Below are positions 1 through 64,000 of a stretch of 64,000 bases of DNA, piece by piece. The DNA is taken from positions 4,650,001 to 4,714,000 of the forward strand of contig NZ_CP020469.1 of the NCBI RefSeq assembly GCF_003031405.1, in the 5' to 3' direction. Below the pieces are notes generated by a model. The model was given only the letters and a program-made list of their open reading frames with translations. It made no database searches and was not told the DNA's origin. Position numbers and translations under genes: made by a program. Source of the stretch: Halomonas sp. 'Soap Lake #6' (GTDB taxonomy: Bacteria > Pseudomonadota > Gammaproteobacteria > Pseudomonadales > Halomonadaceae). Position 1 is the stretch's first letter. Each line of letters begins with the position of its first letter.

Positions 1-1246
1 GTTAGAGCGAGAATACGCTGACTTGGATGAAATCTGGAAGGCTGAAAAAGCCAGCATTCAAGGAGCCGCCCAATTTAAAGCGGAGCTTGAGCAGGCGCGA
101 ATTGATTTAGAGCAGGCCCGTCGTCAGGGCGATTTGGGGCGTATGTCGGAAATTCAGTACGGCAAAATTCCCGAGCTTGAGAAGAAAATCAGCGAAGCAG
201 GCGAGGGTGAAGCGGATACTGCTAGCCACCAACTGCTACGTTCCAATGTCACCGAGGAGGAGATTGCCGAAGTGGTCTCCCGCTGGACAGGCATTCCGGT
301 CTCCAAGATGTTGGAGGGTGAGCGCGACAAACTGCTGCGCATGGAAGAGGCACTGCATCAGCGTGTAATTGGTCAAAATGAGGCCGTAGAGGCAGTGGCT
401 AACGCGGTGCGCCGCTCGCGGGCAGGGCTTTCCGACCCGAACCGACCCAATGGCTCGTTTCTGTTCCTGGGCCCAACTGGTGTGGGTAAAACCGAGCTTT
501 GTAAGTCGCTGGCCAACTTCCTGTTCGATACCGAAGAAGCGATGGTGCGTATCGATATGTCTGAGTTTATGGAGAAACACTCCGTGGCTCGCTTGATTGG
601 TGCGCCTCCTGGCTACGTAGGCTATGAAGAGGGTGGTTATTTAACTGAGGCAGTGCGGCGTAAGCCTTATTCGGTGCTGCTGTTGGATGAGGTGGAGAAA
701 GCCCACCCGGATGTGTTCAATATCCTGCTGCAGGTACTTGAAGACGGCCGCTTAACCGATGGCCAGGGTCGCACGGTAGATTTCCGTAACACCGTGATTG
801 TGATGACCTCCAATATGGGCTCGGACATTATCCAGCGCATGGGTGGTGACTCTAGTGGTGATCAAGACAGTGACTATGAAGTAATGAAAAACATGGTGAT
901 GGAAGTGGTAGGTAATCACTTCCGGCCTGAATTGATTAACCGCATCGATGAAGTGGTGGTGTTCCACGCCCTTGGCCAAGAGCAGATTCAGGCGATTGCT
1001 GGTATTCAGCTGGAGCGCTTGAAGCTACGCCTTGCCGAGCACGACCTGAAGCTTGAGGTCAGCACGGAAGCTATGGCGCAACTGGCGGTAGTGGGCTTCG
1101 ACCCAGTGTATGGCGCACGGCCACTTAAGCGGGCGATACAAAGCCGCATCGAAAACCCACTTGCCCAGGATCTACTGGCGGGCAAATATGCCCCCGGCGA
1201 TACCATCCATATCAGTGCCGAGGAGGGTAAGCTGGTTTTTGCCTAA
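1..1246 (+). CDS. clpB: ClpB disaggregase, C-terminal part (5' truncated by window)
   Basis: ATP-dependent protein disaggregase that works with DnaK/DnaJ/GrpE in the cytoplasm to rescue aggregated proteins. The frame is open from base 2, so the first domains lie outside the window. What remains is the end of the coiled-coil middle domain, then the second AAA+ domain: Walker A GPTGVGKT, Walker [15 protein letters not shown], the pore-loop stretch [13 protein letters not shown], the sensor-1 segment TSNMGS, and the C-terminal D2-small domain ending VFA. Strong family match. A terminator follows at 1331-1366. Confidence 0.97.
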
Positions 1247-1254
1247 CTGACATA

Positions 1255-1328
1255 TGTGCAACTGAGTTGCCTGTGCGCAATTGAGCCGTCTTTGCGTAAT
1301 TGAGTCGTCCTTGCGCAATCGAATAGTG
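1255..1328. repeat. Degenerate ~19-bp tandem repeats behind clpB
   Basis: Four imperfect copies of a unit like TGCGCAATTGAGTCGTC lie end to end (about 1255-1271, 1272-1290, 1291-1309, 1310-1328), between the clpB stop and its terminator. They are not coding and are too few and variable for CRISPR. They resemble in style the short arrays at 6136-6283 and 26168-26237. Confidence 0.7.
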
Positions 1329-1330
1329 AA

Positions 1331-1366
1331 AAAGCCCTTCTGGTTCAGTTTGAAGGGCTTTTTTTA
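1331..1366 (+). terminator. Rho-independent terminator of clpB
   Basis: A 9-bp stem AAGCCCTTC / GAAGGGCTT (1331-1339 and 1352-1360) is followed by a run of T. The A-rich 5' side could let it also work on the minus strand. Confidence 0.9.
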
Positions 1367-1725
1367 TGGCTTTCTACGACGTTTGTTGCGTTTGTCCAGG
1401 TAGGAGGTTGACAGGCTGAGAGAGCTAATAGAATCTTGTGAGTTCCTGATTTGCGGGCGCGGAACTAACGGGCAACCCCTAATCCCCGCGCGAAGGGTAG
1501 GCAAAGGCCTTTACCCGCCGAAGGACTTCCGGGCTTGGGCTAACCGCTCGACCTGGCCAACGCCCCGACACGGCAAACCGTCGTGATGAGAGTGCAGGCC
1601 CTAACCGGGCCATATGCCAGGGTTTGGCATCAGGTGCCGGCATGGGCCGGCAGCGGCATACCGCCGCACTCGACACCGCAGGATGTCCTGCGGATCGCAC
1701 TCGAGACCTTCAGGGGAGAAACACA
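1367..1725 (+). promoter_or_regulatory. Long structured leader upstream of ilvI
   Basis: A 359-bp gap between the clpB terminator and the ilvI start. No convincing gene is visible. Its second half is a chain of consecutive hairpins: CGG/CCG at 1571-1580, GGCCC/GGGCC at 1597-1611, ATGCCA/TGGCAT at 1614-1630, TGCCGGC/GCCGGCA at 1635-1652, GCGG/CCGC at 1653-1664, and a perfect palindrome with arms CCGCAGGA/TCCTGCGG at 1676-1693. The ribosome binding site (AGGGGAG, about 1712-1718) follows. This looks like a cis-regulatory RNA or attenuator-like leader for branched-chain amino acid synthesis. Structured ilvB leaders (the ilvB-OMG motif) are described in marine gammaproteobacteria, but I cannot test membership here. 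Confidence 0.55.
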
Positions 1726-3450
1726 GTGGAACTGCTTTCCGGCGCAGATATGATCGCCCGCTTCTTGCAAGATGAGGGCGTTGAGTACATTTATGGTTAT
1801 CCCGGTGGCGCGGCGTTGCATATTTATGATGCGCTGTTCCGCCAAGATAAAGTGAAGCACATCCTGGTGCGTCACGAGCAGGCGGCGACTCATGCCGCGG
1901 ACGGTTATGCCCGCGCGTCAGGTCAGCCCGGTGTAGTGTTGGTCACCTCCGGCCCTGGCGCGACGAACGCGGTCACCGGTATTGCCACCGCCTACATGGA
2001 CTCTATACCTATGGTCGTGTTGTGCGGCCAGGTAATGAGCCATCTGATTGGCGACGATGCCTTTCAGGAAACAGATATCGTGGGTGTTACCCGCCCTATC
2101 GTGAAGCACAGCTTCTCGATTCGTCATCCGTCTGAAATTCCTGAAGTGCTGAAAAAAGCTTTTTACTTGGCGTCTACTGGCCGTCCTGGCCCAGTGGTGG
2201 TGGATATCCCTAAAGATATGACCGCCCCAACCGAGCGCTACGAATACGTTTACCCGAAAAAGGTTAAGCTGCGTTCGTACAACCCGGTTACTCGTGGCCA
2301 CACCGGACAGATAAAAAAAGCTGTCGAACTGATGCTGAAAGCCAAGCGCCCGGTTTTCTATACCGGCGGCGGTGTGGTCACTGGTAAGGCAAGCGAAGGA
2401 CTGACCGACTTGGTTAAACAGTTGGGCTTCCCGATTACCACCACGCTAATGGGTATTGGCGCATATCCGCAGAGCGATAGGCAGTGTCTGGGCTGGCTGG
2501 GCATGCATGGCTCTTATGAATCCAATATGGCCATGCATCACGCCGACCTGATTATCGCGATTGGCGCGCGTTTTGATGACCGAGTGACGAATAACACGTC
2601 TAAGTTCTGCCCTACGGCGAAAATTATTCACGTGGATGTGGATCCCAGCTCGGTATCTAAAACGGTGCGCGCTGATGTGCCTATCGTGGGGCCTGCGTCT
2701 AGCGTCATTAATGAAATGATCAGCCTCGTTCAAGGCCAGTCAATTTCGCAACCTGAAGCTCTGGCCGAGTGGTGGCAGAAAATTGACGGTTGGCGTGCTG
2801 AGCGTGAAGGCAAGCTGTACGAACCTTCCAAGCCAGGTGAAGTGCTCAAGCCTCAGGAAGTCATCGAAGCACTATGCCGCATCACCCGTGGTGAGGCTTA
2901 TGTCACGACGGACGTTGGTCAGCATCAGATGTTTGCTGCCCAGTACTATAAGTTCGATAAGCCTAATCGACTGATCACGTCAGGCGGCTTGGGCACTATG
3001 GGCTTTGGCTTCCCGGCCGCCATGGGCGTTAAGCAGAACTTCCCTGAAGACGACGTTGTTTGCGTCACTGGTGAAGGCAGCTTCCAGATGATGATGCAGG
3101 AGCTGTCGACCTGTAAGCAGTACGGCGTAGGTGTGAAAATTGTAAACCTCAACAATGCTTCGCTTGGCATGGTGCGCCAATGGCAGGATTTGAACTACAA
3201 ATCTCGTCACGCGCACTCGTATATGGAGTCGCTACCCGATTTCCATATGCTTATTGAGGCTTACGGGTTCACCGCGATCACTGTGAATACGCTTGATGAG
3301 TTGGAGCCAGCGCTAGAGCGCGCCTTTGCCAACAAACACGAGCTGGTATTCCTGGATGTGAAGGTCGACCCCTTCGAGCACGTCTATCCGATGCAGGTGC
3401 CGTTGGGTGCCATGCGTGACATGCTGCTGTCTAAAACGGAGCGTACCTGA
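1726..3450 (+). CDS. ilvI: Acetolactate synthase large subunit
   Basis: ThDP- and FAD-dependent enzyme that condenses two pyruvates to acetolactate, or pyruvate and 2-oxobutyrate to acetohydroxybutyrate: the first common step of Val, Leu and Ile synthesis. I choose the GTG at 1726 although the frame is open from 1624. It has AGGGGAG 7 bases upstream and gives 574 residues, the length of E. coli IlvI. Visible: the catalytic Glu in RHEQAA (about residue 51), the FAD-binding middle domain, and the ThDP motif GEGS...NN (GEG rather than GDG, as in pseudomonads as far as I recall). The stop overlaps the ilvH start (TGATG), so the subunits are translationally coupled. Confidence 0.96.
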   Translation: MELLSGADMIARFLQDEGVEYIYGYPGGAALHIYDALFRQDKVKHILVRHEQAATHAADGYARASGQPGVVLVTSGPGATNAVTGIATAYMDSIPMVVLCGQVMSHLIGDDAFQETDIVGVTRPIVKHSFSIRHPSEIPEVLKKAFYLASTGRPGPVVVDIPKDMTAPTERYEYVYPKKVKLRSYNPVTRGHTGQIKKAVELMLKAKRPVFYTGGGVVTGKASEGLTDLVKQLGFPITTTLMGIGAYPQSDRQCLGWLGMHGSYESNMAMHHADLIIAIGARFDDRVTNNTSKFCPTAKIIHVDVDPSSVSKTVRADVPIVGPASSVINEMISLVQGQSISQPEALAEWWQKIDGWRAEREGKLYEPSKPGEVLKPQEVIEALCRITRGEAYVTTDVGQHQMFAAQYYKFDKPNRLITSGGLGTMGFGFPAAMGVKQNFPEDDVVCVTGEGSFQMMMQELSTCKQYGVGVKIVNLNNASLGMVRQWQDLNYKSRHAHSYMESLPDFHMLIEAYGFTAITVNTLDELEPALERAFANKHELVFLDVKVDPFEHVYPMQVPLGAMRDMLLSKTERT

Positions 3451-3941
3451 TGCGTCATATCATCTCGATTCTGATGGAAAACGAACCGGGTGCGCTGTCA
3501 CGTGTGGTCGGGCTGTTCTCCCAGCGTAACTTCAATATTGAAACGCTTAACGTAGCCCCGACCGAAGACCCGTCGCTATCGCGTTTAACGGTGACCACTA
3601 TTGGCGATGACCGAGTAATTGAGCAAATTACTAAACATCTCAATAAATTGATTGATGTGGTGAAGCTGGTCGACTTAACCGAAGGCAACCATATTGAACG
3701 CGAGCTAATGCTAGTGAAAGTGAAGGCGTTGGGCGCTGCCCGCGATGAAGTAAAGCGCACGGTAGATATTTTCCGCGCGCAGATCGTCGACGTGACGCCG
3801 AGCCTTTACACCGTGCAGATCACCGGTGACGCTTCGAAGCTGGATGCTTTTTTACAGGCCATGGCGCCGGTAGGCATTCTTGAAGTAGCACGCACTGGAG
3901 TCTCCGGCATTGCCCGTGGTGATAAGGTACTGTCGCTTTAA
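3450..3941 (+). CDS. ilvH: Acetolactate synthase small (regulatory) subunit
   Basis: Regulatory subunit that activates the catalytic subunit and confers valine feedback inhibition. 163 residues, exactly the length of E. coli IlvH. The N-terminal ACT domain starts MRHIISILMENEPGALSRV, and a C-terminal regulatory domain contains VDVTPSLYTVQITG. The ATG overlaps the ilvI stop by one base, and a terminator lies 22 bp downstream, so this is a two-gene operon. Confidence 0.96.
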   Translation: MRHIISILMENEPGALSRVVGLFSQRNFNIETLNVAPTEDPSLSRLTVTTIGDDRVIEQITKHLNKLIDVVKLVDLTEGNHIERELMLVKVKALGAARDEVKRTVDIFRAQIVDVTPSLYTVQITGDASKLDAFLQAMAPVGILEVARTGVSGIARGDKVLSL

Positions 3942-3963
3942 ACGCTTAACACTGGTTGAGAAG

Positions 3964-3990
3964 GCCGCTCCTCTATGGAGCGGCTTTTTT
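3964..3990 (+). terminator. Terminator of ilvIH
   Basis: Perfect 8-bp stem GCCGCTCC / GGAGCGGC with loop TCTAT, followed by six T. It lies in the gap before the convergent ilvY. Confidence 0.93.
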
Positions 3991-4009
3991 ATGGAGGGGT
4001 AAAGCGGCA

Positions 4010-4897
4010 TTAGCGCGGGCTAACGGTGGCCCAAAATGCATCAATCATCGGATTTTTAAGCCGCCGGTTCAGTACGCAAAGCCCAACGTCATAGTGAGGC
4101 AGTTCGGGTTTTACACTGAGCACCTGCACCCGTTCGGCCAGCGGGCTGTTATCCAGCACAATTTTTGGTACCACACCCACGCCAAATCCTAATCCCACCA
4201 TACTCACAATCGCTTCGTGTCCCGCTACTTGGGCATAAATGCGCGGTGTAATGCCCATGGCTTTAAACCACGTATTGGCGTACTCCCTTGAAAGTCCCGC
4301 TTCCGAAAGAATCATCGGCACATGTTGCCACTGCTCGGCGGTAGAACTTTCCGGTTGGCGTGGCAGCCAATCGTGAATTTCGGTGGGAGCGATAAACAGC
4401 AGTGGTGAGCGGGTAAGCGATTTGAAGGCCAGTGCGCTGGGTGGAATCCTTGGGCGCGGTGTAATCGCCATGTCATCCGTACCTTCCAATACCCGTGACA
4501 TGGCATCGGCGGGGTCGCCAGTATGTAGTTTGAGCTCGATACCTGGGTGACGGGTGCGCACATCGCTCAATAGTTCGTATAGGAAGCTATAGCTTGCGGT
4601 AACCGAGCAGTAAATGCTGATTTCGCCGCGTAGCTGTGCTGTGGTGGCCGCCAGAGTGCGTTTCTGTGTTTCCCACTGCTCTAGTGTCTCTCTCGCGTAG
4701 TGCTGAAATGCTAATCCCTGGGGAGTGAGTGTGACGTGGCGGTTGTCACGTTCAAACAGGCGGGTGCCCAGCTCGCTTTCCACCTGCTGAATCGAGCGGC
4801 TTAATGTTGATGGGCTGATATGGCAAAGTTCACTGGCACGACCAAAGTGCAGAGTTTCGGCGAGTATTACGACGTGCTTAAGTAGACGAAAATCCAT
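4010..4897 (-). CDS. ilvY: LysR-family regulator of ilvC
   Basis: Transcription activator of the LysR family. Starting at the ATG whose complement is 4895-4897 gives 295 residues beginning MDFRLLKHVVILAETLHFGRAS, which aligns with the start of E. coli IlvY (the frame stays open another 50 codons upstream). The N-terminal winged helix contains HISPSTLSRSIQQVE; the rest is the periplasmic-binding-protein-like effector domain. It is transcribed divergently from ilvC, the arrangement known in E. coli, where IlvY with acetolactate or acetohydroxybutyrate activates ilvC. Confidence 0.88.
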   Translation of the reverse strand: MDFRLLKHVVILAETLHFGRASELCHISPSTLSRSIQQVESELGTRLFERDNRHVTLTPQGLAFQHYARETLEQWETQKRTLAATTAQLRGEISIYCSVTASYSFLYELLSDVRTRHPGIELKLHTGDPADAMSRVLEGTDDMAITPRPRIPPSALAFKSLTRSPLLFIAPTEIHDWLPRQPESSTAEQWQHVPMILSEAGLSREYANTWFKAMGITPRIYAQVAGHEAIVSMVGLGFGVGVVPKIVLDNSPLAERVQVLSVKPELPHYDVGLCVLNRRLKNPMIDAFWATVSPR

Positions 4898-6132
<1,235 letters not shown>

Positions 6133-6135
6133 GCG

Positions 6136-6283
6136 GTTATCACTGCTAAGTTAGTTATCACTGTTAAGTTAGTTGTAGCCTCGGGGCGCGCATTGTCGCG
6201 CCCCGAGTCGTTTGTCACTATCTATAAGCTACTCAGGCTATAAGCTACTCAGACTATAAGTTACTCACTTTAAGCTACTCACC
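6136..6283. repeat. Two short tandem repeat arrays flanking a terminator hairpin
   Basis: First array: two copies of an 18-bp unit GTTATCACTG(C/T)TAAGTTA at 6136-6153 and 6154-6171. Second array: four copies of a ~16-bp unit like CTATAAGCTACTCAGG at 6222-6237, 6238-6253, 6254-6269 and, degenerate, 6270-6283. Between them lies the GC-rich hairpin described separately. The second array sits about 75 bp upstream of pssA. Confidence 0.8.
6180..6212 (+). terminator. Probable ilvC terminator hairpin
   Basis: An 11-bp perfect stem CTCGGGGCGCG / CGCGCCCCGAG (6180-6190 and 6197-6207) with loop CATTGT. The U tract is poor (TCGTTTGTC), so termination may be partial. Confidence 0.65.
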
Positions 6284-6358
6284 AGCATTAGGCTGGCTGA
6301 GCGCTGTTCACCGTGTAGAATGAGGAGATCACTGTTCACGTGACTTCACTTTAAACGG

Positions 6359-7225
6359 ATGACACTTATGACCCAGGACGCTCGTGATCAAGAGCATTCA
6401 ATGAACTCCTCGGCGGATGCTCACGGCCCTAGTGAGCCGATCGGTAATGAGGATTTAGCCACTGTCTTTTTGCGTGAGACGGAAGTGGTGGAGGAGGCCG
6501 TCGAAGACGGCAAAAAAATCCGCCGCAAAGGGATCTATCTGCTGCCCAACTTATTTACCACCTCTGCACTCTTTTCAGGTTTTTTTGCGGTCGTCGCCGG
6601 GATCAATGGTGAATTCACCTCAGCTGCTGTCGCTATCTTTATTGCCATGGTGTTGGATGGGTTGGATGGTCGTGTTGCCCGTATGACGAATACTCAGAGT
6701 GCATTTGGCGCAGAGTACGACAGTCTGTCTGATATGGTTTCGTTTGGTATGGCGCCTGCATTAGTGGCTTTTACCTGGATACTGCAAGATATTGGGAAGA
6801 CCGGCTGGGTTGTCGCGTTTCTCTACGTTGCTTGCGCCGCTTTACGTCTCGCGCGCTTTAATGTGCAAATTGGTAGTGTCGATAAGAAATGGTTTATCGG
6901 GCTGCCAAGCCCTTCCGCAGCGGCACTTGTGGCAGCCTGTGTGTGGACCTTCCATAGCTTCGATGCGGATGCAGTGGGTTTCAAACTACTGATGCTGCTT
7001 GTCGTTGGCGCTGCAGGTATCTTAATGGTGAGCAATATTCGCTATTACAGCTTTAAAGATCTGGACTTCAAAAAACCGGTGCCTTTCGTAGTGCTTCTGG
7101 CGGTGGTATTAGGTTTCGTGATGATCTCTGTTGAACCCTCAGTAATGCTGTTATTGCTGTTTGGTGCTTATGTGGCCTCTGGTCCGGTATTGGCTGTTAT
7201 GCGTAAAGCAAAACCCAAAAGCTGA
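6359..7225 (+). CDS. pssA: CDP-diacylglycerol-serine O-phosphatidyltransferase
   Basis: Inner-membrane enzyme making phosphatidylserine from CDP-diacylglycerol and serine, the precursor of phosphatidylethanolamine. 288 residues. After a hydrophilic N-terminal stretch of about 60 residues the protein is polytopic. It carries the CDP-alcohol phosphatidyltransferase signature as DGLDGRVAR, then GAEYDSLSD, which matches D-x2-DG-x2-AR-x8-G-x3-D-x3-D. Two ATGs (6359, 6368) are possible starts. The multi-membrane-span architecture is that of the B. subtilis-type enzyme rather than the peripheral E. coli PssA. Confidence 0.93.
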   Translation: MTLMTQDARDQEHSMNSSADAHGPSEPIGNEDLATVFLRETEVVEEAVEDGKKIRRKGIYLLPNLFTTSALFSGFFAVVAGINGEFTSAAVAIFIAMVLDGLDGRVARMTNTQSAFGAEYDSLSDMVSFGMAPALVAFTWILQDIGKTGWVVAFLYVACAALRLARFNVQIGSVDKKWFIGLPSPSAAALVAACVWTFHSFDADAVGFKLLMLLVVGAAGILMVSNIRYYSFKDLDFKKPVPFVVLLAVVLGFVMISVEPSVMLLLLFGAYVASGPVLAVMRKAKPKS

Positions 7226-7755
7226 CGTCTTCCCACACTTATTGAAAAAAGGCCTTGCCAAAGCGGCAGCGAATCCGTAAAGTACGCATCCGCTGCCGGG
7301 GACGCCAAGCGTTACCAGCGGTGAATGAAGTTGAAAAACTTCGGTTTGTCAGAGAGTTAGCGAAAACACTGCGGTGTCTTCAGTAGCTCTGTGAGACGAG
7401 TTGAAAAAGAGAGCGTGGTTATCTCGCTCGATTAGTTCACTCGCTTCACTCACGAAAAACAGTGATTGACAAACACCAGGAAATGCGTAGAATACGCCTT
7501 CCTCGCTGAGGCCAAGCAGTTCATCGATTGGCCGGGTAGTAACCACAGGTTACACAGCGACATTGCTCTTTAACAATTTGATCAGGTAATTCATGTGGGC
7601 GCTTGCCGATGAGGGTGATAAATCACCAAATATCAAGGCAAGCGGTCATGGCAATGTAAATTGAAATGAATTCGTTTGAACCTTGAGCCAAGTTTGATGC
7701 GCTTTTGTTACTTTCGGCTAGTCCTTAAGTAACGAGTAAGTATCACAATGATTTT
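7226..7755 (+). promoter_or_regulatory. rRNA operon promoter and leader
   Basis: 530 bp without a protein gene. A hairpin CGGCAGCG / CGCTGCCG (7264-7271, 7291-7298) follows pssA. A strong sigma-70 promoter is seen as TTGACA (7466-7471), a 16-bp spacer and TAGAAT (7488-7493). A boxA antitermination element TGCTCTTTAACA lies at about 7564-7575. Arms GCTTGCC / GGCAAGC near 7600-7650 may pair during processing. Confidence 0.8.
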
Positions 7756-9288
<1,533 letters not shown>

Positions 9289-9538
9289 AACGATGCATCA
9301 TCCCTCGCGGTAAGCGCTCACAATGAATTACCTGATCAGAATGCTGTTGATACGCAGTGATAAGCCAACCGCCTCCGGCGGTGTCTTATCACTGCGCATA
9401 GCAGTCGCTCTTTAACAATGTATATCATGCTGACACAAACGTTTTTAAAACGTTTGTACGTAAATTGTTTTGTGATACGTCTCAAGCGTATCCGGCAATC
9501 GTTAACATTGCGAGATACCAGACTCCTTCGGGTTATAG
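9289..9538 (+). other. 16S-23S spacer without tRNA genes
   Basis: A 250-nt spacer. No tRNA-Ile or tRNA-Ala is present. It contains a long hairpin (arms CAGTGATAAG / CTTATCACTG around 9356-9394), a second boxA GCTCTTTAACA (about 9407-9417), and a palindrome with arms ACAAACGTTTT / AAAACGTTTGT (9435-9457). ATGTATATCATGCTG (about 9418-9432) is complementary to 12548-12562, forming an outer 23S processing stem. Confidence 0.85.
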
Positions 9539-12429
<2,891 letters not shown>

Positions 12430-12570
12430 ATAACACCCAAGGGGTCTGGTCGCAATGATAACGACAGGTTCGTAAGAACCCCGGATACGTACGCTGTGCC
12501 CTGAGAGGGTGTAGTGAGAGACGCAGACAAGACACTGATTACACGTACAGCATGATATACATCACCCGTT

Positions 12571-12690
12571 ACGCCTGACGACCATAGCACGCGTGAACCA
12601 CCTGAACCCATGCCGAACTCAGAAGTGAAACCGCTTAGCGCCGATGGTAGTGTGGGGTCTCCCCATGCGAGAGTAGGTCATCGTCAGGCA
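12571..12690 (+). rRNA. rrf: 5S ribosomal RNA
   Basis: About 119 nt. The ends form the usual terminal helix GCCTGACGA / TCGTCAGGC. The interior has CCATGCCGAACTCAGAAGTG and GAGAGTAGGTCATCG, typical of bacterial 5S. Confidence 0.96.
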
Positions 12691-12700
12691 CTTATTAAGA

Positions 12701-12734
12701 AAAACCCCAGTTCCAAATGGAACTGGGGTTTTTT
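12701..12734 (+). terminator. rRNA operon terminator
   Basis: Strong hairpin AACCCCAGTTCC / GGAACTGGGGTT with loop AAAT, followed by a T run. Confidence 0.95.
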
Positions 12735-12769
12735 GTTGGGCGCCAGTCCGCGTTAAGTCTGTTTTAATA

Positions 12770-12807
12770 AAAATCCCCCAGGGCTGATGCCTTGGGGGAT
12801 TTTTTTA
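12770..12807. terminator. Second, bidirectional terminator between rRNA operon and hisC
   Basis: Stem AAATCCCCCA / TGGGGGATTT flanked by A-rich and T-rich tracts on its two sides. It can end both the plus-strand rRNA transcript and the minus-strand hisC transcript. Confidence 0.9.
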
Positions 12808-12842
12808 TGTACATGTGTATGTGCATGGGATGGTGTTAATAA

Positions 12843-13904
12843 TTAGCGGCAGATTGCCTCTAGAGCCTCTACGAGGCTATCCATCTCATCATCAGTACCA
12901 ATAGTGATGCGCAGGAAGTTGTTGAGCATGTCGGTATTGAAATGGCGTACCAAAATACCCCTCTCACGAAGGCCTGCAAATAACTGGGCGCCTGCAAACT
13001 CAGGATGCTGAGCCAGTATAAAGTTGGCTTTTGAGGGCAGTACTTCAAAGCCTAGCTGCTCAAGGCGCTGACGGGTGCGCTCGCGTGTGGTGATAACGTT
13101 ATTTCGACAGGCGTCAAAGTGCTGTTTATCTTTAAGCGCTTCAATGCCCACTAAGCTGGCTAAGCTATCAACTGGGTATGAGTTGAACGAATCTTTAACG
13201 CGTTGAAGGCCTTCGATCAACTCCTGTGAGCCAATGGCGTAGCCTAAGCGTAGGCCTGCCAGGCTGCGTGATTTTGAAAACGTTCCGGTTACCAGTAAAT
13301 TGGGGTAACGGCCAACCAGACCCACTGCACTTTCTGCGCCAAAGTCTACGTACGCTTCATCTATCAAGACAACACGGTCAGTAACGCGCTTTAGCAGGGT
13401 CTCAATGGTTTCTAGAGAGTGGGCATGGCCAGTGGGGGCGTTGGGGTTAGCAAAAATAACACCACTGCGCTCTGTAACGCTGGCAAGGGCATCCATGTCT
13501 ATTTCCCACTTTGTGTTCAGCGGGTGCTTGCGCAGCGTTACGCCGTATAGGTTGGCGTAGACAGGATAAAAGCTGTAGGTAATCGACGGTACATCTAGCG
13601 GCGCGCCATGGCAGAAAAAGGCCTGGAAGGCGAAGGCTAGCACTTCATCAGAGCCATTACCGACGAAGGTCTCTTCTACGTTTACTCCATAGGTCGCGGC
13701 AAGTGTCTCGCGTAGCGCCCTTGAAGTCGGGTCAGGGTAAAGGCGTAGATGATCTGTCGCATAATCGCGCAGTGCCGCACTTACTCCAGGCGCAGGTGGA
13801 TACGGATTCTCATTGGTATTTAGTTTGATAACGCGTTCACGGGGTTGTTCACCCGGCACGTAAGGGGTTAATTCCCTAACGGCGGGACTCCAGTATTGGC
13901 TCAT
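12843..13904 (-). CDS. hisC: Histidinol-phosphate aminotransferase
   Basis: PLP-dependent fold-type I aminotransferase interconverting imidazole-acetol phosphate and histidinol phosphate. 353 residues. Visible: substrate loop KLNTNENPYPP, the PLP-contact segment VLIDEAYVDF, and the Schiff-base Lys in TFSKSRSLAGLRLG (about K211). It stands alone here; the other his genes visible lie 6-9 kb away (19.1-21.9 kb, same strand). Confidence 0.95.
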   Translation of the reverse strand: MSQYWSPAVRELTPYVPGEQPRERVIKLNTNENPYPPAPGVSAALRDYATDHLRLYPDPTSRALRETLAATYGVNVEETFVGNGSDEVLAFAFQAFFCHGAPLDVPSITYSFYPVYANLYGVTLRKHPLNTKWEIDMDALASVTERSGVIFANPNAPTGHAHSLETIETLLKRVTDRVVLIDEAYVDFGAESAVGLVGRYPNLLVTGTFSKSRSLAGLRLGYAIGSQELIEGLQRVKDSFNSYPVDSLASLVGIEALKDKQHFDACRNNVITTRERTRQRLEQLGFEVLPSKANFILAQHPEFAGAQLFAGLRERGILVRHFNTDMLNNFLRITIGTDDEMDSLVEALEAICR

Positions 13905-14097
13905 AAGAGTAACCTGATTATCCTAGCAGTAATGACAACATGGTCGCCTGATGGCTGTCATAGCGCAAGCATTCCTATGCTGTAGCGTTATAACAGCACT
14001 TCTGCCCTGACTAGGGGTGGGCGTTGCACCTTGTAGCGGTTATGCTGTCATAAGCGCGCGAAAAGAATGTATGTCCAACACGATAAGGAGACACCCA

Positions 14098-14547
14098 ATG
14101 CAATTCAGGAGTTTGCTAGCCGGTTCGGCTATGTTGGCACTGCTGGCGGGCTGCGCAGCAGGCCCGACGGAACAGCGCGAAGAGGCGGGAGTGAGTGGGT
14201 CGCAGGTTAACTATAAAGGAACCCTGCCATGTCGTAACTGTGACGGCATTGATCTAGATGTAAATTTAGTGGGTGAAGAGACGAGCGCTCCTGAAGCAAG
14301 GACGTTCACTTTAGATGCAACTTACCGTAACCATCCCCAAACGCCGCCAGATGAAAATTATGCGGGTAACTGGGAGGTACTAACCGGTACACCGTCTGAT
14401 CCAGATGCAACGGTTTATGAGCTAACGCCGGATGGCGACGGGCAGATCTATTACTTCATGCGTATTGATGCACGCACGCTTGAGTTAATTGATCCTGAAC
14501 GCCGTCGTTTTGAGAATGGCGAGATGCTGCAGTTGAGGCGTCAATAA
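14098..14547 (+). CDS. NlpE-like lipoprotein
   Basis: 149-residue lipoprotein. The start at 14098 is set by AAGGAG at about 14085 and by the signal peptide MQFRSLLAGSAMLALLAGC, whose Cys19 would be lipidated; the upstream codons are not needed. The mature part has YKGTLPCRNCDGIDLDVNL, matching the CxxC-containing N-terminal domain of NlpE/CutF, an outer-membrane sensor of copper and envelope stress in E. coli. The C-terminal OB-type domain of NlpE is absent, so signalling to Cpx cannot be assumed. A terminator follows. Confidence 0.8.
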   Translation: MQFRSLLAGSAMLALLAGCAAGPTEQREEAGVSGSQVNYKGTLPCRNCDGIDLDVNLVGEETSAPEARTFTLDATYRNHPQTPPDENYAGNWEVLTGTPSDPDATVYELTPDGDGQIYYFMRIDARTLELIDPERRRFENGEMLQLRRQ

Positions 14548-14563
14548 TTCTGACGTAACACTT

Positions 14564-14594
14564 AAAGGCGGCCATTGGCCGCCTTTTGTTTTTT
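14564..14594 (+). terminator. Terminator after the NlpE-like gene
   Basis: 10-bp stem AAAGGCGGCC / GGCCGCCTTT with a 3-base loop, then TGTTTTTT. Confidence 0.92.
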
Positions 14595-14622
14595 CTGCCG
14601 AGCAGTGTGTGATGGGAGCAAA

Positions 14623-15999
14623 ATGGCAGTGGCGAAAGTAAAGAGTGCCTTTGTATGTACCGAATGTGGCGCTGAGTATAGGAAGTGGCAGGGACAATGC
14701 ACTAGTTGCCAAGAGTGGAACACGTTGAGCGAGGTTCGCTTGGCCAGCGCGCGCCCTGGCAGTGGCACCACGGCCGGTAGGGCTGGATACGCAGGTGATT
14801 TATCCCGCGATGTGGTGGATCTTGGCAATGTTGATTTAAGCGAGGTGCCGCGTTTAACCTCCACTTTTGCTGAGTTTGACCGTGTATTGGGGGGCGGCTT
14901 GGTGCCTGGTTCGGCAGTGCTGCTCGGCGGTAACCCTGGGGCGGGTAAATCCACGCTACTACTACAGACTGCCTGTAAACTGGCCCAGCAGCGGCGCATT
15001 CTCTATGTCACCGGTGAGGAGTCACTATCCCAGGTGGCGATGCGGGCACACCGCTTACAGCTACCCACTAATGGGCTAAAGATGTTGGCGGAAACCAGTG
15101 TCGAAACTATTTTAGCTGTCGCCGATCGCGAGAAACCGGAAATTTTGGTGATCGACTCTATTCAGACCATGCACCTTGAGGATATTAGTTCAGCACCTGG
15201 TGGTGTCGCCCAGGTACGTGAATCGGCGGCGGCACTGACACGTTTTGCCAAGCAAACGAATACCGTATTACTGCTGGTAGGTCATGTAACCAAAGATGGC
15301 ACGCTGGCAGGTCCTAAAGTGCTCGAACATATGATTGATGCATCGCTACTGTTAGAGGGTGGTGCAGACTCCCGATTCCGCACCCTACGTGGCCAGAAGA
15401 ACCGCTTCGGTGCTGTCAACGAGCTGGGCGTGTTTGCCATGCTTGAGCAGGGCCTGAAAGAGGTGAAAAACCCCAGTGCGATTTTTCTGTCGCGCCAGGA
15501 AGAGCAGGCACCAGGTAGCCTTGTGATGGTGGTGTGGGAAGGTACGCGGCCTATCTTGGTTGAAGTGCAGGCATTGGTGGATGAGTCCGCTCTAGGTAAT
15601 CCCCGTCGTGTGGCGGTCGGCGTGGATCAGAATCGCTTGGCGATGCTGTTGGCGGTGCTTAATCGCCATGGCGGGCTATTCACTGGTGACCAAGATGTAT
15701 TCCTCAACGTAGTGGGCGGGGTGAAAGTGCTCGAAACCAGTGCTGACCTGGCGGTATTGCTCGCGGTGGTGTCCAGCCTACAAAATCGTGCGCTGCCCAA
15801 AGAGCTAGTGGTGTTTGGCGAGGTTGGCCTTTCGGGAGAAATACGCCCGGTACCCAGCGGCCAAGAGCGTATTGCCGAGGCCGCTAAACATGGTTTTTTA
15901 CGCGCCATAGTGCCCCGTGCCAATGCGCCCAAGCAATCGCCAAAGGGGATGGAGGTGATTCCTGTCGATAAATTAAGTGATGCCTTAGAAGCACTGTAA
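14623..15999 (+). CDS. radA: DNA repair protein RadA
   Basis: RecA-related ATPase with Lon-like domain that promotes branch migration of recombination intermediates. The ATG at 14623 (MAVAKVKSAF) gives 458 residues; the earlier in-frame ATG lies in the preceding terminator. Visible: a C4 zinc finger CTEC...CTSC (Cys 12, 15, 26, 29), Walker A GGNPGAGKST (about 102-111), the RadA-specific KNRFG motif, and a C-terminal Lon-protease-like domain. Confidence 0.96.
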   Translation: MAVAKVKSAFVCTECGAEYRKWQGQCTSCQEWNTLSEVRLASARPGSGTTAGRAGYAGDLSRDVVDLGNVDLSEVPRLTSTFAEFDRVLGGGLVPGSAVLLGGNPGAGKSTLLLQTACKLAQQRRILYVTGEESLSQVAMRAHRLQLPTNGLKMLAETSVETILAVADREKPEILVIDSIQTMHLEDISSAPGGVAQVRESAAALTRFAKQTNTVLLLVGHVTKDGTLAGPKVLEHMIDASLLLEGGADSRFRTLRGQKNRFGAVNELGVFAMLEQGLKEVKNPSAIFLSRQEEQAPGSLVMVVWEGTRPILVEVQALVDESALGNPRRVAVGVDQNRLAMLLAVLNRHGGLFTGDQDVFLNVVGGVKVLETSADLAVLLAVVSSLQNRALPKELVVFGEVGLSGEIRPVPSGQERIAEAAKHGFLRAIVPRANAPKQSPKGMEVIPVDKLSDALEAL

Positions 16000-16077
16000 C
16001 GTAGGCTATGCTTTATAGAGTGGCTTTGATCCAGAAGGCTAACGTCAGGACTACGTTAAAGAGTAAGGAGAGGCATC

Positions 16078-17115
16078 ATGAGTACGATTCGGTTAACTCA
16101 ATATAGCCGCTTTGTAGGGTGCGGCTGCGAAATCGCCCCTGACGTGCTTGACGGTATTCTTACCAAGGCTGGCCCTGCCGCAGGGCATAAGCAGCTGATC
16201 GTAGGCAACCAGGGGCGTGATGATGCTGCGGTGTACGATCTAGGCGATGGCCGAGGCATGATCGCCACCACCGATTTCTTTATGCCGATCGTTGATGACC
16301 CCTTTGATTTTGGCAGAATTGCGGCTGCCAATGCCATTAGCGATGTTTATGCCATGGGCGGGACACCGGTGATGGCACTGGGGATTTTAGGCTGGCCGCT
16401 CGATAAACTTAGCCCCGAAATTGCAGGTGATGTAGTGGCCGGTGCTCAGGCGGTATGTCGCGAGCTGGGCATTGCCCTGGCGGGCGGACACTCGATTGAT
16501 GCGCCGGAGCCAATATTTGGTTTAGCCGTGAATGGTCTGGTGGACCTTGAGCAGCTAAAGCTGAATAGCCAAGCAAAGCCCGGCGACCTGCTGTTTCTTA
16601 CCAAGCCGCTGGGTGTCGGGCTATTAACCACCGCTGAAAAGCGAGGCTTGCTGGAGGCAGGCCACCACGGGCTTGCCCGGGAAACCATGCTAAAGCCCAA
16701 CACGATTGGTATTGCACTTTCCAGGGTGAAGGGAGTCAACGCGATGACCGATGTGACTGGTTTTGGTCTTGCCGGGCATCTAGCTGAAATGTGTAGTGCC
16801 AGCGGAGTGATGGCACAGATTGATTTCCGCCGATTGCCACGACTTGTGGAAGCTGAAACCTATCGCCGGCAAAGGGCAGTCCCCTGTGGTGCTCTGCGTA
16901 ACCGTGATGCTCTCGGTACAGCACTACCCGCTATGGATGAAGCCCATTGGCAATGGCTGTGTGACCCGCAAACCTCGGGAGGCTTGTTGATTAGTGTTGA
17001 TCCTGCCTGGGAAGATGACGTTGAGAGAATCGGGCGTGAACACGGTATCAGCCTCGAGCCTTTTGGTGTCATGACAACACCACAGGGGAACGTGCAGATA
17101 GAGGTGATTGGCTGA
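16078..17115 (+). CDS. selD: Selenide, water dikinase (selenophosphate synthase) with active-site substitution
   Basis: SelD makes selenophosphate from selenide and ATP for selenocysteine and selenouridine. 345 residues with AAGGAGAG just upstream. The N-terminal loop reads RLTQYSRFVGCGCEIAPD: Cys15 aligns with catalytic Cys17 of E. coli, but the next key residue, Lys20 in E. coli (GCGCK), is Glu18 here (GAA at 16129-16131). Other motifs are intact: DDAAVYDL, TTDFFMPIVDDPFDFGRIAAANAISD, AGGHSIDAPEPIFG, CDPQTSGGL. No selA, selB or mnmH lies beside it. The family is certain; activity is uncertain. Confidence 0.92.
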   Translation: MSTIRLTQYSRFVGCGCEIAPDVLDGILTKAGPAAGHKQLIVGNQGRDDAAVYDLGDGRGMIATTDFFMPIVDDPFDFGRIAAANAISDVYAMGGTPVMALGILGWPLDKLSPEIAGDVVAGAQAVCRELGIALAGGHSIDAPEPIFGLAVNGLVDLEQLKLNSQAKPGDLLFLTKPLGVGLLTTAEKRGLLEAGHHGLARETMLKPNTIGIALSRVKGVNAMTDVTGFGLAGHLAEMCSASGVMAQIDFRRLPRLVEAETYRRQRAVPCGALRNRDALGTALPAMDEAHWQWLCDPQTSGGLLISVDPAWEDDVERIGREHGISLEPFGVMTTPQGNVQIEVIG

Positions 17116-17172
17116 TCCTGCCACTCTCCTTGTGTTGTTTAGCCTTATTGGGGCAGGCCAGCCACGGATGTG

Positions 17173-17865
17173 TTAAGTGGTTTTCAGCCACTGGGTCATC
17201 ATGCGGTCAAGCAGCGGTGCTAGCCTGTGAAAGCGAGTTGCGTCTTCTAAGATTTGCTCGTCGCTTTGCATAAAGCGTCCAGCAGCAGCGCTTTTGGGTT
17301 GAGGCCGCGTGCTTGTGCTAAGCAGAGTTGATACGCTGGCTGCGGTAGCTTCCAAATGGCACAGTAGGCCGACAACTCGTCCAGCATCCCATGAAAACCC
17401 TTGTAGTGGTGCTGCTGCACTGCCGCCTAATGGGAGCGCACTTTCTGGCAAGCTAAACACATAGCGATGCCACATAAATGCTTCAAACTGTTCGGGTAAA
17501 TCAAAGGTGCTCTCTGGCGCTAGGGTAACGTTGTGCCAGCCGATTTCAGGATAGGTGCCGGGAGCAACAACGGCATCTAGCATGTCAGCAATCCATAGTG
17601 CGCCCAGGCCAATACCTAATACAGGCTTTTGTCCGTCTAGGTAGCGGTGGATCAGCTTGCGCTCTGTTTTGTGCCAAGTAGGAGGTTCTTTGAACATTAG
17701 CTCTGGGCCATCGAGTACAATAAGTGCGTCGCACTCTCCAAAGCGTGGGGTGAGTTCCCCTGCATAGAGATGAAAAACGGTGTAACTATGTCCCATGCTT
17801 TCAAGCCAGTCGGTAAGGCGGGCTGGGACATGGTCAGGGCCGTGCTGTAGCAGATGAATATGCAT
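17173..17865 (-). CDS. Class I glutamine amidotransferase-like protein, nucleophile missing
   Basis: 230-residue protein with the class I glutamine amidotransferase fold, similar to stand-alone GMP-synthase-like proteins. The nucleophile elbow, normally GxCxGxQ, reads VLGIGLGALWIA, so Cys is replaced by Gly86 (GGC at 17608-17610, reverse strand). The His-x-Glu of the triad remains as CHLE (about 170-172). Amide hydrolysis by the usual route therefore looks impossible; the protein may be a binding or regulatory paralogue, or a decaying gene. Convergent with selD and divergent from the DUF416 gene. Confidence 0.75.
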   Translation of the reverse strand: MHIHLLQHGPDHVPARLTDWLESMGHSYTVFHLYAGELTPRFGECDALIVLDGPELMFKEPPTWHKTERKLIHRYLDGQKPVLGIGLGALWIADMLDAVVAPGTYPEIGWHNVTLAPESTFDLPEQFEAFMWHRYVFSLPESALPLGGSAAAPLQGFSWDAGRVVGLLCHLEATAASVSTLLSTSTRPQPKSAAAGRFMQSDEQILEDATRFHRLAPLLDRMMTQWLKTT

Positions 17866-17977
17866 GGCAATCTCCTCGCCGGCCGATATATCAAACGCAG
17901 CGAGGGCTCTTCGCTGCGTATGTGCGACGATAACGTATCGCGTTCATTTCACCAATATTGTGAGTCAGGAAATCAGC

Positions 17978-18580
17978 ATGGTGGCTAAACCCCAAGGATT
18001 TTATCAGCGTCTGCAACTGCTTCCGCTGCCCGCTCAGCAAGCATTTATGGCGGCACTGTGTGAGCGTCTGCTGCCCAACTATGCCCTGTACGAGCAGACC
18101 TCTGGCTATGGCGATGGGCATACCGTGCGTACCGTGCTCAACCTGGTATGGGAGCGTCTAAGCGTGCCCAATGCGAGTATTGATTTCGCCCGTCAGGCTG
18201 AAAAGCTTGCCGAGTGCGAGCCTCCTGAGTCGGATGAAAGCTTTGGTGCACGCCGTGCGCTAGACGCGGTGGTCTCGGTGTCGGCGTTGCTGGACACGCT
18301 ACAGGGTGAATCTCCTGAAGCTGTGCTTGACGTTAGCCGTACCTCGCGAGCCGGCGTGCGAGCCTTCATTGAGCTGACCGAAGGTGAAGAGGATGCCCAG
18401 GCGCTTGCGCTGATTATCCGTGACCACCCTCTTATGGCCGATGAAAACGACTTTCAGGACGCCGTATTAGAGGCTGTGAGCGAGCCTATTAGTAAGTCCT
18501 CCCTTAAAGAGATTCGTCAACTAGGCCGTAACAACGGCATTAGTAATCTAGGGCTGTCGCTCAATGATGAGGGCGAGTAA
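17978..18580 (+). CDS. DUF416 (YjaG-like) protein
   Basis: 200-residue cytoplasmic protein of the DUF416 family; function unknown. The start at 17978 (MVAKPQGFYQRLQLLPLPAQQAF) has a TCAGGA site upstream; the longer frame from 17864 overlaps the divergent gene and is not preferred. The motif LCERLLPNYALYEQTSGYGDGHTVRTVLNLVWE matches E. coli YjaG, and the C-terminal half is helical and acidic. Confidence 0.85.
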   Translation: MVAKPQGFYQRLQLLPLPAQQAFMAALCERLLPNYALYEQTSGYGDGHTVRTVLNLVWERLSVPNASIDFARQAEKLAECEPPESDESFGARRALDAVVSVSALLDTLQGESPEAVLDVSRTSRAGVRAFIELTEGEEDAQALALIIRDHPLMADENDFQDAVLEAVSEPISKSSLKEIRQLGRNNGISNLGLSLNDEGE

Positions 18581-18588
18581 CTGGTCGA

Positions 18589-19095
18589 TTAAAATCGCCA
18601 GCCAGCCGTTATCATCATCCCTGCTGTTCCGAATACGATAAGGTCTGACTCAAAGTTCCCCCACTGCATGCCAATGCTGGGCAATACTGCCGGTGCAATT
18701 TCGTAGTGGTTAAAAGGGATTTTGTCGCGAAACTCATCTTTGTAGCCGCGTAGCAAGCCGCCCGTCAGCTTGGCTCTTAGATGAATTTCCTCGGTTAGCT
18801 GGCCAAGCGGAAACTCTCGGCCAGCGTAAAAGTACCAGGTTGGCTGATCGAAGGAGTTTTTGAACCACGCGGTTCCTGCTAGCCAGCGATCTGGGTTGTG
18901 TAGCTCAATACTTACTAAATCCTGTTGATTAGTATGCTCCGGGTCTGGGCTGAAGTGGCGGGTTAGTAGGCTGGTTTGCACCAGCATATGATCAAGCTCC
19001 AGTACGGGAGGCCAGTCAGGCAGAGAAGAGGCAGAGGCGGAGGCGCTCAGCCAAATCCCTGCCAGCCCTCCCAACCATGGATAAGCGCGAGGCAT
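18589..19095 (-). CDS. PagP-like outer-membrane beta-barrel protein (tentative)
   Basis: 168 residues with an N-terminal signal peptide (cleavage after about ASA, residues 20-23). The rest alternates in the manner of beta strands and ends in ITAGWRF, a terminal aromatic typical of outer-membrane barrels. GTAWFKNSFDQPTWYFYAGREF and the later PAVLPSIGMQWG resemble the lipid A palmitoyltransferase PagP region around AFKDS. The catalytic Asp-Ser of PagP would here be Asn-Ser, so activity is doubtful. It starts 9 bp behind hisF on the same strand and may share its transcript. Assignment by resemblance only. Confidence 0.5.
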   Translation of the reverse strand: MPRAYPWLGGLAGIWLSASASASSLPDWPPVLELDHMLVQTSLLTRHFSPDPEHTNQQDLVSIELHNPDRWLAGTAWFKNSFDQPTWYFYAGREFPLGQLTEEIHLRAKLTGGLLRGYKDEFRDKIPFNHYEIAPAVLPSIGMQWGNFESDLIVFGTAGMMITAGWRF

Positions 19096-19104
19096 GTCAA
19101 ACTC

Positions 19105-19878
19105 CTAAAGCCGCATTTCGATACCGCGTTCCGCCATATAGCGCTTCGCTTCGGGAATTGTATGCTCACCAAAATGGAAAATACTTGCCGCTAATACCGC
19201 ATCGGCACCGCCTTTAAGTACACCATCCACCAAGTGATCCAAGTTACCTACGCCGCCAGAGGCAATTACCGGCACGCTGACTGCCTCGGAAATTGCGTGG
19301 GTGATGCCCAGGTCAAAGCCAATTTTGGTGCCGTCGCGGTCCATGCTGGTTAGCAGCAGCTCTCCCGCACCAAATTCCACCATTTTTTTGGCCCATTCAA
19401 TGGCGTCCAGGCCCGTGGGGCGCCGTCCGCCATGGGTGAAAATCTCCCAGCGGTCAGCTTCACCTTCTTTGGATACTTTTTTTGCGTCAATGGCCACGAC
19501 AATGCATTGACTACCAAACCGCTCAGCGGCTTCGCGAACAAATTCTGGATTGGTAACGGCTGCGGTATTGATCGAGACTTTATCGGCACCCGCATTTAGC
19601 ATGGTACGAATATCGTCGCAGGTGCGAATACCACCACCAACAGTCAGAGGAATAAACACTTCGCCAGCGATGCGCTCTACCATTTCAACCGTTGTGGCGC
19701 GATCTTCGTGACTGGCGGTAATATCTAGAAAGGTGATTTCGTCGGCGCCCTGTAGGTTATAACGCTGGGCGATTTCGACCGGGTCACCTGCATCGCGAAT
19801 GCCAACAAAGTTAACACCTTTGACGACACGCCCGGCATCTACATCCAGGCACGGAATAATGCGCTTGGCCAAGCTCAT
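19105..19878 (-). CDS. hisF: Imidazole glycerol phosphate synthase, cyclase subunit
   Basis: (beta/alpha)8 barrel that with HisH converts PRFAR and ammonia to imidazole glycerol phosphate and AICAR. 257 residues starting [21 protein letters not shown]. The catalytic Asp in IIPCLDVD and the second in [11 protein letters not shown] are present, as are the phosphate-binding loops GGGIRT and ASGGVG. Its ATG overlaps the hisA stop by 4 bp. Confidence 0.97.
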
Positions 19879-20621
19879 GTGTTGCCTCCGGTAAGCTGGT
19901 CGCTCAAGCGTTGAGCTTCTGCTACATCCAAGCTGCCTTCATAAATGGCACGGCCAGTAATAGCGCCTAGAATGCCGCTATCAGCAACGTTACACAGCGC
20001 GTGAATATCATCCAGGTTCGTGACGCCACCAGAAGCAATCACCGGTAAGCCACCTTCACGGGCAAGAGCTGCGGTGGCTTCAACGTTAACACCTTGCATC
20101 ATGCCATCACGGGCGATATCGGTGTAAACGATGCTGGACACGCCATCGTTGGCAAAGCGCTTGGCGAGTTCGGTTGCTTTAATGGTCGAAACTTCTGCCC
20201 ATCCATCAGTGGCGACAAAGCCATCTTTAGCGTCCAGGCCCACAATAATATGGCCGGGGAAGGCACGGCACATCTCTCCCACGAACTCTGGCTGTTTGAC
20301 CGCTTTGGTGCCAATAATTACGTAAGAGACACCCGCATTCAGGTAGTGTTCAATGGTTTCTGCCGTGCGAATGCCGCCGCCAATTTGAATCGGCAGGTTG
20401 GGGTAAGCACGGGCAATGGCGGTTACTGCATCGCCGTTCATTGGCTTGCCTTCAAAGGCGCCATTTAGGTCAACCAAATGCAAGCGTCGAGCGCCTGCTT
20501 CTACCCAGCGGGCAGCCATGGCAACGGGATCGTCACCATAAGAGGTTGAGTCTTCCATTCGGCCCTGCTTTAAGCGCACACACTGGCCGTCTTTGAGATC
20601 AATCGCGGGAATTACCAACAT
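19875..20621 (-). CDS. hisA: ProFAR isomerase
   Basis: 1-(5-phosphoribosyl)-5-[(5-phosphoribosylamino)methylideneamino]imidazole-4-carboxamide isomerase, a (beta/alpha)8 barrel acting just before HisFH. 248 residues, beginning [20 protein letters not shown]. Visible: catalytic Asp8 in AIDLKDG, the second Asp in [10 protein letters not shown], and the phosphate loops QIGGGIRT and ASGGVT. In operon with hisH (11-bp gap) and hisF. Confidence 0.97.
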
Positions 20622-20632
20622 AGTGAAACCTC

Positions 20633-21274
20633 TCAGGGCGTCCAGGTGACAAAATTTTCCAGCAGGCGCAGGCCCGCACGGGAGCTTTTTTCTGGGTGGA
20701 ACTGCACAGCAAACGTTGCGTCGCGGCCAATCGCCACGTGGGCATTCACTTTGCCATATTGGGTAGTGCCGAATACCTGTGCGTCATCGGCTGCATTCAC
20801 GTAGTAACTATGCACAAAGTAGAAGTGCTCGTTATCGTCAATACCTGCCCATAGTGGGTGATCGTGATGCTGTGAAACTAGGTTCCAACCCATGTGGGGT
20901 ACTTTCAGGCGCTGGTCGTGCTCGTCGCGCATATTGGCTGGGAAGCGGTCAACACTGCCTTGGAAAAAGCCCAGACAATCTACGCCACCGTTCTCTTCGC
21001 TGCGCTCTAGCAGCATTTGCTGGCCTACGCAGATGCCTAGCAAGGGTTTGGCCTGACGGCTCAGAATATCGTCCACTAAGCCGCGCAAATCGGTGCGTTC
21101 AAGCTCACCTACGCAGTCGCGAATAGCGCCCTGGCCAGGTAGCACCAAGCGCGTGGCACCTAGAATGCGCCGTGGGTCGCGAGTGATAATTACATTTTCA
21201 TGGGTAACGTGTTCAAGCGCCTTCGCCACAGAATGTAAATTGCCCATGCCATAATCGATTACTGCGATGGTCAT
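20633..21274 (-). CDS. hisH: Imidazole glycerol phosphate synthase, glutaminase subunit
   Basis: Class I glutamine amidotransferase that feeds ammonia to HisF. 213 residues starting [16 protein letters not shown]. The nucleophile Cys lies in [12 protein letters not shown] and the catalytic His-x-Glu in VQFHPEKS, so unlike the 17.2-kb paralogue this triad is complete. Confidence 0.97.
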
Positions 21275-21341
21275 GAAGCACTCCTTATCGTCGTAGGCGA
21301 GGGTCTGCTAGCAGCAATATCGTTAGCAATAGTGCTCAGCA

Positions 21342-21935
21342 TTATAAGCTTCCTTTGGTGGACGGCATTTGGCCCGCCATACGTGGATCTTCTGCGACTG
21401 CCATGCGTAGCGCTCTACCAAAGGCTTTAAAAATAGTTTCAGCCTGGTGGTGAGCATTAAAGCCCTTTATGTTGTCGATATGCAGCGTCACGCGGGCATG
21501 GTTCACAAAGCCCTGGAAAAACTCCCAAAAGAGTTGGGTATCCATGCGGCCAATGGTATCGCGAGTAAAGTCGACATTCATAAAAAGGCCTGGGCGGCCA
21601 GAGAAATCAATCACCACCCGGGAGAGCGCCTCATCAAGGGGGACATAGGCGTGGCCATAACGGTAGATGCCGCGCTTATCACCAATCGCTTGGTAAAACG
21701 CCTGGCCTAGGGTGATGCCCAGGTCTTCTACGGTGTGATGGTCATCAATATGCAGGTCACCGTTGGCCTGAATGTCGAGATCCACCATCCCATGCCGTGC
21801 CACTTGGTCAAGCATGTGGTCCAGAAACGGGACGCCGGTTTCACAGCGGAGACGGCCTTCGCCGTCAAGGTTGACGCTGACCGTAATCTGCGTTTCGTTG
21901 GTATCACGGCTTACCGTGGCAATACGCGCTGACAT
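21342..21935 (-). CDS. hisB: Imidazoleglycerol-phosphate dehydratase
   Basis: Mn-dependent dehydratase of histidine synthesis, monofunctional (197 residues, no N-terminal phosphatase as in E. coli). The metal-binding motifs [16 protein letters not shown] ([12 protein letters not shown]) and [19 protein letters not shown] are present. First gene of the hisB-hisH-hisA-hisF cluster; a 67-bp gap separates it from hisH. Confidence 0.97.
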
Positions 21936-22139
21936 GTTGCATCTCCTGCGCTTTGGCGCACTCTAAGGGGTGTCGGTAGGTATTGGGTGACGTTACCACC
22001 GTATAATCAAGGCATAACCTATGGCCAAAACTGCCATTATAGAGAATCGGCGCCCCCATCCGCTACAATGCGCGAAATGTAGCCGCTTTTAATGGCGGTA
22101 GAATAGCAGTCTAACTGCTTCGGCAAAGAGGATTTCACC

Positions 22140-22622
22140 ATGCCGGTGACAATGCAGTATGTCGACCAGGCCCGTTGGGAGGCAGAAGAGCAGGTGCGAA
22201 TCGACTTGGTGCGCATATATGAAGATGCGCCCCAGGAGCGTATGCCTACCCCAACGGTTATGCCATTTATACAGCAGCATTTAAATCAGCAGCACTTTTT
22301 TGCCTGCGCACACTTTAATGATCGCCTGTTAGGAGCCGTGGCGGTCCAAGAAGCCAATGACCGTGCGTGGTGGCTATCTGAGCTGTGTGTACGCAAAGCC
22401 ACACGGCGCAGAGGCGTAGGCACACGGCTGATGGCCTTGTTAGGCGAGCAAGCAAAACAGGACGGGCGAGTTTTGCGTATTGCGACCTCGGCATTGCCTC
22501 TCGCTGATCGAGTACTGCTCTCCAAGCTGGGTTACCGGCCGGTGGCAACTGAGCAGCTCGCCGAGCCAAATTCGCCGGCTACCAGTGATTTTGTTGAGCT
22601 AGACCCACAAGGGAAAGGGTAA
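22140..22622 (+). CDS. GNAT acetyltransferase, PanZ/PanM-like
   Basis: 160-residue GNAT-fold protein. The acetyl-CoA loop is seen as ELCVRKATRRRGVGTRLM, and the N-terminal part (RIDLVRIYEDAP...FFACAHFNDRLLGAVAV) follows E. coli PanZ, the acetyl-CoA sensor that binds PanD and controls its maturation and activity. Whether this homologue does so is not shown. The stop overlaps the start of the AsmA-family gene (TAATG), suggesting coupling. GAGGA precedes the start. Confidence 0.75.
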   Translation: MPVTMQYVDQARWEAEEQVRIDLVRIYEDAPQERMPTPTVMPFIQQHLNQQHFFACAHFNDRLLGAVAVQEANDRAWWLSELCVRKATRRRGVGTRLMALLGEQAKQDGRVLRIATSALPLADRVLLSKLGYRPVATEQLAEPNSPATSDFVELDPQGKG

Positions 22623-24955
22623 TGAAACAGCTATTACGTATTTTGCTGGCCGCGGTTGGTATTCTAGCAATGGTGGCTGTCGCCGCAGTGGTCTATGTCA
22701 CCACCTTTTTAGACCCAGAAGACTTCAAGCCTCGCTTAACTGCCGTTGTTGAAGAGCAAACCGGGCTTAATCTTGCTCTTGAAGGTCCCATCACATGGTC
22801 ATTTTACCCGCGTATTGGCGTTGGCGTTGAACGTGCACGCGCATGGCTGCCAGAGCAGTCACCTGATGATGCCTCCTTTGCAGCGATTGAGCGAGCAGAA
22901 GTGAGTGTTGCCTTTGCGCCGCTGCTGCGAGGCGAAATTGCTATTGATGGGTTAACCCTTGATGGTATGCGGCTAAATCTTGAGCGTAATGCAGAGGGCG
23001 AAGGTAACTGGCAGTCACTGCTTGATCGCTTGGCAGAGCAAAGTAATGAAACTGCCGAAACCGTGCTGGCGCCTGCAAGCGCGGGGCCTCACGTAGATGC
23101 TGGTAGCTTGTCGGTGGTACTCAACATTGCGAACGTAGAAGTAAAAGGTGCGGATATTCGCTTTCGTGACGAGCAAGAACAAGTGCTATGGCGGGTTCAG
23201 CCTTTGAATGTGTCAGGTAGCAACGTTAACCCGGTACGCTCCTTCCCGTTAAAAACAATGTTTACACTCACCAAACATAATCGCTTGGACGCTGAAGCAT
23301 TGGAGCGCACGCCTGAGCTGACCAGCGAAGTAAATTTGGAAACCCGCTTACGGCTTGGGCTGGATGATGAGCGGCTAACCTTTGAAAATACTCAGCTAAC
23401 TACCCGTACTCGGCGTGCCGATGACAGCGATCCACAGCAACTAAGCCTTAACGCCGCAGAAATCGTAGCCCGTCTGGGTGAGCAGCAGCTCACTATTAAT
23501 GAGGGTGTATTAGAGGCAGGCTTACGCCACCCTGAAAACTGGCAGGGCAGCCTTGCGCTTTCACTGGCGTTTGGTTTGGAGGGGAACTGGGGGACACAAA
23601 CGGCCCAGATTAAAGATGCTCAACTTACTGGGCCAGATGGTTTGAGGGTTAGTGGCCACGTAAATATTGAGCAACTCTGGGATGCACCGCAGTATCGTGG
23701 CCAGATTACCGCGGCGCCTTTTACCCTAAGGCCGTGGTTATCGCGGGCGGGCGTTACACTTAATACGGCTCATGTAGCCGCACTTAGTGATGTAGCAATG
23801 ACTAGCCCGATTGAAGGTAATAGGGAACAAGTCTCTCTACCACGTCTGTCCTTAGTGGTTGATAGCAGTACTTTCACCGGTGCAGCATCTGCTGCGCTGG
23901 ATGGCACGCAGCTAAGCTTCGATTTAGAAGGCGACCAGCTCAACCTTGATCACTACCTTCCAGGGCGTGCGATTGCGCAACAAGCGAGCCGTGGTTTACT
24001 ACGCACCGCTTTCGCGCAAACAGAGGGCGCGCTGTTGCCCCAAGAGTGGCTTAGCACGTTGGCACTTGAGGGTGAACTAAGCCTTAATCAGCTCCAGCTG
24101 GCTGGGCTTACTTTCGGTGAGCCACGCTTAGAGCTACGCGGTGGCGATGGTGTGCATCAGCTATCGGCGTTCGAGTCGCGCTTTTATGGCGGTGAACTCA
24201 ACGCCACTGGAAGCCTTGATGCTAGCGAGAGTGTGCTTCAATGGCAGTTCTCTCCGCGCATTAGCAATGTTCAGGTGGCGCCGCTGATTGAGACTTTTAG
24301 TGAGGAAGCATCGCCGTTGCGTGGGCGCTTCAACTTAGAAGGCGCGCTTACTACCCAGGGGAATACTCGCGACGTGCTCACCAATAATCTTAATGGTGGA
24401 TTAACCGCTAGGCTTACTGACGGCGCTATTTTGGAGACCAATATCTCCCAGGAAATGTGTGAACTTGTCGCCCAGCTAGAAGGTGAGGGTACGCTGCGTG
24501 ACTGGCACCCCGATACGCGTTTTGAGCGCTTTGATGCAACCCTTCAAGTACGCAATGGTGTGGTGTCTAGTGATGACCTACGGATCACGTTGCCAGGGAT
24601 TAATATGCAGGGTGAGGGAGAGCTTGACCTCACTAGTATGAACTTCCTTACCCGGACGAACGCTCGCTTAGTAGATACTGCAGATGCTGCTTGTCGAGTT
24701 AACGCACGTTTAGAAGAGCTACCGCTCCCCGTACTGTGTGAAGGGCATCTGGGAGATGATAAAACCAAATGGTGTCGCTTTGATCGCACGGCCTTCCAAG
24801 CCTCTGTGGTTGACCTGCTGCGTAGCGAGGCTGGTAGCCGCGTAGCAGATGAGCTGGAAGAGCGGTTAGGCGACTCTCTTGACCGTATTGATGAGCGCTT
24901 GGGGGAAGGGGCTGGCCAGGAACTTCGTGAAGGCATCCGCCGCCTGTTTAACTAA
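22622..24955 (+). CDS. AsmA-family envelope protein
   Basis: 777 residues. One N-terminal signal anchor (about 5-29) is followed by a large periplasmic beta-rich part with the AsmA N-terminal pattern DPEDFKPRLTAVVEEQTGLNLALEGPITWSFYPRIGV and a C-terminal AsmA_2-like region. AsmA-like proteins are thought to form bridge-like grooves for phospholipid transport to the outer membrane. The C-terminal 60 residues are a charged helix (EELEERLGDSLDRIDERLGE). A terminator follows. Confidence 0.88.
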   Translation: MKQLLRILLAAVGILAMVAVAAVVYVTTFLDPEDFKPRLTAVVEEQTGLNLALEGPITWSFYPRIGVGVERARAWLPEQSPDDASFAAIERAEVSVAFAPLLRGEIAIDGLTLDGMRLNLERNAEGEGNWQSLLDRLAEQSNETAETVLAPASAGPHVDAGSLSVVLNIANVEVKGADIRFRDEQEQVLWRVQPLNVSGSNVNPVRSFPLKTMFTLTKHNRLDAEALERTPELTSEVNLETRLRLGLDDERLTFENTQLTTRTRRADDSDPQQLSLNAAEIVARLGEQQLTINEGVLEAGLRHPENWQGSLALSLAFGLEGNWGTQTAQIKDAQLTGPDGLRVSGHVNIEQLWDAPQYRGQITAAPFTLRPWLSRAGVTLNTAHVAALSDVAMTSPIEGNREQVSLPRLSLVVDSSTFTGAASAALDGTQLSFDLEGDQLNLDHYLPGRAIAQQASRGLLRTAFAQTEGALLPQEWLSTLALEGELSLNQLQLAGLTFGEPRLELRGGDGVHQLSAFESRFYGGELNATGSLDASESVLQWQFSPRISNVQVAPLIETFSEEASPLRGRFNLEGALTTQGNTRDVLTNNLNGGLTARLTDGAILETNISQEMCELVAQLEGEGTLRDWHPDTRFERFDATLQVRNGVVSSDDLRITLPGINMQGEGELDLTSMNFLTRTNARLVDTADAACRVNARLEELPLPVLCEGHLGDDKTKWCRFDRTAFQASVVDLLRSEAGSRVADELEERLGDSLDRIDERLGEGAGQELREGIRRLFN

Positions 24956-24991
24956 GTTGTCCAACCTGCGTTGATGCAACACAACCTGCAC

Positions 24992-25018
24992 GCGCCGGCC
25001 TTATCGCCGGCGCTTTTT
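24992..25018 (+). terminator. Terminator of the AsmA-family gene
   Basis: Perfect 8-bp stem GCGCCGGC / GCCGGCGC followed by five T. Confidence 0.92.
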
Positions 25019-25044
25019 CATGGTAAGCACCCTCAGGAGAGATC

Positions 25045-26142
25045 ATGGCTGATATGCCGACGCCGTGCCTAGCGGCGGAAGAGTTTCAACGCCGTTTGCT
25101 TAATTGGTTCGATCTGCACGGCCGCCATGATTTGCCGTGGCAATCGCCTCGCAGCGCCTACCGAGTGTGGGTGTCTGAAATCATGCTACAGCAAACCCAA
25201 GTCACCACGGTTATTCCCTATTTCGAGCGTTTTATCGCGCGTTTTCCTACCCTAGCGGCTCTAGCTAATGCCCCCCAGGATGAGGTGCTACACTTTTGGA
25301 CAGGGCTTGGCTACTACGCTCGTGCTCGTAACCTACATAAGGCAGCCCAGGTAGCTTTGCATGAGCATGGCGGCGAGCTGCCCAGCGAAAGCGTTGAGGC
25401 GCTGATGGCGCTACCTGGCATCGGTCGTTCTACTGCTGGTGCGATTATTGCCCAAAGCACTGGCCAGCGGGCGGCGATTTTAGACGGCAACGTTAAGCGC
25501 TCGCTCACCCGGCTGCACGCTATTGCAGGCTGGCCAGGAAAGCCCACAGTAGAGCGCCAACTCTGGTCTCTTGCTGAGTACTATACTCCTGAGACTCGCC
25601 TTGCTGATTTCACCCAGGCAATGATGGATTTCGGGGCAACATTGTGTAAACGCAGCAAACCCGACTGCTTGGTTTGTCCCTTTGACGATGTTTGCCGCGC
25701 CTACGCTCAGGGCGAGCCGCAGCGCTTTCCCGAATCTAAACCTAAAAAGTCCCTGCCTCAGCGAGAAACAATTATGCTGATGCTGCGTGACAGAGAAGGG
25801 AGGGTATGGCTAGAGCAGCGGCCGCCAAGCGGCTTATGGGGTGGCTTGTGGAGCCTGCCTCAGTTTGAGCGCCATAGCGAGCTGAATGACTGGCTAGAAG
25901 ACAATGTGGCTGCTCCCGAGCGCCATGCAGCGCTGCCTAGTTTTACTCACACTTTTAGCCACTTCCGGCTGACGATTACGCCCCAGCCGGTCAGCTGCGA
26001 TAGGCTGAGCGGCGTAAGAGAAAGCGGCGTATGGTATGACGTTAACCGGCCACCTGAGCTAGGCTTAGCAGCACCGGTGAAAGCGTTACTAAGCCAATTG
26101 GCGCCATTTTCCCTGGACTCGACTCCAGGGCCATCGCGTTAA
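25045..26142 (+). CDS. mutY: Adenine DNA glycosylase MutY
   Basis: Removes adenine opposite 8-oxoguanine in base excision repair. 365 residues; CAGGAGAG lies 4-11 bases before the ATG. Visible: catalytic Glu in WVSEIMLQQTQ (about E46), helix-hairpin-helix LPGIGRSTAGAI with the following ILDGNVKR Asp, the iron-sulfur loop C-x6-C-x2-C-x5-C (CKRSKPDCLVCPFDDVC), and a C-terminal NUDIX-like domain recognising 8-oxoG. Forms the usual pair with yggX. Confidence 0.97.
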   Translation: MADMPTPCLAAEEFQRRLLNWFDLHGRHDLPWQSPRSAYRVWVSEIMLQQTQVTTVIPYFERFIARFPTLAALANAPQDEVLHFWTGLGYYARARNLHKAAQVALHEHGGELPSESVEALMALPGIGRSTAGAIIAQSTGQRAAILDGNVKRSLTRLHAIAGWPGKPTVERQLWSLAEYYTPETRLADFTQAMMDFGATLCKRSKPDCLVCPFDDVCRAYAQGEPQRFPESKPKKSLPQRETIMLMLRDREGRVWLEQRPPSGLWGGLWSLPQFERHSELNDWLEDNVAAPERHAALPSFTHTFSHFRLTITPQPVSCDRLSGVRESGVWYDVNRPPELGLAAPVKALLSQLAPFSLDSTPGPSR

Positions 26143-26167
26143 CGCCACAAGCTTGATTCAAATTTCC

Positions 26168-26237
26168 CTTTCGCACGATGTCTTTTGCACTATGTCTTTT
26201 GCACTATGTCTTTCACACTACGCCTTTCGCACTATGT
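26168..26237. repeat. Five 14-bp tandem repeats between mutY and yggX
   Basis: Five head-to-tail copies of CTTTTGCACTATGT with substitutions (26168-26181, 26182-26195, 26196-26209, 26210-26223, 26224-26237). They end about 13 bp before the yggX start and so would form most of its 5' leader. Copies 2 and 3 are identical. Confidence 0.9.
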
Positions 26238-26250
26238 ATAGGAGCAATCC

Positions 26251-26526
26251 ATGAGCCATACGGTTTTTTGCCGCAAGTATCAAAAAGAACTGCCCGCCCT
26301 GCCATTTCCACCGCTACCGGGTAAGCAGGGTCAAGAGATTCAGGCCACGGTTTCCAAGCAAGCCTGGGAAGAGTGGCAGGCCTTGCAAACGCGCTTGATC
26401 AATGAAAAGCATCTAAACATGCTGGATCCTGAGGCGCGGGCCTATCTGATGGAACAGATGCAGCGCTACCTGGACAATGAAGAAACAGACCAGGCAGAAG
26501 GTTATGTACCACCCACCCAGGCCTAG
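26251..26526 (+). CDS. yggX: Probable Fe(2+)-trafficking protein
   Basis: 91-residue cytoplasmic protein of the YggX family, linked to protection of iron-sulfur clusters from oxidative damage. The signature MSHTVFCRKYQKELPALPFPPLPGKQGQ and LINEKHLNMLDPEARAYL are typical. GGAG precedes the ATG. It follows mutY as in many gammaproteobacteria. Confidence 0.96.
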   Translation: MSHTVFCRKYQKELPALPFPPLPGKQGQEIQATVSKQAWEEWQALQTRLINEKHLNMLDPEARAYLMEQMQRYLDNEETDQAEGYVPPTQA

Positions 26527-26705
26527 TATGTGCAGTGTCGTCTAGGCTAGCCTGTAGAAGAAGATCCCTAAAAGCCACGGAAGACGTGGCTTTGGCCCTG
26601 ATGTAATTAGTATCTAGGCTGTCCTAACCGCGTGACTAGAAAGAAAGTTTCACAAAGGTATTGACGAAAAGCGGAGTTTTTAGTTTAATACGCACCGTTG
26701 GCAGC

Positions 26706-26781
26706 GGCCAGATAGCTCAGTTGGTAGAGCAGGGGATTGAAAATCCCCGTGTCGGCGGTTCGATTCCGTCTCTGGCCACCA
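26706..26781 (+). tRNA. tRNA-Phe (GAA)
   Basis: 76 nt including encoded CCA. Acceptor arms GGCCAGA / TCTGGCC, D-loop TAGCTCAGTTGGTAGAGCA, anticodon loop TTGAAAA, T-arm GGTTCGATT. Confidence 0.97.
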
Positions 26782-26786
26782 AACGT

Positions 26787-26861
26787 TGGGGTATCGCCAA
26801 GTGGTAAGGCACCGGTTTTTGGTATCGGCATTCCCAGGTTCGAATCCTGGTACCCCAGCCA
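26787..26861 (+). tRNA. tRNA-Gln (TTG)
   Basis: 75 nt with encoded CCA. Acceptor arms TGGGGTA / TACCCCA, anticodon stem CCGGT / ATCGG (one G:T pair) around loop TTTTGGT, anticodon TTG. Five bases after tRNA-Phe. Confidence 0.96.
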
Positions 26862-26933
26862 TTGCCAACAAGATTTCTTGTTGATTGCAAAGCCTAACAG
26901 CAATGCAGTCATTTTCTCAAGAAAACGTGAAGC

Positions 26934-27009
<76 letters not shown>

Positions 27010-27046
27010 CTAAAAGTGGTTATAAAGCAAAGCGTTAGAGACATTA

Positions 27047-27074
27047 AAAGGCCACCTTAATGGGTGGCCTTTTT
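27047..27074 (+). terminator. Terminator after the tRNA cluster
   Basis: Stem AAGGCCACC / GGTGGCCTT with a short loop, then five T. With A-rich 5' flank it may also end the minus-strand int transcript. Confidence 0.9.
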
Positions 27075-27110
27075 CGTTTCCATAGAACTCTACATAGATC
27101 TTTTCTTTAT

Positions 27111-28259
27111 TCACTCTTCGCCGGGGTGATTAACCAACGGTACGCTTAAATCGTAGGTATCCATCATGGATGCTGAGCGGTGGCCGCTGGCTTCCTGCTT
27201 TTCGTGGCGTGTGCCTTTGGTATCTGTGATACCGCGACGTTTCAGGTCGTGAAGTCCGAAGCGCTCTTCTTCTGTAATTATCCCTTCTTCAATTGCCAGT
27301 TTTATCAGGCGCTGCCATGCCGTATCTAGGCTGGATTTTCGCAGCTCGCCACCATCGGCGGCGACGATTAGTGGGCGGTTTTCTGGATGCATGGGCACCG
27401 GCCTGCCTTTGGCCTTCCAGATCCCGGCGCGGCGCTCGGTTGCCGCTGTCCAGGCGGCGGTTAATCTTGGGTACCAGCGCACGACGTTATCTCTGGAGCC
27501 TTTGCGGCGGTTGGTCATCACGCCTTGGGCGGTGTTGTTGGCATCGGTAAGTGTGACGACTTCAATGCCTCGCAAACGGCATATATAGGCCAGCTCCATA
27601 ACTATCCACAGATACGGCGCGCAAGCGCCTTTTTCGCCGCGTATTCGCTGCCCACGCTGTTGGGCAAATTCGGTTAGTCGGGCGATTGTGGCCAACTCGG
27701 GTAAGCGGCGCTGCTTTCGCTCTTTTGCTGACTCAACACCTTGGGCTGGGTTGCTGTCGCAGTAACCGCGGTTGATGCCCCAGCGGAACAGGCGACGCAA
27801 GTAGCGCAACAAGTGGTTGGCTTTTGATGGCGTGCCTTCGGCGGCGATCTTGTCTACCAGCCTCTGAACCAGCGCAGGTGAGAATTGCTTGGTGGGCAGA
27901 TCCCCCAGCGGCTTGCCAAGCTTGGTAGGCATTTCCAGCAGTGCCGCGCGGCAGTATTCGTAATCCTGCTGAGTTTTTATGGCCAACTCTTTGAGCTGTG
28001 CCGATTCATGAAACTGTTTAGCCAGGTATCGAAGTGTGCGGCGATCAATGCCGCTGCGTTGCTCCATAATGCGATGAAGCTCTGACAGCGTTGCATCGGC
28101 ATCGGCGATACGTTCGGTTTTGAGCTTGCCCGCTTCGTCGCGAAATTGAACGTACCAGCGGCCCCGGCCGCGCTTGTCGTAGTAAACCCCGTTGGGGAGT
28201 TTTGATTGGTTAATGTGCGCGGGTATATCGGGGCTGTGCTTACGGGGGCGTGTCTTCAT
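27111..28259 (-). CDS. int: Phage tyrosine recombinase (integrase)
   Basis: 382 residues. N-terminal Arm-DNA/SAM-like region, then the catalytic domain with Arg230 (CRLRGIEVV), probable Lys253 (RRKGSRDN), His337-x-x-Lys340 (GLHDLKRRG, with Lys in place of the usual second Arg), His360 (ASGHRS) and the nucleophile Tyr369 (MMDTYD). It would catalyse integration and excision at the tRNA-Thr site. Last gene of the minus-strand early operon; its start overlaps the DUF4224 gene by 4 bp. Confidence 0.95.
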   Translation of the reverse strand: MKTRPRKHSPDIPAHINQSKLPNGVYYDKRGRGRWYVQFRDEAGKLKTERIADADATLSELHRIMEQRSGIDRRTLRYLAKQFHESAQLKELAIKTQQDYEYCRAALLEMPTKLGKPLGDLPTKQFSPALVQRLVDKIAAEGTPSKANHLLRYLRRLFRWGINRGYCDSNPAQGVESAKERKQRRLPELATIARLTEFAQQRGQRIRGEKGACAPYLWIVMELAYICRLRGIEVVTLTDANNTAQGVMTNRRKGSRDNVVRWYPRLTAAWTAATERRAGIWKAKGRPVPMHPENRPLIVAADGGELRKSSLDTAWQRLIKLAIEEGIITEEERFGLHDLKRRGITDTKGTRHEKQEASGHRSASMMDTYDLSVPLVNHPGEE

Positions 28260-28465
28260 AGTATGTCGCTAGGGCTAAGCTCTGTTACCTGGGCGGCCTC
28301 AATGCCACCCGCCTTGTTGATCAAGTCGATAGTCGTCCAGGGACCACGGCGGCCATTAAACACGACTACGCCTTGCTCTCTCAGGCAGCGGGCCGCATCA
28401 GCCGAGCGTTGGTAGCCTGTTATCTTCTTGATTTCCTCGCAGTCTAGTACGTTTTGTAGGCTCAT
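28256..28465 (-). CDS. DUF4224-like protein, candidate excisionase
   Basis: 69 residues. The N-terminal NVLDCEEIKKITGYQRSADAARCLREQGVVVF resembles DUF4224 winged-helix proteins, which commonly precede phage integrases and are taken to act as recombination directionality factors. The position, overlapping int, supports the role. No classical cox gene is seen elsewhere in the early operon. Confidence 0.65.
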   Translation of the reverse strand: MSLQNVLDCEEIKKITGYQRSADAARCLREQGVVVFNGRRGPWTTIDLINKAGGIEAAQVTELSPSDIL

Positions 28466-28752
28466 GACTTATTCCTTGCCCGCCAGCGGTTGAAGCGGTT
28501 GCGAATCATGCGGAATGTTTGACGCGCCTGGTAGTTGCTATCCAGCTCGGCACGGCTGTTGATTTGGCAGGCGGCACATAGCCAGTCCCGGGCGTCCTGT
28601 TCGTTGTGGGTGCCGTCGGGCAAGGCGTTGGGCTCAATGCCAAACTTGGCACGGCGGCGTCGGTCCAGGTAGAGCTGGAAAGCGCGATCCTGGCAGAGCA
28701 TGGCGGCTTGGCGTGCCACGGCACTGCCGCGAGTAGGTTGCTTTTGCGTCAC
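28462..28752 (-). CDS. Phage hypothetical protein, basic
   Basis: I favour the GTG at 28752, which overlaps the preceding stop (GTGA) and has AAAGAGG upstream; a start at 28770 is also open. About 96 residues, rich in Arg, ending FRMIRNRFNRWRARNKS. It contains LCAACQINSRAELD, a possible single zinc-knuckle half. I do not recognise the family; it lies in the early operon between the DUF4224 gene and another small gene. Confidence 0.65.
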   Translation of the reverse strand: MTQKQPTRGSAVARQAAMLCQDRAFQLYLDRRRRAKFGIEPNALPDGTHNEQDARDWLCAACQINSRAELDSNYQARQTFRMIRNRFNRWRARNKS

Positions 28753-28985
28753 GGCTGCCTCTTTGAGCAAAGCGCCTGGAGCTGCTGCGCAAGTGGGCAG
28801 GTATGCTCTTGCGCTTTTAGTCCCATTAGCGATATGGCCAGCCCCTCTGCTACCGTCTCTTTGGGGGCGTTGGTGAGTAAGTTATTCCAAACACGCTCGG
28901 CTTGGTCGTAAGGCATTAAATGGCGAGTCTGTTGGGTGACTAGGTACTCAACTGACGATAGGATTTTCTCTTTTTCATCATTCAT
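28749..28985 (-). CDS. Small phage hypothetical protein
   Basis: 78 residues starting MNDEKEKILSSVEYL; a GAGGG site 8 bases upstream favours this ATG over an in-frame one five codons earlier. Mostly helical, no motif recognised. Its start faces that of the plus-strand gene at 28999 across only 13 bp. Confidence 0.65.
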   Translation of the reverse strand: MNDEKEKILSSVEYLVTQQTRHLMPYDQAERVWNNLLTNAPKETVAEGLAISLMGLKAQEHTCPLAQQLQALCSKRQP

Positions 28986-28998
28986 GGTGGGTGCCCTC

Positions 28999-29439
28999 AT
29001 GACGCAAGCGAACAATATTGAAAAATTTGATGAACTGATTGGGCAGGTATTGGCGCGTTTTTACAGCAGCTTCCCGATACCCGTTAACCTGTTGGCCAAA
29101 GACTTTGTCGAGCAGCCAACTCAGTATGATGAAATTGTTCAGTGCGATAGAGCTTCCCCTGATGCAGTCTTCTTTATCGCTACGGTGGAATGGTTGCGCC
29201 GAGCGGGGTATATCCAAGCGGATGAGCAAGATGGCTATGATCGAATCGTTAAGAACGGTGTGCTTACTACCAAAGGGCTTGAACTGTTGAAGATTAAGCC
29301 AACAAACCTTAGCAATGAGCCGAGCTTGGGCGACCAGTTGGCTGACGCTGCCAAAAAGGGTAGTAGTGACGCCGTTCGTAAAGCCGTCACTGAGGTTATG
29401 AGCCTTGGTGCCCGCTTGATGCTGCAAACAATTAATTGA
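28999..29439 (+). CDS. Plus-strand phage hypothetical protein inside the early operon
   Basis: 146 residues from the ATG at 28999 (MTQANNIEKFDELIG). The middle (FFIATVEWLRRAGYI...GVLTTKGLELLKI) looks like a winged-helix fold; the C terminus (SSDAVRKAVTEVMSLGARLM) is an amphipathic helix. It is the only plus-strand gene among the minus-strand replication genes, so it probably has its own promoter. This is the usual profile of a phage moron expressed in the lysogen. Function unknown. Confidence 0.7.
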   Translation: MTQANNIEKFDELIGQVLARFYSSFPIPVNLLAKDFVEQPTQYDEIVQCDRASPDAVFFIATVEWLRRAGYIQADEQDGYDRIVKNGVLTTKGLELLKIKPTNLSNEPSLGDQLADAAKKGSSDAVRKAVTEVMSLGARLMLQTIN

Positions 29440-29443
29440 GCTT

Positions 29444-29659
29444 TCAGCGAACATGTCGCCCCCTTAGCTCACGAATGCCCTGGCATTCGATGCAGGTGGT
29501 GGCCCAGGGTGCGGCTTGGCGGCGGGCGGCTGGGATCTCGTCGCCGCAGTCGTCGCACTCGTTGTTGGTGGCCTGGGTGGCGAGCATGGCGCGGCGTGCC
29601 AGTGTGGCTTCCAGGCTTTGTTGAATGGTGACCGCTGCTCGGTCGGCGTTATCTGCCAT
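29444..29659 (-). CDS. TraR/DksA-type C4 zinc-finger protein
   Basis: 71 residues. A helical start (RAAVTIQQSLEATLARRA) is followed by the C4 finger CDDCGDEIPAARRQ...CIECQ. Like P2 Orf82 and TraR it may bind RNA polymerase in the secondary channel and mimic DksA plus ppGpp. Situated between the replication gene and the plus-strand moron. Confidence 0.85.
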   Translation of the reverse strand: MADNADRAAVTIQQSLEATLARRAMLATQATNNECDDCGDEIPAARRQAAPWATTCIECQGIRELRGRHVR

Positions 29660-29673
29660 CGTTCTTCCTTTGG

Positions 29674-31980
29674 TTAACAGAGTTCGGGCGGGAAATACTC
29701 TTCCTGCTGGGTAGGTTTGGACGGCGCGAAGAGTTTTCGCGCGGCTTCTCTGGCGGCTAGGGCGTCCTGGTACTCCGCTTCCCTATCCACACGGTAAATT
29801 TCTGAGCGTTGCCACTCTTCTAATCGGGCAAGCTGGGCTTTTTTCTCTTCCGGTGATGGCTCGCGGGGCTGAATATCTGGCCCCTGCGTACAGTTAGTGA
29901 CACGAGTCCAAGGGGACGCGGCTTCGCCGCCTCCCTGAACCCCCTGGGGGCCGCTGTTACGGCTGCGCACTTCCCACTTGTAAAAGCGGGTCAGGTATTC
30001 GTGTTCGTTACCTCGGCCATCGGATACGACGATGCCGAAGGTACCCAGCTTGCTTTCGCCGTGGCGGCCTTTGGCCTCTATGCCTTCGCGCACCTCGCCG
30101 GTGGCGTGGCTAAATTCAAGGCGGTCGAGATCCACGCGGGGCATCGTCCAGGGTTTGATCGGGCGCTGTTTGCGGGGCAGGTTTGGGCCGCCCATCAAGC
30201 GTAAGAATTGATCCCACTGACCTGCGTTGGCAGCTTTACGGATTTGCTCCAATCGGCCGGCAATGCGTTGGTTTGGGCGGGTGGCCTGCTCCCAGCTTTC
30301 CAGCTCATTGATGTGCTTTTCGTTTAGGCGGCGCACCTCACGCCACACGGTGACGCTGGGCAGGCCAACGAACTGGAACTGGCGAATGCCCCACACGGCC
30401 GCCCATGACTCAATACGTGGTGCGACGCTGTTTAGCTCATGGCCATAGCGGTCTTTGTCATCGTTTTGCACGCCATCACGCACGAACTGCTCGCCGTTGA
30501 TGTTTTTCGAGATGTACTTGGCCACGTAGCCCGCCGCGGTACCGCGCTTGTAGTCGATCTTTTCTACCTTGAAGCGGGCGGTGGTCTTTTTACCGCGACG
30601 GTCGAACAGCTCTTCGGGGGTATCCGCTTCGGCATGGCTGCGCAGAATCTCGTTTATGCGCTTGGTATGCTCCGGCTTCATCCACAGCAACAGGTGCCAG
30701 TGGGGCGTGCCGTCGTGGTGGGGTTCGACCACGCGAATGCCGTAAATACCCAGGTTCTCCCGGGCTAGGGCGGCGCGGGAGCGTGCCCACACCTGCTGCA
30801 GGTGAGCTTGGGCTTCACGCGGAGTGGTGCCGTTGTACTTTGGATTGCGCACGCTGTTTTCGGAGATCACTGGGTGGAAACGGCTGGGCGCGGTGATGGT
30901 GTAGAACATGCCCACGTGGCCCATGCGGCGGGACTCCGCCTCGGTATCACTAATGCGCAGCATCAATTCAGCGCGGCGGTGGTCGGGGTTCGATAAACCC
31001 AGCTCGGCCAGTTCGGCTAAGGTGTACACCTGACCTTCCTGGTTGATGGCTTCCAGCGCTTCCAGCAGGGCGCGGGTACGGTTCTTTTGAGAACGGCGGC
31101 GGTCGAGAGTGACGTTGCTGCAGTAAATGCCTGCGCGTTTGTGCACACGATGCGCTTCACGCTGGACCTGTTCTAACCGGCGGCTGCACAAACGGCGCAG
31201 CTGCCGACGCCACCAATAAGGGTCGGTGAGCTTGGCGAGCTGAACGCTACTTTTCAGCTTGAGGCTAGGCGGGTTGATATCGTGAAGGCGCGCGCGGTGG
31301 CGGGCCTTTTCGAGCGCCATTTCATTGACGGCGGCGAGGTTCATCACCGGGGCGCGGTGCCACCGGAAAACAGCCATCAATGGAATGATGCCCAGGGGCG
31401 GGCTTAACGGGTTGCGTGAGGTGGCGATCTGTAGCGCTACTTCACGCGCTTGGCCGGAGAGGGTGCGCGCCTTCGGCGTTTTCAGGTTGAGCGGGGGCGG
31501 CAGCAAGCCCAAGCGCAGGCGGCGGTTATGCTCGGCAATGCCGCCTACCAGCTTGCTGTACTCGCGTTCCAGCGCCGTAGCTTGGGCTTGGGCGTGGTTT
31601 GTCATCGCTTCATCGTCGTGGGTGGCATTCAAGCCGTGCACCACTAAGCGATCCTGAACGCTGGCCAGCCACTCGCAGGCAGCTTTCAGCCCTTCGATGG
31701 TGGTGGAAGATCGCTTCACCAGAGCGTTAAAGCCGCGCTCCAGATCATGGGCGATGGCTTCAAAGCGGCGGTAGATGCTGGCTGGGTCGATAAGATCTTG
31801 GGTATGGCGGTCTAACCAGCGGTTGGCCGCAGCGTGACCATGCTGTTTGGAAACGTGCACATAACCACCCGCCAGCTTTTCAGCCAACGAGGGGAGGCGC
31901 TGGAAGTACTTCTGCAGATACAGGTAGCAATCCTTGGTGCCTGAGCTGTGCTCAAAGGCGAGTTCCAGCGCGGTGGTCAT
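29674..31980 (-). CDS. Phage replication initiation endonuclease (P2 gpA-like)
   Basis: 768 residues. HUH-type rolling-circle nuclease: the metal-binding HWH is at residues 427-429 (TPHWHLLLWM), and the tyrosine motif YVAKYISKN has Tyr485 and Tyr489, as in P2 gpA and phiX174 gpA. It would nick the phage origin, which in P2 lies inside the A gene itself, and join DNA ends after replication. Its ATG overlaps the previous stop by 4 bp. Confidence 0.93.
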   Translation of the reverse strand: MTTALELAFEHSSGTKDCYLYLQKYFQRLPSLAEKLAGGYVHVSKQHGHAAANRWLDRHTQDLIDPASIYRRFEAIAHDLERGFNALVKRSSTTIEGLKAACEWLASVQDRLVVHGLNATHDDEAMTNHAQAQATALEREYSKLVGGIAEHNRRLRLGLLPPPLNLKTPKARTLSGQAREVALQIATSRNPLSPPLGIIPLMAVFRWHRAPVMNLAAVNEMALEKARHRARLHDINPPSLKLKSSVQLAKLTDPYWWRRQLRRLCSRRLEQVQREAHRVHKRAGIYCSNVTLDRRRSQKNRTRALLEALEAINQEGQVYTLAELAELGLSNPDHRRAELMLRISDTEAESRRMGHVGMFYTITAPSRFHPVISENSVRNPKYNGTTPREAQAHLQQVWARSRAALARENLGIYGIRVVEPHHDGTPHWHLLLWMKPEHTKRINEILRSHAEADTPEELFDRRGKKTTARFKVEKIDYKRGTAAGYVAKYISKNINGEQFVRDGVQNDDKDRYGHELNSVAPRIESWAAVWGIRQFQFVGLPSVTVWREVRRLNEKHINELESWEQATRPNQRIAGRLEQIRKAANAGQWDQFLRLMGGPNLPRKQRPIKPWTMPRVDLDRLEFSHATGEVREGIEAKGRHGESKLGTFGIVVSDGRGNEHEYLTRFYKWEVRSRNSGPQGVQGGGEAASPWTRVTNCTQGPDIQPREPSPEEKKAQLARLEEWQRSEIYRVDREAEYQDALAAREAARKLFAPSKPTQQEEYFPPELC

Positions 31981-32387
31981 GCCACCCCCTTTTCGATCAG
32001 GCTTAGCCAGTGCAGCGCGGCTTTGGTGTTGCCTTCCGCCAGGGCTTGGCGGGCATGGCTGGCCAGTTCACGGCTGGGGTGTTGGGCGCGGTTGCGCAGT
32101 TGGTCTTTTAGGGCGCTGGCGTAGTCGCTCATACGGTGAATGGCTGCGCGGATTGCGTCGCGCTCCGGCTTGGTAAAGTGGCTAATCTGCTGGGTGGCAT
32201 CACTGGCCAGCCCAGCGCTTCTTAGTACCAGGCGTCGTTCTGGGTAGGGCAGGTTTGCCCATACGCTGACAAGGTCTTGATCCGCCGCGCGGTTGTGCAG
32301 CTCAGCGCGGAGTTCGCCAAAGCCCGCCCGGTCAGTTTGAACGCGGGGCGGTGCTTGGCGTGTGGGAAGTGGGGTTACGTTGGCCAT
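31977..32387 (-). CDS. Early phage hypothetical protein
   Basis: 136 residues, MANVTPLPTRQAPPRVQ, then a helical protein with YPERRLVLRSAGLA and a C-terminal segment resembling a TPR-like hairpin (ASHARQALAEGNTKAALHWLSLIEKG). No known function; immediately precedes and overlaps the replication gene. Confidence 0.7.
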   Translation of the reverse strand: MANVTPLPTRQAPPRVQTDRAGFGELRAELHNRAADQDLVSVWANLPYPERRLVLRSAGLASDATQQISHFTKPERDAIRAAIHRMSDYASALKDQLRNRAQHPSRELASHARQALAEGNTKAALHWLSLIEKGVA

Positions 32388-32411
32388 GGCGGACTCTCTC
32401 AGTATTGCAGC

Positions 32412-32789
32412 TTAGTGCTCGAGGACGATGGGGCGGCGGGTATCGGCATCGACCACGCGCGCCAAGCCTGCATCGCGGGCCTGCTGGATCATGCGGTCGA
32501 GGTCGCGGGCGGTGAACACCACCGGGCAGCCGTTGCGGGTGCGTAACACCACCACGTGGGGCGTGCTGGCGTTCAGGTCGATGCTGGCATTCAGGTTGAC
32601 GCTATCCAGATCCGCGAAGGCTTGAATGGCAGCCACTTCGGCAGTGGCTTCCGCTATGCCGTAGTCGTGCACCAGGGTGCCGATGGTGATACGCAGCGCC
32701 TCGGCGCGGCTATCCCAGCGGTGTTGCCAGAGCACTTCGGTGGCGATATCGAAGGGGGCTTTTGTGGCGTTAATGGGTGCGACGTTCAT
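32412..32789 (-). CDS. Early phage hypothetical protein
   Basis: 125 residues starting MNVAPINATKAPFDIATEVLWQHRWDSRAEALRITIG. No motif recognised. It overlaps the end of the Ogr-like gene by 20 bp, which argues for co-translation. Confidence 0.65.
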   Translation of the reverse strand: MNVAPINATKAPFDIATEVLWQHRWDSRAEALRITIGTLVHDYGIAEATAEVAAIQAFADLDSVNLNASIDLNASTPHVVVLRTRNGCPVVFTARDLDRMIQQARDAGLARVVDADTRRPIVLEH

Positions 32790-33165
32790 GTTGTGGTTCC
32801 TTCTTGGTTTGGTCTTCGATACCCAGACGCATCTGGCCTTGTTGCTCCAAACGGGCGTGCCGCTTGAACCACGGGGAGTACGGAAGATCTACTTTTGGGT
32901 TTGGCCTGAAACTGGGGGCCAGCACATGCTTTAACGAAAGGTCTGCTGTGGTACGGAAGCCACAACCAAACACGTTGCTGCAGTGCAAATAGAGCACCCG
33001 GAAAATAGGTAGATGCGTCTTCGAAGTTCGCACCCACATATGTGATCCGCAGTGAGGGCAGTCGAACCGAAGTCGACTGTCCTGGTGTTCTACGCTTTCT
33101 GTTTCTTCTCCTTCGAGGTATTCCCCTTCGACGGAGCCCTGTTTCACATCGGTTTTTTCAGTCAC
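32770..33165 (-). CDS. ogr: Ogr/Delta-family late transcription activator
   Basis: 131 residues. The central Ogr/Delta zinc finger is seen as FDCPHCGSHMWVRTS (CxxC), then LHCSNVFGCGFRT (C-x5-C), where P2 Ogr has C-x4-C. Ogr recruits RNA polymerase to the late promoters; candidate binding sites are annotated before FI, V and O/P. In P2 ogr follows gene D, but here it lies in the early operon between replication genes and RHH genes, with N- and C-terminal extensions of about 30 and 50 residues. Confidence 0.85.
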   Translation of the reverse strand: MTEKTDVKQGSVEGEYLEGEETESVEHQDSRLRFDCPHCGSHMWVRTSKTHLPIFRVLYLHCSNVFGCGFRTTADLSLKHVLAPSFRPNPKVDLPYSPWFKRHARLEQQGQMRLGIEDQTKKEPQHERRTH

Positions 33166-33349
33166 TAGGCCCCCTTATTTCGTAGAGGGCGCGGCCTCGG
33201 CCGGTGAGGCTGGCCGTGCCCTTTCGTAGTCGTCGGCGGGCGAGCCACTCAGCGGCTTGGTCGAGCGTTTCAAGCCCTTGCTGTTGCCGCACTGCCTCCA
33301 GCTGGGTGTCCAGCTCTTCGTCCAGTGCTAAGCGAAACTCATGGGGCAT
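33158..33349 (-). CDS. Small RHH-like phage protein
   Basis: The ATG at 33349 has AAAGGAG nine bases upstream and gives 63 residues: MPHEFRLALDEELDTQLEAVRQQQGLETLDQAAEWLARRRLRKG and a basic tail. The spacing of hydrophobics resembles a ribbon-helix-helix DNA-binding domain. It overlaps the Ogr-like gene by 8 bp. Confidence 0.65.
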   Translation of the reverse strand: MPHEFRLALDEELDTQLEAVRQQQGLETLDQAAEWLARRRLRKGTASLTGRGRALYEIRGPSD

Positions 33350-33386
33350 TTTGGGTGCTCCTTTAGGGCCTTTTTTGTGCCTGCTT

Positions 33387-33590
33387 TTACGACGCACGTT
33401 GGCCCATACTGGTATTCACGATGTCGCTAACGCCGAGTGTTTCGAGCGCTTCTTTCAACACCAATTGGCGCAGCAAGGTGGCTTTCGACATGCCTGTGTA
33501 GTCGACCAGGGCGTCAATCAACTTGGCTTCGTAGTCATCCAAATTGATGGCGGCATAGCGTTGACGGATGCGACGGGTGTCTTGGTGCAT
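33387..33590 (-). CDS. Ribbon-helix-helix phage protein
   Basis: 67 residues. AAINLDDYEAKLIDALVDYTGMSKATLLRQLVLKEAL is a good Arc/CopG-type strand-helix-helix pattern. Likely a small dimeric DNA-binding regulator of the early region; target unknown. Confidence 0.75.
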   Translation of the reverse strand: MHQDTRRIRQRYAAINLDDYEAKLIDALVDYTGMSKATLLRQLVLKEALETLGVSDIVNTSMGQRAS

Positions 33591-33625
33591 GACGGCGTTC
33601 CTTATGCAGAAGCACGAACAACGGG

Positions 33626-33832
33626 TTAATCGGCGGAAAGGGTTTCTTGGTCGTACTGGGCGATACCGCGCAGCATGAGCATGCGAGCGGTGGCCGACAT
33701 CGAACGCATTTCCAGCCGGGTAATGCGTTCCAGGCTTCCGCGCTCGGCTTCGGTGAGGTAGGTCATGATTGGCGAGTTACACCCTTTGGGCGCATAAATC
33801 GGCTTTGGGGCAATGGTGTTAGCGGTGGCCAT
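33626..33832 (-). CDS. Ribbon-helix-helix phage protein, first intact early gene
   Basis: 68 residues, MATANTIAPKPIYAPKG then MTYLTEAERGSLERITRLEMRSMSATARMLMLRGIA, an RHH-like pattern. Third RHH-type protein in a row. Its leader and start codon (GTCTTTTACTTCA...CATGGCCAC) recur on the far side of the plus-strand gene at 33893, see findings. Confidence 0.7.
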   Translation of the reverse strand: MATANTIAPKPIYAPKGCNSPIMTYLTEAERGSLERITRLEMRSMSATARMLMLRGIAQYDQETLSAD

Positions 33833-33892
33833 GGGTTAGGCTTCCTTAATGAAGTAAAAGACTTTTAAAGGGTTGGGTAGAGAGAGCTAGGG

Positions 33893-34423
33893 ATGAAAGC
33901 AGCCAATATTCGTAAGCCGCATGTGGTGGCCTTCTGCCAGCGGGTAGTTCCTGGTGCTAAACCGGTTTACGTCCCGTTTCAGGAAATTCGCTACGCTCAG
34001 CCGCTGAACTGCTTTTTCAACATACGTACGGCGCAGAAAGCTCTGGGCGGTGAAATGGTGGTGGGCTGGTCGATCTGGGAATGGCCGCGGGTGTTGATTG
34101 AAGCCGAATTTCACGCCGTGTTGCGCTTGCCGGATGGTCGGCTGATTGACCTGACGCCCCGCAATCATGAGCTGCGCAAGATATCGTTCATTGAAGACCC
34201 GAATGCTCGCGACGAGGGGCAGCGGGTGGATAACATTCGCGAGCCCTTGAAGCAGGACTCCACGATTGAGCAGTTGATAGCGCTGATGCAGCGACACTTT
34301 GATGTTACGAATGAAATTGAGGTGGTCGACGAGTGTGCCAAGATCCAGCTTGCCGAAGAAGAACGGCAGTTGGTGCATGAGATCGAAGTGGCTCGGGATC
34401 ATTTGCAGCTGCGCTACGGTTAG
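33893..34423 (+). CDS. Papain/transglutaminase-like accessory protein (tentative)
   Basis: 176 residues. No named family recalled with certainty. The order Cys40 (PLNCFFN), His74 (EAEFHAVL) and Asp86 (GRLIDLTP), with GWSIWEWP between, follows the Cys-His-Asp order and spacing of transglutaminase/papain-like folds. The C terminus is a long charged helix. The opposite strand is also open for 218 codons, but the plus-strand protein has the better composition. It sits between the early operon and the repressor, between two partial copies of the early leader, so it looks inserted. Confidence 0.65.
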   Translation: MKAANIRKPHVVAFCQRVVPGAKPVYVPFQEIRYAQPLNCFFNIRTAQKALGGEMVVGWSIWEWPRVLIEAEFHAVLRLPDGRLIDLTPRNHELRKISFIEDPNARDEGQRVDNIREPLKQDSTIEQLIALMQRHFDVTNEIEVVDECAKIQLAEEERQLVHEIEVARDHLQLRYG

Positions 34424-34536
34424 GGCTTTTTTAAGCCACAACAAGCGAAGCGGGCGCGAAGTTGGTTTAGCAGCAGGTGTGGCCATGGCAGTGGCTCCCT
34501 TGCGGTGTGTTGTGAAGTAAAAGACATGAATAGAAT

Positions 34537-34578
34537 GGTTCATAAAAATGAACCTGTCAATAAGGATGGTTCACAAAA
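34537..34578. promoter_or_regulatory. Operators at the prophage repressor start
   Basis: A perfect inverted repeat GGTTCAT-AAAA-ATGAACC at 34537-34554 and a second related site GGTTCAC-AAAA-ATGATC at 34568-34584 that covers the repressor's own start codon. Their spacing suggests cooperative repressor binding controlling its own gene and the divergent minus-strand early transcript. Confidence 0.75.
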
Positions 34579-35244
34579 ATGATCATTGGCGAGCGCCTGA
34601 AAGAAGAACGTGAACGGATTGGGCTTAGCCAAACTGCTTTGGCGCAGATTGGTGGTGTCGGTAAAACGACTCAGATTAAATACGAAAAAGGCGCCAGTAA
34701 CCCCGATTCTTCCTACTTGTCGGCAGTTGCTGACGAGGGAATTGATATCTTTTATGTGCTCAAAGGCCAGCGTTCAGAAACAGCAACCGTCCAATCTTTT
34801 GGGGTTCCGTTAAGTGAACCATCGCCTGGTTTTTCACCAGTGAAGATGTACGACATTGAAGCGGCCGCCGGGGCAGGGCGTAGTTTTGAAGGCGAGCCGG
34901 TTAAAACCACTTTGTACTTCTCCACCGCTGAGCTTGCCGAGCAGGGGCTAGACCCTGCCCAGGTGGTGGGCATTAAAGTGCGTGGCGATTCGATGGACGG
35001 CACACTGGCCGATGGGGATTGGGTGCTGGTGGATCGCAGCAATCGTGACCCTAAGCAGGAAGGTGTTTTTTTGCTGTTGGTTAGCGGAGAGCGAAGAATT
35101 AAACGGGTGCAGCGCCTAGCGGGCGGGGCGTTGTACTTGATCAGCGATAACGACCATTACCAGCCGGAAATGATCAAGCCGCAGGATATGCATGATGTGG
35201 AGATTCTGGGGCGGTGCGAGATTCGGATTGGGAGGATTGTTTAG
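34579..35244 (+). CDS. Prophage repressor (HTH-XRE plus S24 peptidase)
   Basis: 221 residues. N-terminal helix-turn-helix GLSQTALAQIGGVGKTTQIKYEKG (17-40), a hinge with a possible self-cleavage Ala-Gly around 97-100, and a LexA/CI-type peptidase with Ser138 (GDSMDGTL) and Lys175 (RRIKRVQ). RecA-stimulated cleavage would induce the prophage upon DNA damage, unlike the non-cleavable P2 C protein. The stop TAG shares its G with the GTG of the next gene. Confidence 0.93.
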   Translation: MIIGERLKEERERIGLSQTALAQIGGVGKTTQIKYEKGASNPDSSYLSAVADEGIDIFYVLKGQRSETATVQSFGVPLSEPSPGFSPVKMYDIEAAAGAGRSFEGEPVKTTLYFSTAELAEQGLDPAQVVGIKVRGDSMDGTLADGDWVLVDRSNRDPKQEGVFLLLVSGERRIKRVQRLAGGALYLISDNDHYQPEMIKPQDMHDVEILGRCEIRIGRIV

Positions 35245-35876
35245 TGAGTTATTATCCGCCTGAGTTTCAAGCCGGAGCATTCAATTGCCCATTTTGTAAT
35301 GTTTACTCACAAATGAACTGGGTTCCCTGGAATAAGCATCAAAGCCACATAGTTAATTTACATCGAGCAAAGTGTCTAAAGTGCGATGAGAATTCCTATT
35401 GGTTTGGTGATGCATATGGTGAGAATGAGGGGAAAATGTTATTCCCTCTTGTATCAAATGCTCCGCCTCCTCACCCTGACATGCCAAAAGAAGTGAAATC
35501 CGACTACTTGGAAGCCCGTGATGTGCTTCCTCATTCTTCTAAAGCCGCAGCGGCTTTAGTGCGGCTTGCACTTCAGCGTTTATGTATTCACCTTGGTAAA
35601 AGCTCAAATATAAATACTGCTATTGGTCAGCTTGTCAAAGATGGCTTACCGCAAGGTGTGCAAAGGGCGCTTGATGCAATACGCATTATTGGCAATGAAT
35701 CGGTGCATCCGGGTGAAATTCAAGACGAAGATATCGATAAAAGTGTTGGCGCTATGTTTGAACTTTTGAATTATATAGTTCAGGACAGAATTACACGTTT
35801 TAAAGAAATTGATGCGCTTTATGAGAGTTTGCCGGAAGGGAAGCGGCAAGGTGTTGAGCAGCGTGATAAAAAGTGA
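35244..35876 (+). CDS. DUF4145 protein
   Basis: The GTG at 35244 overlaps the repressor stop by one base (TAGTG) and gives 210 residues. The N terminus has two CxxC pairs (CPFCN, CLKCD) that probably bind zinc. The C-terminal half is a DUF4145 domain (LEARDVLPHSSKAAAALVRLALQRLC...RIIGNESVHPGE). DUF4145 occurs in restriction and other defence proteins; its biochemical role is unknown. Lower GC than the phage genes. Co-transcribed with the repressor, so expressed in the lysogen. Confidence 0.8.
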   Translation: MSYYPPEFQAGAFNCPFCNVYSQMNWVPWNKHQSHIVNLHRAKCLKCDENSYWFGDAYGENEGKMLFPLVSNAPPPHPDMPKEVKSDYLEARDVLPHSSKAAAALVRLALQRLCIHLGKSSNINTAIGQLVKDGLPQGVQRALDAIRIIGNESVHPGEIQDEDIDKSVGAMFELLNYIVQDRITRFKEIDALYESLPEGKRQGVEQRDKK

Positions 35877-35904
35877 AATTTAAAAAAAACAATGAGAGAT
35901 ACGA

Positions 35905-37197
35905 ATGTTAGTCGATAAATTGGATAGTTTCTTTTGTGAGCTTAAGCCCACTCTCGTTACTCAGCAATATGCAGTTAAAAGTCCATGTTCATTTTTCTTA
36001 AAATCAAACGGTGAACGTTCTTTTCAGATTAATGGTTTCGCAACTTCAGGCCTTGAGAAAAGTGGAGAGGTTGAACAGCAAGATAATGATGTCGGTGAAG
36101 GAACTATACACCTTAAAGGGTCGTTTGTAGAGTCTGGAAAGACTGTTTTTGTGGATTTTAAGGCTAGTTTTTTAGATATTGATGTTATATTCGGAGCTGG
36201 CACATGGGAGGAGAAAGTTGGTAATAGTATTCGACAAAAATACTCGGTAATTATTAGAGGAAGTGAGTTTTTAGCTGGGGAGAAAGGTTTTGTTGATAAC
36301 CTCTTTGAGTCATATAGTCAGCTAGAGGAGAAGTATCAAACGCTTAAAGATAAGGTTGATGATGTTGAGGCTGAGGTTGATGATTTAGAAAGTAAAGCTG
36401 AAGAGTATGGAACTTCAACCCAAGAGTTTTTAGAGCAAGAGAAGGAGCTGATGTTAGCTTTAGAAAAAACAGATGGACTTACAGAGCAATTAAGTAGTGG
36501 TTTGGAAGAAGTAAATAAGTTAACGGCTGAGCTCGAAAGAATTGGAAAAAAACAAGATGAACAGTTGAAAAAGTCGAGCTCACTGAATGAGAGAGCAAAT
36601 TCGGTCATTGAAAAGTCTGATGAAGTTAAAAATCGAGCTGACAAAGCTCTCAGTAGTTCTATAACTGTATCTCTTGCTAAAACGTTCAAGGATAGAAAAA
36701 AAGAGGCTATTCATCAAAGGTGGCTATACGATGTTGTATTCGTGATCTCAATAAGCATTGGTATATTGATGACTTATAATATGTTGGATCAAATATTGCC
36801 TAGTGGAGAGGGGGCTACTTATAATTTTGAAGCGCTTATTATTAGAATGCCATTTTTGATGTTTTTCGTTTGGCTAGGGCTTTTTGCCTCAAAGAAATCT
36901 TCACACGCAAGCCGGATCGAGGAATTCTATGCCCAAAAGCAAACCTTAGCCGAGTCTTATGAAGGATATAAAGGTGAAATAGCTAGGATGAGTGATAATA
37001 CTAGTGAGCTTGAAAAATTAATGGCTATAAATTTGGTATCTATCAGCCAGGACTCTAGCCAAATTTTTGATGGCGTTCGAAAGGAAAAACACTTGCCCTT
37101 AGAAATTTTCACAGAACGACTTTTGGATAAATTCTCTTTAAAAAAGAAAGACGACCCTAAAGGTGAGGTGGAAAATCATCATAAAACTGATGAATAG
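35905..37197 (+). CDS. AT-rich coiled-coil membrane protein, unknown function
   Basis: 430 residues, strikingly AT-rich compared with the phage. Three parts: an N-terminal beta-rich globular domain (about 1-130), a long coiled coil (135-250, EEKYQTLKDKVDDVEAEVDDLESK and on), two membrane helices (about 276-293 and 310-328), and a second coiled coil with a Lys-rich tail. Both ends should face the cytoplasm. It follows the DUF4145 gene by 28 bp. The architecture of sensor domain, coiled coil and membrane pore recalls abortive-infection proteins, but no family is recognised. Confidence 0.75.
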   Translation: MLVDKLDSFFCELKPTLVTQQYAVKSPCSFFLKSNGERSFQINGFATSGLEKSGEVEQQDNDVGEGTIHLKGSFVESGKTVFVDFKASFLDIDVIFGAGTWEEKVGNSIRQKYSVIIRGSEFLAGEKGFVDNLFESYSQLEEKYQTLKDKVDDVEAEVDDLESKAEEYGTSTQEFLEQEKELMLALEKTDGLTEQLSSGLEEVNKLTAELERIGKKQDEQLKKSSSLNERANSVIEKSDEVKNRADKALSSSITVSLAKTFKDRKKEAIHQRWLYDVVFVISISIGILMTYNMLDQILPSGEGATYNFEALIIRMPFLMFFVWLGLFASKKSSHASRIEEFYAQKQTLAESYEGYKGEIARMSDNTSELEKLMAINLVSISQDSSQIFDGVRKEKHLPLEIFTERLLDKFSLKKKDDPKGEVENHHKTDE

Positions 37198-37264
37198 CCT
37201 TCGTAGCTTTTGGTGGCTTGCTATAAAGTTGAGGCGTTGAATTAGCTAAGGGCATGATTAATTT

Positions 37265-37564
37265 ATGATTCGTATCCTACAAAATGTTAAAGGAAGCGAT
37301 ATCAGCCGCTTCCTGAAAGCCAAACAGGTAAGCGACCAGTGCCCTCTTTGCACGGTGGGGCGTTTCTCTCTGTCCGTGCTAGATCCGGACGGTGTGCTGG
37401 AAGATGAAGCCCCTGCGATCCGTGTGATTCATTCCATGGATGATGGCTCTCACCGTGGCTATGGGGAGTTTTTACGCGTTTGTTCAAACTGTGGGTTCAT
37501 TCACTACATTCGCGATATAGAGGTGTTGGATTTTATGGAGAGAGAGGGCGACAATGGCCAATAA
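37265..37564 (+). CDS. Small zinc-ribbon-like phage protein
   Basis: 99 residues with CPLC (about 26-29) and CSNC (about 71-74), a probable zinc ribbon, and an acidic C terminus. Function unknown. Overlaps the next gene by 11 bp, so the two are coupled. Confidence 0.7.
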   Translation: MIRILQNVKGSDISRFLKAKQVSDQCPLCTVGRFSLSVLDPDGVLEDEAPAIRVIHSMDDGSHRGYGEFLRVCSNCGFIHYIRDIEVLDFMEREGDNGQ

Positions 37565-37787
37565 GAGAAACGTTTATGACTTAAGGCCGCATGATGGCGG
37601 CGGGGAGCCACCGGATATGGAACAGCGCTTACGCCAATTAGAGCAAGAAGTGGCCATCATCAAAGAGACCATGGCCACCAAAGAGAGCTTGGCAAAAGTC
37701 GAGACCAACATCATTAAGTGGAACGTTGGTACCATTGTCGCCGTTTCAGCGTTGGTATTTGCCATTATCCGTTTCGCGGGTAATTGA
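37554..37787 (+). CDS. Small membrane protein with coiled coil (XhlA-like)
   Basis: 77 residues. A heptad segment MEQRLRQLEQEVAIIKETMATKESLAKVE is followed by one C-terminal membrane helix (VGTIVAVSALVFAIIRFAG). This layout is shared with haemolysin XhlA-like phage proteins, though here it is outside the lysis cassette. Confidence 0.7.
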   Translation: MANKRNVYDLRPHDGGGEPPDMEQRLRQLEQEVAIIKETMATKESLAKVETNIIKWNVGTIVAVSALVFAIIRFAGN

Positions 37788-37958
37788 TTCCTGTTTTAGT
37801 TCGACTATCTCTCCTAGCTGCCCCTTCATCCGTATAAGCCACCATCAACTCATCCCAATTCGTCGCATAGCGCGGGCTTCGGTTCGCGCAGAGTGGGTAC
37901 CGGGGGACGTTCTGTTCCGGTAGTCCTAACCACGAATTTCCATAACTCTTGTTAGCGA

Positions 37959-37974
37959 CTGATTTTTTATACAG
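37959..37974. promoter_or_regulatory. LexA (SOS) box
   Basis: CTG-ATTTTTTATA-CAG, a full CTG-N10-CAG match with an AT-rich centre, 75 bp upstream of the S24-like gene. The rest of the 37788-38048 gap shows no convincing gene. Confidence 0.75.
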
Positions 37975-38048
37975 TATCATGCCCGTGAGAAGCGACAGGC
38001 AAACGCTAATATACGTCGCTTAATGTGGGGCAAGCACAGGGCAACAGA

Positions 38049-38399
38049 ATGCGAGTAAATTACTTAGGGCCAGCAGTGGTGGGCGTGGAGCACCCGGCAA
38101 TGGCGGAGATGGACAGGCGAAAATTTCCACCCAGCTGCTTTCTGGTGGAGATTGGTGAGGATGCGCGCCCAGGCGGGCCATGGATGGAGGGCGACGTGCT
38201 GGTGGTGGATGAAGCGCGCTCGTTTGGCCATGCTGATTTGGTGGTGGCTGAGGTGGAAGGCGAGTACCGGTTATTCAAAGCCCACCGCGTGGGTAGCCGT
38301 TGCCGGTTGTTGCCAACCAGCGGAGGGCAGGGGTGTTTTATCACTGCTAAGCAGTATCGAGGGGTGGTGGTGAGGCAAGCCAGGTGTTGGGCGGTGTAG
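38049..38399 (+). CDS. S24/UmuD-like protein without a visible catalytic Ser
   Basis: 116 residues from the ATG at 38049 (MRVNYLGPAVVGVEHPAMAEMDRRKFPPSCFLVEIGED). GPWMEGDVLVVDEA aligns with the DGDVLVVDR part of UmuD/LexA peptidases, but the usual GxSM nucleophile is not there; the Lys side could be the RLFKAHRV segment. A LexA box lies upstream. No umuC follows. A diverged copy of its 3' end is found at 40145-40287. Could be a regulator or decoy in the SOS response. Confidence 0.7.
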   Translation: MRVNYLGPAVVGVEHPAMAEMDRRKFPPSCFLVEIGEDARPGGPWMEGDVLVVDEARSFGHADLVVAEVEGEYRLFKAHRVGSRCRLLPTSGGQGCFITAKQYRGVVVRQARCWAV

Positions 38400-38412
38400 A
38401 CCTAAATTAAGC

Positions 38413-38455
38413 AATAAGCCTTTAGTCAGTGGCATGACTAAGGGCTTATTTTTGT
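38413..38455. terminator. Terminator after the S24-like gene
   Basis: Long hairpin with arms AATAAGCC..TTAGTCA / TGACTAA..GGCTTATT and a T run. It also ends the minus-strand 44-residue gene that stops beside it. Confidence 0.85.
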
Positions 38456-38589
38456 TAGCTTTTCTTGCCTTTCCCTCCGCTCGGCTTGCTAACCGTTTGA
38501 ACGAACGTGGTACTTGGTTTTGCCTTCACTTCTTTCGCTGAGACAAAACGGCCAGTTTTAGCACTCTTGTTGACGGTGGTTTTTGCCAT
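38455..38589 (-). CDS. 44-residue basic small protein
   Basis: MAKTTVNKSAKTGRFVSAKE, then VKAKPSTTFVQTV and a Gly/Lys tail. I recognise the pattern (K-T-G-R-F-V-S, P-x-T-T-x-x-x-T-V) as a recurrent small-protein family of proteobacteria of unknown function. Minus strand, opposite to its neighbours. A 21-bp palindrome lies just upstream of its start, at 38626-38646. Confidence 0.75.
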   Translation of the reverse strand: MAKTTVNKSAKTGRFVSAKEVKAKPSTTFVQTVSKPSGGKGKKS

Positions 38590-38625
38590 GCTCACTATCC
38601 TCAGTGACTATATATTGTGCTCTAT

Positions 38626-38646
38626 TATAGAGTATAATACTCTATA
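38626..38646. promoter_or_regulatory. 21-bp palindromic operator candidate
   Basis: Perfect arms TATAGAGTAT / ATACTCTATA around a central A, in the gap between the minus-strand 44-residue gene and the plus-strand cargo gene. Its TATAAT core may coincide with a promoter. Confidence 0.6.
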
Positions 38647-38793
38647 TAGTACTGATCCCCTTTTTGGTCAAGGAAAGTTTAGCTATGGCACGAGAGGTAT
38701 TCAGACTAGAGATAAAGGAGATGGTGAGGGCTAAAGGCACCTCCTGAAACCTTCAAACCGATGACGTAGCTTCATATTTGCCAGGGGGAAAGC

Positions 38794-40074
38794 ATGACCA
38801 AATTGAGAGGATTATTGCTCAAGAACGGGGCGCTAGAGAGTACGCCTTCGCTTCCCCCGGTTAATAGGGTCGCGTTTCTGGTTGATGACAATGACAATTG
38901 CAAACTCACACCCTTAACCACTTCTTTTCTGGATATGGATTTCCCTGTCGGCGTTTTTACCCGCGTATATGAGGAGATGCATTACCTGGATAAAATTCTG
39001 TATAGGGCAAGCAGTGTACACGCTTTTAAAAAATTCGAAGCGGAATTCGGTGTGGGTTTAAATGGGGTTTCGGGTATTGCAGCAAACGCGCTTCGGCAGC
39101 TTAATTCACAAAATCCTTTTCAATCATTGGCCTTAAGTTCCAGTGTTTTAAATGGAGTGGCTCGAACACATAGTGATGTTGAAAACCTGAGTAGATTGGC
39201 TCAGAAGCATATCAATGCTGAAAGTCTTAGAAATCTAGCCCTATCACAAGCTAGTACTAAGGTGATGGAAAACTTGGAGTATTCAGCTATAAACGTTGAC
39301 ATATTGGGTGGTACTGATTATGAGGCTATGAAAGCTGGAATACAGGGTGCCCTGGATTCATCAATGATAGAAGCTGGTGTGGTGGGGAAACTAAATTCAT
39401 CCGCTAAAGCAGCGGGTATGACGGGGGACTTGGGTTCGATAGCTAAAGCAGCAGGTATGGCAAGTAACTTAGATTCGATAGCTAGAGCAGCGGGCATGGC
39501 GGGAGACCAGGATTCGATAGCTAGAGCAGCAGGTATGGCGGGAAATTTGGATTCGATAGCGAAAGCAGCGGGCACGTTGGGTTCTACTAATCATTCATCT
39601 TTTATTCAAGACAACCATCAAAATCCATATGCATCTCTTTTGAAACAAGTTCCGAAGGTTCCAAAATTTGAGGATCATGAGGCTCGTGTATCCAACCACA
39701 TAGATGGATATTCTGAGCAAATTAGAAAGGAAAATGAGCGCCAAGCTAAGCGACAAAAAGCTCGAGATGAACTTCAGCGGGAGCAGGTGGAGTTAAGTGC
39801 TAAGCATTTGAAGTTGAATGCCGAGCAATTTGAGGAGAGCAAGCGAGTACGAGCCAAGCAGGATCGAACCGAGAAATACATTTTTTTGCTGACTGCTTTT
39901 GTTGCCATAGTCACTACCCTTGCCTTCATAGTGGCCGCAATTAGTTTGTTTTTTGAAGCGCAGGAAATAAGGGCTTATTTAGGAAGTGCTAGCCAGTCAA
40001 TTTTGGATCTATTTTTTACAGCTAAGAATACTACTGCGCTCTACATTAACTCTCTTTTTGAGAAAGATTTATGA
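38794..40074 (+). CDS. Membrane protein with five 13-residue repeats, unknown
   Basis: 426 residues, no family recognised. Residues 200-264 are five tandem copies of a 13-residue unit (consensus LDSIAKAAGMAGN). A charged helix follows (about 300-360, ERQAKRQKARDELQREQVELS), then one membrane helix (362-388, YIFLLTAFVAIVTTLAFIVAAISLFF) and a 38-residue tail. No signal peptide, so the large N-terminal part should be cytoplasmic. AT-rich, located between the S24-like gene and a decayed copy of that gene's end, so it looks like recent cargo. Confidence 0.75.
   Translation: MTKLRGLLLKNGALESTPSLPPVNRVAFLVDDNDNCKLTPLTTSFLDMDFPVGVFTRVYEEMHYLDKILYRASSVHAFKKFEAEFGVGLNGVSGIAANALRQLNSQNPFQSLALSSSVLNGVARTHSDVENLSRLAQKHINAESLRNLALSQASTKVMENLEYSAINVDILGGTDYEAMKAGIQGALDSSMIEAGVVGKLNSSAKAAGMTGDLGSIAKAAGMASNLDSIARAAGMAGDQDSIARAAGMAGNLDSIAKAAGTLGSTNHSSFIQDNHQNPYASLLKQVPKVPKFEDHEARVSNHIDGYSEQIRKENERQAKRQKARDELQREQVELSAKHLKLNAEQFEESKRVRAKQDRTEKYIFLLTAFVAIVTTLAFIVAAISLFFEAQEIRAYLGSASQSILDLFFTAKNTTALYINSLFEKDL
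39391..39585 (+). repeat. 39-bp in-frame tandem repeats, five copies
   Basis: Five 39-bp units in register with the reading frame, encoding the 13-residue repeats. Units 2-5 are most alike (ATTCGATAGC...GCAGC...GGTATGG), which points to recent expansion by slippage or recombination. Confidence 0.9.
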
Positions 40075-40144
40075 AGAGCAGTCTCGTTCGATAGATGGTT
40101 GGTGCAACTTCCTTGATGGGTGAAGCTTGCTCGTTGCTGAGTAG

Positions 40145-40287
40145 GAAAGCAAGTGCCGTTTGTTTATAACCTACCGTAATGGCAGCCGCTGCTGCTTACT
40201 TCCCCCTGCGGTGGTCAGGGGTATTTTGTTAACGTTCAGCAGTTCAAGGGAGTGGTGGTTCGGCAGACGAGGTACTGGGCGGTGTAA
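40145..40287 (+). pseudogene. Decayed 3' fragment of an S24-like gene
   Basis: Translating with one frameshift near 40203 gives CRLFITYRNGSRCCLLP, then GGQGYFVNVQQFKGVVVRQ and TRYWAV-stop. This aligns residue by residue with the end of the 38049 gene (YRLFKAHRVGSRCRLLP, GGQGCFITAKQYRGVVVRQ, ARCWAV). It has no start, is frameshifted and lies 1.8 kb from the intact copy. Confidence 0.85.
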
Positions 40288-40407
40288 GTGATCTCTTACA
40301 AATTCTATCGGTGATGGCTTACATTAAACCTAGCTAATAGTTGCCATAGTAGTGGTGTCGCCTAATAGCACGCGTTGCAGGAACGCTTCGCCAGAAGATT
40401 GCGGCAA

Positions 40408-40444
40408 TAAAAATCCCCGACCATTTGGAGTGGTCGAGGGTTTT
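40408..40444. terminator. Terminator of the PIN-like/DUF433 operon
   Basis: Stem AATCCCCGACCA / TGGTCGAGGGTTT (one mismatch). A-rich on the left and T-rich on the right, serving the minus-strand operon and possibly both directions. The rest of 40288-40453 holds nothing recognisable. Confidence 0.8.
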
Positions 40445-40453
40445 GTTTATGCG

Positions 40454-40876
40454 TTACTGAATGGCTTTCTTACGCCCTTTTAGCTTGGGGGATCTCACCC
40501 AGGTTAGGTCGTAATGCATGGGGCCTGGGGTGTCTAAGACCTCTTTTGATATGACGGGCCACCATTCAATCAAGCGCAACGCGGTTTCCCATACATTCTT
40601 CTTTTTCCAGTCGCTACCTAGGTTAATCGTGGTGATCCCGCAATTCTCGAAGGCCAACCTTTCAGGATCACCTTTTTGAAAGCGATCCTTGGAAAGGATA
40701 ACCCAGGTTTTATCAGACTGTTTGAGCTGTTCTAGCCATACTTCATCCGGCATGCCCATGCCGCCGTTGGCTTCACGGGCATGCATGACGGTGTGATTCT
40801 CGCTGCAGAGTTTTGCTAGATGGTTAAGTGCGTTGGCAATGTGGGGACTGATATTTTCGTCAATGAAGAAGTGCAC
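40454..40876 (-). CDS. PIN-like (VapC45/DUF5615-type) toxin candidate
   Basis: 140 residues. FFIDENISPHIANALNHL at the start carries the first acidic pair of PIN-like nucleases, and DEVWLEQLKQSDKTWVILSKDRF the later acidic residues. Expected to be an RNase toxin paired with the upstream DUF433 gene, which it overlaps by 17 bp. Confidence 0.8.
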   Translation of the reverse strand: MHFFIDENISPHIANALNHLAKLCSENHTVMHAREANGGMGMPDEVWLEQLKQSDKTWVILSKDRFQKGDPERLAFENCGITTINLGSDWKKKNVWETALRLIEWWPVISKEVLDTPGPMHYDLTWVRSPKLKGRKKAIQ

Positions 40877-41540
40877 CCGATAAAATCCTTTCTTCGAATT
40901 TTACGGCGCGCTCCACTTCCTCTTGTGTCACATCATACGCACGGGCTGCATCTGCTGCGCTGCCTTCTACTTTTGCCGCTTGGGCTAGCGTAGCTGTCGG
41001 CATGCGGCTGGGTAGTACGATGGGCTTACCGAAGGCAAAGCGTGGGTCGATCACGATGTTTGAGTCTTCGGGGTCTGGATGCCAGCGCACAGGATCTCCC
41101 TTTGCATTGAACTCAATGCCTGCCCTGAGTGAAGGCACTATGACATCTTTGAAAGCATTTTGGCGCTTAACCAGGTCAATCACTGCTGTTTCGCCACTTT
41201 CTTCCAGTGCTTTCAGGAATACCTTTTGGCCATCTGTGCAAAGCTGTAGGTTGATGAGGGGGTAATCCCGCTGTAGCAGCTCGCTTAGCTCATGTAGTGC
41301 TTCACGAATGACCGATAAGCTCAGGTTGAGGCTACGGAATTTAGCCACGGCACGGAGTTCGAGCAGATCTTTAAAGCTGAGGGTGTCTTCTGCGCCTAAC
41401 GCTTGGGGTTGGGGTTCCCAGAGAGGCCCCTTGGACGACCGCGCAGGCATGAGCCAGCGGCGAATCTTCTCCGCTTCTACGCCAATCAGGCGCTCTGCTT
41501 GCTTTGGGCTGTAAAGCCCGATATTAGTGAATGCGGTCAT
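40860..41540 (-). CDS. DUF433/MerR-like antitoxin candidate
   Basis: 226 residues. N-terminal MerR-like helix-turn-helix (YSPKQAERLIGVEAEKIRRWL, then FKDLLELRAVAKFR), C-terminal DUF433 domain (IVIDPRFAFGKPIVLPSRMPTATLAQAAKVEGSAADAARAYDVTQEEVERAVKFE). DUF433 proteins pair with PIN-like toxins. It probably represses its own operon; a palindrome ACACTT-T-AAGTGT lies at 41646-41658 upstream. Confidence 0.82.
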   Translation of the reverse strand: MTAFTNIGLYSPKQAERLIGVEAEKIRRWLMPARSSKGPLWEPQPQALGAEDTLSFKDLLELRAVAKFRSLNLSLSVIREALHELSELLQRDYPLINLQLCTDGQKVFLKALEESGETAVIDLVKRQNAFKDVIVPSLRAGIEFNAKGDPVRWHPDPEDSNIVIDPRFAFGKPIVLPSRMPTATLAQAAKVEGSAADAARAYDVTQEEVERAVKFEERILSGALLH

Positions 41541-41645
41541 ATCCTACCCCCTAGCGTGTTGCTAGGTGCTGAAAAAGCCCATCAATTACTGCGATTAACT
41601 GATGTATTTGAAGTGTTTTACTCTGTTGTACATGGTTATAGTCTG

Positions 41646-41658
41646 ACACTTTAAGTGT
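41646..41658. promoter_or_regulatory. Palindrome upstream of the DUF433 gene
   Basis: ACACTT-T-AAGTGT, about 105 bp before the DUF433 start, a possible autoregulatory operator. Confidence 0.45.
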
Positions 41659-41771
41659 ACAGCGCAAGGGATATCGGACACAAAAGGTGTCATTCTGGTG
41701 GTTGTTTCGCTTGATGTCGGTAAACAATCAAGCCCTGGCCACTCCATGGCTGGGGCTTGTGTTAGGCGTAA

Positions 41772-42191
41772 CTATGCGATTTTGCGTGCCCGGGCTAGCT
41801 CTGCCATGGCGACCCGCGATAGAAAGCCTGAGCGGGTTTTGTCGCCTGGGTGGCTGGCCACAAAATCATCAATCTGCTTAACCAGTAGATCGGGCAGGGT
41901 AACGTTGATTTTGTGACTTTTGCCCAGGTAGGGGGTCAGGTCGATATCGACCACCGCCCAGATCCATCCCTCGTAATCTGGATTATCCATGTGGTGTTCG
42001 ATGGACGTTGCTTCGGGAATGGGGTCGCCGTAGTCTACGGCTACTTCCAGCCATCCTTCGATCGCTTCTTTCACATTGGCTAACGCCTCTTCAAAGGTGT
42101 CACCCGCTGAAAAGCAGCCGTGAAGGTCGGGGACTACGACGCCATAGGCGTGTTGTTCGTCGCCGCGTTCTATTGCAATGGGAAACAACAT
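41772..42191 (-). CDS. hicB: HicB antitoxin
   Basis: 139 residues from the ATG at 42191 (MLFPIAIERGDEQHAYGVVVPDLHGCFSAGDTFEEALANVKEAI), the HicB RNase-H-like domain. The C terminus is an RHH DNA-binding segment (KINVTLPDLLVKQIDDFVASHPGDKTRSGFLSRVAMAEL). The frame is open well upstream, but only this start fits the family and the gap after hicA. It neutralises HicA and represses the operon. Confidence 0.93.
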   Translation of the reverse strand: MLFPIAIERGDEQHAYGVVVPDLHGCFSAGDTFEEALANVKEAIEGWLEVAVDYGDPIPEATSIEHHMDNPDYEGWIWAVVDIDLTPYLGKSHKINVTLPDLLVKQIDDFVASHPGDKTRSGFLSRVAMAELARARKIA

Positions 42192-42229
42192 GCGTTGATC
42201 TCCTCTGTGGGGGGCAGCAGTGGCCAGCC

Positions 42230-42412
42230 TCATAAGAGGCCGGCGCTTTTTCTGATTCCTCTTACCAAGCCCGTTTTCAAATCCTTTTTGGGATGTGGCA
42301 CGGTGACTGTGCCGGGTTTGGTAGGGTGTCTGAAGTGGTGGTGGCTGCCGTTGACTCTGACTAGTTCCCACCCATCCTTCTTCAGTTCCTTTATCAGTGC
42401 TCTGCTTTCCAC
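42230..42412 (-). CDS. hicA: HicA mRNA interferase toxin
   Basis: 60 residues starting at a GTG (42412), read from the family alignment VESRALIKELKKDGWELVRVNGSHHHFRHPTKPGTVTVPHPKKDL. The catalytic His is in GSHHHFRHP. AGGGG six bases before the GTG serves as ribosome binding site. The double-stranded-RNA-binding-like fold cleaves mRNA. Located directly behind phage gene D in the tail operon. Confidence 0.93.
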   Translation of the reverse strand: MESRALIKELKKDGWELVRVNGSHHHFRHPTKPGTVTVPHPKKDLKTGLVRGIRKSAGLL

Positions 42413-42438
42413 CTCCTGCCCCTGTGTTGTCGAATATA

Positions 42439-42493
42439 GGGTTACTATAACCCCGTGTTCTTTTTGCGTCAAATTTAATAACCCTGATAACCC
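42439..42493 (-). promoter_or_regulatory. hicAB promoter with HicB operators
   Basis: On the minus strand, TTGACG (42472-42467), a 17-bp spacer and TATAGT (42449-42444) form a good sigma-70 promoter. Its -10 lies inside the inverted repeat GGGTTA-CTA-TAACCC (42439-42453), the likely HicB operator. Two more TAACCC half-sites are at 42479-42484 and 42488-42493. All of it fits between the stop of D and hicA. Confidence 0.75.
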
Positions 42494-42496
42494 CAT

Positions 42497-43483
42497 TTAA
42501 TCCATTGGGCGGGTCTCTAGCTGCAGGGCGGTTGTGTAGCTGGTGTCGGTGAGGTTGTGGGTTACTTCGGTGATGATCCAGGGGGTGGCGTCTATTTGTG
42601 GTTTCCAGCCGATGCACCAGACCGGCGTTTCGGGGAACACGTCGGGGTCGCCTACCGCTTGAGTGATGCTGAAATAGGCGACGCCGCGTTGCAGGCGTTG
42701 CCATTCTGCTTGGGCGGCTTCCAGCGCTTCTTGTTCGCTGGCGTAGGTGTGGCGTAGCTGCTGGGCGTTTTGCGGGTCGCCGACAGTAACGGCTTCGCGG
42801 GTGGCGTGGGCTTTGTTATTCCATAGCGCGGTGACGCCTGTGTAAGCGTCGCGCTCTGCAACCAAGTAGCGGTGCTGGTCGCCGGTTTGGCGGCGGAGCT
42901 GGATGGGGGGAATTTCTAGCCCGCTGGCGGTGGTGGCTTGGCCTGCGGGGACAAAAATCAGGTGGCCTGTTTTGACGGTGGCCACGGCGTCGAAGCGTTC
43001 CGCCAAGCGTGTCAAAAAATGTAAATCTGATTCATCGGTTTGATCAATATGGACTACGCGGATACCTGCCAGCGTTGTGCCTACGCTGGGGATTAGGTCG
43101 TGGCGCTCCGCTATTGTTGTGATGATGTCGCGCACGGTGACTTCATCCCAACTTTGGGTGCGTTTGCCGGGCAGGCCTTGGCGCATATCTGCACTGGATG
43201 CGCGGATGTTTAGCGTATCCGGTGCGCCGATGTGTTCCACTTCATCGACAATGTAGGTGCCGCGCTCGGTGAGGGATTGTCCCTTCCAGCCGATGGCTAG
43301 GGTTAGCTCTGCGCCTGTTGGTGGTATATCGAGCATGCCGTCATCGTCGGTTAGCATGATGTCGAGTTGGTCGGCTTGCATGCCGCGCCGATCGTGGAGT
43401 GTGAGGAGTGCCAGGCGCGCGCGAAACTCGGGGCTAATCACTTGGCCTTGCAGGCTAATTCGATAATCCGGCTGCATGCTCAT
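42497..43483 (-). CDS. D: Phage tail tip/late control protein D
   Basis: 328 residues, P2 gpD family: the central hub of the baseplate, related to T4 gp27 and VgrG. Begins MSMQPDYRISLQGQVISPEFRARL, contains DQTDESDLHFLTRLAERFDAV typical of the family. Overlaps U by 4 bp. Last gene of the FI-D tail operon. Confidence 0.93.
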   Translation of the reverse strand: MSMQPDYRISLQGQVISPEFRARLALLTLHDRRGMQADQLDIMLTDDDGMLDIPPTGAELTLAIGWKGQSLTERGTYIVDEVEHIGAPDTLNIRASSADMRQGLPGKRTQSWDEVTVRDIITTIAERHDLIPSVGTTLAGIRVVHIDQTDESDLHFLTRLAERFDAVATVKTGHLIFVPAGQATTASGLEIPPIQLRRQTGDQHRYLVAERDAYTGVTALWNNKAHATREAVTVGDPQNAQQLRHTYASEQEALEAAQAEWQRLQRGVAYFSITQAVGDPDVFPETPVWCIGWKPQIDATPWIITEVTHNLTDTSYTTALQLETRPMD

Positions 43484-43923
43484 GCTATGGCACCTGTTAT
43501 TGCGCGTAGCATGCTGCTTTGTAGTACGCCGATCAGTTCGGTTCGGTTGTCGTCGATTCGCGTTAGCTTCAAGTCAAACTCTATTTGTTTGGCAGCACCG
43601 TCTCTAAAGAACTCGCTTTTTCGCTCTTGCAGGCTGGTGATGCTGAACATGCCGTAATAGGTGCCGGTGCCTTCGATGAGTGGCCATGCGCGGCCACCAT
43701 CTGCTAGGGCGCGGAGCATATCTAAATTTTGCTGGCCACCTGTAAACATGGGCAGCAGAGTGCCCGTTAAGTTGATGGTGTCATCGCCTGGGCCAAGGTA
43801 TTGATGCACTGGGCGGGCGTTCACGCGGCTTTGGCTGACGTGCCGCCAGTCGGTTTGGCGCTGCAGCTCTTGGTAAGCTGCGGTGCTGAGGCCGAACACA
43901 AACAGGCCATAGGTCATCATCAT
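43480..43923 (-). CDS. U: Phage tail protein U
   Basis: 147 residues, P2 gpU family tail terminator-like protein (FGLSTAAYQELQRQTDWRHVSQSRVNARPVHQYLGPGDDTINLTG). Lies between tape measure T and D as in P2. Confidence 0.93.
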   Translation of the reverse strand: MMMTYGLFVFGLSTAAYQELQRQTDWRHVSQSRVNARPVHQYLGPGDDTINLTGTLLPMFTGGQQNLDMLRALADGGRAWPLIEGTGTYYGMFSITSLQERKSEFFRDGAAKQIEFDLKLTRIDDNRTELIGVLQSSMLRAITGAIA

Positions 43924-43937
43924 GTGAGTGACTCCTG

Positions 43938-46900
43938 TTAGTCGTTATCGTAGAGGTTGCGTCGAGCAGCGGCGGCGGCGCGTCTTTCGGCGTCGCGCAT
44001 TGCGCGCTCTACCTCCTGGCCTACCAGGCGTGCCAGGGCTTGCTCATCCATGCCGGGGGCGGGGTTAACCGTGATGCCGCCCACGTTGATAGTGACGTTA
44101 ACCGGTTGCCCGCTTGCGTTATTTTGCAGCGGTGGACGGGCATCGATTTGTATGCCGCTGGTGTCGATGTTGGCGGCGCTGGCAGTGGTGGCCAGCCCGG
44201 CGCCGAGCATTAGCCCGCCCGCTGCGTTGCGTAGGTTGTTGGCGAGGCTGCGCACTTGCCTGATGGGGCTGTCGGCGTCGTCTTTGATGCCGTTGGCCAG
44301 GCCTTGAGAGACGAAGTTGCCAATGGTGGCAAACACGCGGCTGGGGGAGTTGATATCCAGCCAGCCGCGCACGGTGCTGGTGACATCGTTGGCGAGGTTG
44401 GCGGCGCTTTCGGTGGCGCGGCTGGCTCCGTCGCGAATACCTTGGCCCATACCGGCGGTGGTTTGTTTGCCCCACTCCATGGCTTGGCTGGCACCATTGC
44501 CGATGGCATCCCAAGCGTTGCCCATGGCGTCTTGCACCCAGCCTGCGATGTTTCCTGCCATTCCCATCACGTGGTCACGTAGCGCGCCGATCATGCTGCC
44601 GATGCCGTTGATAATGCCTTCGACGATATTGATGCCGAAGCCTTCAAAGACGCGGCTGGGGGAGTGGATGCCTAGCACGCCTTTGAACCAGTTGGCCATG
44701 CTGGAGGCAATGCTGGTAATGCGTTCGCGCAGGGCGGTGAGTTTGTTAGTCAGCCCGCCCAGCAGGCCATCGATAACAAAGCCTCCCAGGTTGCGGAAAC
44801 CTTCGGGCACTGAGATGCCGAGCATATCGAGTGTGGATACAAACGCACTGTACAGCAGCCCAAACGGTGACCAATCAATCAGCAACTTAGCAATGCCGCC
44901 CATGCCGTCGCCAAAGGCTTCGTGGATAGTGGACCAGACGCTACTTGCTGATTGACGCACCCAGCCCAGGGCACTGTTCATGCCATTGGATAAGCCGCCG
45001 ATCATCTTGCTACCCAGCTCTGTGAGTGAGCCGGGCAGCTCAATCCCCAGGCGGCCTAGTGCTGATGAAATTCCGCTATAGAGCAAACCAAGGGGTGACC
45101 AGTTGATCAGCAGGCGAGAGACGCCACCAATACCGTCGCCAAAGGCATCTTTCACCTGTTTCCATAGGCCGAGGAAAAAGCCTTTGATGGGTTCCCAGTA
45201 TTTGTAGATAACCAACGCGGTGGCAGCTAGTGCCATGATGCCCCAGCCGATTGGCCCCATTGCGACTAGCAGCCCTTTTAGTGCAGTGGCCACCCAGGGG
45301 ATAGCGGTTTTTGCGAGCCACACAAATGATTTTCCTAACCCCCCGGCTTTAATACCCAATGTGGTCATTGCAAAGCGGGTGAAGATAATCGGGCCGAGAA
45401 TACTGGCCATCATCATCGTGACGGCACCGCCGACGGTTGCCAGTGCGATCAGGCTGCCCACCACCTTTGCGATAGTGCCCGCTAGCTCGGGGTTCGCCTT
45501 GATCCAGTCACCCACACCGCGCATAACTTCAGTAATAGTTTGCACCAGTTGCCTGAGTGGGCCTTCGTTAGTATCAGTGATGCTGATACCGACTTCTTCC
45601 CAGGCACTGCGCAGGCTCTTGAGGTCGCCACCAAGATTATCTGCTCTTACGCGTGCCATTTCGGCGTTTTCACCGGTGTTATTTCTCAGTTCTTCGAGCA
45701 GCTCAGTTAAGCCGCCTGCACCTTGCTGGTTAATAATTTCTGAAATTCCGGTACCCGCTTCGACACCGAAAATTTCTTGAAGTATTCCTGCCCGCTGAAC
45801 ATTGCCTAGATCCTTCGTTGCTTGGAAGGTGTCGTTCAGGATTTCTTCGATATCACGCATTCCACCTTGGGCGTTGGCTACTTCTATTCCGTATTGTTCC
45901 ATTAGCCCTGCGGCCGTAGCAGTGGGCTTGGTTAAGCGGTTACCCAGGGCGCGGACAGCGGTACCTGCTTGACTGCCTTGTATGCCGATGTTGCCCATCA
46001 ATCCTGTCATCGCGGCAGCTTGTTCAAGGCTGATATCTAGCCCTTCCAGGTTGCCAAGGTATTTGAATGTTTCCCCTAGCATTTCAAGATTGACGTTTGT
46101 GCGGCGGGCAGTACCCGAGAGGATGTCTGCTACCCGCGCGAATTCGCCTTCCCCTTCCAGGTTAACTTTGAAGCTGCTACCGATGTTGGAAGCGATATCC
46201 GCTGCTCGGGATAACTCGGTGTTATTTGCTAACGCGAGTGCCAGCACGTCGTCCATTGATGCTTTGATAGCGTCGCTACTCATGCCTGCGCGCATCAAAA
46301 ACTCTTGTCCGGCACCCACTTCATTGGCGCTGAATGCGGTAGAAGCGCCTAAGTCGCGAGACTGTTGGCGTAGTGCGAGGTAGCGCTCATCGTCTTCTCC
46401 ATACCCACCGACGGAGCGCAGGGCGCTCATCTGCTCGCCCCAGGCAACGCCAGGTGTTAGTAAGCGGCTGGCGGCGTAGCCTTTTGCAAGGCCGGTACCG
46501 AGCATGCCTGCCCCCACGCCTTGCATGCGGGCGACGTTACCCATGCTGTTTTGGTAACGGTCACGGGCCTGGGTTAAGCGGCGCTGACGGTCGGCAACTT
46601 CTGATAAGTGGCGTTTTTGTTGCTGTAGCGCGGTGTTTAGCCGTTCTTCTCGGGTTCGCAGCTCGCGGGCGCTTCTACCGAGGTTGTCGGTGCTGATGCC
46701 CGCTTCATCTAGCCGGGTTTTTAAGCCTCGCACGCGCTCTGTTTGGGTTGCGTGATTGCGGGTGAGCCGCGCGACTTCTTCACCTGCGTGGCGTGTTCGA
46801 TTGCGGTATTCCCGCATTGCTCTTGCGGATCTATCGAACTCGGTTTGTTGGCCATGTAGACGAACTCGGGCGCGCTCTAATGAGGCGGTGAGCTGGTCGG

Positions 46901-47252
46901 ATGGCTGTTTGGTTCGTAGTAGCTCTTTTGCCAGCCGATCGTATTCGCGGCGAGCGACTGTTAGGCCTGATTTGACGTTGGCGTGTGTTTGCCGCTGTTG
47001 CTCAAGCGCTTGTGTGTACTGGTGGTTGCGGGCGCGGGCATCGCGTATTGCGCGGGTGTTGGTGCGCATTGCGGCGTTGGCTTTGCGGTAGCTGGTGAGG
47101 TCGCTTTGGGTGCGCTGCAGCTCTTTGAGCTGGTCGCGGGTTTCGCGCATCACTTGGCCTGTTTGACCAGCACCTTGGCGCATGCGTTTAAGGGGGCCGG
47201 TGACGCGATCCACGGCGTTGAGCATGACTTGCAGGCGTAGATTTCGCGACAT
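43938..47252 (-). CDS. T: Tail tape measure protein T
   Basis: 1104 residues. Determines tail length and is ejected during infection. N-terminal coiled coil (about 1-240), then the conserved tape measure domain (TAFSANEVGAGQEFLMRAGMSSDAIKASMDDVLALA), a hydrophobic centre (about 590-680, VVGSLIALATVGGAVTMMMASILG) and Gly/Ser-rich repeats with HSPSRVF and NSPSRVF. Confidence 0.95.
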   Translation of the reverse strand: MSRNLRLQVMLNAVDRVTGPLKRMRQGAGQTGQVMRETRDQLKELQRTQSDLTSYRKANAAMRTNTRAIRDARARNHQYTQALEQQRQTHANVKSGLTVARREYDRLAKELLRTKQPSDQLTASLERARVRLHGQQTEFDRSARAMREYRNRTRHAGEEVARLTRNHATQTERVRGLKTRLDEAGISTDNLGRSARELRTREERLNTALQQQKRHLSEVADRQRRLTQARDRYQNSMGNVARMQGVGAGMLGTGLAKGYAASRLLTPGVAWGEQMSALRSVGGYGEDDERYLALRQQSRDLGASTAFSANEVGAGQEFLMRAGMSSDAIKASMDDVLALALANNTELSRAADIASNIGSSFKVNLEGEGEFARVADILSGTARRTNVNLEMLGETFKYLGNLEGLDISLEQAAAMTGLMGNIGIQGSQAGTAVRALGNRLTKPTATAAGLMEQYGIEVANAQGGMRDIEEILNDTFQATKDLGNVQRAGILQEIFGVEAGTGISEIINQQGAGGLTELLEELRNNTGENAEMARVRADNLGGDLKSLRSAWEEVGISITDTNEGPLRQLVQTITEVMRGVGDWIKANPELAGTIAKVVGSLIALATVGGAVTMMMASILGPIIFTRFAMTTLGIKAGGLGKSFVWLAKTAIPWVATALKGLLVAMGPIGWGIMALAATALVIYKYWEPIKGFFLGLWKQVKDAFGDGIGGVSRLLINWSPLGLLYSGISSALGRLGIELPGSLTELGSKMIGGLSNGMNSALGWVRQSASSVWSTIHEAFGDGMGGIAKLLIDWSPFGLLYSAFVSTLDMLGISVPEGFRNLGGFVIDGLLGGLTNKLTALRERITSIASSMANWFKGVLGIHSPSRVFEGFGINIVEGIINGIGSMIGALRDHVMGMAGNIAGWVQDAMGNAWDAIGNGASQAMEWGKQTTAGMGQGIRDGASRATESAANLANDVTSTVRGWLDINSPSRVFATIGNFVSQGLANGIKDDADSPIRQVRSLANNLRNAAGGLMLGAGLATTASAANIDTSGIQIDARPPLQNNASGQPVNVTINVGGITVNPAPGMDEQALARLVGQEVERAMRDAERRAAAAARRNLYDND

Positions 47253-47261
47253 CGGCCGTTC

Positions 47262-47399
47262 CTATTTGCTGCGGTTACCGTTTGGGTTATTGCCTTCGTG
47301 GCGTTTGCGGGCGCGTTCGCGCCATTCCATTAGCTCTTCCAGATCCATGCCGTCCATGGCCTGGGGTTCCCAGTGGAACACCATGGCGAGATCCGCCAT
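47262..47399 (-). CDS. E': Phage tail protein E' (GpE family), downstream partner of frameshift
   Basis: 45-residue frame MADLAMVFHWEPQAMDGMDLEELMEW and a basic tail, matching the short P2 GpE+E' extension. It lies in the -1 frame relative to E. The slippery heptamer at 47474-47480 joins the two without a stop between, so it is probably made mainly as the C-terminal part of an E+E' fusion, a tail assembly chaperone. Confidence 0.88.
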   Translation of the reverse strand: MADLAMVFHWEPQAMDGMDLEELMEWRERARKRHEGNNPNGNRSK

Positions 47400-47440
47400 G
47401 GCGTCTTCGACGAACTCGGGGAGGGCTCTTTGTTGATGGG

Positions 47441-47842
47441 CTAGGCTTCGATCTCCTTGAATTTCTTTGGGGTTAAAAAACCGTTCAGCGCCGTGCCGAG
47501 TTGCACCAGGTCAACGATATCCATGGTTTTAAGTTCGGCTTCGGTGAGCGAAGGCGTGGTGATGCGGGGCATGACTTTTGTTAGCGCGGCTACGTCCAGG
47601 TTCATGATGTCTACCAGGGAGACGCCGCGCATACCGCCGCTCATGGGCTTACGCACGGTGATTTCTTTCACCAGTGTTTTGCCACGCTGTAGCGGGGTTT
47701 CCAGCTCTACTACCTCCGTGGGTACGCCAGGGGCGGTGGCGGTGTTTTTCTCAACGGCTGGGGTGTCGATGGTTTGGAGTTCGGTGCTTTGGTTTTCGGT
47801 GCTTTGGTTTTCAGTGCTTTGGTTTTCGGCCTTAGTGGTCAT
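47441..47842 (-). CDS. E: Phage tail assembly protein E
   Basis: 133 residues, P2 gpE family with an unusual N-terminal stretch of repeated ENQSTENQST. Contains GVSLVDIMNLDVAALTKVMPRITTPSLTEAEL. Near its end the message reads GGT-TTT-TTA, a T-TTT-TTA slippery site. Confidence 0.9.
   Translation of the reverse strand: MTTKAENQSTENQSTENQSTELQTIDTPAVEKNTATAPGVPTEVVELETPLQRGKTLVKEITVRKPMSGGMRGVSLVDIMNLDVAALTKVMPRITTPSLTEAELKTMDIVDLVQLGTALNGFLTPKKFKEIEA
47474..47480 (-). promoter_or_regulatory. Programmed -1 frameshift site in E
   Basis: Minus-strand TTTTTTA in the phase T-TTT-TTA (X-XXY-YYZ). After a -1 slip the frame continues NPKEIQGDRSLAHQQRALPEF and VED into the E' start MADLAMV without a stop. 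P2 uses T-TTT-TTG at the same place. Confidence 0.85.
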
Positions 47843-47904
47843 GGTCGTGTCCTATGCAATAAAAGGGGGTATGGCCACCGGGGTGGCCGTTGGGTGAAGG
47901 TGCT

Positions 47905-48414
47905 TTACACACCCAGGGCGGTGCGGCGCTCTGCCAAGCGATCCTTACCGCGTACTTTGAAGATGAAGCCGGGTACATCGCGCTCGATGACTTCTTCGCC
48001 ATCAACGATTAACTTGAAGTACGAAAGGGTGGTGGTGACGCTGATTTGGTTGTTGTCGCCTTTGCTGGCATCGCCCATGGCGATGGTTTTGTGGCGGCCG
48101 CGCATAACTATCTCGACGGGGATGATGCCGCCGTCTTCGTCGGATTCGTACGAGCCGGTCATACGCAGCATGGCGGCATCGTGAATGGGGCTGCCGTAGC
48201 TGTCGTAGATATCGACAATCATGCCGCCCGCTGTCCATTCGAAGGTTTGCAGTTCGTTGCCGTGGTCCACTTCAATTGGGCCTTCCATACCGCCGCCTTC
48301 GTACTCGACCATGCGGCGGGCTAGCTCGGGCAGGGTGAGTTCGGGAATTTGGCCTTGCCAGTTGTTGCCGTCGCCGAAGAGGTTGAAGTCTTTAAGAATG
48401 TGAGGGAGTGCCAT
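47905..48414 (-). CDS. FII: Major tail tube protein FII
   Basis: 169 residues, P2 gpFII family; starts MALPHILKDFNLFGDGNNWQGQIPELTLPELARRMVEYEGGGMEGP. Forms the inner tube of the contractile tail. Confidence 0.95.
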   Translation of the reverse strand: MALPHILKDFNLFGDGNNWQGQIPELTLPELARRMVEYEGGGMEGPIEVDHGNELQTFEWTAGGMIVDIYDSYGSPIHDAAMLRMTGSYESDEDGGIIPVEIVMRGRHKTIAMGDASKGDNNQISVTTTLSYFKLIVDGEEVIERDVPGFIFKVRGKDRLAERRTALGV

Positions 48415-48448
48415 GGGGGTGTGCTCCTGTTAATCGCTGAACGGCAGC

Positions 48449-49618
48449 TTAGGCGTTGATGCGGTCGGCAAAATCGACCAGATAGCGGTCGGTAATGCGC
48501 TGTTGCAGCATGAGGTTTTCCAGCGGCGGCACCGGGGTGTAGTCGTAGTCGATGTAGAGCTTGCCGCTTTTCAGCACTTCCTTGCTGTTCAGCTCTGGGT
48601 CGAACCAGGCTTCGCCGCCGAGCAGGTAGCCTTTGCGGGTGAGCTCGCGGAACTTGGCGTTGATACCTTCGATAATGTCGCGGGCCAGTGATGGGTGCAT
48701 GGGCTTATCGACTGCCCAGAAGTGCGCTTCGGCGATGGTGTCGGCGAGTACTTGGGCGGTGCGGGTGTAGGATTCAAAAGCGAACAGCGGATCTTCCGAG
48801 CAGGTGCGGGAGCCCCAGAAGCGGAAGCCTGATTTGTTGATCAGCGTGGTGACTTCGGCGGCGTTGAGGTAGCCCGCATCGGTGGCGGGGTCCTGCAGAT
48901 CCCAGAACACATCGTGGGTAATGCCGGTGACGCTGTTTACGGGCATGTTGGAGAGGGTTTTATGCCAGCCGATTTCGTTATCCAACCGTGCCCGGTGGCC
49001 AAGGGCTTTGGCGACGGCGGAGAGCGGGCGGCTTTGCTGGGCATTTACGTCGAAGTTTTGGAAGTTGGGCCAGATCACCATGGCTTCCCGGGCGCCGAAG
49101 TTTTCCCGGTACATCGCTGCCTCTTCTTTGGTGTCGCAGCCGTGGGCGGCCACGTAGGCGAAGCCGCGCAGCTTGGTGGCCACGCTGATTAGGGCAGTGG
49201 CGACGTTTTCGTTATCCAGCTCTGGCACGCCAAGGATGCGCGGCTTTACACCGAAGCGCTGTTCGGCGGCTAATAGGGCTTGGATGCCGGTTTTCTGGCC
49301 TGCGGGGGTAACGCTGCCGATGATGTTGGCGGTGGTTTCGTTTTCATCGCTGCCTTGTGCCACCCGCACCACCACGCAAAGAGTGCGGGTTTCTTCGACA
49401 ATGGCGCGCAGCGAGCGGGCTAGGGTGCCGGTGGTGCCCGCCGCGCCAATGGCGCTGTATATGTCGGTGGCCAGCACTGGGGTATCGAGGGGGAAGCGTT
49501 GGGCATCTGCCTCTGGGCCAGTGGCCACCAGCCCGATAATGGCGGTGGCCACGGTGCGGATGGGGCGGGTGCCTTCGTTGATTTCGACGACGCGGACGCC
49601 GTGATGGTAATCGGGCAT
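48449..49618 (-). CDS. FI: Tail sheath protein FI
   Basis: 389 residues, P2 gpFI family contractile sheath: MPDYHHGVRVVEINEGTRPIRTVATAIIGLVATGPEAD at the start, GFRFWGSRTCSEDPLFAFESYTR and RTAQVLADTIAEAHFWAVDKP in the C-terminal half. First gene of the late operon FI-FII-E-T-U-D. Confidence 0.96.
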   Translation of the reverse strand: MPDYHHGVRVVEINEGTRPIRTVATAIIGLVATGPEADAQRFPLDTPVLATDIYSAIGAAGTTGTLARSLRAIVEETRTLCVVVRVAQGSDENETTANIIGSVTPAGQKTGIQALLAAEQRFGVKPRILGVPELDNENVATALISVATKLRGFAYVAAHGCDTKEEAAMYRENFGAREAMVIWPNFQNFDVNAQQSRPLSAVAKALGHRARLDNEIGWHKTLSNMPVNSVTGITHDVFWDLQDPATDAGYLNAAEVTTLINKSGFRFWGSRTCSEDPLFAFESYTRTAQVLADTIAEAHFWAVDKPMHPSLARDIIEGINAKFRELTRKGYLLGGEAWFDPELNSKEVLKSGKLYIDYDYTPVPPLENLMLQQRITDRYLVDFADRINA

Positions 49619-49704
49619 GCTTGTCTCCTGCGCAGGTTCAAGCGGGTGCTGTTGAGGTGTGCTGCTATGGTGGGCAGGCTTCGCGCGGGAGGGTAGTGAT
49701 GGGC

Positions 49705-49727
49705 GTTGTGCGGGGAGTGGGGGACAG
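49705..49727. promoter_or_regulatory. Ogr-type late promoter site before FI
   Basis: TTGTG-CGGGGAGTGGGG-GACAG: TGT (49707-49709), 14 bp, ACA (49724-49726), with the GTGG core shared with the V and O/P sites. It lies about 100 bp upstream of FI, at the position of the P2 PF promoter. Confidence 0.6.
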
Positions 49728-49750
49728 GACTAGAATGACCTTAAGCACTA

Positions 49751-50581
49751 ATGACAACTAGAAGGGGTAGGGAATTGGAAAATGTTAATAAGGGGCTGAT
49801 CTTCGGGTTTGCTGTTATTGCAGCTGTGGCTATCGGCGCGTATACGTTTCAGTTTTGGGGTTGGCCACTATCTAGAAACCCAAGTGATTGGGCGCATTTT
49901 GCAACGTACCTTTCTGGCACGGTTGGAGTGACTGCGGTGGTGGCTACGCTAATTGTTTTGGTGAGAACGCTGGGGCAGCAGCAAGCATTGATTGATAGTC
50001 AGAGTAAAATGCTTGAAAAGCAGGAAGGACAATTAAAGCTAACGCAGCAGCAGGTAGATGGTGAGGAAAGTAGGCGACAAGTCGAACTTGCCTATAATTG
50101 TGCAATTAATATTGTTCCTACGATGATTAATGAGTTAGAAAAACAAAAAGACATGACACTCATTAATTATTTAGGAAAAGAAGGGCTGGATATTGAGTTG
50201 CCAAGAGAAGCTGATCTAGATATTACAATTAGGGCAATGTTAAAGGAAGAGGATTACTATGCTTGGTTGGAGCACCTGCAGACTGGCTGGATGGTAGCCA
50301 CCTGCCAAGCGATTATTGGTAATGCTTATAGGTTGGGGGTTATTGTCTCAGATTGTTTGTATGTAGCATCTGAACTTGAAGACTACTTCAGAGCAATTAT
50401 TGGAGCTGAAAATTTCCGCTTGATCCGGTGTGGTATGTTATTTAACAAAAATATGCCTGGCTCAAATTTTAATAAGCATCAACGGTCGTTAAGAATTGTA
50501 GATGGTCAACAGTCGAATGATGTAGAGCAATTCTGGCATGATCTTGGTGAAAAAGTTTATAAAAAACAGCCCACTGATTAG
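49751..50581 (+). CDS. AT-rich membrane protein at the Z/fun site, candidate phage-exclusion gene
   Basis: 276 residues, on the strand opposite the tail genes. Two membrane helices (about 14-35 and 46-70) are followed by a coiled coil (QQQALIDSQSKMLEKQEGQLKLTQQQ) and a cytoplasmic domain of about 170 residues. The layout resembles putative AbiC-like proteins, by pattern only. A TTG at 49775 has the better ribosome binding site (AGGGGTAGGG) and could be the true start, giving a protein 8 residues shorter. It lies between FI and the fibre genes, exactly where P2 carries Z/fun, and is far richer in AT than its neighbours. Confidence 0.75.
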   Translation: MTTRRGRELENVNKGLIFGFAVIAAVAIGAYTFQFWGWPLSRNPSDWAHFATYLSGTVGVTAVVATLIVLVRTLGQQQALIDSQSKMLEKQEGQLKLTQQQVDGEESRRQVELAYNCAINIVPTMINELEKQKDMTLINYLGKEGLDIELPREADLDITIRAMLKEEDYYAWLEHLQTGWMVATCQAIIGNAYRLGVIVSDCLYVASELEDYFRAIIGAENFRLIRCGMLFNKNMPGSNFNKHQRSLRIVDGQQSNDVEQFWHDLGEKVYKKQPTD

Positions 50582-50611
50582 CGGGCTCTGTGCTGGGTTT
50601 GAGTGCCGCTC

Positions 50612-50800
50612 TTACTCGTTAGAATACGTGACTAATTTGCCATTGATGGTGATACGCGGATCTTCACCCACATCAATCGTTTCAAATTCATCGGGGGAGA
50701 CGGATTTTTGCTCAACCTTTATATCTGAGTAGGGTGGCTCGCCCGGTACGTTATTGGAGATCCACTGGCTGTGCTCGTTTAAAAAGTCTTTCAGTTTCAT
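50612..50800 (-). CDS. Small phage hypothetical protein behind the fibre genes
   Basis: 62 residues, MKLKDFLNEHSQWISNNVPGEP and so on; acidic, no motif known. Sixteen bases after the LamG-like gene, probably in the same operon. Confidence 0.65.
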   Translation of the reverse strand: MKLKDFLNEHSQWISNNVPGEPPYSDIKVEQKSVSPDEFETIDVGEDPRITINGKLVTYSNE

Positions 50801-50815
50801 AGCTTTGAGCTCCTG

Positions 50816-51619
50816 TTAGCTAGTGATGCCGTATTTTTCCATCATGAATTTTTCAAGCGTCAGGCGGTCGCCTTCATGGTCGGGTTCGCTTAGATCCACA
50901 TCTAGTACGCCTGCCCAGCCAATTTGCCCCCGCATGGTGCGGAACATTTCCCACTCGCCTGCCTTGTAGCCGTAGTTGAGTGGGCGGCGGTCGTCGGGGT
51001 TCTCCGCTACTAGTTCACCATTCCAGAAGACTTTCAGCCCTTGGCGCACGGAGAACGTGCACTCGACCAGTGCTCGTGTGCCGCGCTTCTCAGTAGGCAC
51101 CGCGTAACGTAGGCGCTGAGGTTGTTCAGGAGCAACGCTGGCGTTCTCATAGATGACCAGCGACCTTAGATCTCTGTTCATTCCGATGTTGAATGCCACT
51201 ACACCAACGTTGTCATCATTGCTGGAAATAGTGTTGGTGGGGCTCACTAGCCGCTGGATCGCTGAGTTATTTGGCAGCGGTTCCATGACCATAAAGAGCG
51301 TCCAGGCGTCGGGGTTAACATCGGCATCTGTGTTGATGCGTACAAAGTTGCCATCCAAGTCGTCGGAGTCTGTGACAAACGACAGTGGACCCTGCTCGAA
51401 ATTGCCGATGACGATTCGGCCTGAGTTGATCGGGATCTCTTCTTCACGCAGTGCTCGGTTGCATACTGTGTCGGCAGAAGGTGTGCAGTATGCTGGGTCG
51501 ATAAAGGTATTCCAGCCATCAATGTGGCCCAGTGTTTGGCCTTCTGGCGTGAACGTGACTTGTTTTAGGTGGTGGCGACCCGCAACGCGGAGGCCGTGCA
51601 ACACTTGCAGATTGATCAT
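50816..51619 (-). CDS. Phage tail-fibre-associated protein with lectin-like fold (tentative)
   Basis: 267 residues from the ATG at 51619 (MINLQVLHGLRVAG), with GAGGAGATAACC upstream. The pattern SFVTDSDDLDGNFVRINTDADVNPDAWTLFMVMEPLP, later GTRALVECTFSVRQGLKVFWNGELVAENPDD and a terminal AGVLDVDLSEPDHEGDRLTLEKFMMEKYG, resembles LamG/concanavalin-like domains of phage and surface proteins. It takes the place of P2 gene G after the fibre gene, but is not a chaperone of the gpG type. Confidence 0.6.
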   Translation of the reverse strand: MINLQVLHGLRVAGRHHLKQVTFTPEGQTLGHIDGWNTFIDPAYCTPSADTVCNRALREEEIPINSGRIVIGNFEQGPLSFVTDSDDLDGNFVRINTDADVNPDAWTLFMVMEPLPNNSAIQRLVSPTNTISSNDDNVGVVAFNIGMNRDLRSLVIYENASVAPEQPQRLRYAVPTEKRGTRALVECTFSVRQGLKVFWNGELVAENPDDRRPLNYGYKAGEWEMFRTMRGQIGWAGVLDVDLSEPDHEGDRLTLEKFMMEKYGITS

Positions 51620-51633
51620 GGTTATCTCCTCAA

Positions 51634-53775
51634 TCAGATTGAAAATTGCTTTTGCTGCTCGCAAATGCGTTTACACATAAACTCGATAGCGCGTGTGCCG
51701 AGTTGCTGACGGTCTGCACGCGGTGGCCCCCATTCACCGAAGCGGGTTTCCAGCAGAAAAGCCTCACAGCCGTGTACTTCGTGAATGTAGCGATCCATGC
51801 CGCCGTTAATGAGGTCGGCGAGTCTAAAGACGCCATTGCCTGTATTGAGGTTGTCACTCAGGCCTTCGTACTCACGCCGAGCAAGGCGGTTAACATCGTC
51901 GGAGACTGCTTCGGCGATTTTGAAGCCTGGCTCTGTTAGCGAGCCTATCCAGAGCAGCCGCTCCGTGGTTGTGCTGGAGAAGTTGTGGTGGCCGATATAC
52001 ACCGCGCTCGGGTAGCGTGGTGGGATGGCCATCACTGCTTGGGTTTCCAGTTCTGAACCAGGTGCGTCGCCTTTGTCGCTCGCTGTGCTCTCTTCCCAGC
52101 CTGCGGGGAAGTTGCGGTTAATATTGATGCCATTCGGGTTTTGTCGCCGGCGTTTGTCGTACCCATAGGGGCAGATAAACGGCACAAACACGATGTTGCA
52201 GTTCCAGCGTAGCCAGCTCATGATTTCGGAGTTTCGCCAGCCGTAAACCAGGTTCCAGATAAACTGGAAATTTGAGGCGCTGGCCCCTGTTTCACTGCCA
52301 TGGATGTTGCCGAGTAGCACAATGGTGGGGCGTTCTGCGCGCCTCTCTGTGCGGTGGTAAACGTAGTCGGGGTTGAAGAAGGTGTATTCGCGGATCTCAT
52401 TGCCGAGGCTGTCGTGCCCGATAATGGAGGCGTCAATGTAGGTCGGGAACTCGCTTTTCATTCGATCCAGCAGCGCATAGCCATCGGTATGCCCGTTGGG
52501 GAAAACATCGGTGACGACCCCATAGAGGCTGGCGTTATCGCGGCGCGGTAGGCTGATGACGCCGTAGTTGTCCCAGACATCGCCCTCTTTTACATGTCGT
52601 GAGCTGGTGGGGAGGTGGGTAAATTCAACATCCGAGCCGCTATTCGTTCCGTAGTACTGCGAGCCGTCACGGTTCCCGCCATAGATCAGCAAGCGGTCTG
52701 CGTTTATGTAGCCCCAGTCGGGCAGGCCATTGCCGTGGAACTCTTTTATCCAGCGTGAAATTGGCTGGCCATGTTCGTCTAGCTCTAACGCAATAGCTCC
52801 GCTTTCAGCGGCCAGTTGCACGCGGGCGGTGCTGGTCCGGCGCCCGGTGTGGAACTCCCTTCGGGCGGGGCCTGGGTTGGTGCTAACTCTGCCATTGGGT
52901 TCGATAGTGATAAGTTCGTTACCCGCACTATCCGTCATTGAGTACGCGGGGCTGTGGGGGTTGTTGCCGTGGAACTCTTTTTGCAGAGGTGCGGGACGTG
53001 ATGAGGCGCGGATGGCATTGTTTAAGCGCGTTTTCAGCAGCTTGAGCGCTTTTCCGCTGGGGTAGGTGCCGTAAAAATCAGCGGTGCCCGCATTATTTTG
53101 GTAGAGCGCTACTAAGTCGTCGTTGTCTTTAATGGCTACCCAGAAAAACGCATCTGCCTCCGTGCCATCAATACCCGCTTGCTCGGTGTCGAAAATCCCA
53201 ACGGCCAGTTGGGCGATATCCCGGGCGACTTCGGCTCGGCCAGCGTGCTCGGCGGCTTCATCAACTTTTTCATCCAGCAGGGTGAGCGCGTCTGGAATAG
53301 CGACATTAATGACCCAATCGCGGGTGGCGATAATGGCGTAACTGCTGATTTTAGCCGTCACATTTTGTGCATTACCCACGACGGTGTAGAGATCAAACAC
53401 ATTTTCGACCAGGGTGGCGCCGCCACCGGCGGGTAGAAAGTCTGGTTCGCTGCCTGCGGTGGTGTAGCTGTAGAGCTGCTCTTGGCCGGTATCCGGGTCT
53501 TCAGCAAATACCCCTAGCTCACGCACGAAGAAGCCGTTGGTCAGTGACTCATTGGTCATGATGACGCGCATGCGTGAGGTGCCGTCGCCTACTACCTCTA
53601 TTTCCTGAATACTCAACGAGATCTTTTCGTTATTCAGTGCGCTCATGGTTTCAGGCGCGTTGCTTGTGCCATCGCCAAGCGCGACACGGGTGAAGTTGAG
53701 CGCGGCACCGGTCTGCGCTTTGGCTTGGAGGTTGCGGCCTGCGGTGGTTAAGACCAAGCCGGGGAAATTTGCCAT
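51634..53775 (-). CDS. H: Tail fibre H with C-terminal M14 zinc-carboxypeptidase-like domain
   Basis: 713 residues. The N terminus (about 1-170, MANFPGLVLTTAGRNLQAKAQTGAALNFTRVALGDG) is the P2 gpH-type baseplate-attachment domain. A middle stalk (about 170-400) has repeated EFHGN elements. The C terminus carries the complete M14 metallopeptidase signature: His492-x-x-Glu495 (GNIHGSE), Asn553-Arg554 (NINRNFPAGW), a third zinc His at 596/597 (IGHHN) and Glu676 (LLETRFGE). It probably binds and cuts a surface peptide or peptidoglycan stem. Such an enzyme at a fibre tip is unusual. Confidence 0.85.
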   Translation of the reverse strand: MANFPGLVLTTAGRNLQAKAQTGAALNFTRVALGDGTSNAPETMSALNNEKISLSIQEIEVVGDGTSRMRVIMTNESLTNGFFVRELGVFAEDPDTGQEQLYSYTTAGSEPDFLPAGGGATLVENVFDLYTVVGNAQNVTAKISSYAIIATRDWVINVAIPDALTLLDEKVDEAAEHAGRAEVARDIAQLAVGIFDTEQAGIDGTEADAFFWVAIKDNDDLVALYQNNAGTADFYGTYPSGKALKLLKTRLNNAIRASSRPAPLQKEFHGNNPHSPAYSMTDSAGNELITIEPNGRVSTNPGPARREFHTGRRTSTARVQLAAESGAIALELDEHGQPISRWIKEFHGNGLPDWGYINADRLLIYGGNRDGSQYYGTNSGSDVEFTHLPTSSRHVKEGDVWDNYGVISLPRRDNASLYGVVTDVFPNGHTDGYALLDRMKSEFPTYIDASIIGHDSLGNEIREYTFFNPDYVYHRTERRAERPTIVLLGNIHGSETGASASNFQFIWNLVYGWRNSEIMSWLRWNCNIVFVPFICPYGYDKRRRQNPNGININRNFPAGWEESTASDKGDAPGSELETQAVMAIPPRYPSAVYIGHHNFSSTTTERLLWIGSLTEPGFKIAEAVSDDVNRLARREYEGLSDNLNTGNGVFRLADLINGGMDRYIHEVHGCEAFLLETRFGEWGPPRADRQQLGTRAIEFMCKRICEQQKQFSI

Positions 53776-53779
53776 TGGG

Positions 53780-54466
53780 TTAGCCTCGTATGGTGATGTG
53801 GCGATAGTCGTGGTAAGCGGTGGCCTGGGCGGTCGTTGCTGCTTGGATGGCTAAGCGCAGTTGCTTCGGCGCAATGCGAACGCGGGTGGCACAGTGCTGC
53901 GCTGCCGCTGCTTTTAAGGCGCTGGGTTCATTTCTGAGTGTTGTTGGGCTCGGCCCGAGTTGGGTGCGATTGCCTTGGGCGGTCGCTGTGGCCAGGGTGA
54001 GCTCATGGGTGACACGGCTGCGAATGATGATGGCTTCTAGGCGGCTGCGGGCGTTTTTGGCGGCTTCGATGATGCGGATCAGGCGGTGGTATTCGCGCTC
54101 ACTGGTAAAGGCGTTGTCGCTGACGATACGAAAATGGAACGGTTGGCCACCGTAGTGGAACCACTCTTGCACTTCGGCATCGTCAAAGATGAGGTCCACA
54201 GCGCGCTGTACGGCAACGGGGGTGCCTTTGTGACGGTGCAGATAGACCGAGGCATCAATGGCGTTGCGCTTTTGCGATTCGCTCCACTGTTCATCCCATT
54301 CATCCACTGACAGTGCCCAGGCTAGCCAGGGGAGCAGCCGTTCTGGGCAGGTGTGGGGTTGCCAGAGTTCGCGGATGGGTACGCTAATGGTGTCGGTGCG
54401 GCTTAGGGTGCTGCTAATGGCGCGCTCTTGGGAGGTGGCATTGGGGGGTAGCAGGTGGTTAGCCAT
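53780..54466 (-). CDS. I: Phage tail protein I
   Basis: 228 residues from the ATG at 54466 (MANHLLPPNATSQERAIS), overlapping J by 8 bp as in P2. The frame stays open upstream only as a shadow of J. The conserved baseplate segment LPWLAWALSVDEWDEQWSESQKRNAIDASVYLHRHKGT is clear. The C-terminal 60 residues are Ala/Arg-rich and unlike P2. Confidence 0.92.
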   Translation of the reverse strand: MANHLLPPNATSQERAISSTLSRTDTISVPIRELWQPHTCPERLLPWLAWALSVDEWDEQWSESQKRNAIDASVYLHRHKGTPVAVQRAVDLIFDDAEVQEWFHYGGQPFHFRIVSDNAFTSEREYHRLIRIIEAAKNARSRLEAIIIRSRVTHELTLATATAQGNRTQLGPSPTTLRNEPSALKAAAAQHCATRVRIAPKQLRLAIQAATTAQATAYHDYRHITIRG

Positions 54467-55352
54467 TGACCACCTCGCTGTGAAGTTCGATGGCTTGGCA
54501 GTAGGGCGCTTGCTTGCGGGTGGTGGTGATGGTTTCCAGGGGGCTGAGTAGCTCGACCCGTTGCACGCCGGGTTGGTGTAGAGCGGCATAAACACCGGAT
54601 AGCGTGACCTGTGCGGCGATGCGGTGCTGTTCGTCGGTGTAGGTTTCAGCGGCGGCCAGGGCATTGGTTTTAACCACGGAGGCTTCTGGCCCCGGTAAAA
54701 TATGTAGGACGGCACGAATGGTGTAGCCCACCACCTCGGCGCTTACCGCTGTTGGGTGGTCGGTAAGGGGGCGGGTATCCGTTGCGTTGACGGCGTTATT
54801 CACGGTGGTGAGCAGCTCGGCGGAGGCTGTGCCGTTGCCCTGTTGGGAGAGCACTACCACGGTGACTTCGCCGGGGGCTTCGCTGAAGGCATCGGCATCT
54901 TTAACTTCGCCGCTGGCCGTGAGGGTGTGGTAGATGTAGGCGCGCTCTGGCCCGGCGGTGCTTAGGCCATCTAGTGAGAGCAGTACGCGGCGGCGCAGGG
55001 CTTCGTTACTTTCAACGGTCGCTGGCACTGGCGGCTTGGTGCTGGGGTCTCCGGGGGCAATCTCTAGCCTTTCAATATCAAAAAGCGCTGCCAGGTGTTC
55101 GAGGTCTTCATCCTGTGCGTAGGCGAGCATCACGGCTCTGGCCGCTTCGTTGATACGCTGGCGTAGCAGTAGCTCACGGTAGGCGGCCACTTCTAATAGC
55201 TTGGTCAGCGGTTCACTTTCGAGGCTGAGGGTGTCGGCTAGCTCTGGGTCTCGACTGATCAGGTCGGCGATCATTTCAGCCAGGATAGTTTCAAAATCCA
55301 GTGGTTCTATTACTGTAGGGGCGGGCAGCCGTGAGAGGTCAATCGTGCTCAT
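54459..55352 (-). CDS. J: Baseplate assembly protein J
   Basis: 297 residues, P2 gpJ family, the wedge component of the contractile baseplate: starts MSTIDLSRLPAPTVIEPLDFETILAEM; contains LDGLSTAGPERAYIYHTLTASGEVKDADAFSEAPGEVTVVVLS. Overlaps W by 4 bp and I by 8 bp. Confidence 0.95.
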   Translation of the reverse strand: MSTIDLSRLPAPTVIEPLDFETILAEMIADLISRDPELADTLSLESEPLTKLLEVAAYRELLLRQRINEAARAVMLAYAQDEDLEHLAALFDIERLEIAPGDPSTKPPVPATVESNEALRRRVLLSLDGLSTAGPERAYIYHTLTASGEVKDADAFSEAPGEVTVVVLSQQGNGTASAELLTTVNNAVNATDTRPLTDHPTAVSAEVVGYTIRAVLHILPGPEASVVKTNALAAAETYTDEQHRIAAQVTLSGVYAALHQPGVQRVELLSPLETITTTRKQAPYCQAIELHSEVVNG

Positions 55353-55687
55353 ACCAGGGGCACTCCTACAGTCAGTGGCTGGCCATCTGTGGTCTTGCCG
55401 ATTAGCTCTATCGTGGCGCGGCCGTGTTGCTCGCTGCTGATGTGATGGCGGGTACCCGTGATGGTGATGCGCGGTTCCCAGCGTGTAACGGCAATGACGG
55501 TGGCGGCGTAGAGCTGCATCATGAGCGCGTCACTCATGGGCATATCGATTAGCTCTGGCACTAGGCTGCCGTAGTCGCGGCGCATCACTCTTGAGCCTAT
55601 CGGGGTGGTGATGATGTCGGCGATGGATTGGCGGATATGTTCGATACCTTCTAGGCGTTGGCCGGTTTGTGCGTTCATGCCTGCCAT
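55349..55687 (-). CDS. W: Baseplate assembly protein W
   Basis: 112 residues from the ATG at 55687, which overlaps the V stop (TAATG). P2 gpW/T4 gp25-like: IRQSIADIITTPIGSRVMRRDYGSLVPELIDMPMSD is the family core. Confidence 0.94.
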   Translation of the reverse strand: MAGMNAQTGQRLEGIEHIRQSIADIITTPIGSRVMRRDYGSLVPELIDMPMSDALMMQLYAATVIAVTRWEPRITITGTRHHISSEQHGRATIELIGKTTDGQPLTVGVPLV

Positions 55688-56256
55688 TAGATGGGTTCCC
55701 CTGTATTCGATGGGCCATCCTGAACGCCACTGTGTAGGTGGTCGCTGCCGGTGTTCTTGCCGTTGTGGGTGTGGGTTCCGCCTTGCTGGGCGTAGCTGCC
55801 TTCGCGCTGCATATCGCCCTGGTGGTTGATGCCGCCGCGCCACTGGGTGCCGCCGGGGGCTGATATCTCAAGGCGGCCGGGCAGGTTGATACGTAGCACG
55901 CTGTTTTGATGGTCGTATTCCAACAGGCCGCCATCGGGGTATGCCCTTGCTACTTTGCCGGGGTCGTTACTGGGTGGCTGGTGGTTGAGCTGGAACAGGC
56001 TGGGCATGGCTACGCCGTTGGCGAGGTCGCCGCCGGGTGATAGCACCATGACTTGTTCGCCGATGCTGGGTGGGTTCCAGTCGCGCGTTGTTCCTGCGCG
56101 ACCATTGGCCCATGGCAGCCAGCCGGTGAGCAGGGCGCCGGAGCGTACGCGCACCGACGGCAGGCGTTCACCCGGTAGGCCGTGATCCACTTCGGCGATG
56201 GTGCCTAAGCGGAGTAAGTTTTCAATTAGGCGGAGTAGTTCGGCGGCGTTGTTCAT
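55687..56256 (-). CDS. V: Baseplate spike protein V
   Basis: 189 residues, P2 gpV: NNAAELLRLIENLLRLGTIAEVDHG, an OB-fold part with PSIGEQVMVLSPGGDLANGV, and a C-terminal beta-helix spike ending in HTHNGKNTGSDHLHSG-like metal-binding His repeats. First gene of the V-W-J-I-H operon. Confidence 0.95.
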   Translation of the reverse strand: MNNAAELLRLIENLLRLGTIAEVDHGLPGERLPSVRVRSGALLTGWLPWANGRAGTTRDWNPPSIGEQVMVLSPGGDLANGVAMPSLFQLNHQPPSNDPGKVARAYPDGGLLEYDHQNSVLRINLPGRLEISAPGGTQWRGGINHQGDMQREGSYAQQGGTHTHNGKNTGSDHLHSGVQDGPSNTGEPI

Positions 56257-56302
56257 GCCGCTAATGTTGAAAGCGTTACGCGCGGATGGGTAGCTGCGGG
56301 CG

Positions 56303-56324
56303 TTGTGCCAGCGTGGCTACACAA
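56303..56324. promoter_or_regulatory. Ogr-type late promoter site before V
   Basis: TTGTG-N12-CACAA with core GCGTGG; TGT at 56304-56306 and ACA at 56321-56323, 14 bp apart, the same geometry as the O/P site. Its centre is about 58 bp upstream of V, matching P2 PV. Confidence 0.72.
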
Positions 56325-56332
56325 GCATTGGG

Positions 56333-56788
56333 TTATTTGGGTGGAGTGAGGTGGTTTAAAACGCTGTATCTGATGCGGTCGGTATCGGCTGCCGTGATAC
56401 CTACCAGCTCCCGGCGGGCGTATTGGTGTTGTGGGCCGCCTTTCTCTACCCGGTCGCGCAGGCCGTAGTGGTGAATGCGGGCAATGCGGTTGACGCGGCC
56501 TATAAATCCTACGGCGGCTTCATCGGCGTTGGTTTTGATCTTGAGGTATTTCGCGGTGCGCAGTTTGGTGAACATGGTGCGGCGGCGAATGGCTCCGCTT
56601 CGGCCGCGTAGTTGGGTGCGTGGTTCAAAGGGGGTTCCATCGGGGCCGGTTTGCGCTTTGATGCGTTCGCGGTTGGCTATGCGTAGATCCCGTGCGATTT
56701 CCCGGGCCAGCACTCGGCGCTCTTTAGGGCTGAGCTTTTCAATTAGCGGTGTTAGCCAGTTATCCAGCTGTTGCAGGTCGTCGCTCAT
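56333..56788 (-). CDS. S: Phage virion morphogenesis (tail completion) protein S
   Basis: 151 residues from the ATG at 56788, which overlaps the R stop (ATGA). P2 gpS family: MSDDLQQLDNWLTPLIEKLSPKERRVLAREIARDLRIANRERI, later HHYGLRDRV. Acts in tail completion with R. Confidence 0.93.
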   Translation of the reverse strand: MSDDLQQLDNWLTPLIEKLSPKERRVLAREIARDLRIANRERIKAQTGPDGTPFEPRTQLRGRSGAIRRRTMFTKLRTAKYLKIKTNADEAAVGFIGRVNRIARIHHYGLRDRVEKGGPQHQYARRELVGITAADTDRIRYSVLNHLTPPK

Positions 56789-57270
56789 GTTGGATTTTCC
56801 CATTGTGCTTCTAGCGTGTAGTCATTCGCGCCGGGGTGCTTGATGTTGAGCTGCCAGTGAGTGGCGGGGCAGGCGTCAATGGGGAATGCTGGCATGCGGT
56901 GTTCGGCGTTGATGCGGCCGGTTTGGCAATCTACCTTGGCCACCACGCGCTCGGTTAAGCGCACGGTAATGGCCAAGTCCCAGCTTGTGTTGTTGAGGAT
57001 TTCGGCTTCCAGTTGAACTGCTTCTTCTTCTATCAGGTCCGGTTGGTAGTGGTTGAGCCATTGGAGGAGTGGAATTATCACGGTGTCGAGACTGCCGCTG
57101 TAGTCGGTGATGACGATTTGCGCGTCTACCGCGTATTGGTGGCTAAGGGTTTGGCCCCGGGCGAATTTGATCTTGCCGTCGTTGATAAAGGTGTGGAGCT
57201 GTTCGGGGTTACGCTTTAGCTCGGGTACCGCGTTAAGTAGGTGTTGGCGTAGGGATTGGAGCTTGATCAT
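56785..57270 (-). CDS. R: Phage tail completion protein R
   Basis: 161 residues from the ATG at 57270 (MIKLQSLRQHLLNAVPELKRNPEQLHTFINDGKI), P2 gpR family. The start overlaps the Rz1-like gene end by 4 bp. Confidence 0.92.
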   Translation of the reverse strand: MIKLQSLRQHLLNAVPELKRNPEQLHTFINDGKIKFARGQTLSHQYAVDAQIVITDYSGSLDTVIIPLLQWLNHYQPDLIEEEAVQLEAEILNNTSWDLAITVRLTERVVAKVDCQTGRINAEHRMPAFPIDACPATHWQLNIKHPGANDYTLEAQWENPT

Positions 57271-57542
57271 TGGGCGGCTTCGTTGTGGCAAAGGATGATG
57301 GCATCTACCTCGGCGGCGCACTGGGCCCAGGCGGCTTCGGTGCGTTCCAGTTGTAGGTGCAGTTCGCCGTTGGTTTGTGGGTTACTCGCGGGGAGGCTGC
57401 AGGGGCTGGGCGCCGCGCACTGATTGATAGTAATCACGGGCACCGGTGGCGGCGGGGCGGTCGCGCAGGCGGATAACAGCAGTAGGCAGGCGAGTATCGG
57501 CCCAAGCGCGTAGCGTGGCATTTTCACGGTGGAGTTCCTCAA
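57267..57542 (-). CDS. o-spanin (Rz1-like lipoprotein)
   Basis: Up to 91 residues; the ATG seven codons in (MPRYALGPILACLLLLSAC) gives a clean lipoprotein signal. The Cys after LLLSA would be lipidated, followed by a Pro-rich stretch. Its first half is embedded out of frame in the Rz-like gene, a hallmark of Rz/Rz1 spanin pairs that fuse inner and outer membranes at lysis. Confidence 0.88.
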   Translation of the reverse strand: MRNSTVKMPRYALGPILACLLLLSACATAPPPPVPVITINQCAAPSPCSLPASNPQTNGELHLQLERTEAAWAQCAAEVDAIILCHNEAAQ

Positions 57543-57804
57543 TGGTGGCCTGCCGGTTGGCGGCGGTGTGGGTAAGCGCTGCCTGCTGTTCAGCCAGGGC
57601 GCGGCGTTGGGTTTCCAGGCGGCGGGCGTTTTCCCAGAGTGCGTTGATAATCACCTGGCTTTGCTGTTCTCGGTAGTGAGCTTCGGCGAGCCGCTGTTCG
57701 GCGAGCTCGGCGCGGGCCTCTGCTGCATTGGTGCGTTGCCATAGTGCCCAGGTGACGAGCACGACTAGCAGCAGAATGGCTAGGGCGGCGAGCAGGCGGT
57801 TCAT
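57382..57804 (-). CDS. i-spanin (Rz/LysB-like)
   Basis: 140 residues from the ATG at 57804 (MNRLLAALAILLLVVLVTWALWQ): one N-terminal membrane anchor and a periplasmic coiled coil. It partners the nested lipoprotein gene. The start overlaps the endolysin stop by 4 bp. Confidence 0.88.
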   Translation of the reverse strand: MNRLLAALAILLLVVLVTWALWQRTNAAEARAELAEQRLAEAHYREQQSQVIINALWENARRLETQRRALAEQQAALTHTAANRQATIEELHRENATLRAWADTRLPTAVIRLRDRPAATGARDYYQSVRGAQPLQPPRE

Positions 57805-58286
57805 GGTGCTGGTTCCTCTTTGATTCCTGCTAGACACAATTCACGTTCCGTGGCGCGGCGTTTGATCAGGCCATTTAGCTGCTTGCCTCCGGCATATACC
57901 CAGCGGCTTAGTTCATTGCAGGCGCCGCGTAAATCTCCTGCGTTGAGTTTGCGCAGCAGGGTGGAGCGGGCGAAGGCGCCTTCCCCGACGTTGTAAACAA
58001 ACGAGGCCAGCGCGGCGCGGGTGGGGGGTGGCAATTCGACCTGGGCTCGGCGATCCACGGCGCTGAAGGCGTGGCCAAGGTCCGCCTGCAGCAGTTCGGT
58101 ACAGCGTTCCTGACTATGCGTTTGGCCCATGCGCGCGGTGGCGGTGTGGCCATAGCAAATGGTGGCAATGCCTACGGGGTCGCGGTAGGCGGTGGGGCGG
58201 TAGCCTTCGTAGTAGGAGACGACGGCGGTGGCGATGCTGAGTGCTCCGGCGGTGGCTCCAATGGCAATGCGGTGTTTAAGACCCAT
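57801..58286 (-). CDS. SAR endolysin (GH24 lysozyme)
   Basis: 161 residues from the ATG at 58286 (MGLKHRIAIGATAGALSIATAVVSYYEG). The weakly hydrophobic N terminus (about 6-23) is a signal-anchor-release segment. The catalytic triad Glu27-x8-Asp36-x5-Thr42 (EGYRPTAYRDPVGIAT) is complete, as in phage 21 R. Degrades peptidoglycan after the holin acts. Confidence 0.93.
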   Translation of the reverse strand: MGLKHRIAIGATAGALSIATAVVSYYEGYRPTAYRDPVGIATICYGHTATARMGQTHSQERCTELLQADLGHAFSAVDRRAQVELPPPTRAALASFVYNVGEGAFARSTLLRKLNAGDLRGACNELSRWVYAGGKQLNGLIKRRATERELCLAGIKEEPAP

Positions 58287-58479
58287 GACGTGTTCTCCAG
58301 TAGTCACGTAGGCGTTTTAGGTAGCGCGGCACGAGCAAACCGATTTGCAGCGCGAGGTAAAGGAGCGTAAGTACCGTGACCCAGTCGGCTGGGGTCATAC
58401 CGCCTACATGGAGTAGGGAGACGATGGCCGGTGGGGCTGCTTTTACGCTTTCGGTGGTGATTTCATACGGGTGGCTCAT
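58276..58479 (-). CDS. Holin (HP1-type)
   Basis: 67 residues from the ATG at 58479 (MSHPYEITTESVKAAPPAIVSLLHVGG), with one clear membrane helix (WVTVLTLLYLALQIGLLVP) and a basic tail. The SVKAAPP motif and position between X and the endolysin fit HP1/P2-type holins. Confidence 0.88.
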   Translation of the reverse strand: MSHPYEITTESVKAAPPAIVSLLHVGGMTPADWVTVLTLLYLALQIGLLVPRYLKRLRDYWRTRHGS

Positions 58480-58487
58480 GGGCTCCC

Positions 58488-58703
58488 TCAGCTCCAAAGC
58501 TGAATTTTCGGTTGTTTGGTTGCGCGTGTTTCTGGTGGTGGCGGCAAACTGACCGCCGTGCCTTCTTTGAGCACCGGGCCTTGTTCGGCTAGGTGCGGGT
58601 TTAGCGTGAGCGTTTGCTCTGTAATGTCTGCGGTTTTGCCGTACACGCGGTAGAGCAGGGCATCGAGTGTTTCGCCTTGGTGGGCGTATACGGTGCGTTT
58701 CAT
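58488..58703 (-). CDS. X: Phage tail protein X
   Basis: 71 residues, LysM-like P2 gpX: VYAHQGETLDALLYRVYGKT, then NPHLAEQGPVLKEGTAVSLP. Overlaps L by 4 bp. Confidence 0.93.
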   Translation of the reverse strand: MKRTVYAHQGETLDALLYRVYGKTADITEQTLTLNPHLAEQGPVLKEGTAVSLPPPPETRATKQPKIQLWS

Positions 58704-59167
58704 ATCAGCTCGACCGTGGTGTGGTGGCGGCCGGTGAGTTCGGCGATGGCCCAGTGGGCATCGGCGCGGTAGTCGTCTGCTGCCAGGTCTTTGGCTGCGC
58801 CGCGTTCGTCGCCTTCACTGGTGGCGGAGGTGTCGCGGTAGCGTTCGAGCAGATCTGCTTGGGTTTGGGCGTATACGGCACGTAGGTACAGCAGTTGAAT
58901 ATCACCAGGCGTTTGCCATGGCGCGAGGGGTATTTCTTCTGATGTTTTGCGTCCACTTTGCTGGTGTTGGTGCTGGTAGTCCGCTAGCTGGCGGTTGATA
59001 TCGGCAACGGCGGCGCGTAGGGATTGGCGAATGCGCGGTGGTGTGACTTTGAACACGCGCTCCTCTTCGCGGAAGTCGTTGGGGTCGATATCTGGCCAGA
59101 AGCCGTTGTTGATGATGATCTCCAGCGTTGGGCTGGGGGGATTGGTGCCGTGGCCTAGCATGCTCAT
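58700..59167 (-). CDS. L: Head completion protein L
   Basis: 155 residues, P2 gpL family: INNGFWPDIDPNDFREEERV, RQSLRAAVADINRQL, ending GRHHTTVELI. Connects head and tail. Confidence 0.93.
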   Translation of the reverse strand: MSMLGHGTNPPSPTLEIIINNGFWPDIDPNDFREEERVFKVTPPRIRQSLRAAVADINRQLADYQHQHQQSGRKTSEEIPLAPWQTPGDIQLLYLRAVYAQTQADLLERYRDTSATSEGDERGAAKDLAADDYRADAHWAIAELTGRHHTTVELI

Positions 59168-59268
59168 GTTGGCGACCTGTTAAAGAAGGGGGTGGACCGC
59201 TTTGCGCGTGGCTAAAAAGCCCTTGCTTGGCGGTGCCCCCTTGCCGTCGGGGTGCGACTCGGTTGGTG

Positions 59269-59949
59269 TCAGGCCTTGGCCTGGCCACCCTGTTTTTTGA
59301 GTTGGCTTTCCAGCCGCTGGATGTCTTGCTTTACGCCAATGCGTTCATCCAGGGCGAGTGCCTGCTTTAGCTGTTCCAGTGCGCCGTTGGGATCTTCGGC
59401 GGCGCGCAGGGCGTAGCCGTAGGCCTTGTGCAGCTTGGCCTTGATCTCATCGTGCATATCGTGGCCATCGACAATGGCGGCGGCGCGTGCCATGACATTG
59501 GCTAGGGCGTCGGCGTCTGCGCTTTCTTTGGTAAGCGCGCTTTTGACGCCTTCGGCGATCTCTTCGGCGAGGATGCTGACGGTGTCACGGGCGTAGCGGT
59601 CGGGGGTGTCGATGTTGTGCTTCACGGCATAGGCTCCAATGGCGAGCGCTTTTTCAAAATCGCCCACGTCGATACACCAGACCATCATGGTCATGAGCAC
59701 GTCGTCTTTGGCGCCGTTGCCTTCGCTTAATACACCGTCGATGTAGGGCAGAAAATCGGGCAGCAGTTCGCGCTTTTTGTCGATTTTGGCCTGAATCGAT
59801 TTGATGCTTTTTAGCGTTCGGGTGGCTTCATAGAGCGCGCGGGCGTGGAGTTCGTATTGCTCGCCTTGCTGCTGTTGGCCGGGGGTGGCAGCGCCCGCCG
59901 CTTTGGCGGCGGTCACTTGCTCGTAGTGCTTACGGGCTGGGCTTTTCAT
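59269..59949 (-). CDS. M: Terminase small (endonuclease) subunit M
   Basis: 226 residues, P2 gpM family: SPARKHYEQVTAAKAAGA, LPDFLPYIDGVL, MMVWCIDVGDFEKALAIGAYAV. Cuts cos DNA with P. Confidence 0.94.
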   Translation of the reverse strand: MKSPARKHYEQVTAAKAAGAATPGQQQQGEQYELHARALYEATRTLKSIKSIQAKIDKKRELLPDFLPYIDGVLSEGNGAKDDVLMTMMVWCIDVGDFEKALAIGAYAVKHNIDTPDRYARDTVSILAEEIAEGVKSALTKESADADALANVMARAAAIVDGHDMHDEIKAKLHKAYGYALRAAEDPNGALEQLKQALALDERIGVKQDIQRLESQLKKQGGQAKA

Positions 59950-59958
59950 CGGTTCCCC

Positions 59959-60975
59959 TTATTCGGCTTCTGTGAGTTGGATGTTTTCAACCAGGCAGCC
60001 GAAGCCGTAATCCTCCACCACGTAGGCGTCGTTGCTGGATTCGTAGTTTTCGATGCGGTTGCGCTTGGGGTTGTCGATGACGTAGCGGCGACGGCTACCT
60101 AACTGCCAGTACAGGGAGAGGTTGGCCAGTGAGGTGATTAGCAGGGAGCCATCGGGTACAAAGGGGGCGCGCACGGCTTGCAGGCCACCGACACGCTTTT
60201 GGCTGACCATCATGTCGAGGTCACGGGCTTCGCTGGGGGTTTCGGCGAAGTTCTGGATCATGGGGAAGTATTTATCGGCCAGCATTTTGCGGCCCATGAT
60301 GGCCACCAGGGCGGTGTCTTCACGGTGCCAGGGGTCGATCATTTCGCTGACCGCATCGAACACCAGGGCGTCGAGGTTTTTATAGTCGCCCGCCGGGCCG
60401 ACGACGACTTTGCCCGCCGTGGCGCCTCCGGTGAGTACTCGGGCGGGGGCGTGGGTGCGGTAGTGGTGCAGCCAGCCTTTATTGACGTCTTCCAGCATGG
60501 GGTTGGCGGTGCGGTCGGTCTCGGTTGCGGCACTGGTGCCGTTAAAGCCGATCATGATGCGATCCAGCGCCTGGCGTTTGATGATGGCGTTGCGGATGCG
60601 CGCCTGAAAATCGGGGAAGCGTGACCAGGCATCCAGCTGTGCCCAGCGAATGTGGGTATCGAACTCGGTGCTGACACATTCGTAAGTGGTATCGCTGAGT
60701 TCGGTGACATCGCGTGTGGCACGGTCTTTTTCATCGACGTTGGTGCGTCCGGCGATAGGGCCGGAGACGCCCAGGCCGACTTTCTGGCCTTTGATCTCAT
60801 CTACGCCGATGATGTTGATTTGGCCCAGAAAGGCGCTGGATTCCTGCATCTTGCTTTCCAGCGTTTGCTGGATGCTGGGCTCGACGTTGAACTGTTCGCC
60901 GGTGTTGTCGACGCCGTTTAGCTGGGCTAAGCGGGTTTTGAAGGCGTTGAAGGCTTTACGGGTATCGTTGCGCAT
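59959..60975 (-). CDS. N: Major capsid protein N
   Basis: 338 residues, P2 gpN family: MRNDTRKAFNAFKTRLAQLNGV at the start, where P2 N is cleaved during maturation; GVSGPIAGRTNVDEKDR, and the C-terminal NESSNDAYVVEDYG-type segment (YESSNDAYVVEDYG). Confidence 0.96.
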   Translation of the reverse strand: MRNDTRKAFNAFKTRLAQLNGVDNTGEQFNVEPSIQQTLESKMQESSAFLGQINIIGVDEIKGQKVGLGVSGPIAGRTNVDEKDRATRDVTELSDTTYECVSTEFDTHIRWAQLDAWSRFPDFQARIRNAIIKRQALDRIMIGFNGTSAATETDRTANPMLEDVNKGWLHHYRTHAPARVLTGGATAGKVVVGPAGDYKNLDALVFDAVSEMIDPWHREDTALVAIMGRKMLADKYFPMIQNFAETPSEARDLDMMVSQKRVGGLQAVRAPFVPDGSLLITSLANLSLYWQLGSRRRYVIDNPKRNRIENYESSNDAYVVEDYGFGCLVENIQLTEAE

Positions 60976-61029
60976 TGGGGTTCCTTGAAGTGGTGGCGGT
61001 GGCCCTGGTTTCTACTGGCTGGCCCGCGC

Positions 61030-61851
61030 TTAGCAGTCGGTTAGCTGGGTGTCGCCGCCGGTGGCGGGGGCGCGGCGTGAGGTGTCCGGCGTGTTGTCGA
61101 GCTGGGTGTATAGCTCTTCAAAACGCTTTTTCAGATCGTCGTGGGCGGTTTGCAGCTGGCTGAACTGGTCGGCGGTGGGGCGGGCTTCCAGTTCGTCGGC
61201 CAGGGTGTTGTAGTGCTCGGCGACCACTTCCAGGGTGCCTTCCAGTTCAGTGCGAAACGCTTCAAAGCCTTTGGCGGTTTTGGTGTCCTGGCGGCTGAAC
61301 AAGGCGGCGATTTTGGCTTTCAGGCCTTCGGCGGCGGGTGGCTTCTCTTCGCTGAAGTCGAGCTCTATTTCCACCGCTTCGCTGAATAGGTTGCCAGCGT
61401 GCTGCTTGCGGCTGGCCAGCGGCGAGGCTTCGCCCGCTTCACGGCTGAACTTGATCATTTCGGTGCCCAGCGAGGCGGGGGAGTCGGTGACCGCCAGGCC
61501 TTCCAGGTAGGCTTCGCCGGTGTCGCCAAACTTGGGGTTGACCTCGATGGAGCTGTAAACCTTTTGGCGCTTTTTGTTCATCGCCTTGAGTTCGTCGGTG
61601 GGGTCGATTTCGGCAAACAGGGCGAGCTTGCCGTCTTCTACGGTGCGGGCTTCCACTGAGATAACGTCGCCCAGGGCGTTGAAGGCGCTGTCGGCGGTGA
61701 TGCCGCGAATGTGCTCCATCCAGACGCGGGCACCGTACTTATTGGGGTCGTAGTTGGCGGCCATCTGTTCGATCCATTCGCGTTGGATCTCGCGGCCGTC
61801 GGTGGTTGCGCCTTCGGTGGCGACGCGGAATTTTTTAGTTTTTCCAGACAT
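61030..61851 (-). CDS. O: Capsid scaffold/protease O
   Basis: 273 residues from the ATG at 61851 (MSGKTKKFRVATEGATTDGREIQREWIEQMA). P2 gpO: N-terminal serine protease-like domain with MEHIRG and LEGLAVTDSPASLGTEM, and a C-terminal scaffold coiled coil. The frame continues far upstream but those codons overlap the divergent P region. Confidence 0.94.
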   Translation of the reverse strand: MSGKTKKFRVATEGATTDGREIQREWIEQMAANYDPNKYGARVWMEHIRGITADSAFNALGDVISVEARTVEDGKLALFAEIDPTDELKAMNKKRQKVYSSIEVNPKFGDTGEAYLEGLAVTDSPASLGTEMIKFSREAGEASPLASRKQHAGNLFSEAVEIELDFSEEKPPAAEGLKAKIAALFSRQDTKTAKGFEAFRTELEGTLEVVAEHYNTLADELEARPTADQFSQLQTAHDDLKKRFEELYTQLDNTPDTSRRAPATGGDTQLTDC

Positions 61852-61929
61852 GTGGGGCTTCCTGAGCTGGGCATCGGTTGATGTGTGCTCAGGTTCCGCG
61901 TGTAAGCGTTTTGGCTCAACGGTTGCGCG

Positions 61930-61951
61930 TTGTGCGGGCGTGGTAGCACAA
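61930..61951. promoter_or_regulatory. Ogr-type site between O and P
   Basis: Perfect inverted repeat TTGTGC-N10-GCACAA with core CGTGG. It lies between the divergent O (61851) and P (61997) starts, where P2 has its PO and PP promoters, and can serve both directions. Confidence 0.75.
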
Positions 61952-61996
61952 GGCGCGGTAGGCGTGGGCTTCGCGCGCGGCGGGTACGCTGGCGAC

Positions 61997-63787
61997 ATGA
62001 AGACGACAGCCCCCATCGAACTGAAAGAATCGCCCCGCATGGCCGCCCGCCACCTGTATTGGCAGGGGTGGCGGGTTTCGCATATTTCCAAGCTGATTGG
62101 CGAGAAGCCCGCCACCATTCATAGCTGGAAAGCGCGCGACCGTTGGGATGACCTAACGCCCACCGAGCGGGTAGAGCACTCGCTGGAAGCGCGCATGGTG
62201 CAGCTCATCACCAAGCCGAAAAAAGAGCCGGTCGATTACAAGGAAATTGACTTGCTCGGTAGGCAGATAGAGCGGCTGGCGAGGATTCGCCAGTACCATG
62301 AGACCGGCCGCGAGGGGGATCTAAACCCCAACATTGAACGGCGCAACGCGGGGCCGAAGAAGAAGCCTCGGCGCAATGCCTTGGAAGAGGAGCAGATTGA
62401 GGCGCTGGAAGTGGCGTTTCTGGAGTCGCTGTTTGAGTATCAGTCGGTGTGGCTGGCTGCGGGGCAGAAGCACCGCATTCGCAATATTCTCAAAAGCCGC
62501 CAGATTGGGGCCACCTGGTACTTTGCCCGGGAGGCGATCGTCGATGCGTTCAAAACCGGGCGCAATAAGATCTTTCTTTCTGCCAGCCGCGCCCAGGCGC
62601 ATATCTTCCGCAATTACATCGTGCAGTTCGTCAAAGAGGTGTGCGATGTGGAGCTTAAAGGCGACCCGATTGTTTTGGATAACGGCGCCGAGCTGCACTT
62701 TCTGGGTACCAACTCGAAAACCGCCCAGGGCTATCACGGTGATGTGTACCTGGATGAGTACTTCTGGATTCACCGGTTTGCCGAGTTCCGCAAGGTTACG
62801 TCCGGCATGGCCATGCATAAGAAGTGGCGGCAGACGTACTTCTCAACCCCTTCCAGTGTTGGCCATGAGGGGTATCCGTTCTGGAACGGTGAGCTATTCA
62901 ACAAGCGGCGTAAGAAGTCCGAGCGTGCCGAGTTCGATGTCAGCCATGAGGCGCTGAAGAACGGAAAACTGTGCCCGGATGGCCATTGGCGGCAGATCGT
63001 GACGGTATTGGACGCCATGGAAGGCGGCTGTGATCTGTTTGATCTTGACCAGCTGCGCATGGAGTACTCGCCGGAAGAGTTCGACAACTTGTTGATGTGC
63101 GGCTTTGTCGATGACAGCCAAAGCGCCTTCCCGCTGGCGGTGATGAAAGCCTGCATGGTGGACAGTTGGGAAGTGTGGGACGACTACCGGCCCTTTGCAC
63201 CGCGCCCAGTGGGAGACCGGGAAGTATGGATTGGTTACGATCCCACCGGTACCGGGGAAGATGGTGATGGGGCGGGGCTGGTGGTTGTATTGCCTGCGCG
63301 CTCAAGTGAGGAAAAGCACCGGGTATTGGAACGCCACCGCTTGAAGGGCCAGGACTACGAGGACCAGGCTGCCTTTATCGAATCCTTCCGCGACAAATAC
63401 AACATTGGTCACATCGGTATCGACACCACTGGTATTGGCGGCGCGGTAGCGGAGTACGTGGAGAAGTGGTTCCCCACGGTGGTGCGCTACCGCTATGACG
63501 TTTCGCTAAAAACCTCAATGGTGCTGCAGGCCCAGCAGATTATGCGCAAAGACCGGCTGGAGTTTGATGCGGGCTGGTCGGATCTCGCCGCCTCATTCAT
63601 GGCGATCAAAAAAGAGCTGACCGGCAGCGGCCGCCAGTTCACCTATGTTTCCGGACGCAGCAAGGCGACCGGCCACGCGGATCTCGCGTGGGCAACGATG
63701 CACGCCCTACATTTTGAGCCTATCGACGGCCCCGCCAGCGAAGGCGCTGGCTGTTCTATCATGGAGTTTTCTGACGATGACGACTAA
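61997..63787 (+). CDS. P: Terminase large subunit P
   Basis: 596 residues from the ATG at 61997 (MKTTAPIELKESPRMAARHLYWQGW). An N-terminal helix-turn-helix for cos binding, ATPase with SRQIGATW (167-174) and VYLDEYFWI (Asp253-Glu254), and a nuclease domain starting WIGYDPTGTGEDGDGAGLVV. Packages DNA into the head with M. Confidence 0.95.
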   Translation: MKTTAPIELKESPRMAARHLYWQGWRVSHISKLIGEKPATIHSWKARDRWDDLTPTERVEHSLEARMVQLITKPKKEPVDYKEIDLLGRQIERLARIRQYHETGREGDLNPNIERRNAGPKKKPRRNALEEEQIEALEVAFLESLFEYQSVWLAAGQKHRIRNILKSRQIGATWYFAREAIVDAFKTGRNKIFLSASRAQAHIFRNYIVQFVKEVCDVELKGDPIVLDNGAELHFLGTNSKTAQGYHGDVYLDEYFWIHRFAEFRKVTSGMAMHKKWRQTYFSTPSSVGHEGYPFWNGELFNKRRKKSERAEFDVSHEALKNGKLCPDGHWRQIVTVLDAMEGGCDLFDLDQLRMEYSPEEFDNLLMCGFVDDSQSAFPLAVMKACMVDSWEVWDDYRPFAPRPVGDREVWIGYDPTGTGEDGDGAGLVVVLPARSSEEKHRVLERHRLKGQDYEDQAAFIESFRDKYNIGHIGIDTTGIGGAVAEYVEKWFPTVVRYRYDVSLKTSMVLQAQQIMRKDRLEFDAGWSDLAASFMAIKKELTGSGRQFTYVSGRSKATGHADLAWATMHALHFEPIDGPASEGAGCSIMEFSDDDD

Positions 63788-64000
63788 CACGGCGGCCAAG
63801 CCGCGCATTCGCGTGCCTGCTTATCAGGTTCAGCACGATACCGCCCCGGTAGTGGCCACCGGCAGCGGTCGTATGGAGGCGTTCACCTTTGGCGATCCGG
63901 AACCGGTCACCAGCATGCGCGATGTTTGGTATGAAGGCGTGTGGCTAACGCCGGATGAGTGGTATGAACCGCCGATCCCGCTAAGCGTGTTAGCCAAGAG
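63777..64000 (+). CDS. Q: Portal protein Q (3' end outside window)
   Basis: Starts at the ATG 63777, overlapping the P stop by 11 bp: MTTNTAAKPRIRVPAYQVQH, then RMEAFTFGDPEPVTSMRDVW and YEPPIPLSVLAK. This is the typical P2 gpQ start. Only 74 codons are visible. Confidence 0.94.
   Translation, partial: MTTNTAAKPRIRVPAYQVQHDTAPVVATGSGRMEAFTFGDPEPVTSMRDVWYEGVWLTPDEWYEPPIPLSVLAK

Follow-up and report, generated by a model that had tools for sequence, protein, structure and literature searches.

The 713-residue protein described here is the side tail fibre, in the gpH position, of a P2-like contractile-tailed prophage of a Halomonas-type host, and its tip is a predicted M14 metallocarboxypeptidase-type domain that is, by its motif set, catalytically intact. 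The gene lies in a stretch of 64,000 nucleotides from Halomonas sp. 'Soap Lake #6' (hereafter the window). Together with a small gene directly downstream of it, referred to below as the partner, the fibre may form an exchangeable tip cassette, whose tip would free a surface polymer of the host of an amide-linked decoration; we put this somewhat short of an even chance.

The fibre gene is a single uninterrupted ATG frame of 713 codons that runs from 53775 to 51634 on the minus strand (Table 1). The genes follow the order J-I-H, with Baseplate_J, then Tail_P2_I and then the fibre gene, whose ATG is found 4 bases past gene I. The N terminus scores 29.8 bits against the Pfam tail-collar fibre model PF12571 (cut-off 23), and the first 205 residues match tail-fibre families in PHROGs; we take this domain to serve in baseplate attachment, as in gpH. 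At the other end of the protein, PF00246 (Peptidase_M14, Pfam) matches with 83 bits and an E value of 3.6e-23 (cut-off 21.6 bits), and phrog_4722, 'zinc carboxypeptidase', matches residues 436–609 (E 2.5e-17). The end of the intervening shaft, at residue 378, was placed by eye. A sequence-only reading of this DNA had proposed that a P2 gpH-type N terminus is joined here to an M14 domain, and the matches of PF12571 to residues 7–153 and of PF00246 to residues 433–681 of one frame bear this out. The same reading had allowed that the frame might prove to be two genes; such an artefact is ruled out by the one frame here, by an identical match with the same 713-aa frame in the IMG/VR provirus L085 (possibly the same strain as the source) and by one-frame fusions in relatives. 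These relatives are P0002, P0003, P0009, P0010 and G064.

Table 1. Coordinates, within the window, of the fibre gene, its parts and the genes around it
Feature	Position	Strand	Evidence
Gene J, Baseplate_J	54459..55352	-	PF04865, E 1.8e-19
Gene I, Tail_P2_I	53780..54715	-	PF09684, E 6.3e-44
Whole fibre gene, 713 aa, P2 gpH position	51634..53775	-	One frame; PF12571 + PF00246
gpH-type N-terminal domain, residues 7-153	53317..53757	-	PF12571 Phage_tail_fib; PHROG 7037, E 5.8e-45 over residues 1-205
Shaft; three EFH repeats (first residues 267, 307 and 345)	52642..52977	-	Repeat places; cross-match of the SGNH-like fibre model
Predicted M14 zinc-carboxypeptidase domain, residues 433-681	51733..52479	-	PF00246; invariant catalytic columns
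Partner gene, 267 aa, possibly concanavalin/laminin-G-like fold	50816..51619	-	P2 fibre-chaperone slot; adjoins fibres in 6/6 loci
Tail sheath gene (contractile tail), downstream of fibre	48449..49618	-	phrog_23 tail sheath, E 3.2e-130

At the DNA level, only four phage records matched the structural region, and none of them covered more than 1% of it. Between the partner and the sheath gene lie a 276-codon gene on the opposite strand (49751–50581, plus), with hydrophobic N-terminal stretches recognised by eye and below-cut-off Pfam and NCBIfam matches only, and a 62-codon frame (50612–50800, minus). The corresponding gap in G064 measures 166 bases, so that both look like inserted accessory genes. 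PADLOC gave no match for the fibre or for these two frames, and an anti-phage defence reading was rejected on that ground.

To examine the predicted catalytic apparatus, 43 M14 domains were aligned, namely those of 39 of the 80 viral loci together with L005, the window, the Halomonas phage YPHTV-1 and the Staphylococcus phage StB27. These domains are 19–30% identical to that of the window, and His492, Glu495, Asn553, Arg554, His597 and Glu676 are kept in all of them. The zinc ligands, an HxxE motif with a distal histidine, are represented by His492, Glu495 and His597 (43/43), and the catalytic glutamate, Glu270 of carboxypeptidase A, by Glu676 (43/43). The Asn/Arg pair that binds the carboxylate is Asn553-Arg554, likewise in 43/43, a conservation that is not independent because the pattern by which the viral loci were found fixed the NRN columns, whereas it left His492, Glu495, His597 and Glu676 free. 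Arg544, the equivalent of Arg127 in carboxylate binding, is present in 40 of the 43. The motif places given by the sequence-only reading thus stand for HGSE at 492–495, NR at 553–554 and Glu676; of the two histidines that it had named, 596 and 597, only the latter is conserved.

When compared with solved structures, the fibre protein alone retrieved REP34 first (E 0.00059) and MpaA second (E 0.0052), and a profile of the 43 domains matched carboxypeptidases O, B, A and T (E 1.7e-28 to 3.7e-18) as well as MpaA (E 6e-20). Asp661 sits 15 residues ahead of Glu676, and in carboxypeptidase B Asp255 stands at the same distance from Glu270. That Asp661 is the equivalent of position 255 in that enzyme is a guess, and because of the shared spacing a basic leaving residue becomes a testable one. 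The Asp661 column, the putative S1' one, varies widely among relatives (Ser in 9, Ala in 7, Thr in 5 and Asp in 4 of the 43 domains).

A recent origin of the tip from an M14 gene of the host itself was rejected, since at E≤0.001 the fibre is the sole M14 match in the host genome. A scan of genome contigs returned at least 289 relatives, of which 80, from many phyla to judge by their record titles, were kept and L005 alone was used. This last, from Acinetobacter puyangensis (4920–5834), is a 305-aa M14 relative, 26% identical and devoid of a fibre N terminus, with an Asp at the position of Asp661. In the phage M14 proteins L090, L095, L097 and L114 the N termini are unrelated and a long stretch continues past the M14 match, so that the domain has joined different tail-type proteins more than once.

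Among close relatives, the parts of the fibre diverge unevenly. P0002 is 97% identical to the fibre of the window in the N terminus, 81% in the shaft and 86% in the M14 part, and P0003, from Halomonas sp. AOP43-D1-4, is 28% identical over residues 1–160 but reaches 73% over the shaft and 82% over the M14 domain. Judged by these identities, P0003 is the product of a module swap, with an N terminus different in kind. P0009 (H. venusta) and P0010 have the same architecture at 27–28% identity in the M14 part. P0004, which is the spike of L087, again has an N terminus of another kind, presumably of the tailspike head-binding type. The M14 fibre module is rare: among 82 genomes of the genus two have it, and among the 250 of the family sample the same two, one of which is the window's own.

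In P2, a fibre chaperone gene follows the gene of the gpH side tail fibre. In the window no Caudo_TAP (PF02413) chaperone stands behind the fibre; the partner gene is there instead, and none was found in the whole host genome at E≤0.001, with E. coli positive among 14 control genomes. The partner starts 14 bases downstream of the fibre stop codon, and GAGGAG precedes its ATG. It has no Pfam or PHROGs match at E≤0.1 (scanned as a longer 282-codon frame) and no relative in phage records. Relatives do occur in 3 of 82 genomes of the genus, in 3 of 275 genomes of the family (with the L175 member as query), in four viral contigs, one of them that of the window's own phage, and in 1 of 293 genomes of the order sample, again the window's own. 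A profile search of the PDB with five partner proteins gave chance-level matches only, to fluorescent proteins. Laminin_G_3 (PF13385) is listed for 7 of 16 members of the partner family at the loose threshold of E≤1, the best match (E 7.7e-5) lying below the curated cut-off; it reaches 19.5 bits on the L174 partner, under the cut-off of 27.6, and is not listed at E≤1 for the partner of the window. The partner may adopt a lectin-type (concanavalin/laminin-G-like) fold.

Six distinct loci with a partner gene were read, and in every one a fibre or spike gene immediately precedes it. Three of these are M14-tipped (the window, G064 and L087) and three carry SGNH-esterase-like tips (L171, which is the locus of G013, as well as L174 and L175), so that the M14 tip looks interchangeable with an esterase-like one. 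Halomonas sp. AOP43-D1-4 also has both the M14 fibre P0003 and a partner, P0015, each listed with a contig of 53,976 bases, and the L087 partner is identical to P0012, a protein of Alcaligenes faecalis according to its source. At E<0.01, and in the stretches scanned, there is no partner gene at 78 of the 80 viral M14 loci, which makes the cassette a minority arrangement; none was found under the same terms in YPHTV-1, StB27, Pavlov and f2b1.

The assignment of the alternative tips of L171, L174 and L175 as SGNH-esterase-like draws on motifs and on Pfam scores below cut-off. The GQS, HGE and DxxH blocks are invariant in all three, and the SASA model of Pfam matches them with E values of 0.016, 0.0041 and 0.0011 and with 15.3, 17.2 and 19.1 bits, all under the cut-off of 24.8. 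NCBIfam added nothing useful for these tips, and they match a solved phage tail spike (E 1.5e-27). A model built on these three also picks up the M14 fibres of L087 (E 3.7e-14), G064 (E 4.5e-13) and the window (E 4.1e-9), and by our reading this cross-match runs through the shaft. BLAST with the shaft only gave E values of 2.8e-8, 3.1e-6 and 0.042, the third not significant, and all of them lenient because the database consisted of ten proteins. These fibres share with that of the window a related shaft and a partner of the same family directly downstream, and differ from it in their SASA/SGNH-like tip, in their N terminus and in the lambda-like tail genes alongside.

The phages concerned are of different kinds. 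G064 has a tail sheath gene (E 4e-131). L171, L174 and L175 have phrog_469 tail proteins, those of L171 and L174 also matching lambda J ('central tail fiber J'), and L171 has a tape measure gene. L087 has a gene that matches a family 'released from the phage upon host infection' (E 4.2e-8), and a second one that resembles lytic tail proteins (E 7.5e-16). Together they suggest that this phage is short-tailed, though the assignment is weaker than the contractile and lambda-like ones. The pair of partner and fibre therefore spans contractile, lambda-like and probably short-tailed phages.

An M14 domain in a tail protein is not new, as it has been annotated in phages of Staphylococcus and Bacillus and in one Halomonas phage; what is new is the setting, namely a gpH-type fibre after J and I, a three-repeat shaft and a swappable two-gene tip cassette. 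StB27 orf 45, gp14 of the Bacillus phage Pavlov and YPHTV-1 gene 00042 all encode M14 proteins with the same catalytic residues inside a tail module. They are 22–28% identical to the fibre in the aligned M14 part and, unlike it, have no run of EFH repeats; PF12571, present in the fibre, is absent from YPHTV-1 and from the Pavlov-like L144. With P2 gpH, the fibre has in common the PF12571 N terminus, the place after J and I and a nearby sheath gene, whereas the enzyme tip and the lack of a Caudo_TAP chaperone in the genome set it apart. The M14 deacylases of the AstE/AspA type are a further point of comparison, for their model PF24827 also matches 29 of the 43 proteins of the alignment at E≤0.001. 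The fibre itself has no match to this catalytic-domain model at E≤0.1, so that its membership of this group was rejected although many relatives score, and neither AspA nor AstE is named among 60 of the 66 solved matches listed for the M14 family profile.

In the open-access literature, most subscription journals lying outside its scope, we found no study of an M14 fibre tip. Three papers state, respectively, that the zinc carboxypeptidase domain of Clostridium phage phiCP24R 'had not been previously reported in viruses' (PMC9234517), that the tape measure protein of T5 contains a zinc carboxypeptidase (PMC11445458) and that carboxypeptidases are rarely produced by phages (PMC6116005). As for YPHTV-1, the part of its description that is accessible reports a lytic Halomonas phage whose plaques have a cloudy halo, a usual sign of a virion depolymerase, and speaks there of an M15, not an M14, peptidase (PMC10305713). 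The link between this halo and the M14 tail protein is one that we infer ourselves, and it was counted in favour of decoration removal. In the same phage (L002, 8956–11284), the next genes after that of the M14 tail protein are annotated as O-antigen ligase and O-acetyltransferase, an order that suggests a coupling of surface-glycan change to a receptor enzyme. The sequence-only reading had regarded an M14 domain on a fibre as unexpected. A fibre tipped with an M14-type enzyme, its catalytic residues invariant in the domains aligned, is supported, and the surprise is smaller, because M14 tail proteins are annotated in other phages and PHROGs family 4722 bears the name of zinc carboxypeptidase.

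How might such a tip work? Where related viruses carry an esterase-like tip this phage carries an M14 one, which would on that account take a small chemical group off the surface of its host, and the gpH side-fibre slot, with a partner and shaft common to SGNH-esterase-like fibres, points to a decoration of a surface polymer. Partner and tip would dock on this polymer at the cell surface, and the M14 site would hydrolyse an amide beside a free carboxylate, in parallel with the removal of acyl esters by the SGNH-like tips. A carboxypeptidase cuts an amide that has a free carboxylate next to it, a chemistry that uronic acids with amide-bound amino acids, known in other bacterial glycans, would fit. 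The simplest substrate would be a sugar acid, in the O-antigen or capsule, that bears an amino acid in amide linkage, a basic one if the place of Asp661 is a guide, and loss of this amino acid would uncover the next receptor or allow the phage to travel along the polymer. A search of the open-access literature gave no paper on amide-bearing Halomonas O-polysaccharides, and this was counted against the proposal.

The sequence-only reading had taken the M14 domain to imply either a peptide-bearing surface layer as receptor or the trimming of peptidoglycan stem peptides on entry. Neither follows, given the side-fibre slot and the partner and shaft common to SGNH-esterase-like fibres; that interpretation is thus partly supported, holding for the enzyme-tipped fibre and giving way to a glycan decoration as the likelier target. 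Trimming of a surface protein from its C terminus, be it a pilus, a porin or a surface-layer protein serving as a proteinaceous receptor, would agree with the full metallocarboxypeptidase signature, including the carboxylate-binding set of Arg544, Asn553 and Arg554, and with the peptide carboxypeptidases that are the nearest solved relatives of the family profile. However, the shaft and partner are common to esterase-like tips, which act on glycans by precedent, and the partner family weakly resembles lectin-type folds, so that we consider a protein target unlikely. As to stem peptides, the gpH slot is that of an outer side fibre and not of a penetrating part, and the NCBIfam model of MpaA reaches 13.3 bits on the fibre against a cut-off of 157. 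Such trimming is improbable to us, even though murein-peptide M14 enzymes exist and one of them, MpaA, is matched as given above, and although the M14 gene of StB27 has an endopeptidase tail gene on one side and, on the other, a peptidoglycan hydrolase gene that comes two genes after the tail fibre.

The M14 fold might also serve as a receptor-binding domain alone, with catalysis immaterial to infection. Fibre tips can reuse enzyme folds, and the activity of this one is predicted from sequence; yet the six catalytic columns stay unchanged in every aligned domain at the low identities noted above, which makes mere binding decidedly improbable. A poly-gamma-glutamate capsule was considered because of PghP, which the accessible part of its description presents as a free 23-kDa phage zinc metallopeptidase, akin to carboxypeptidase A, that clears a surface polymer (PMC4497714), a likeness to the fibre tip as proposed here. 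PghP belongs to another Pfam family, PF05908, for which the fibre has no match at E≤0.1, and CapC has no match in the whole host genome, B. subtilis alone being positive among 14 control genomes. This polymer was accordingly rejected as a likely target, and we give its degradation by the tip hardly any credence.

Phage receptor enzymes are mostly classed as polysaccharide lyases, glycosidases and esterases. By extension of the decoration-removing cassette, carboxypeptidase-type tips could form a class of glycan 'de-decorators', which would take amino acids off the uronic acids of Gram-negative O-antigens and capsules, would be traded with esterase tips by means of the two-gene cassette among contractile, lambda-like and short-tailed phages, and would have an S1' pocket fitted to the amino acid of the host; we regard this wider scheme as speculative and rather unlikely as it stands. 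Through its catalytic residues and its partner gene, the proposal can be tested directly. If it is true, it would give a function to the M14 domain that has so far been annotated in tail proteins and for which we found none stated, amide-linked surface decorations would be direct targets of phages, and a carboxypeptidase-type tip would be a tool enzyme for reading such decorations.
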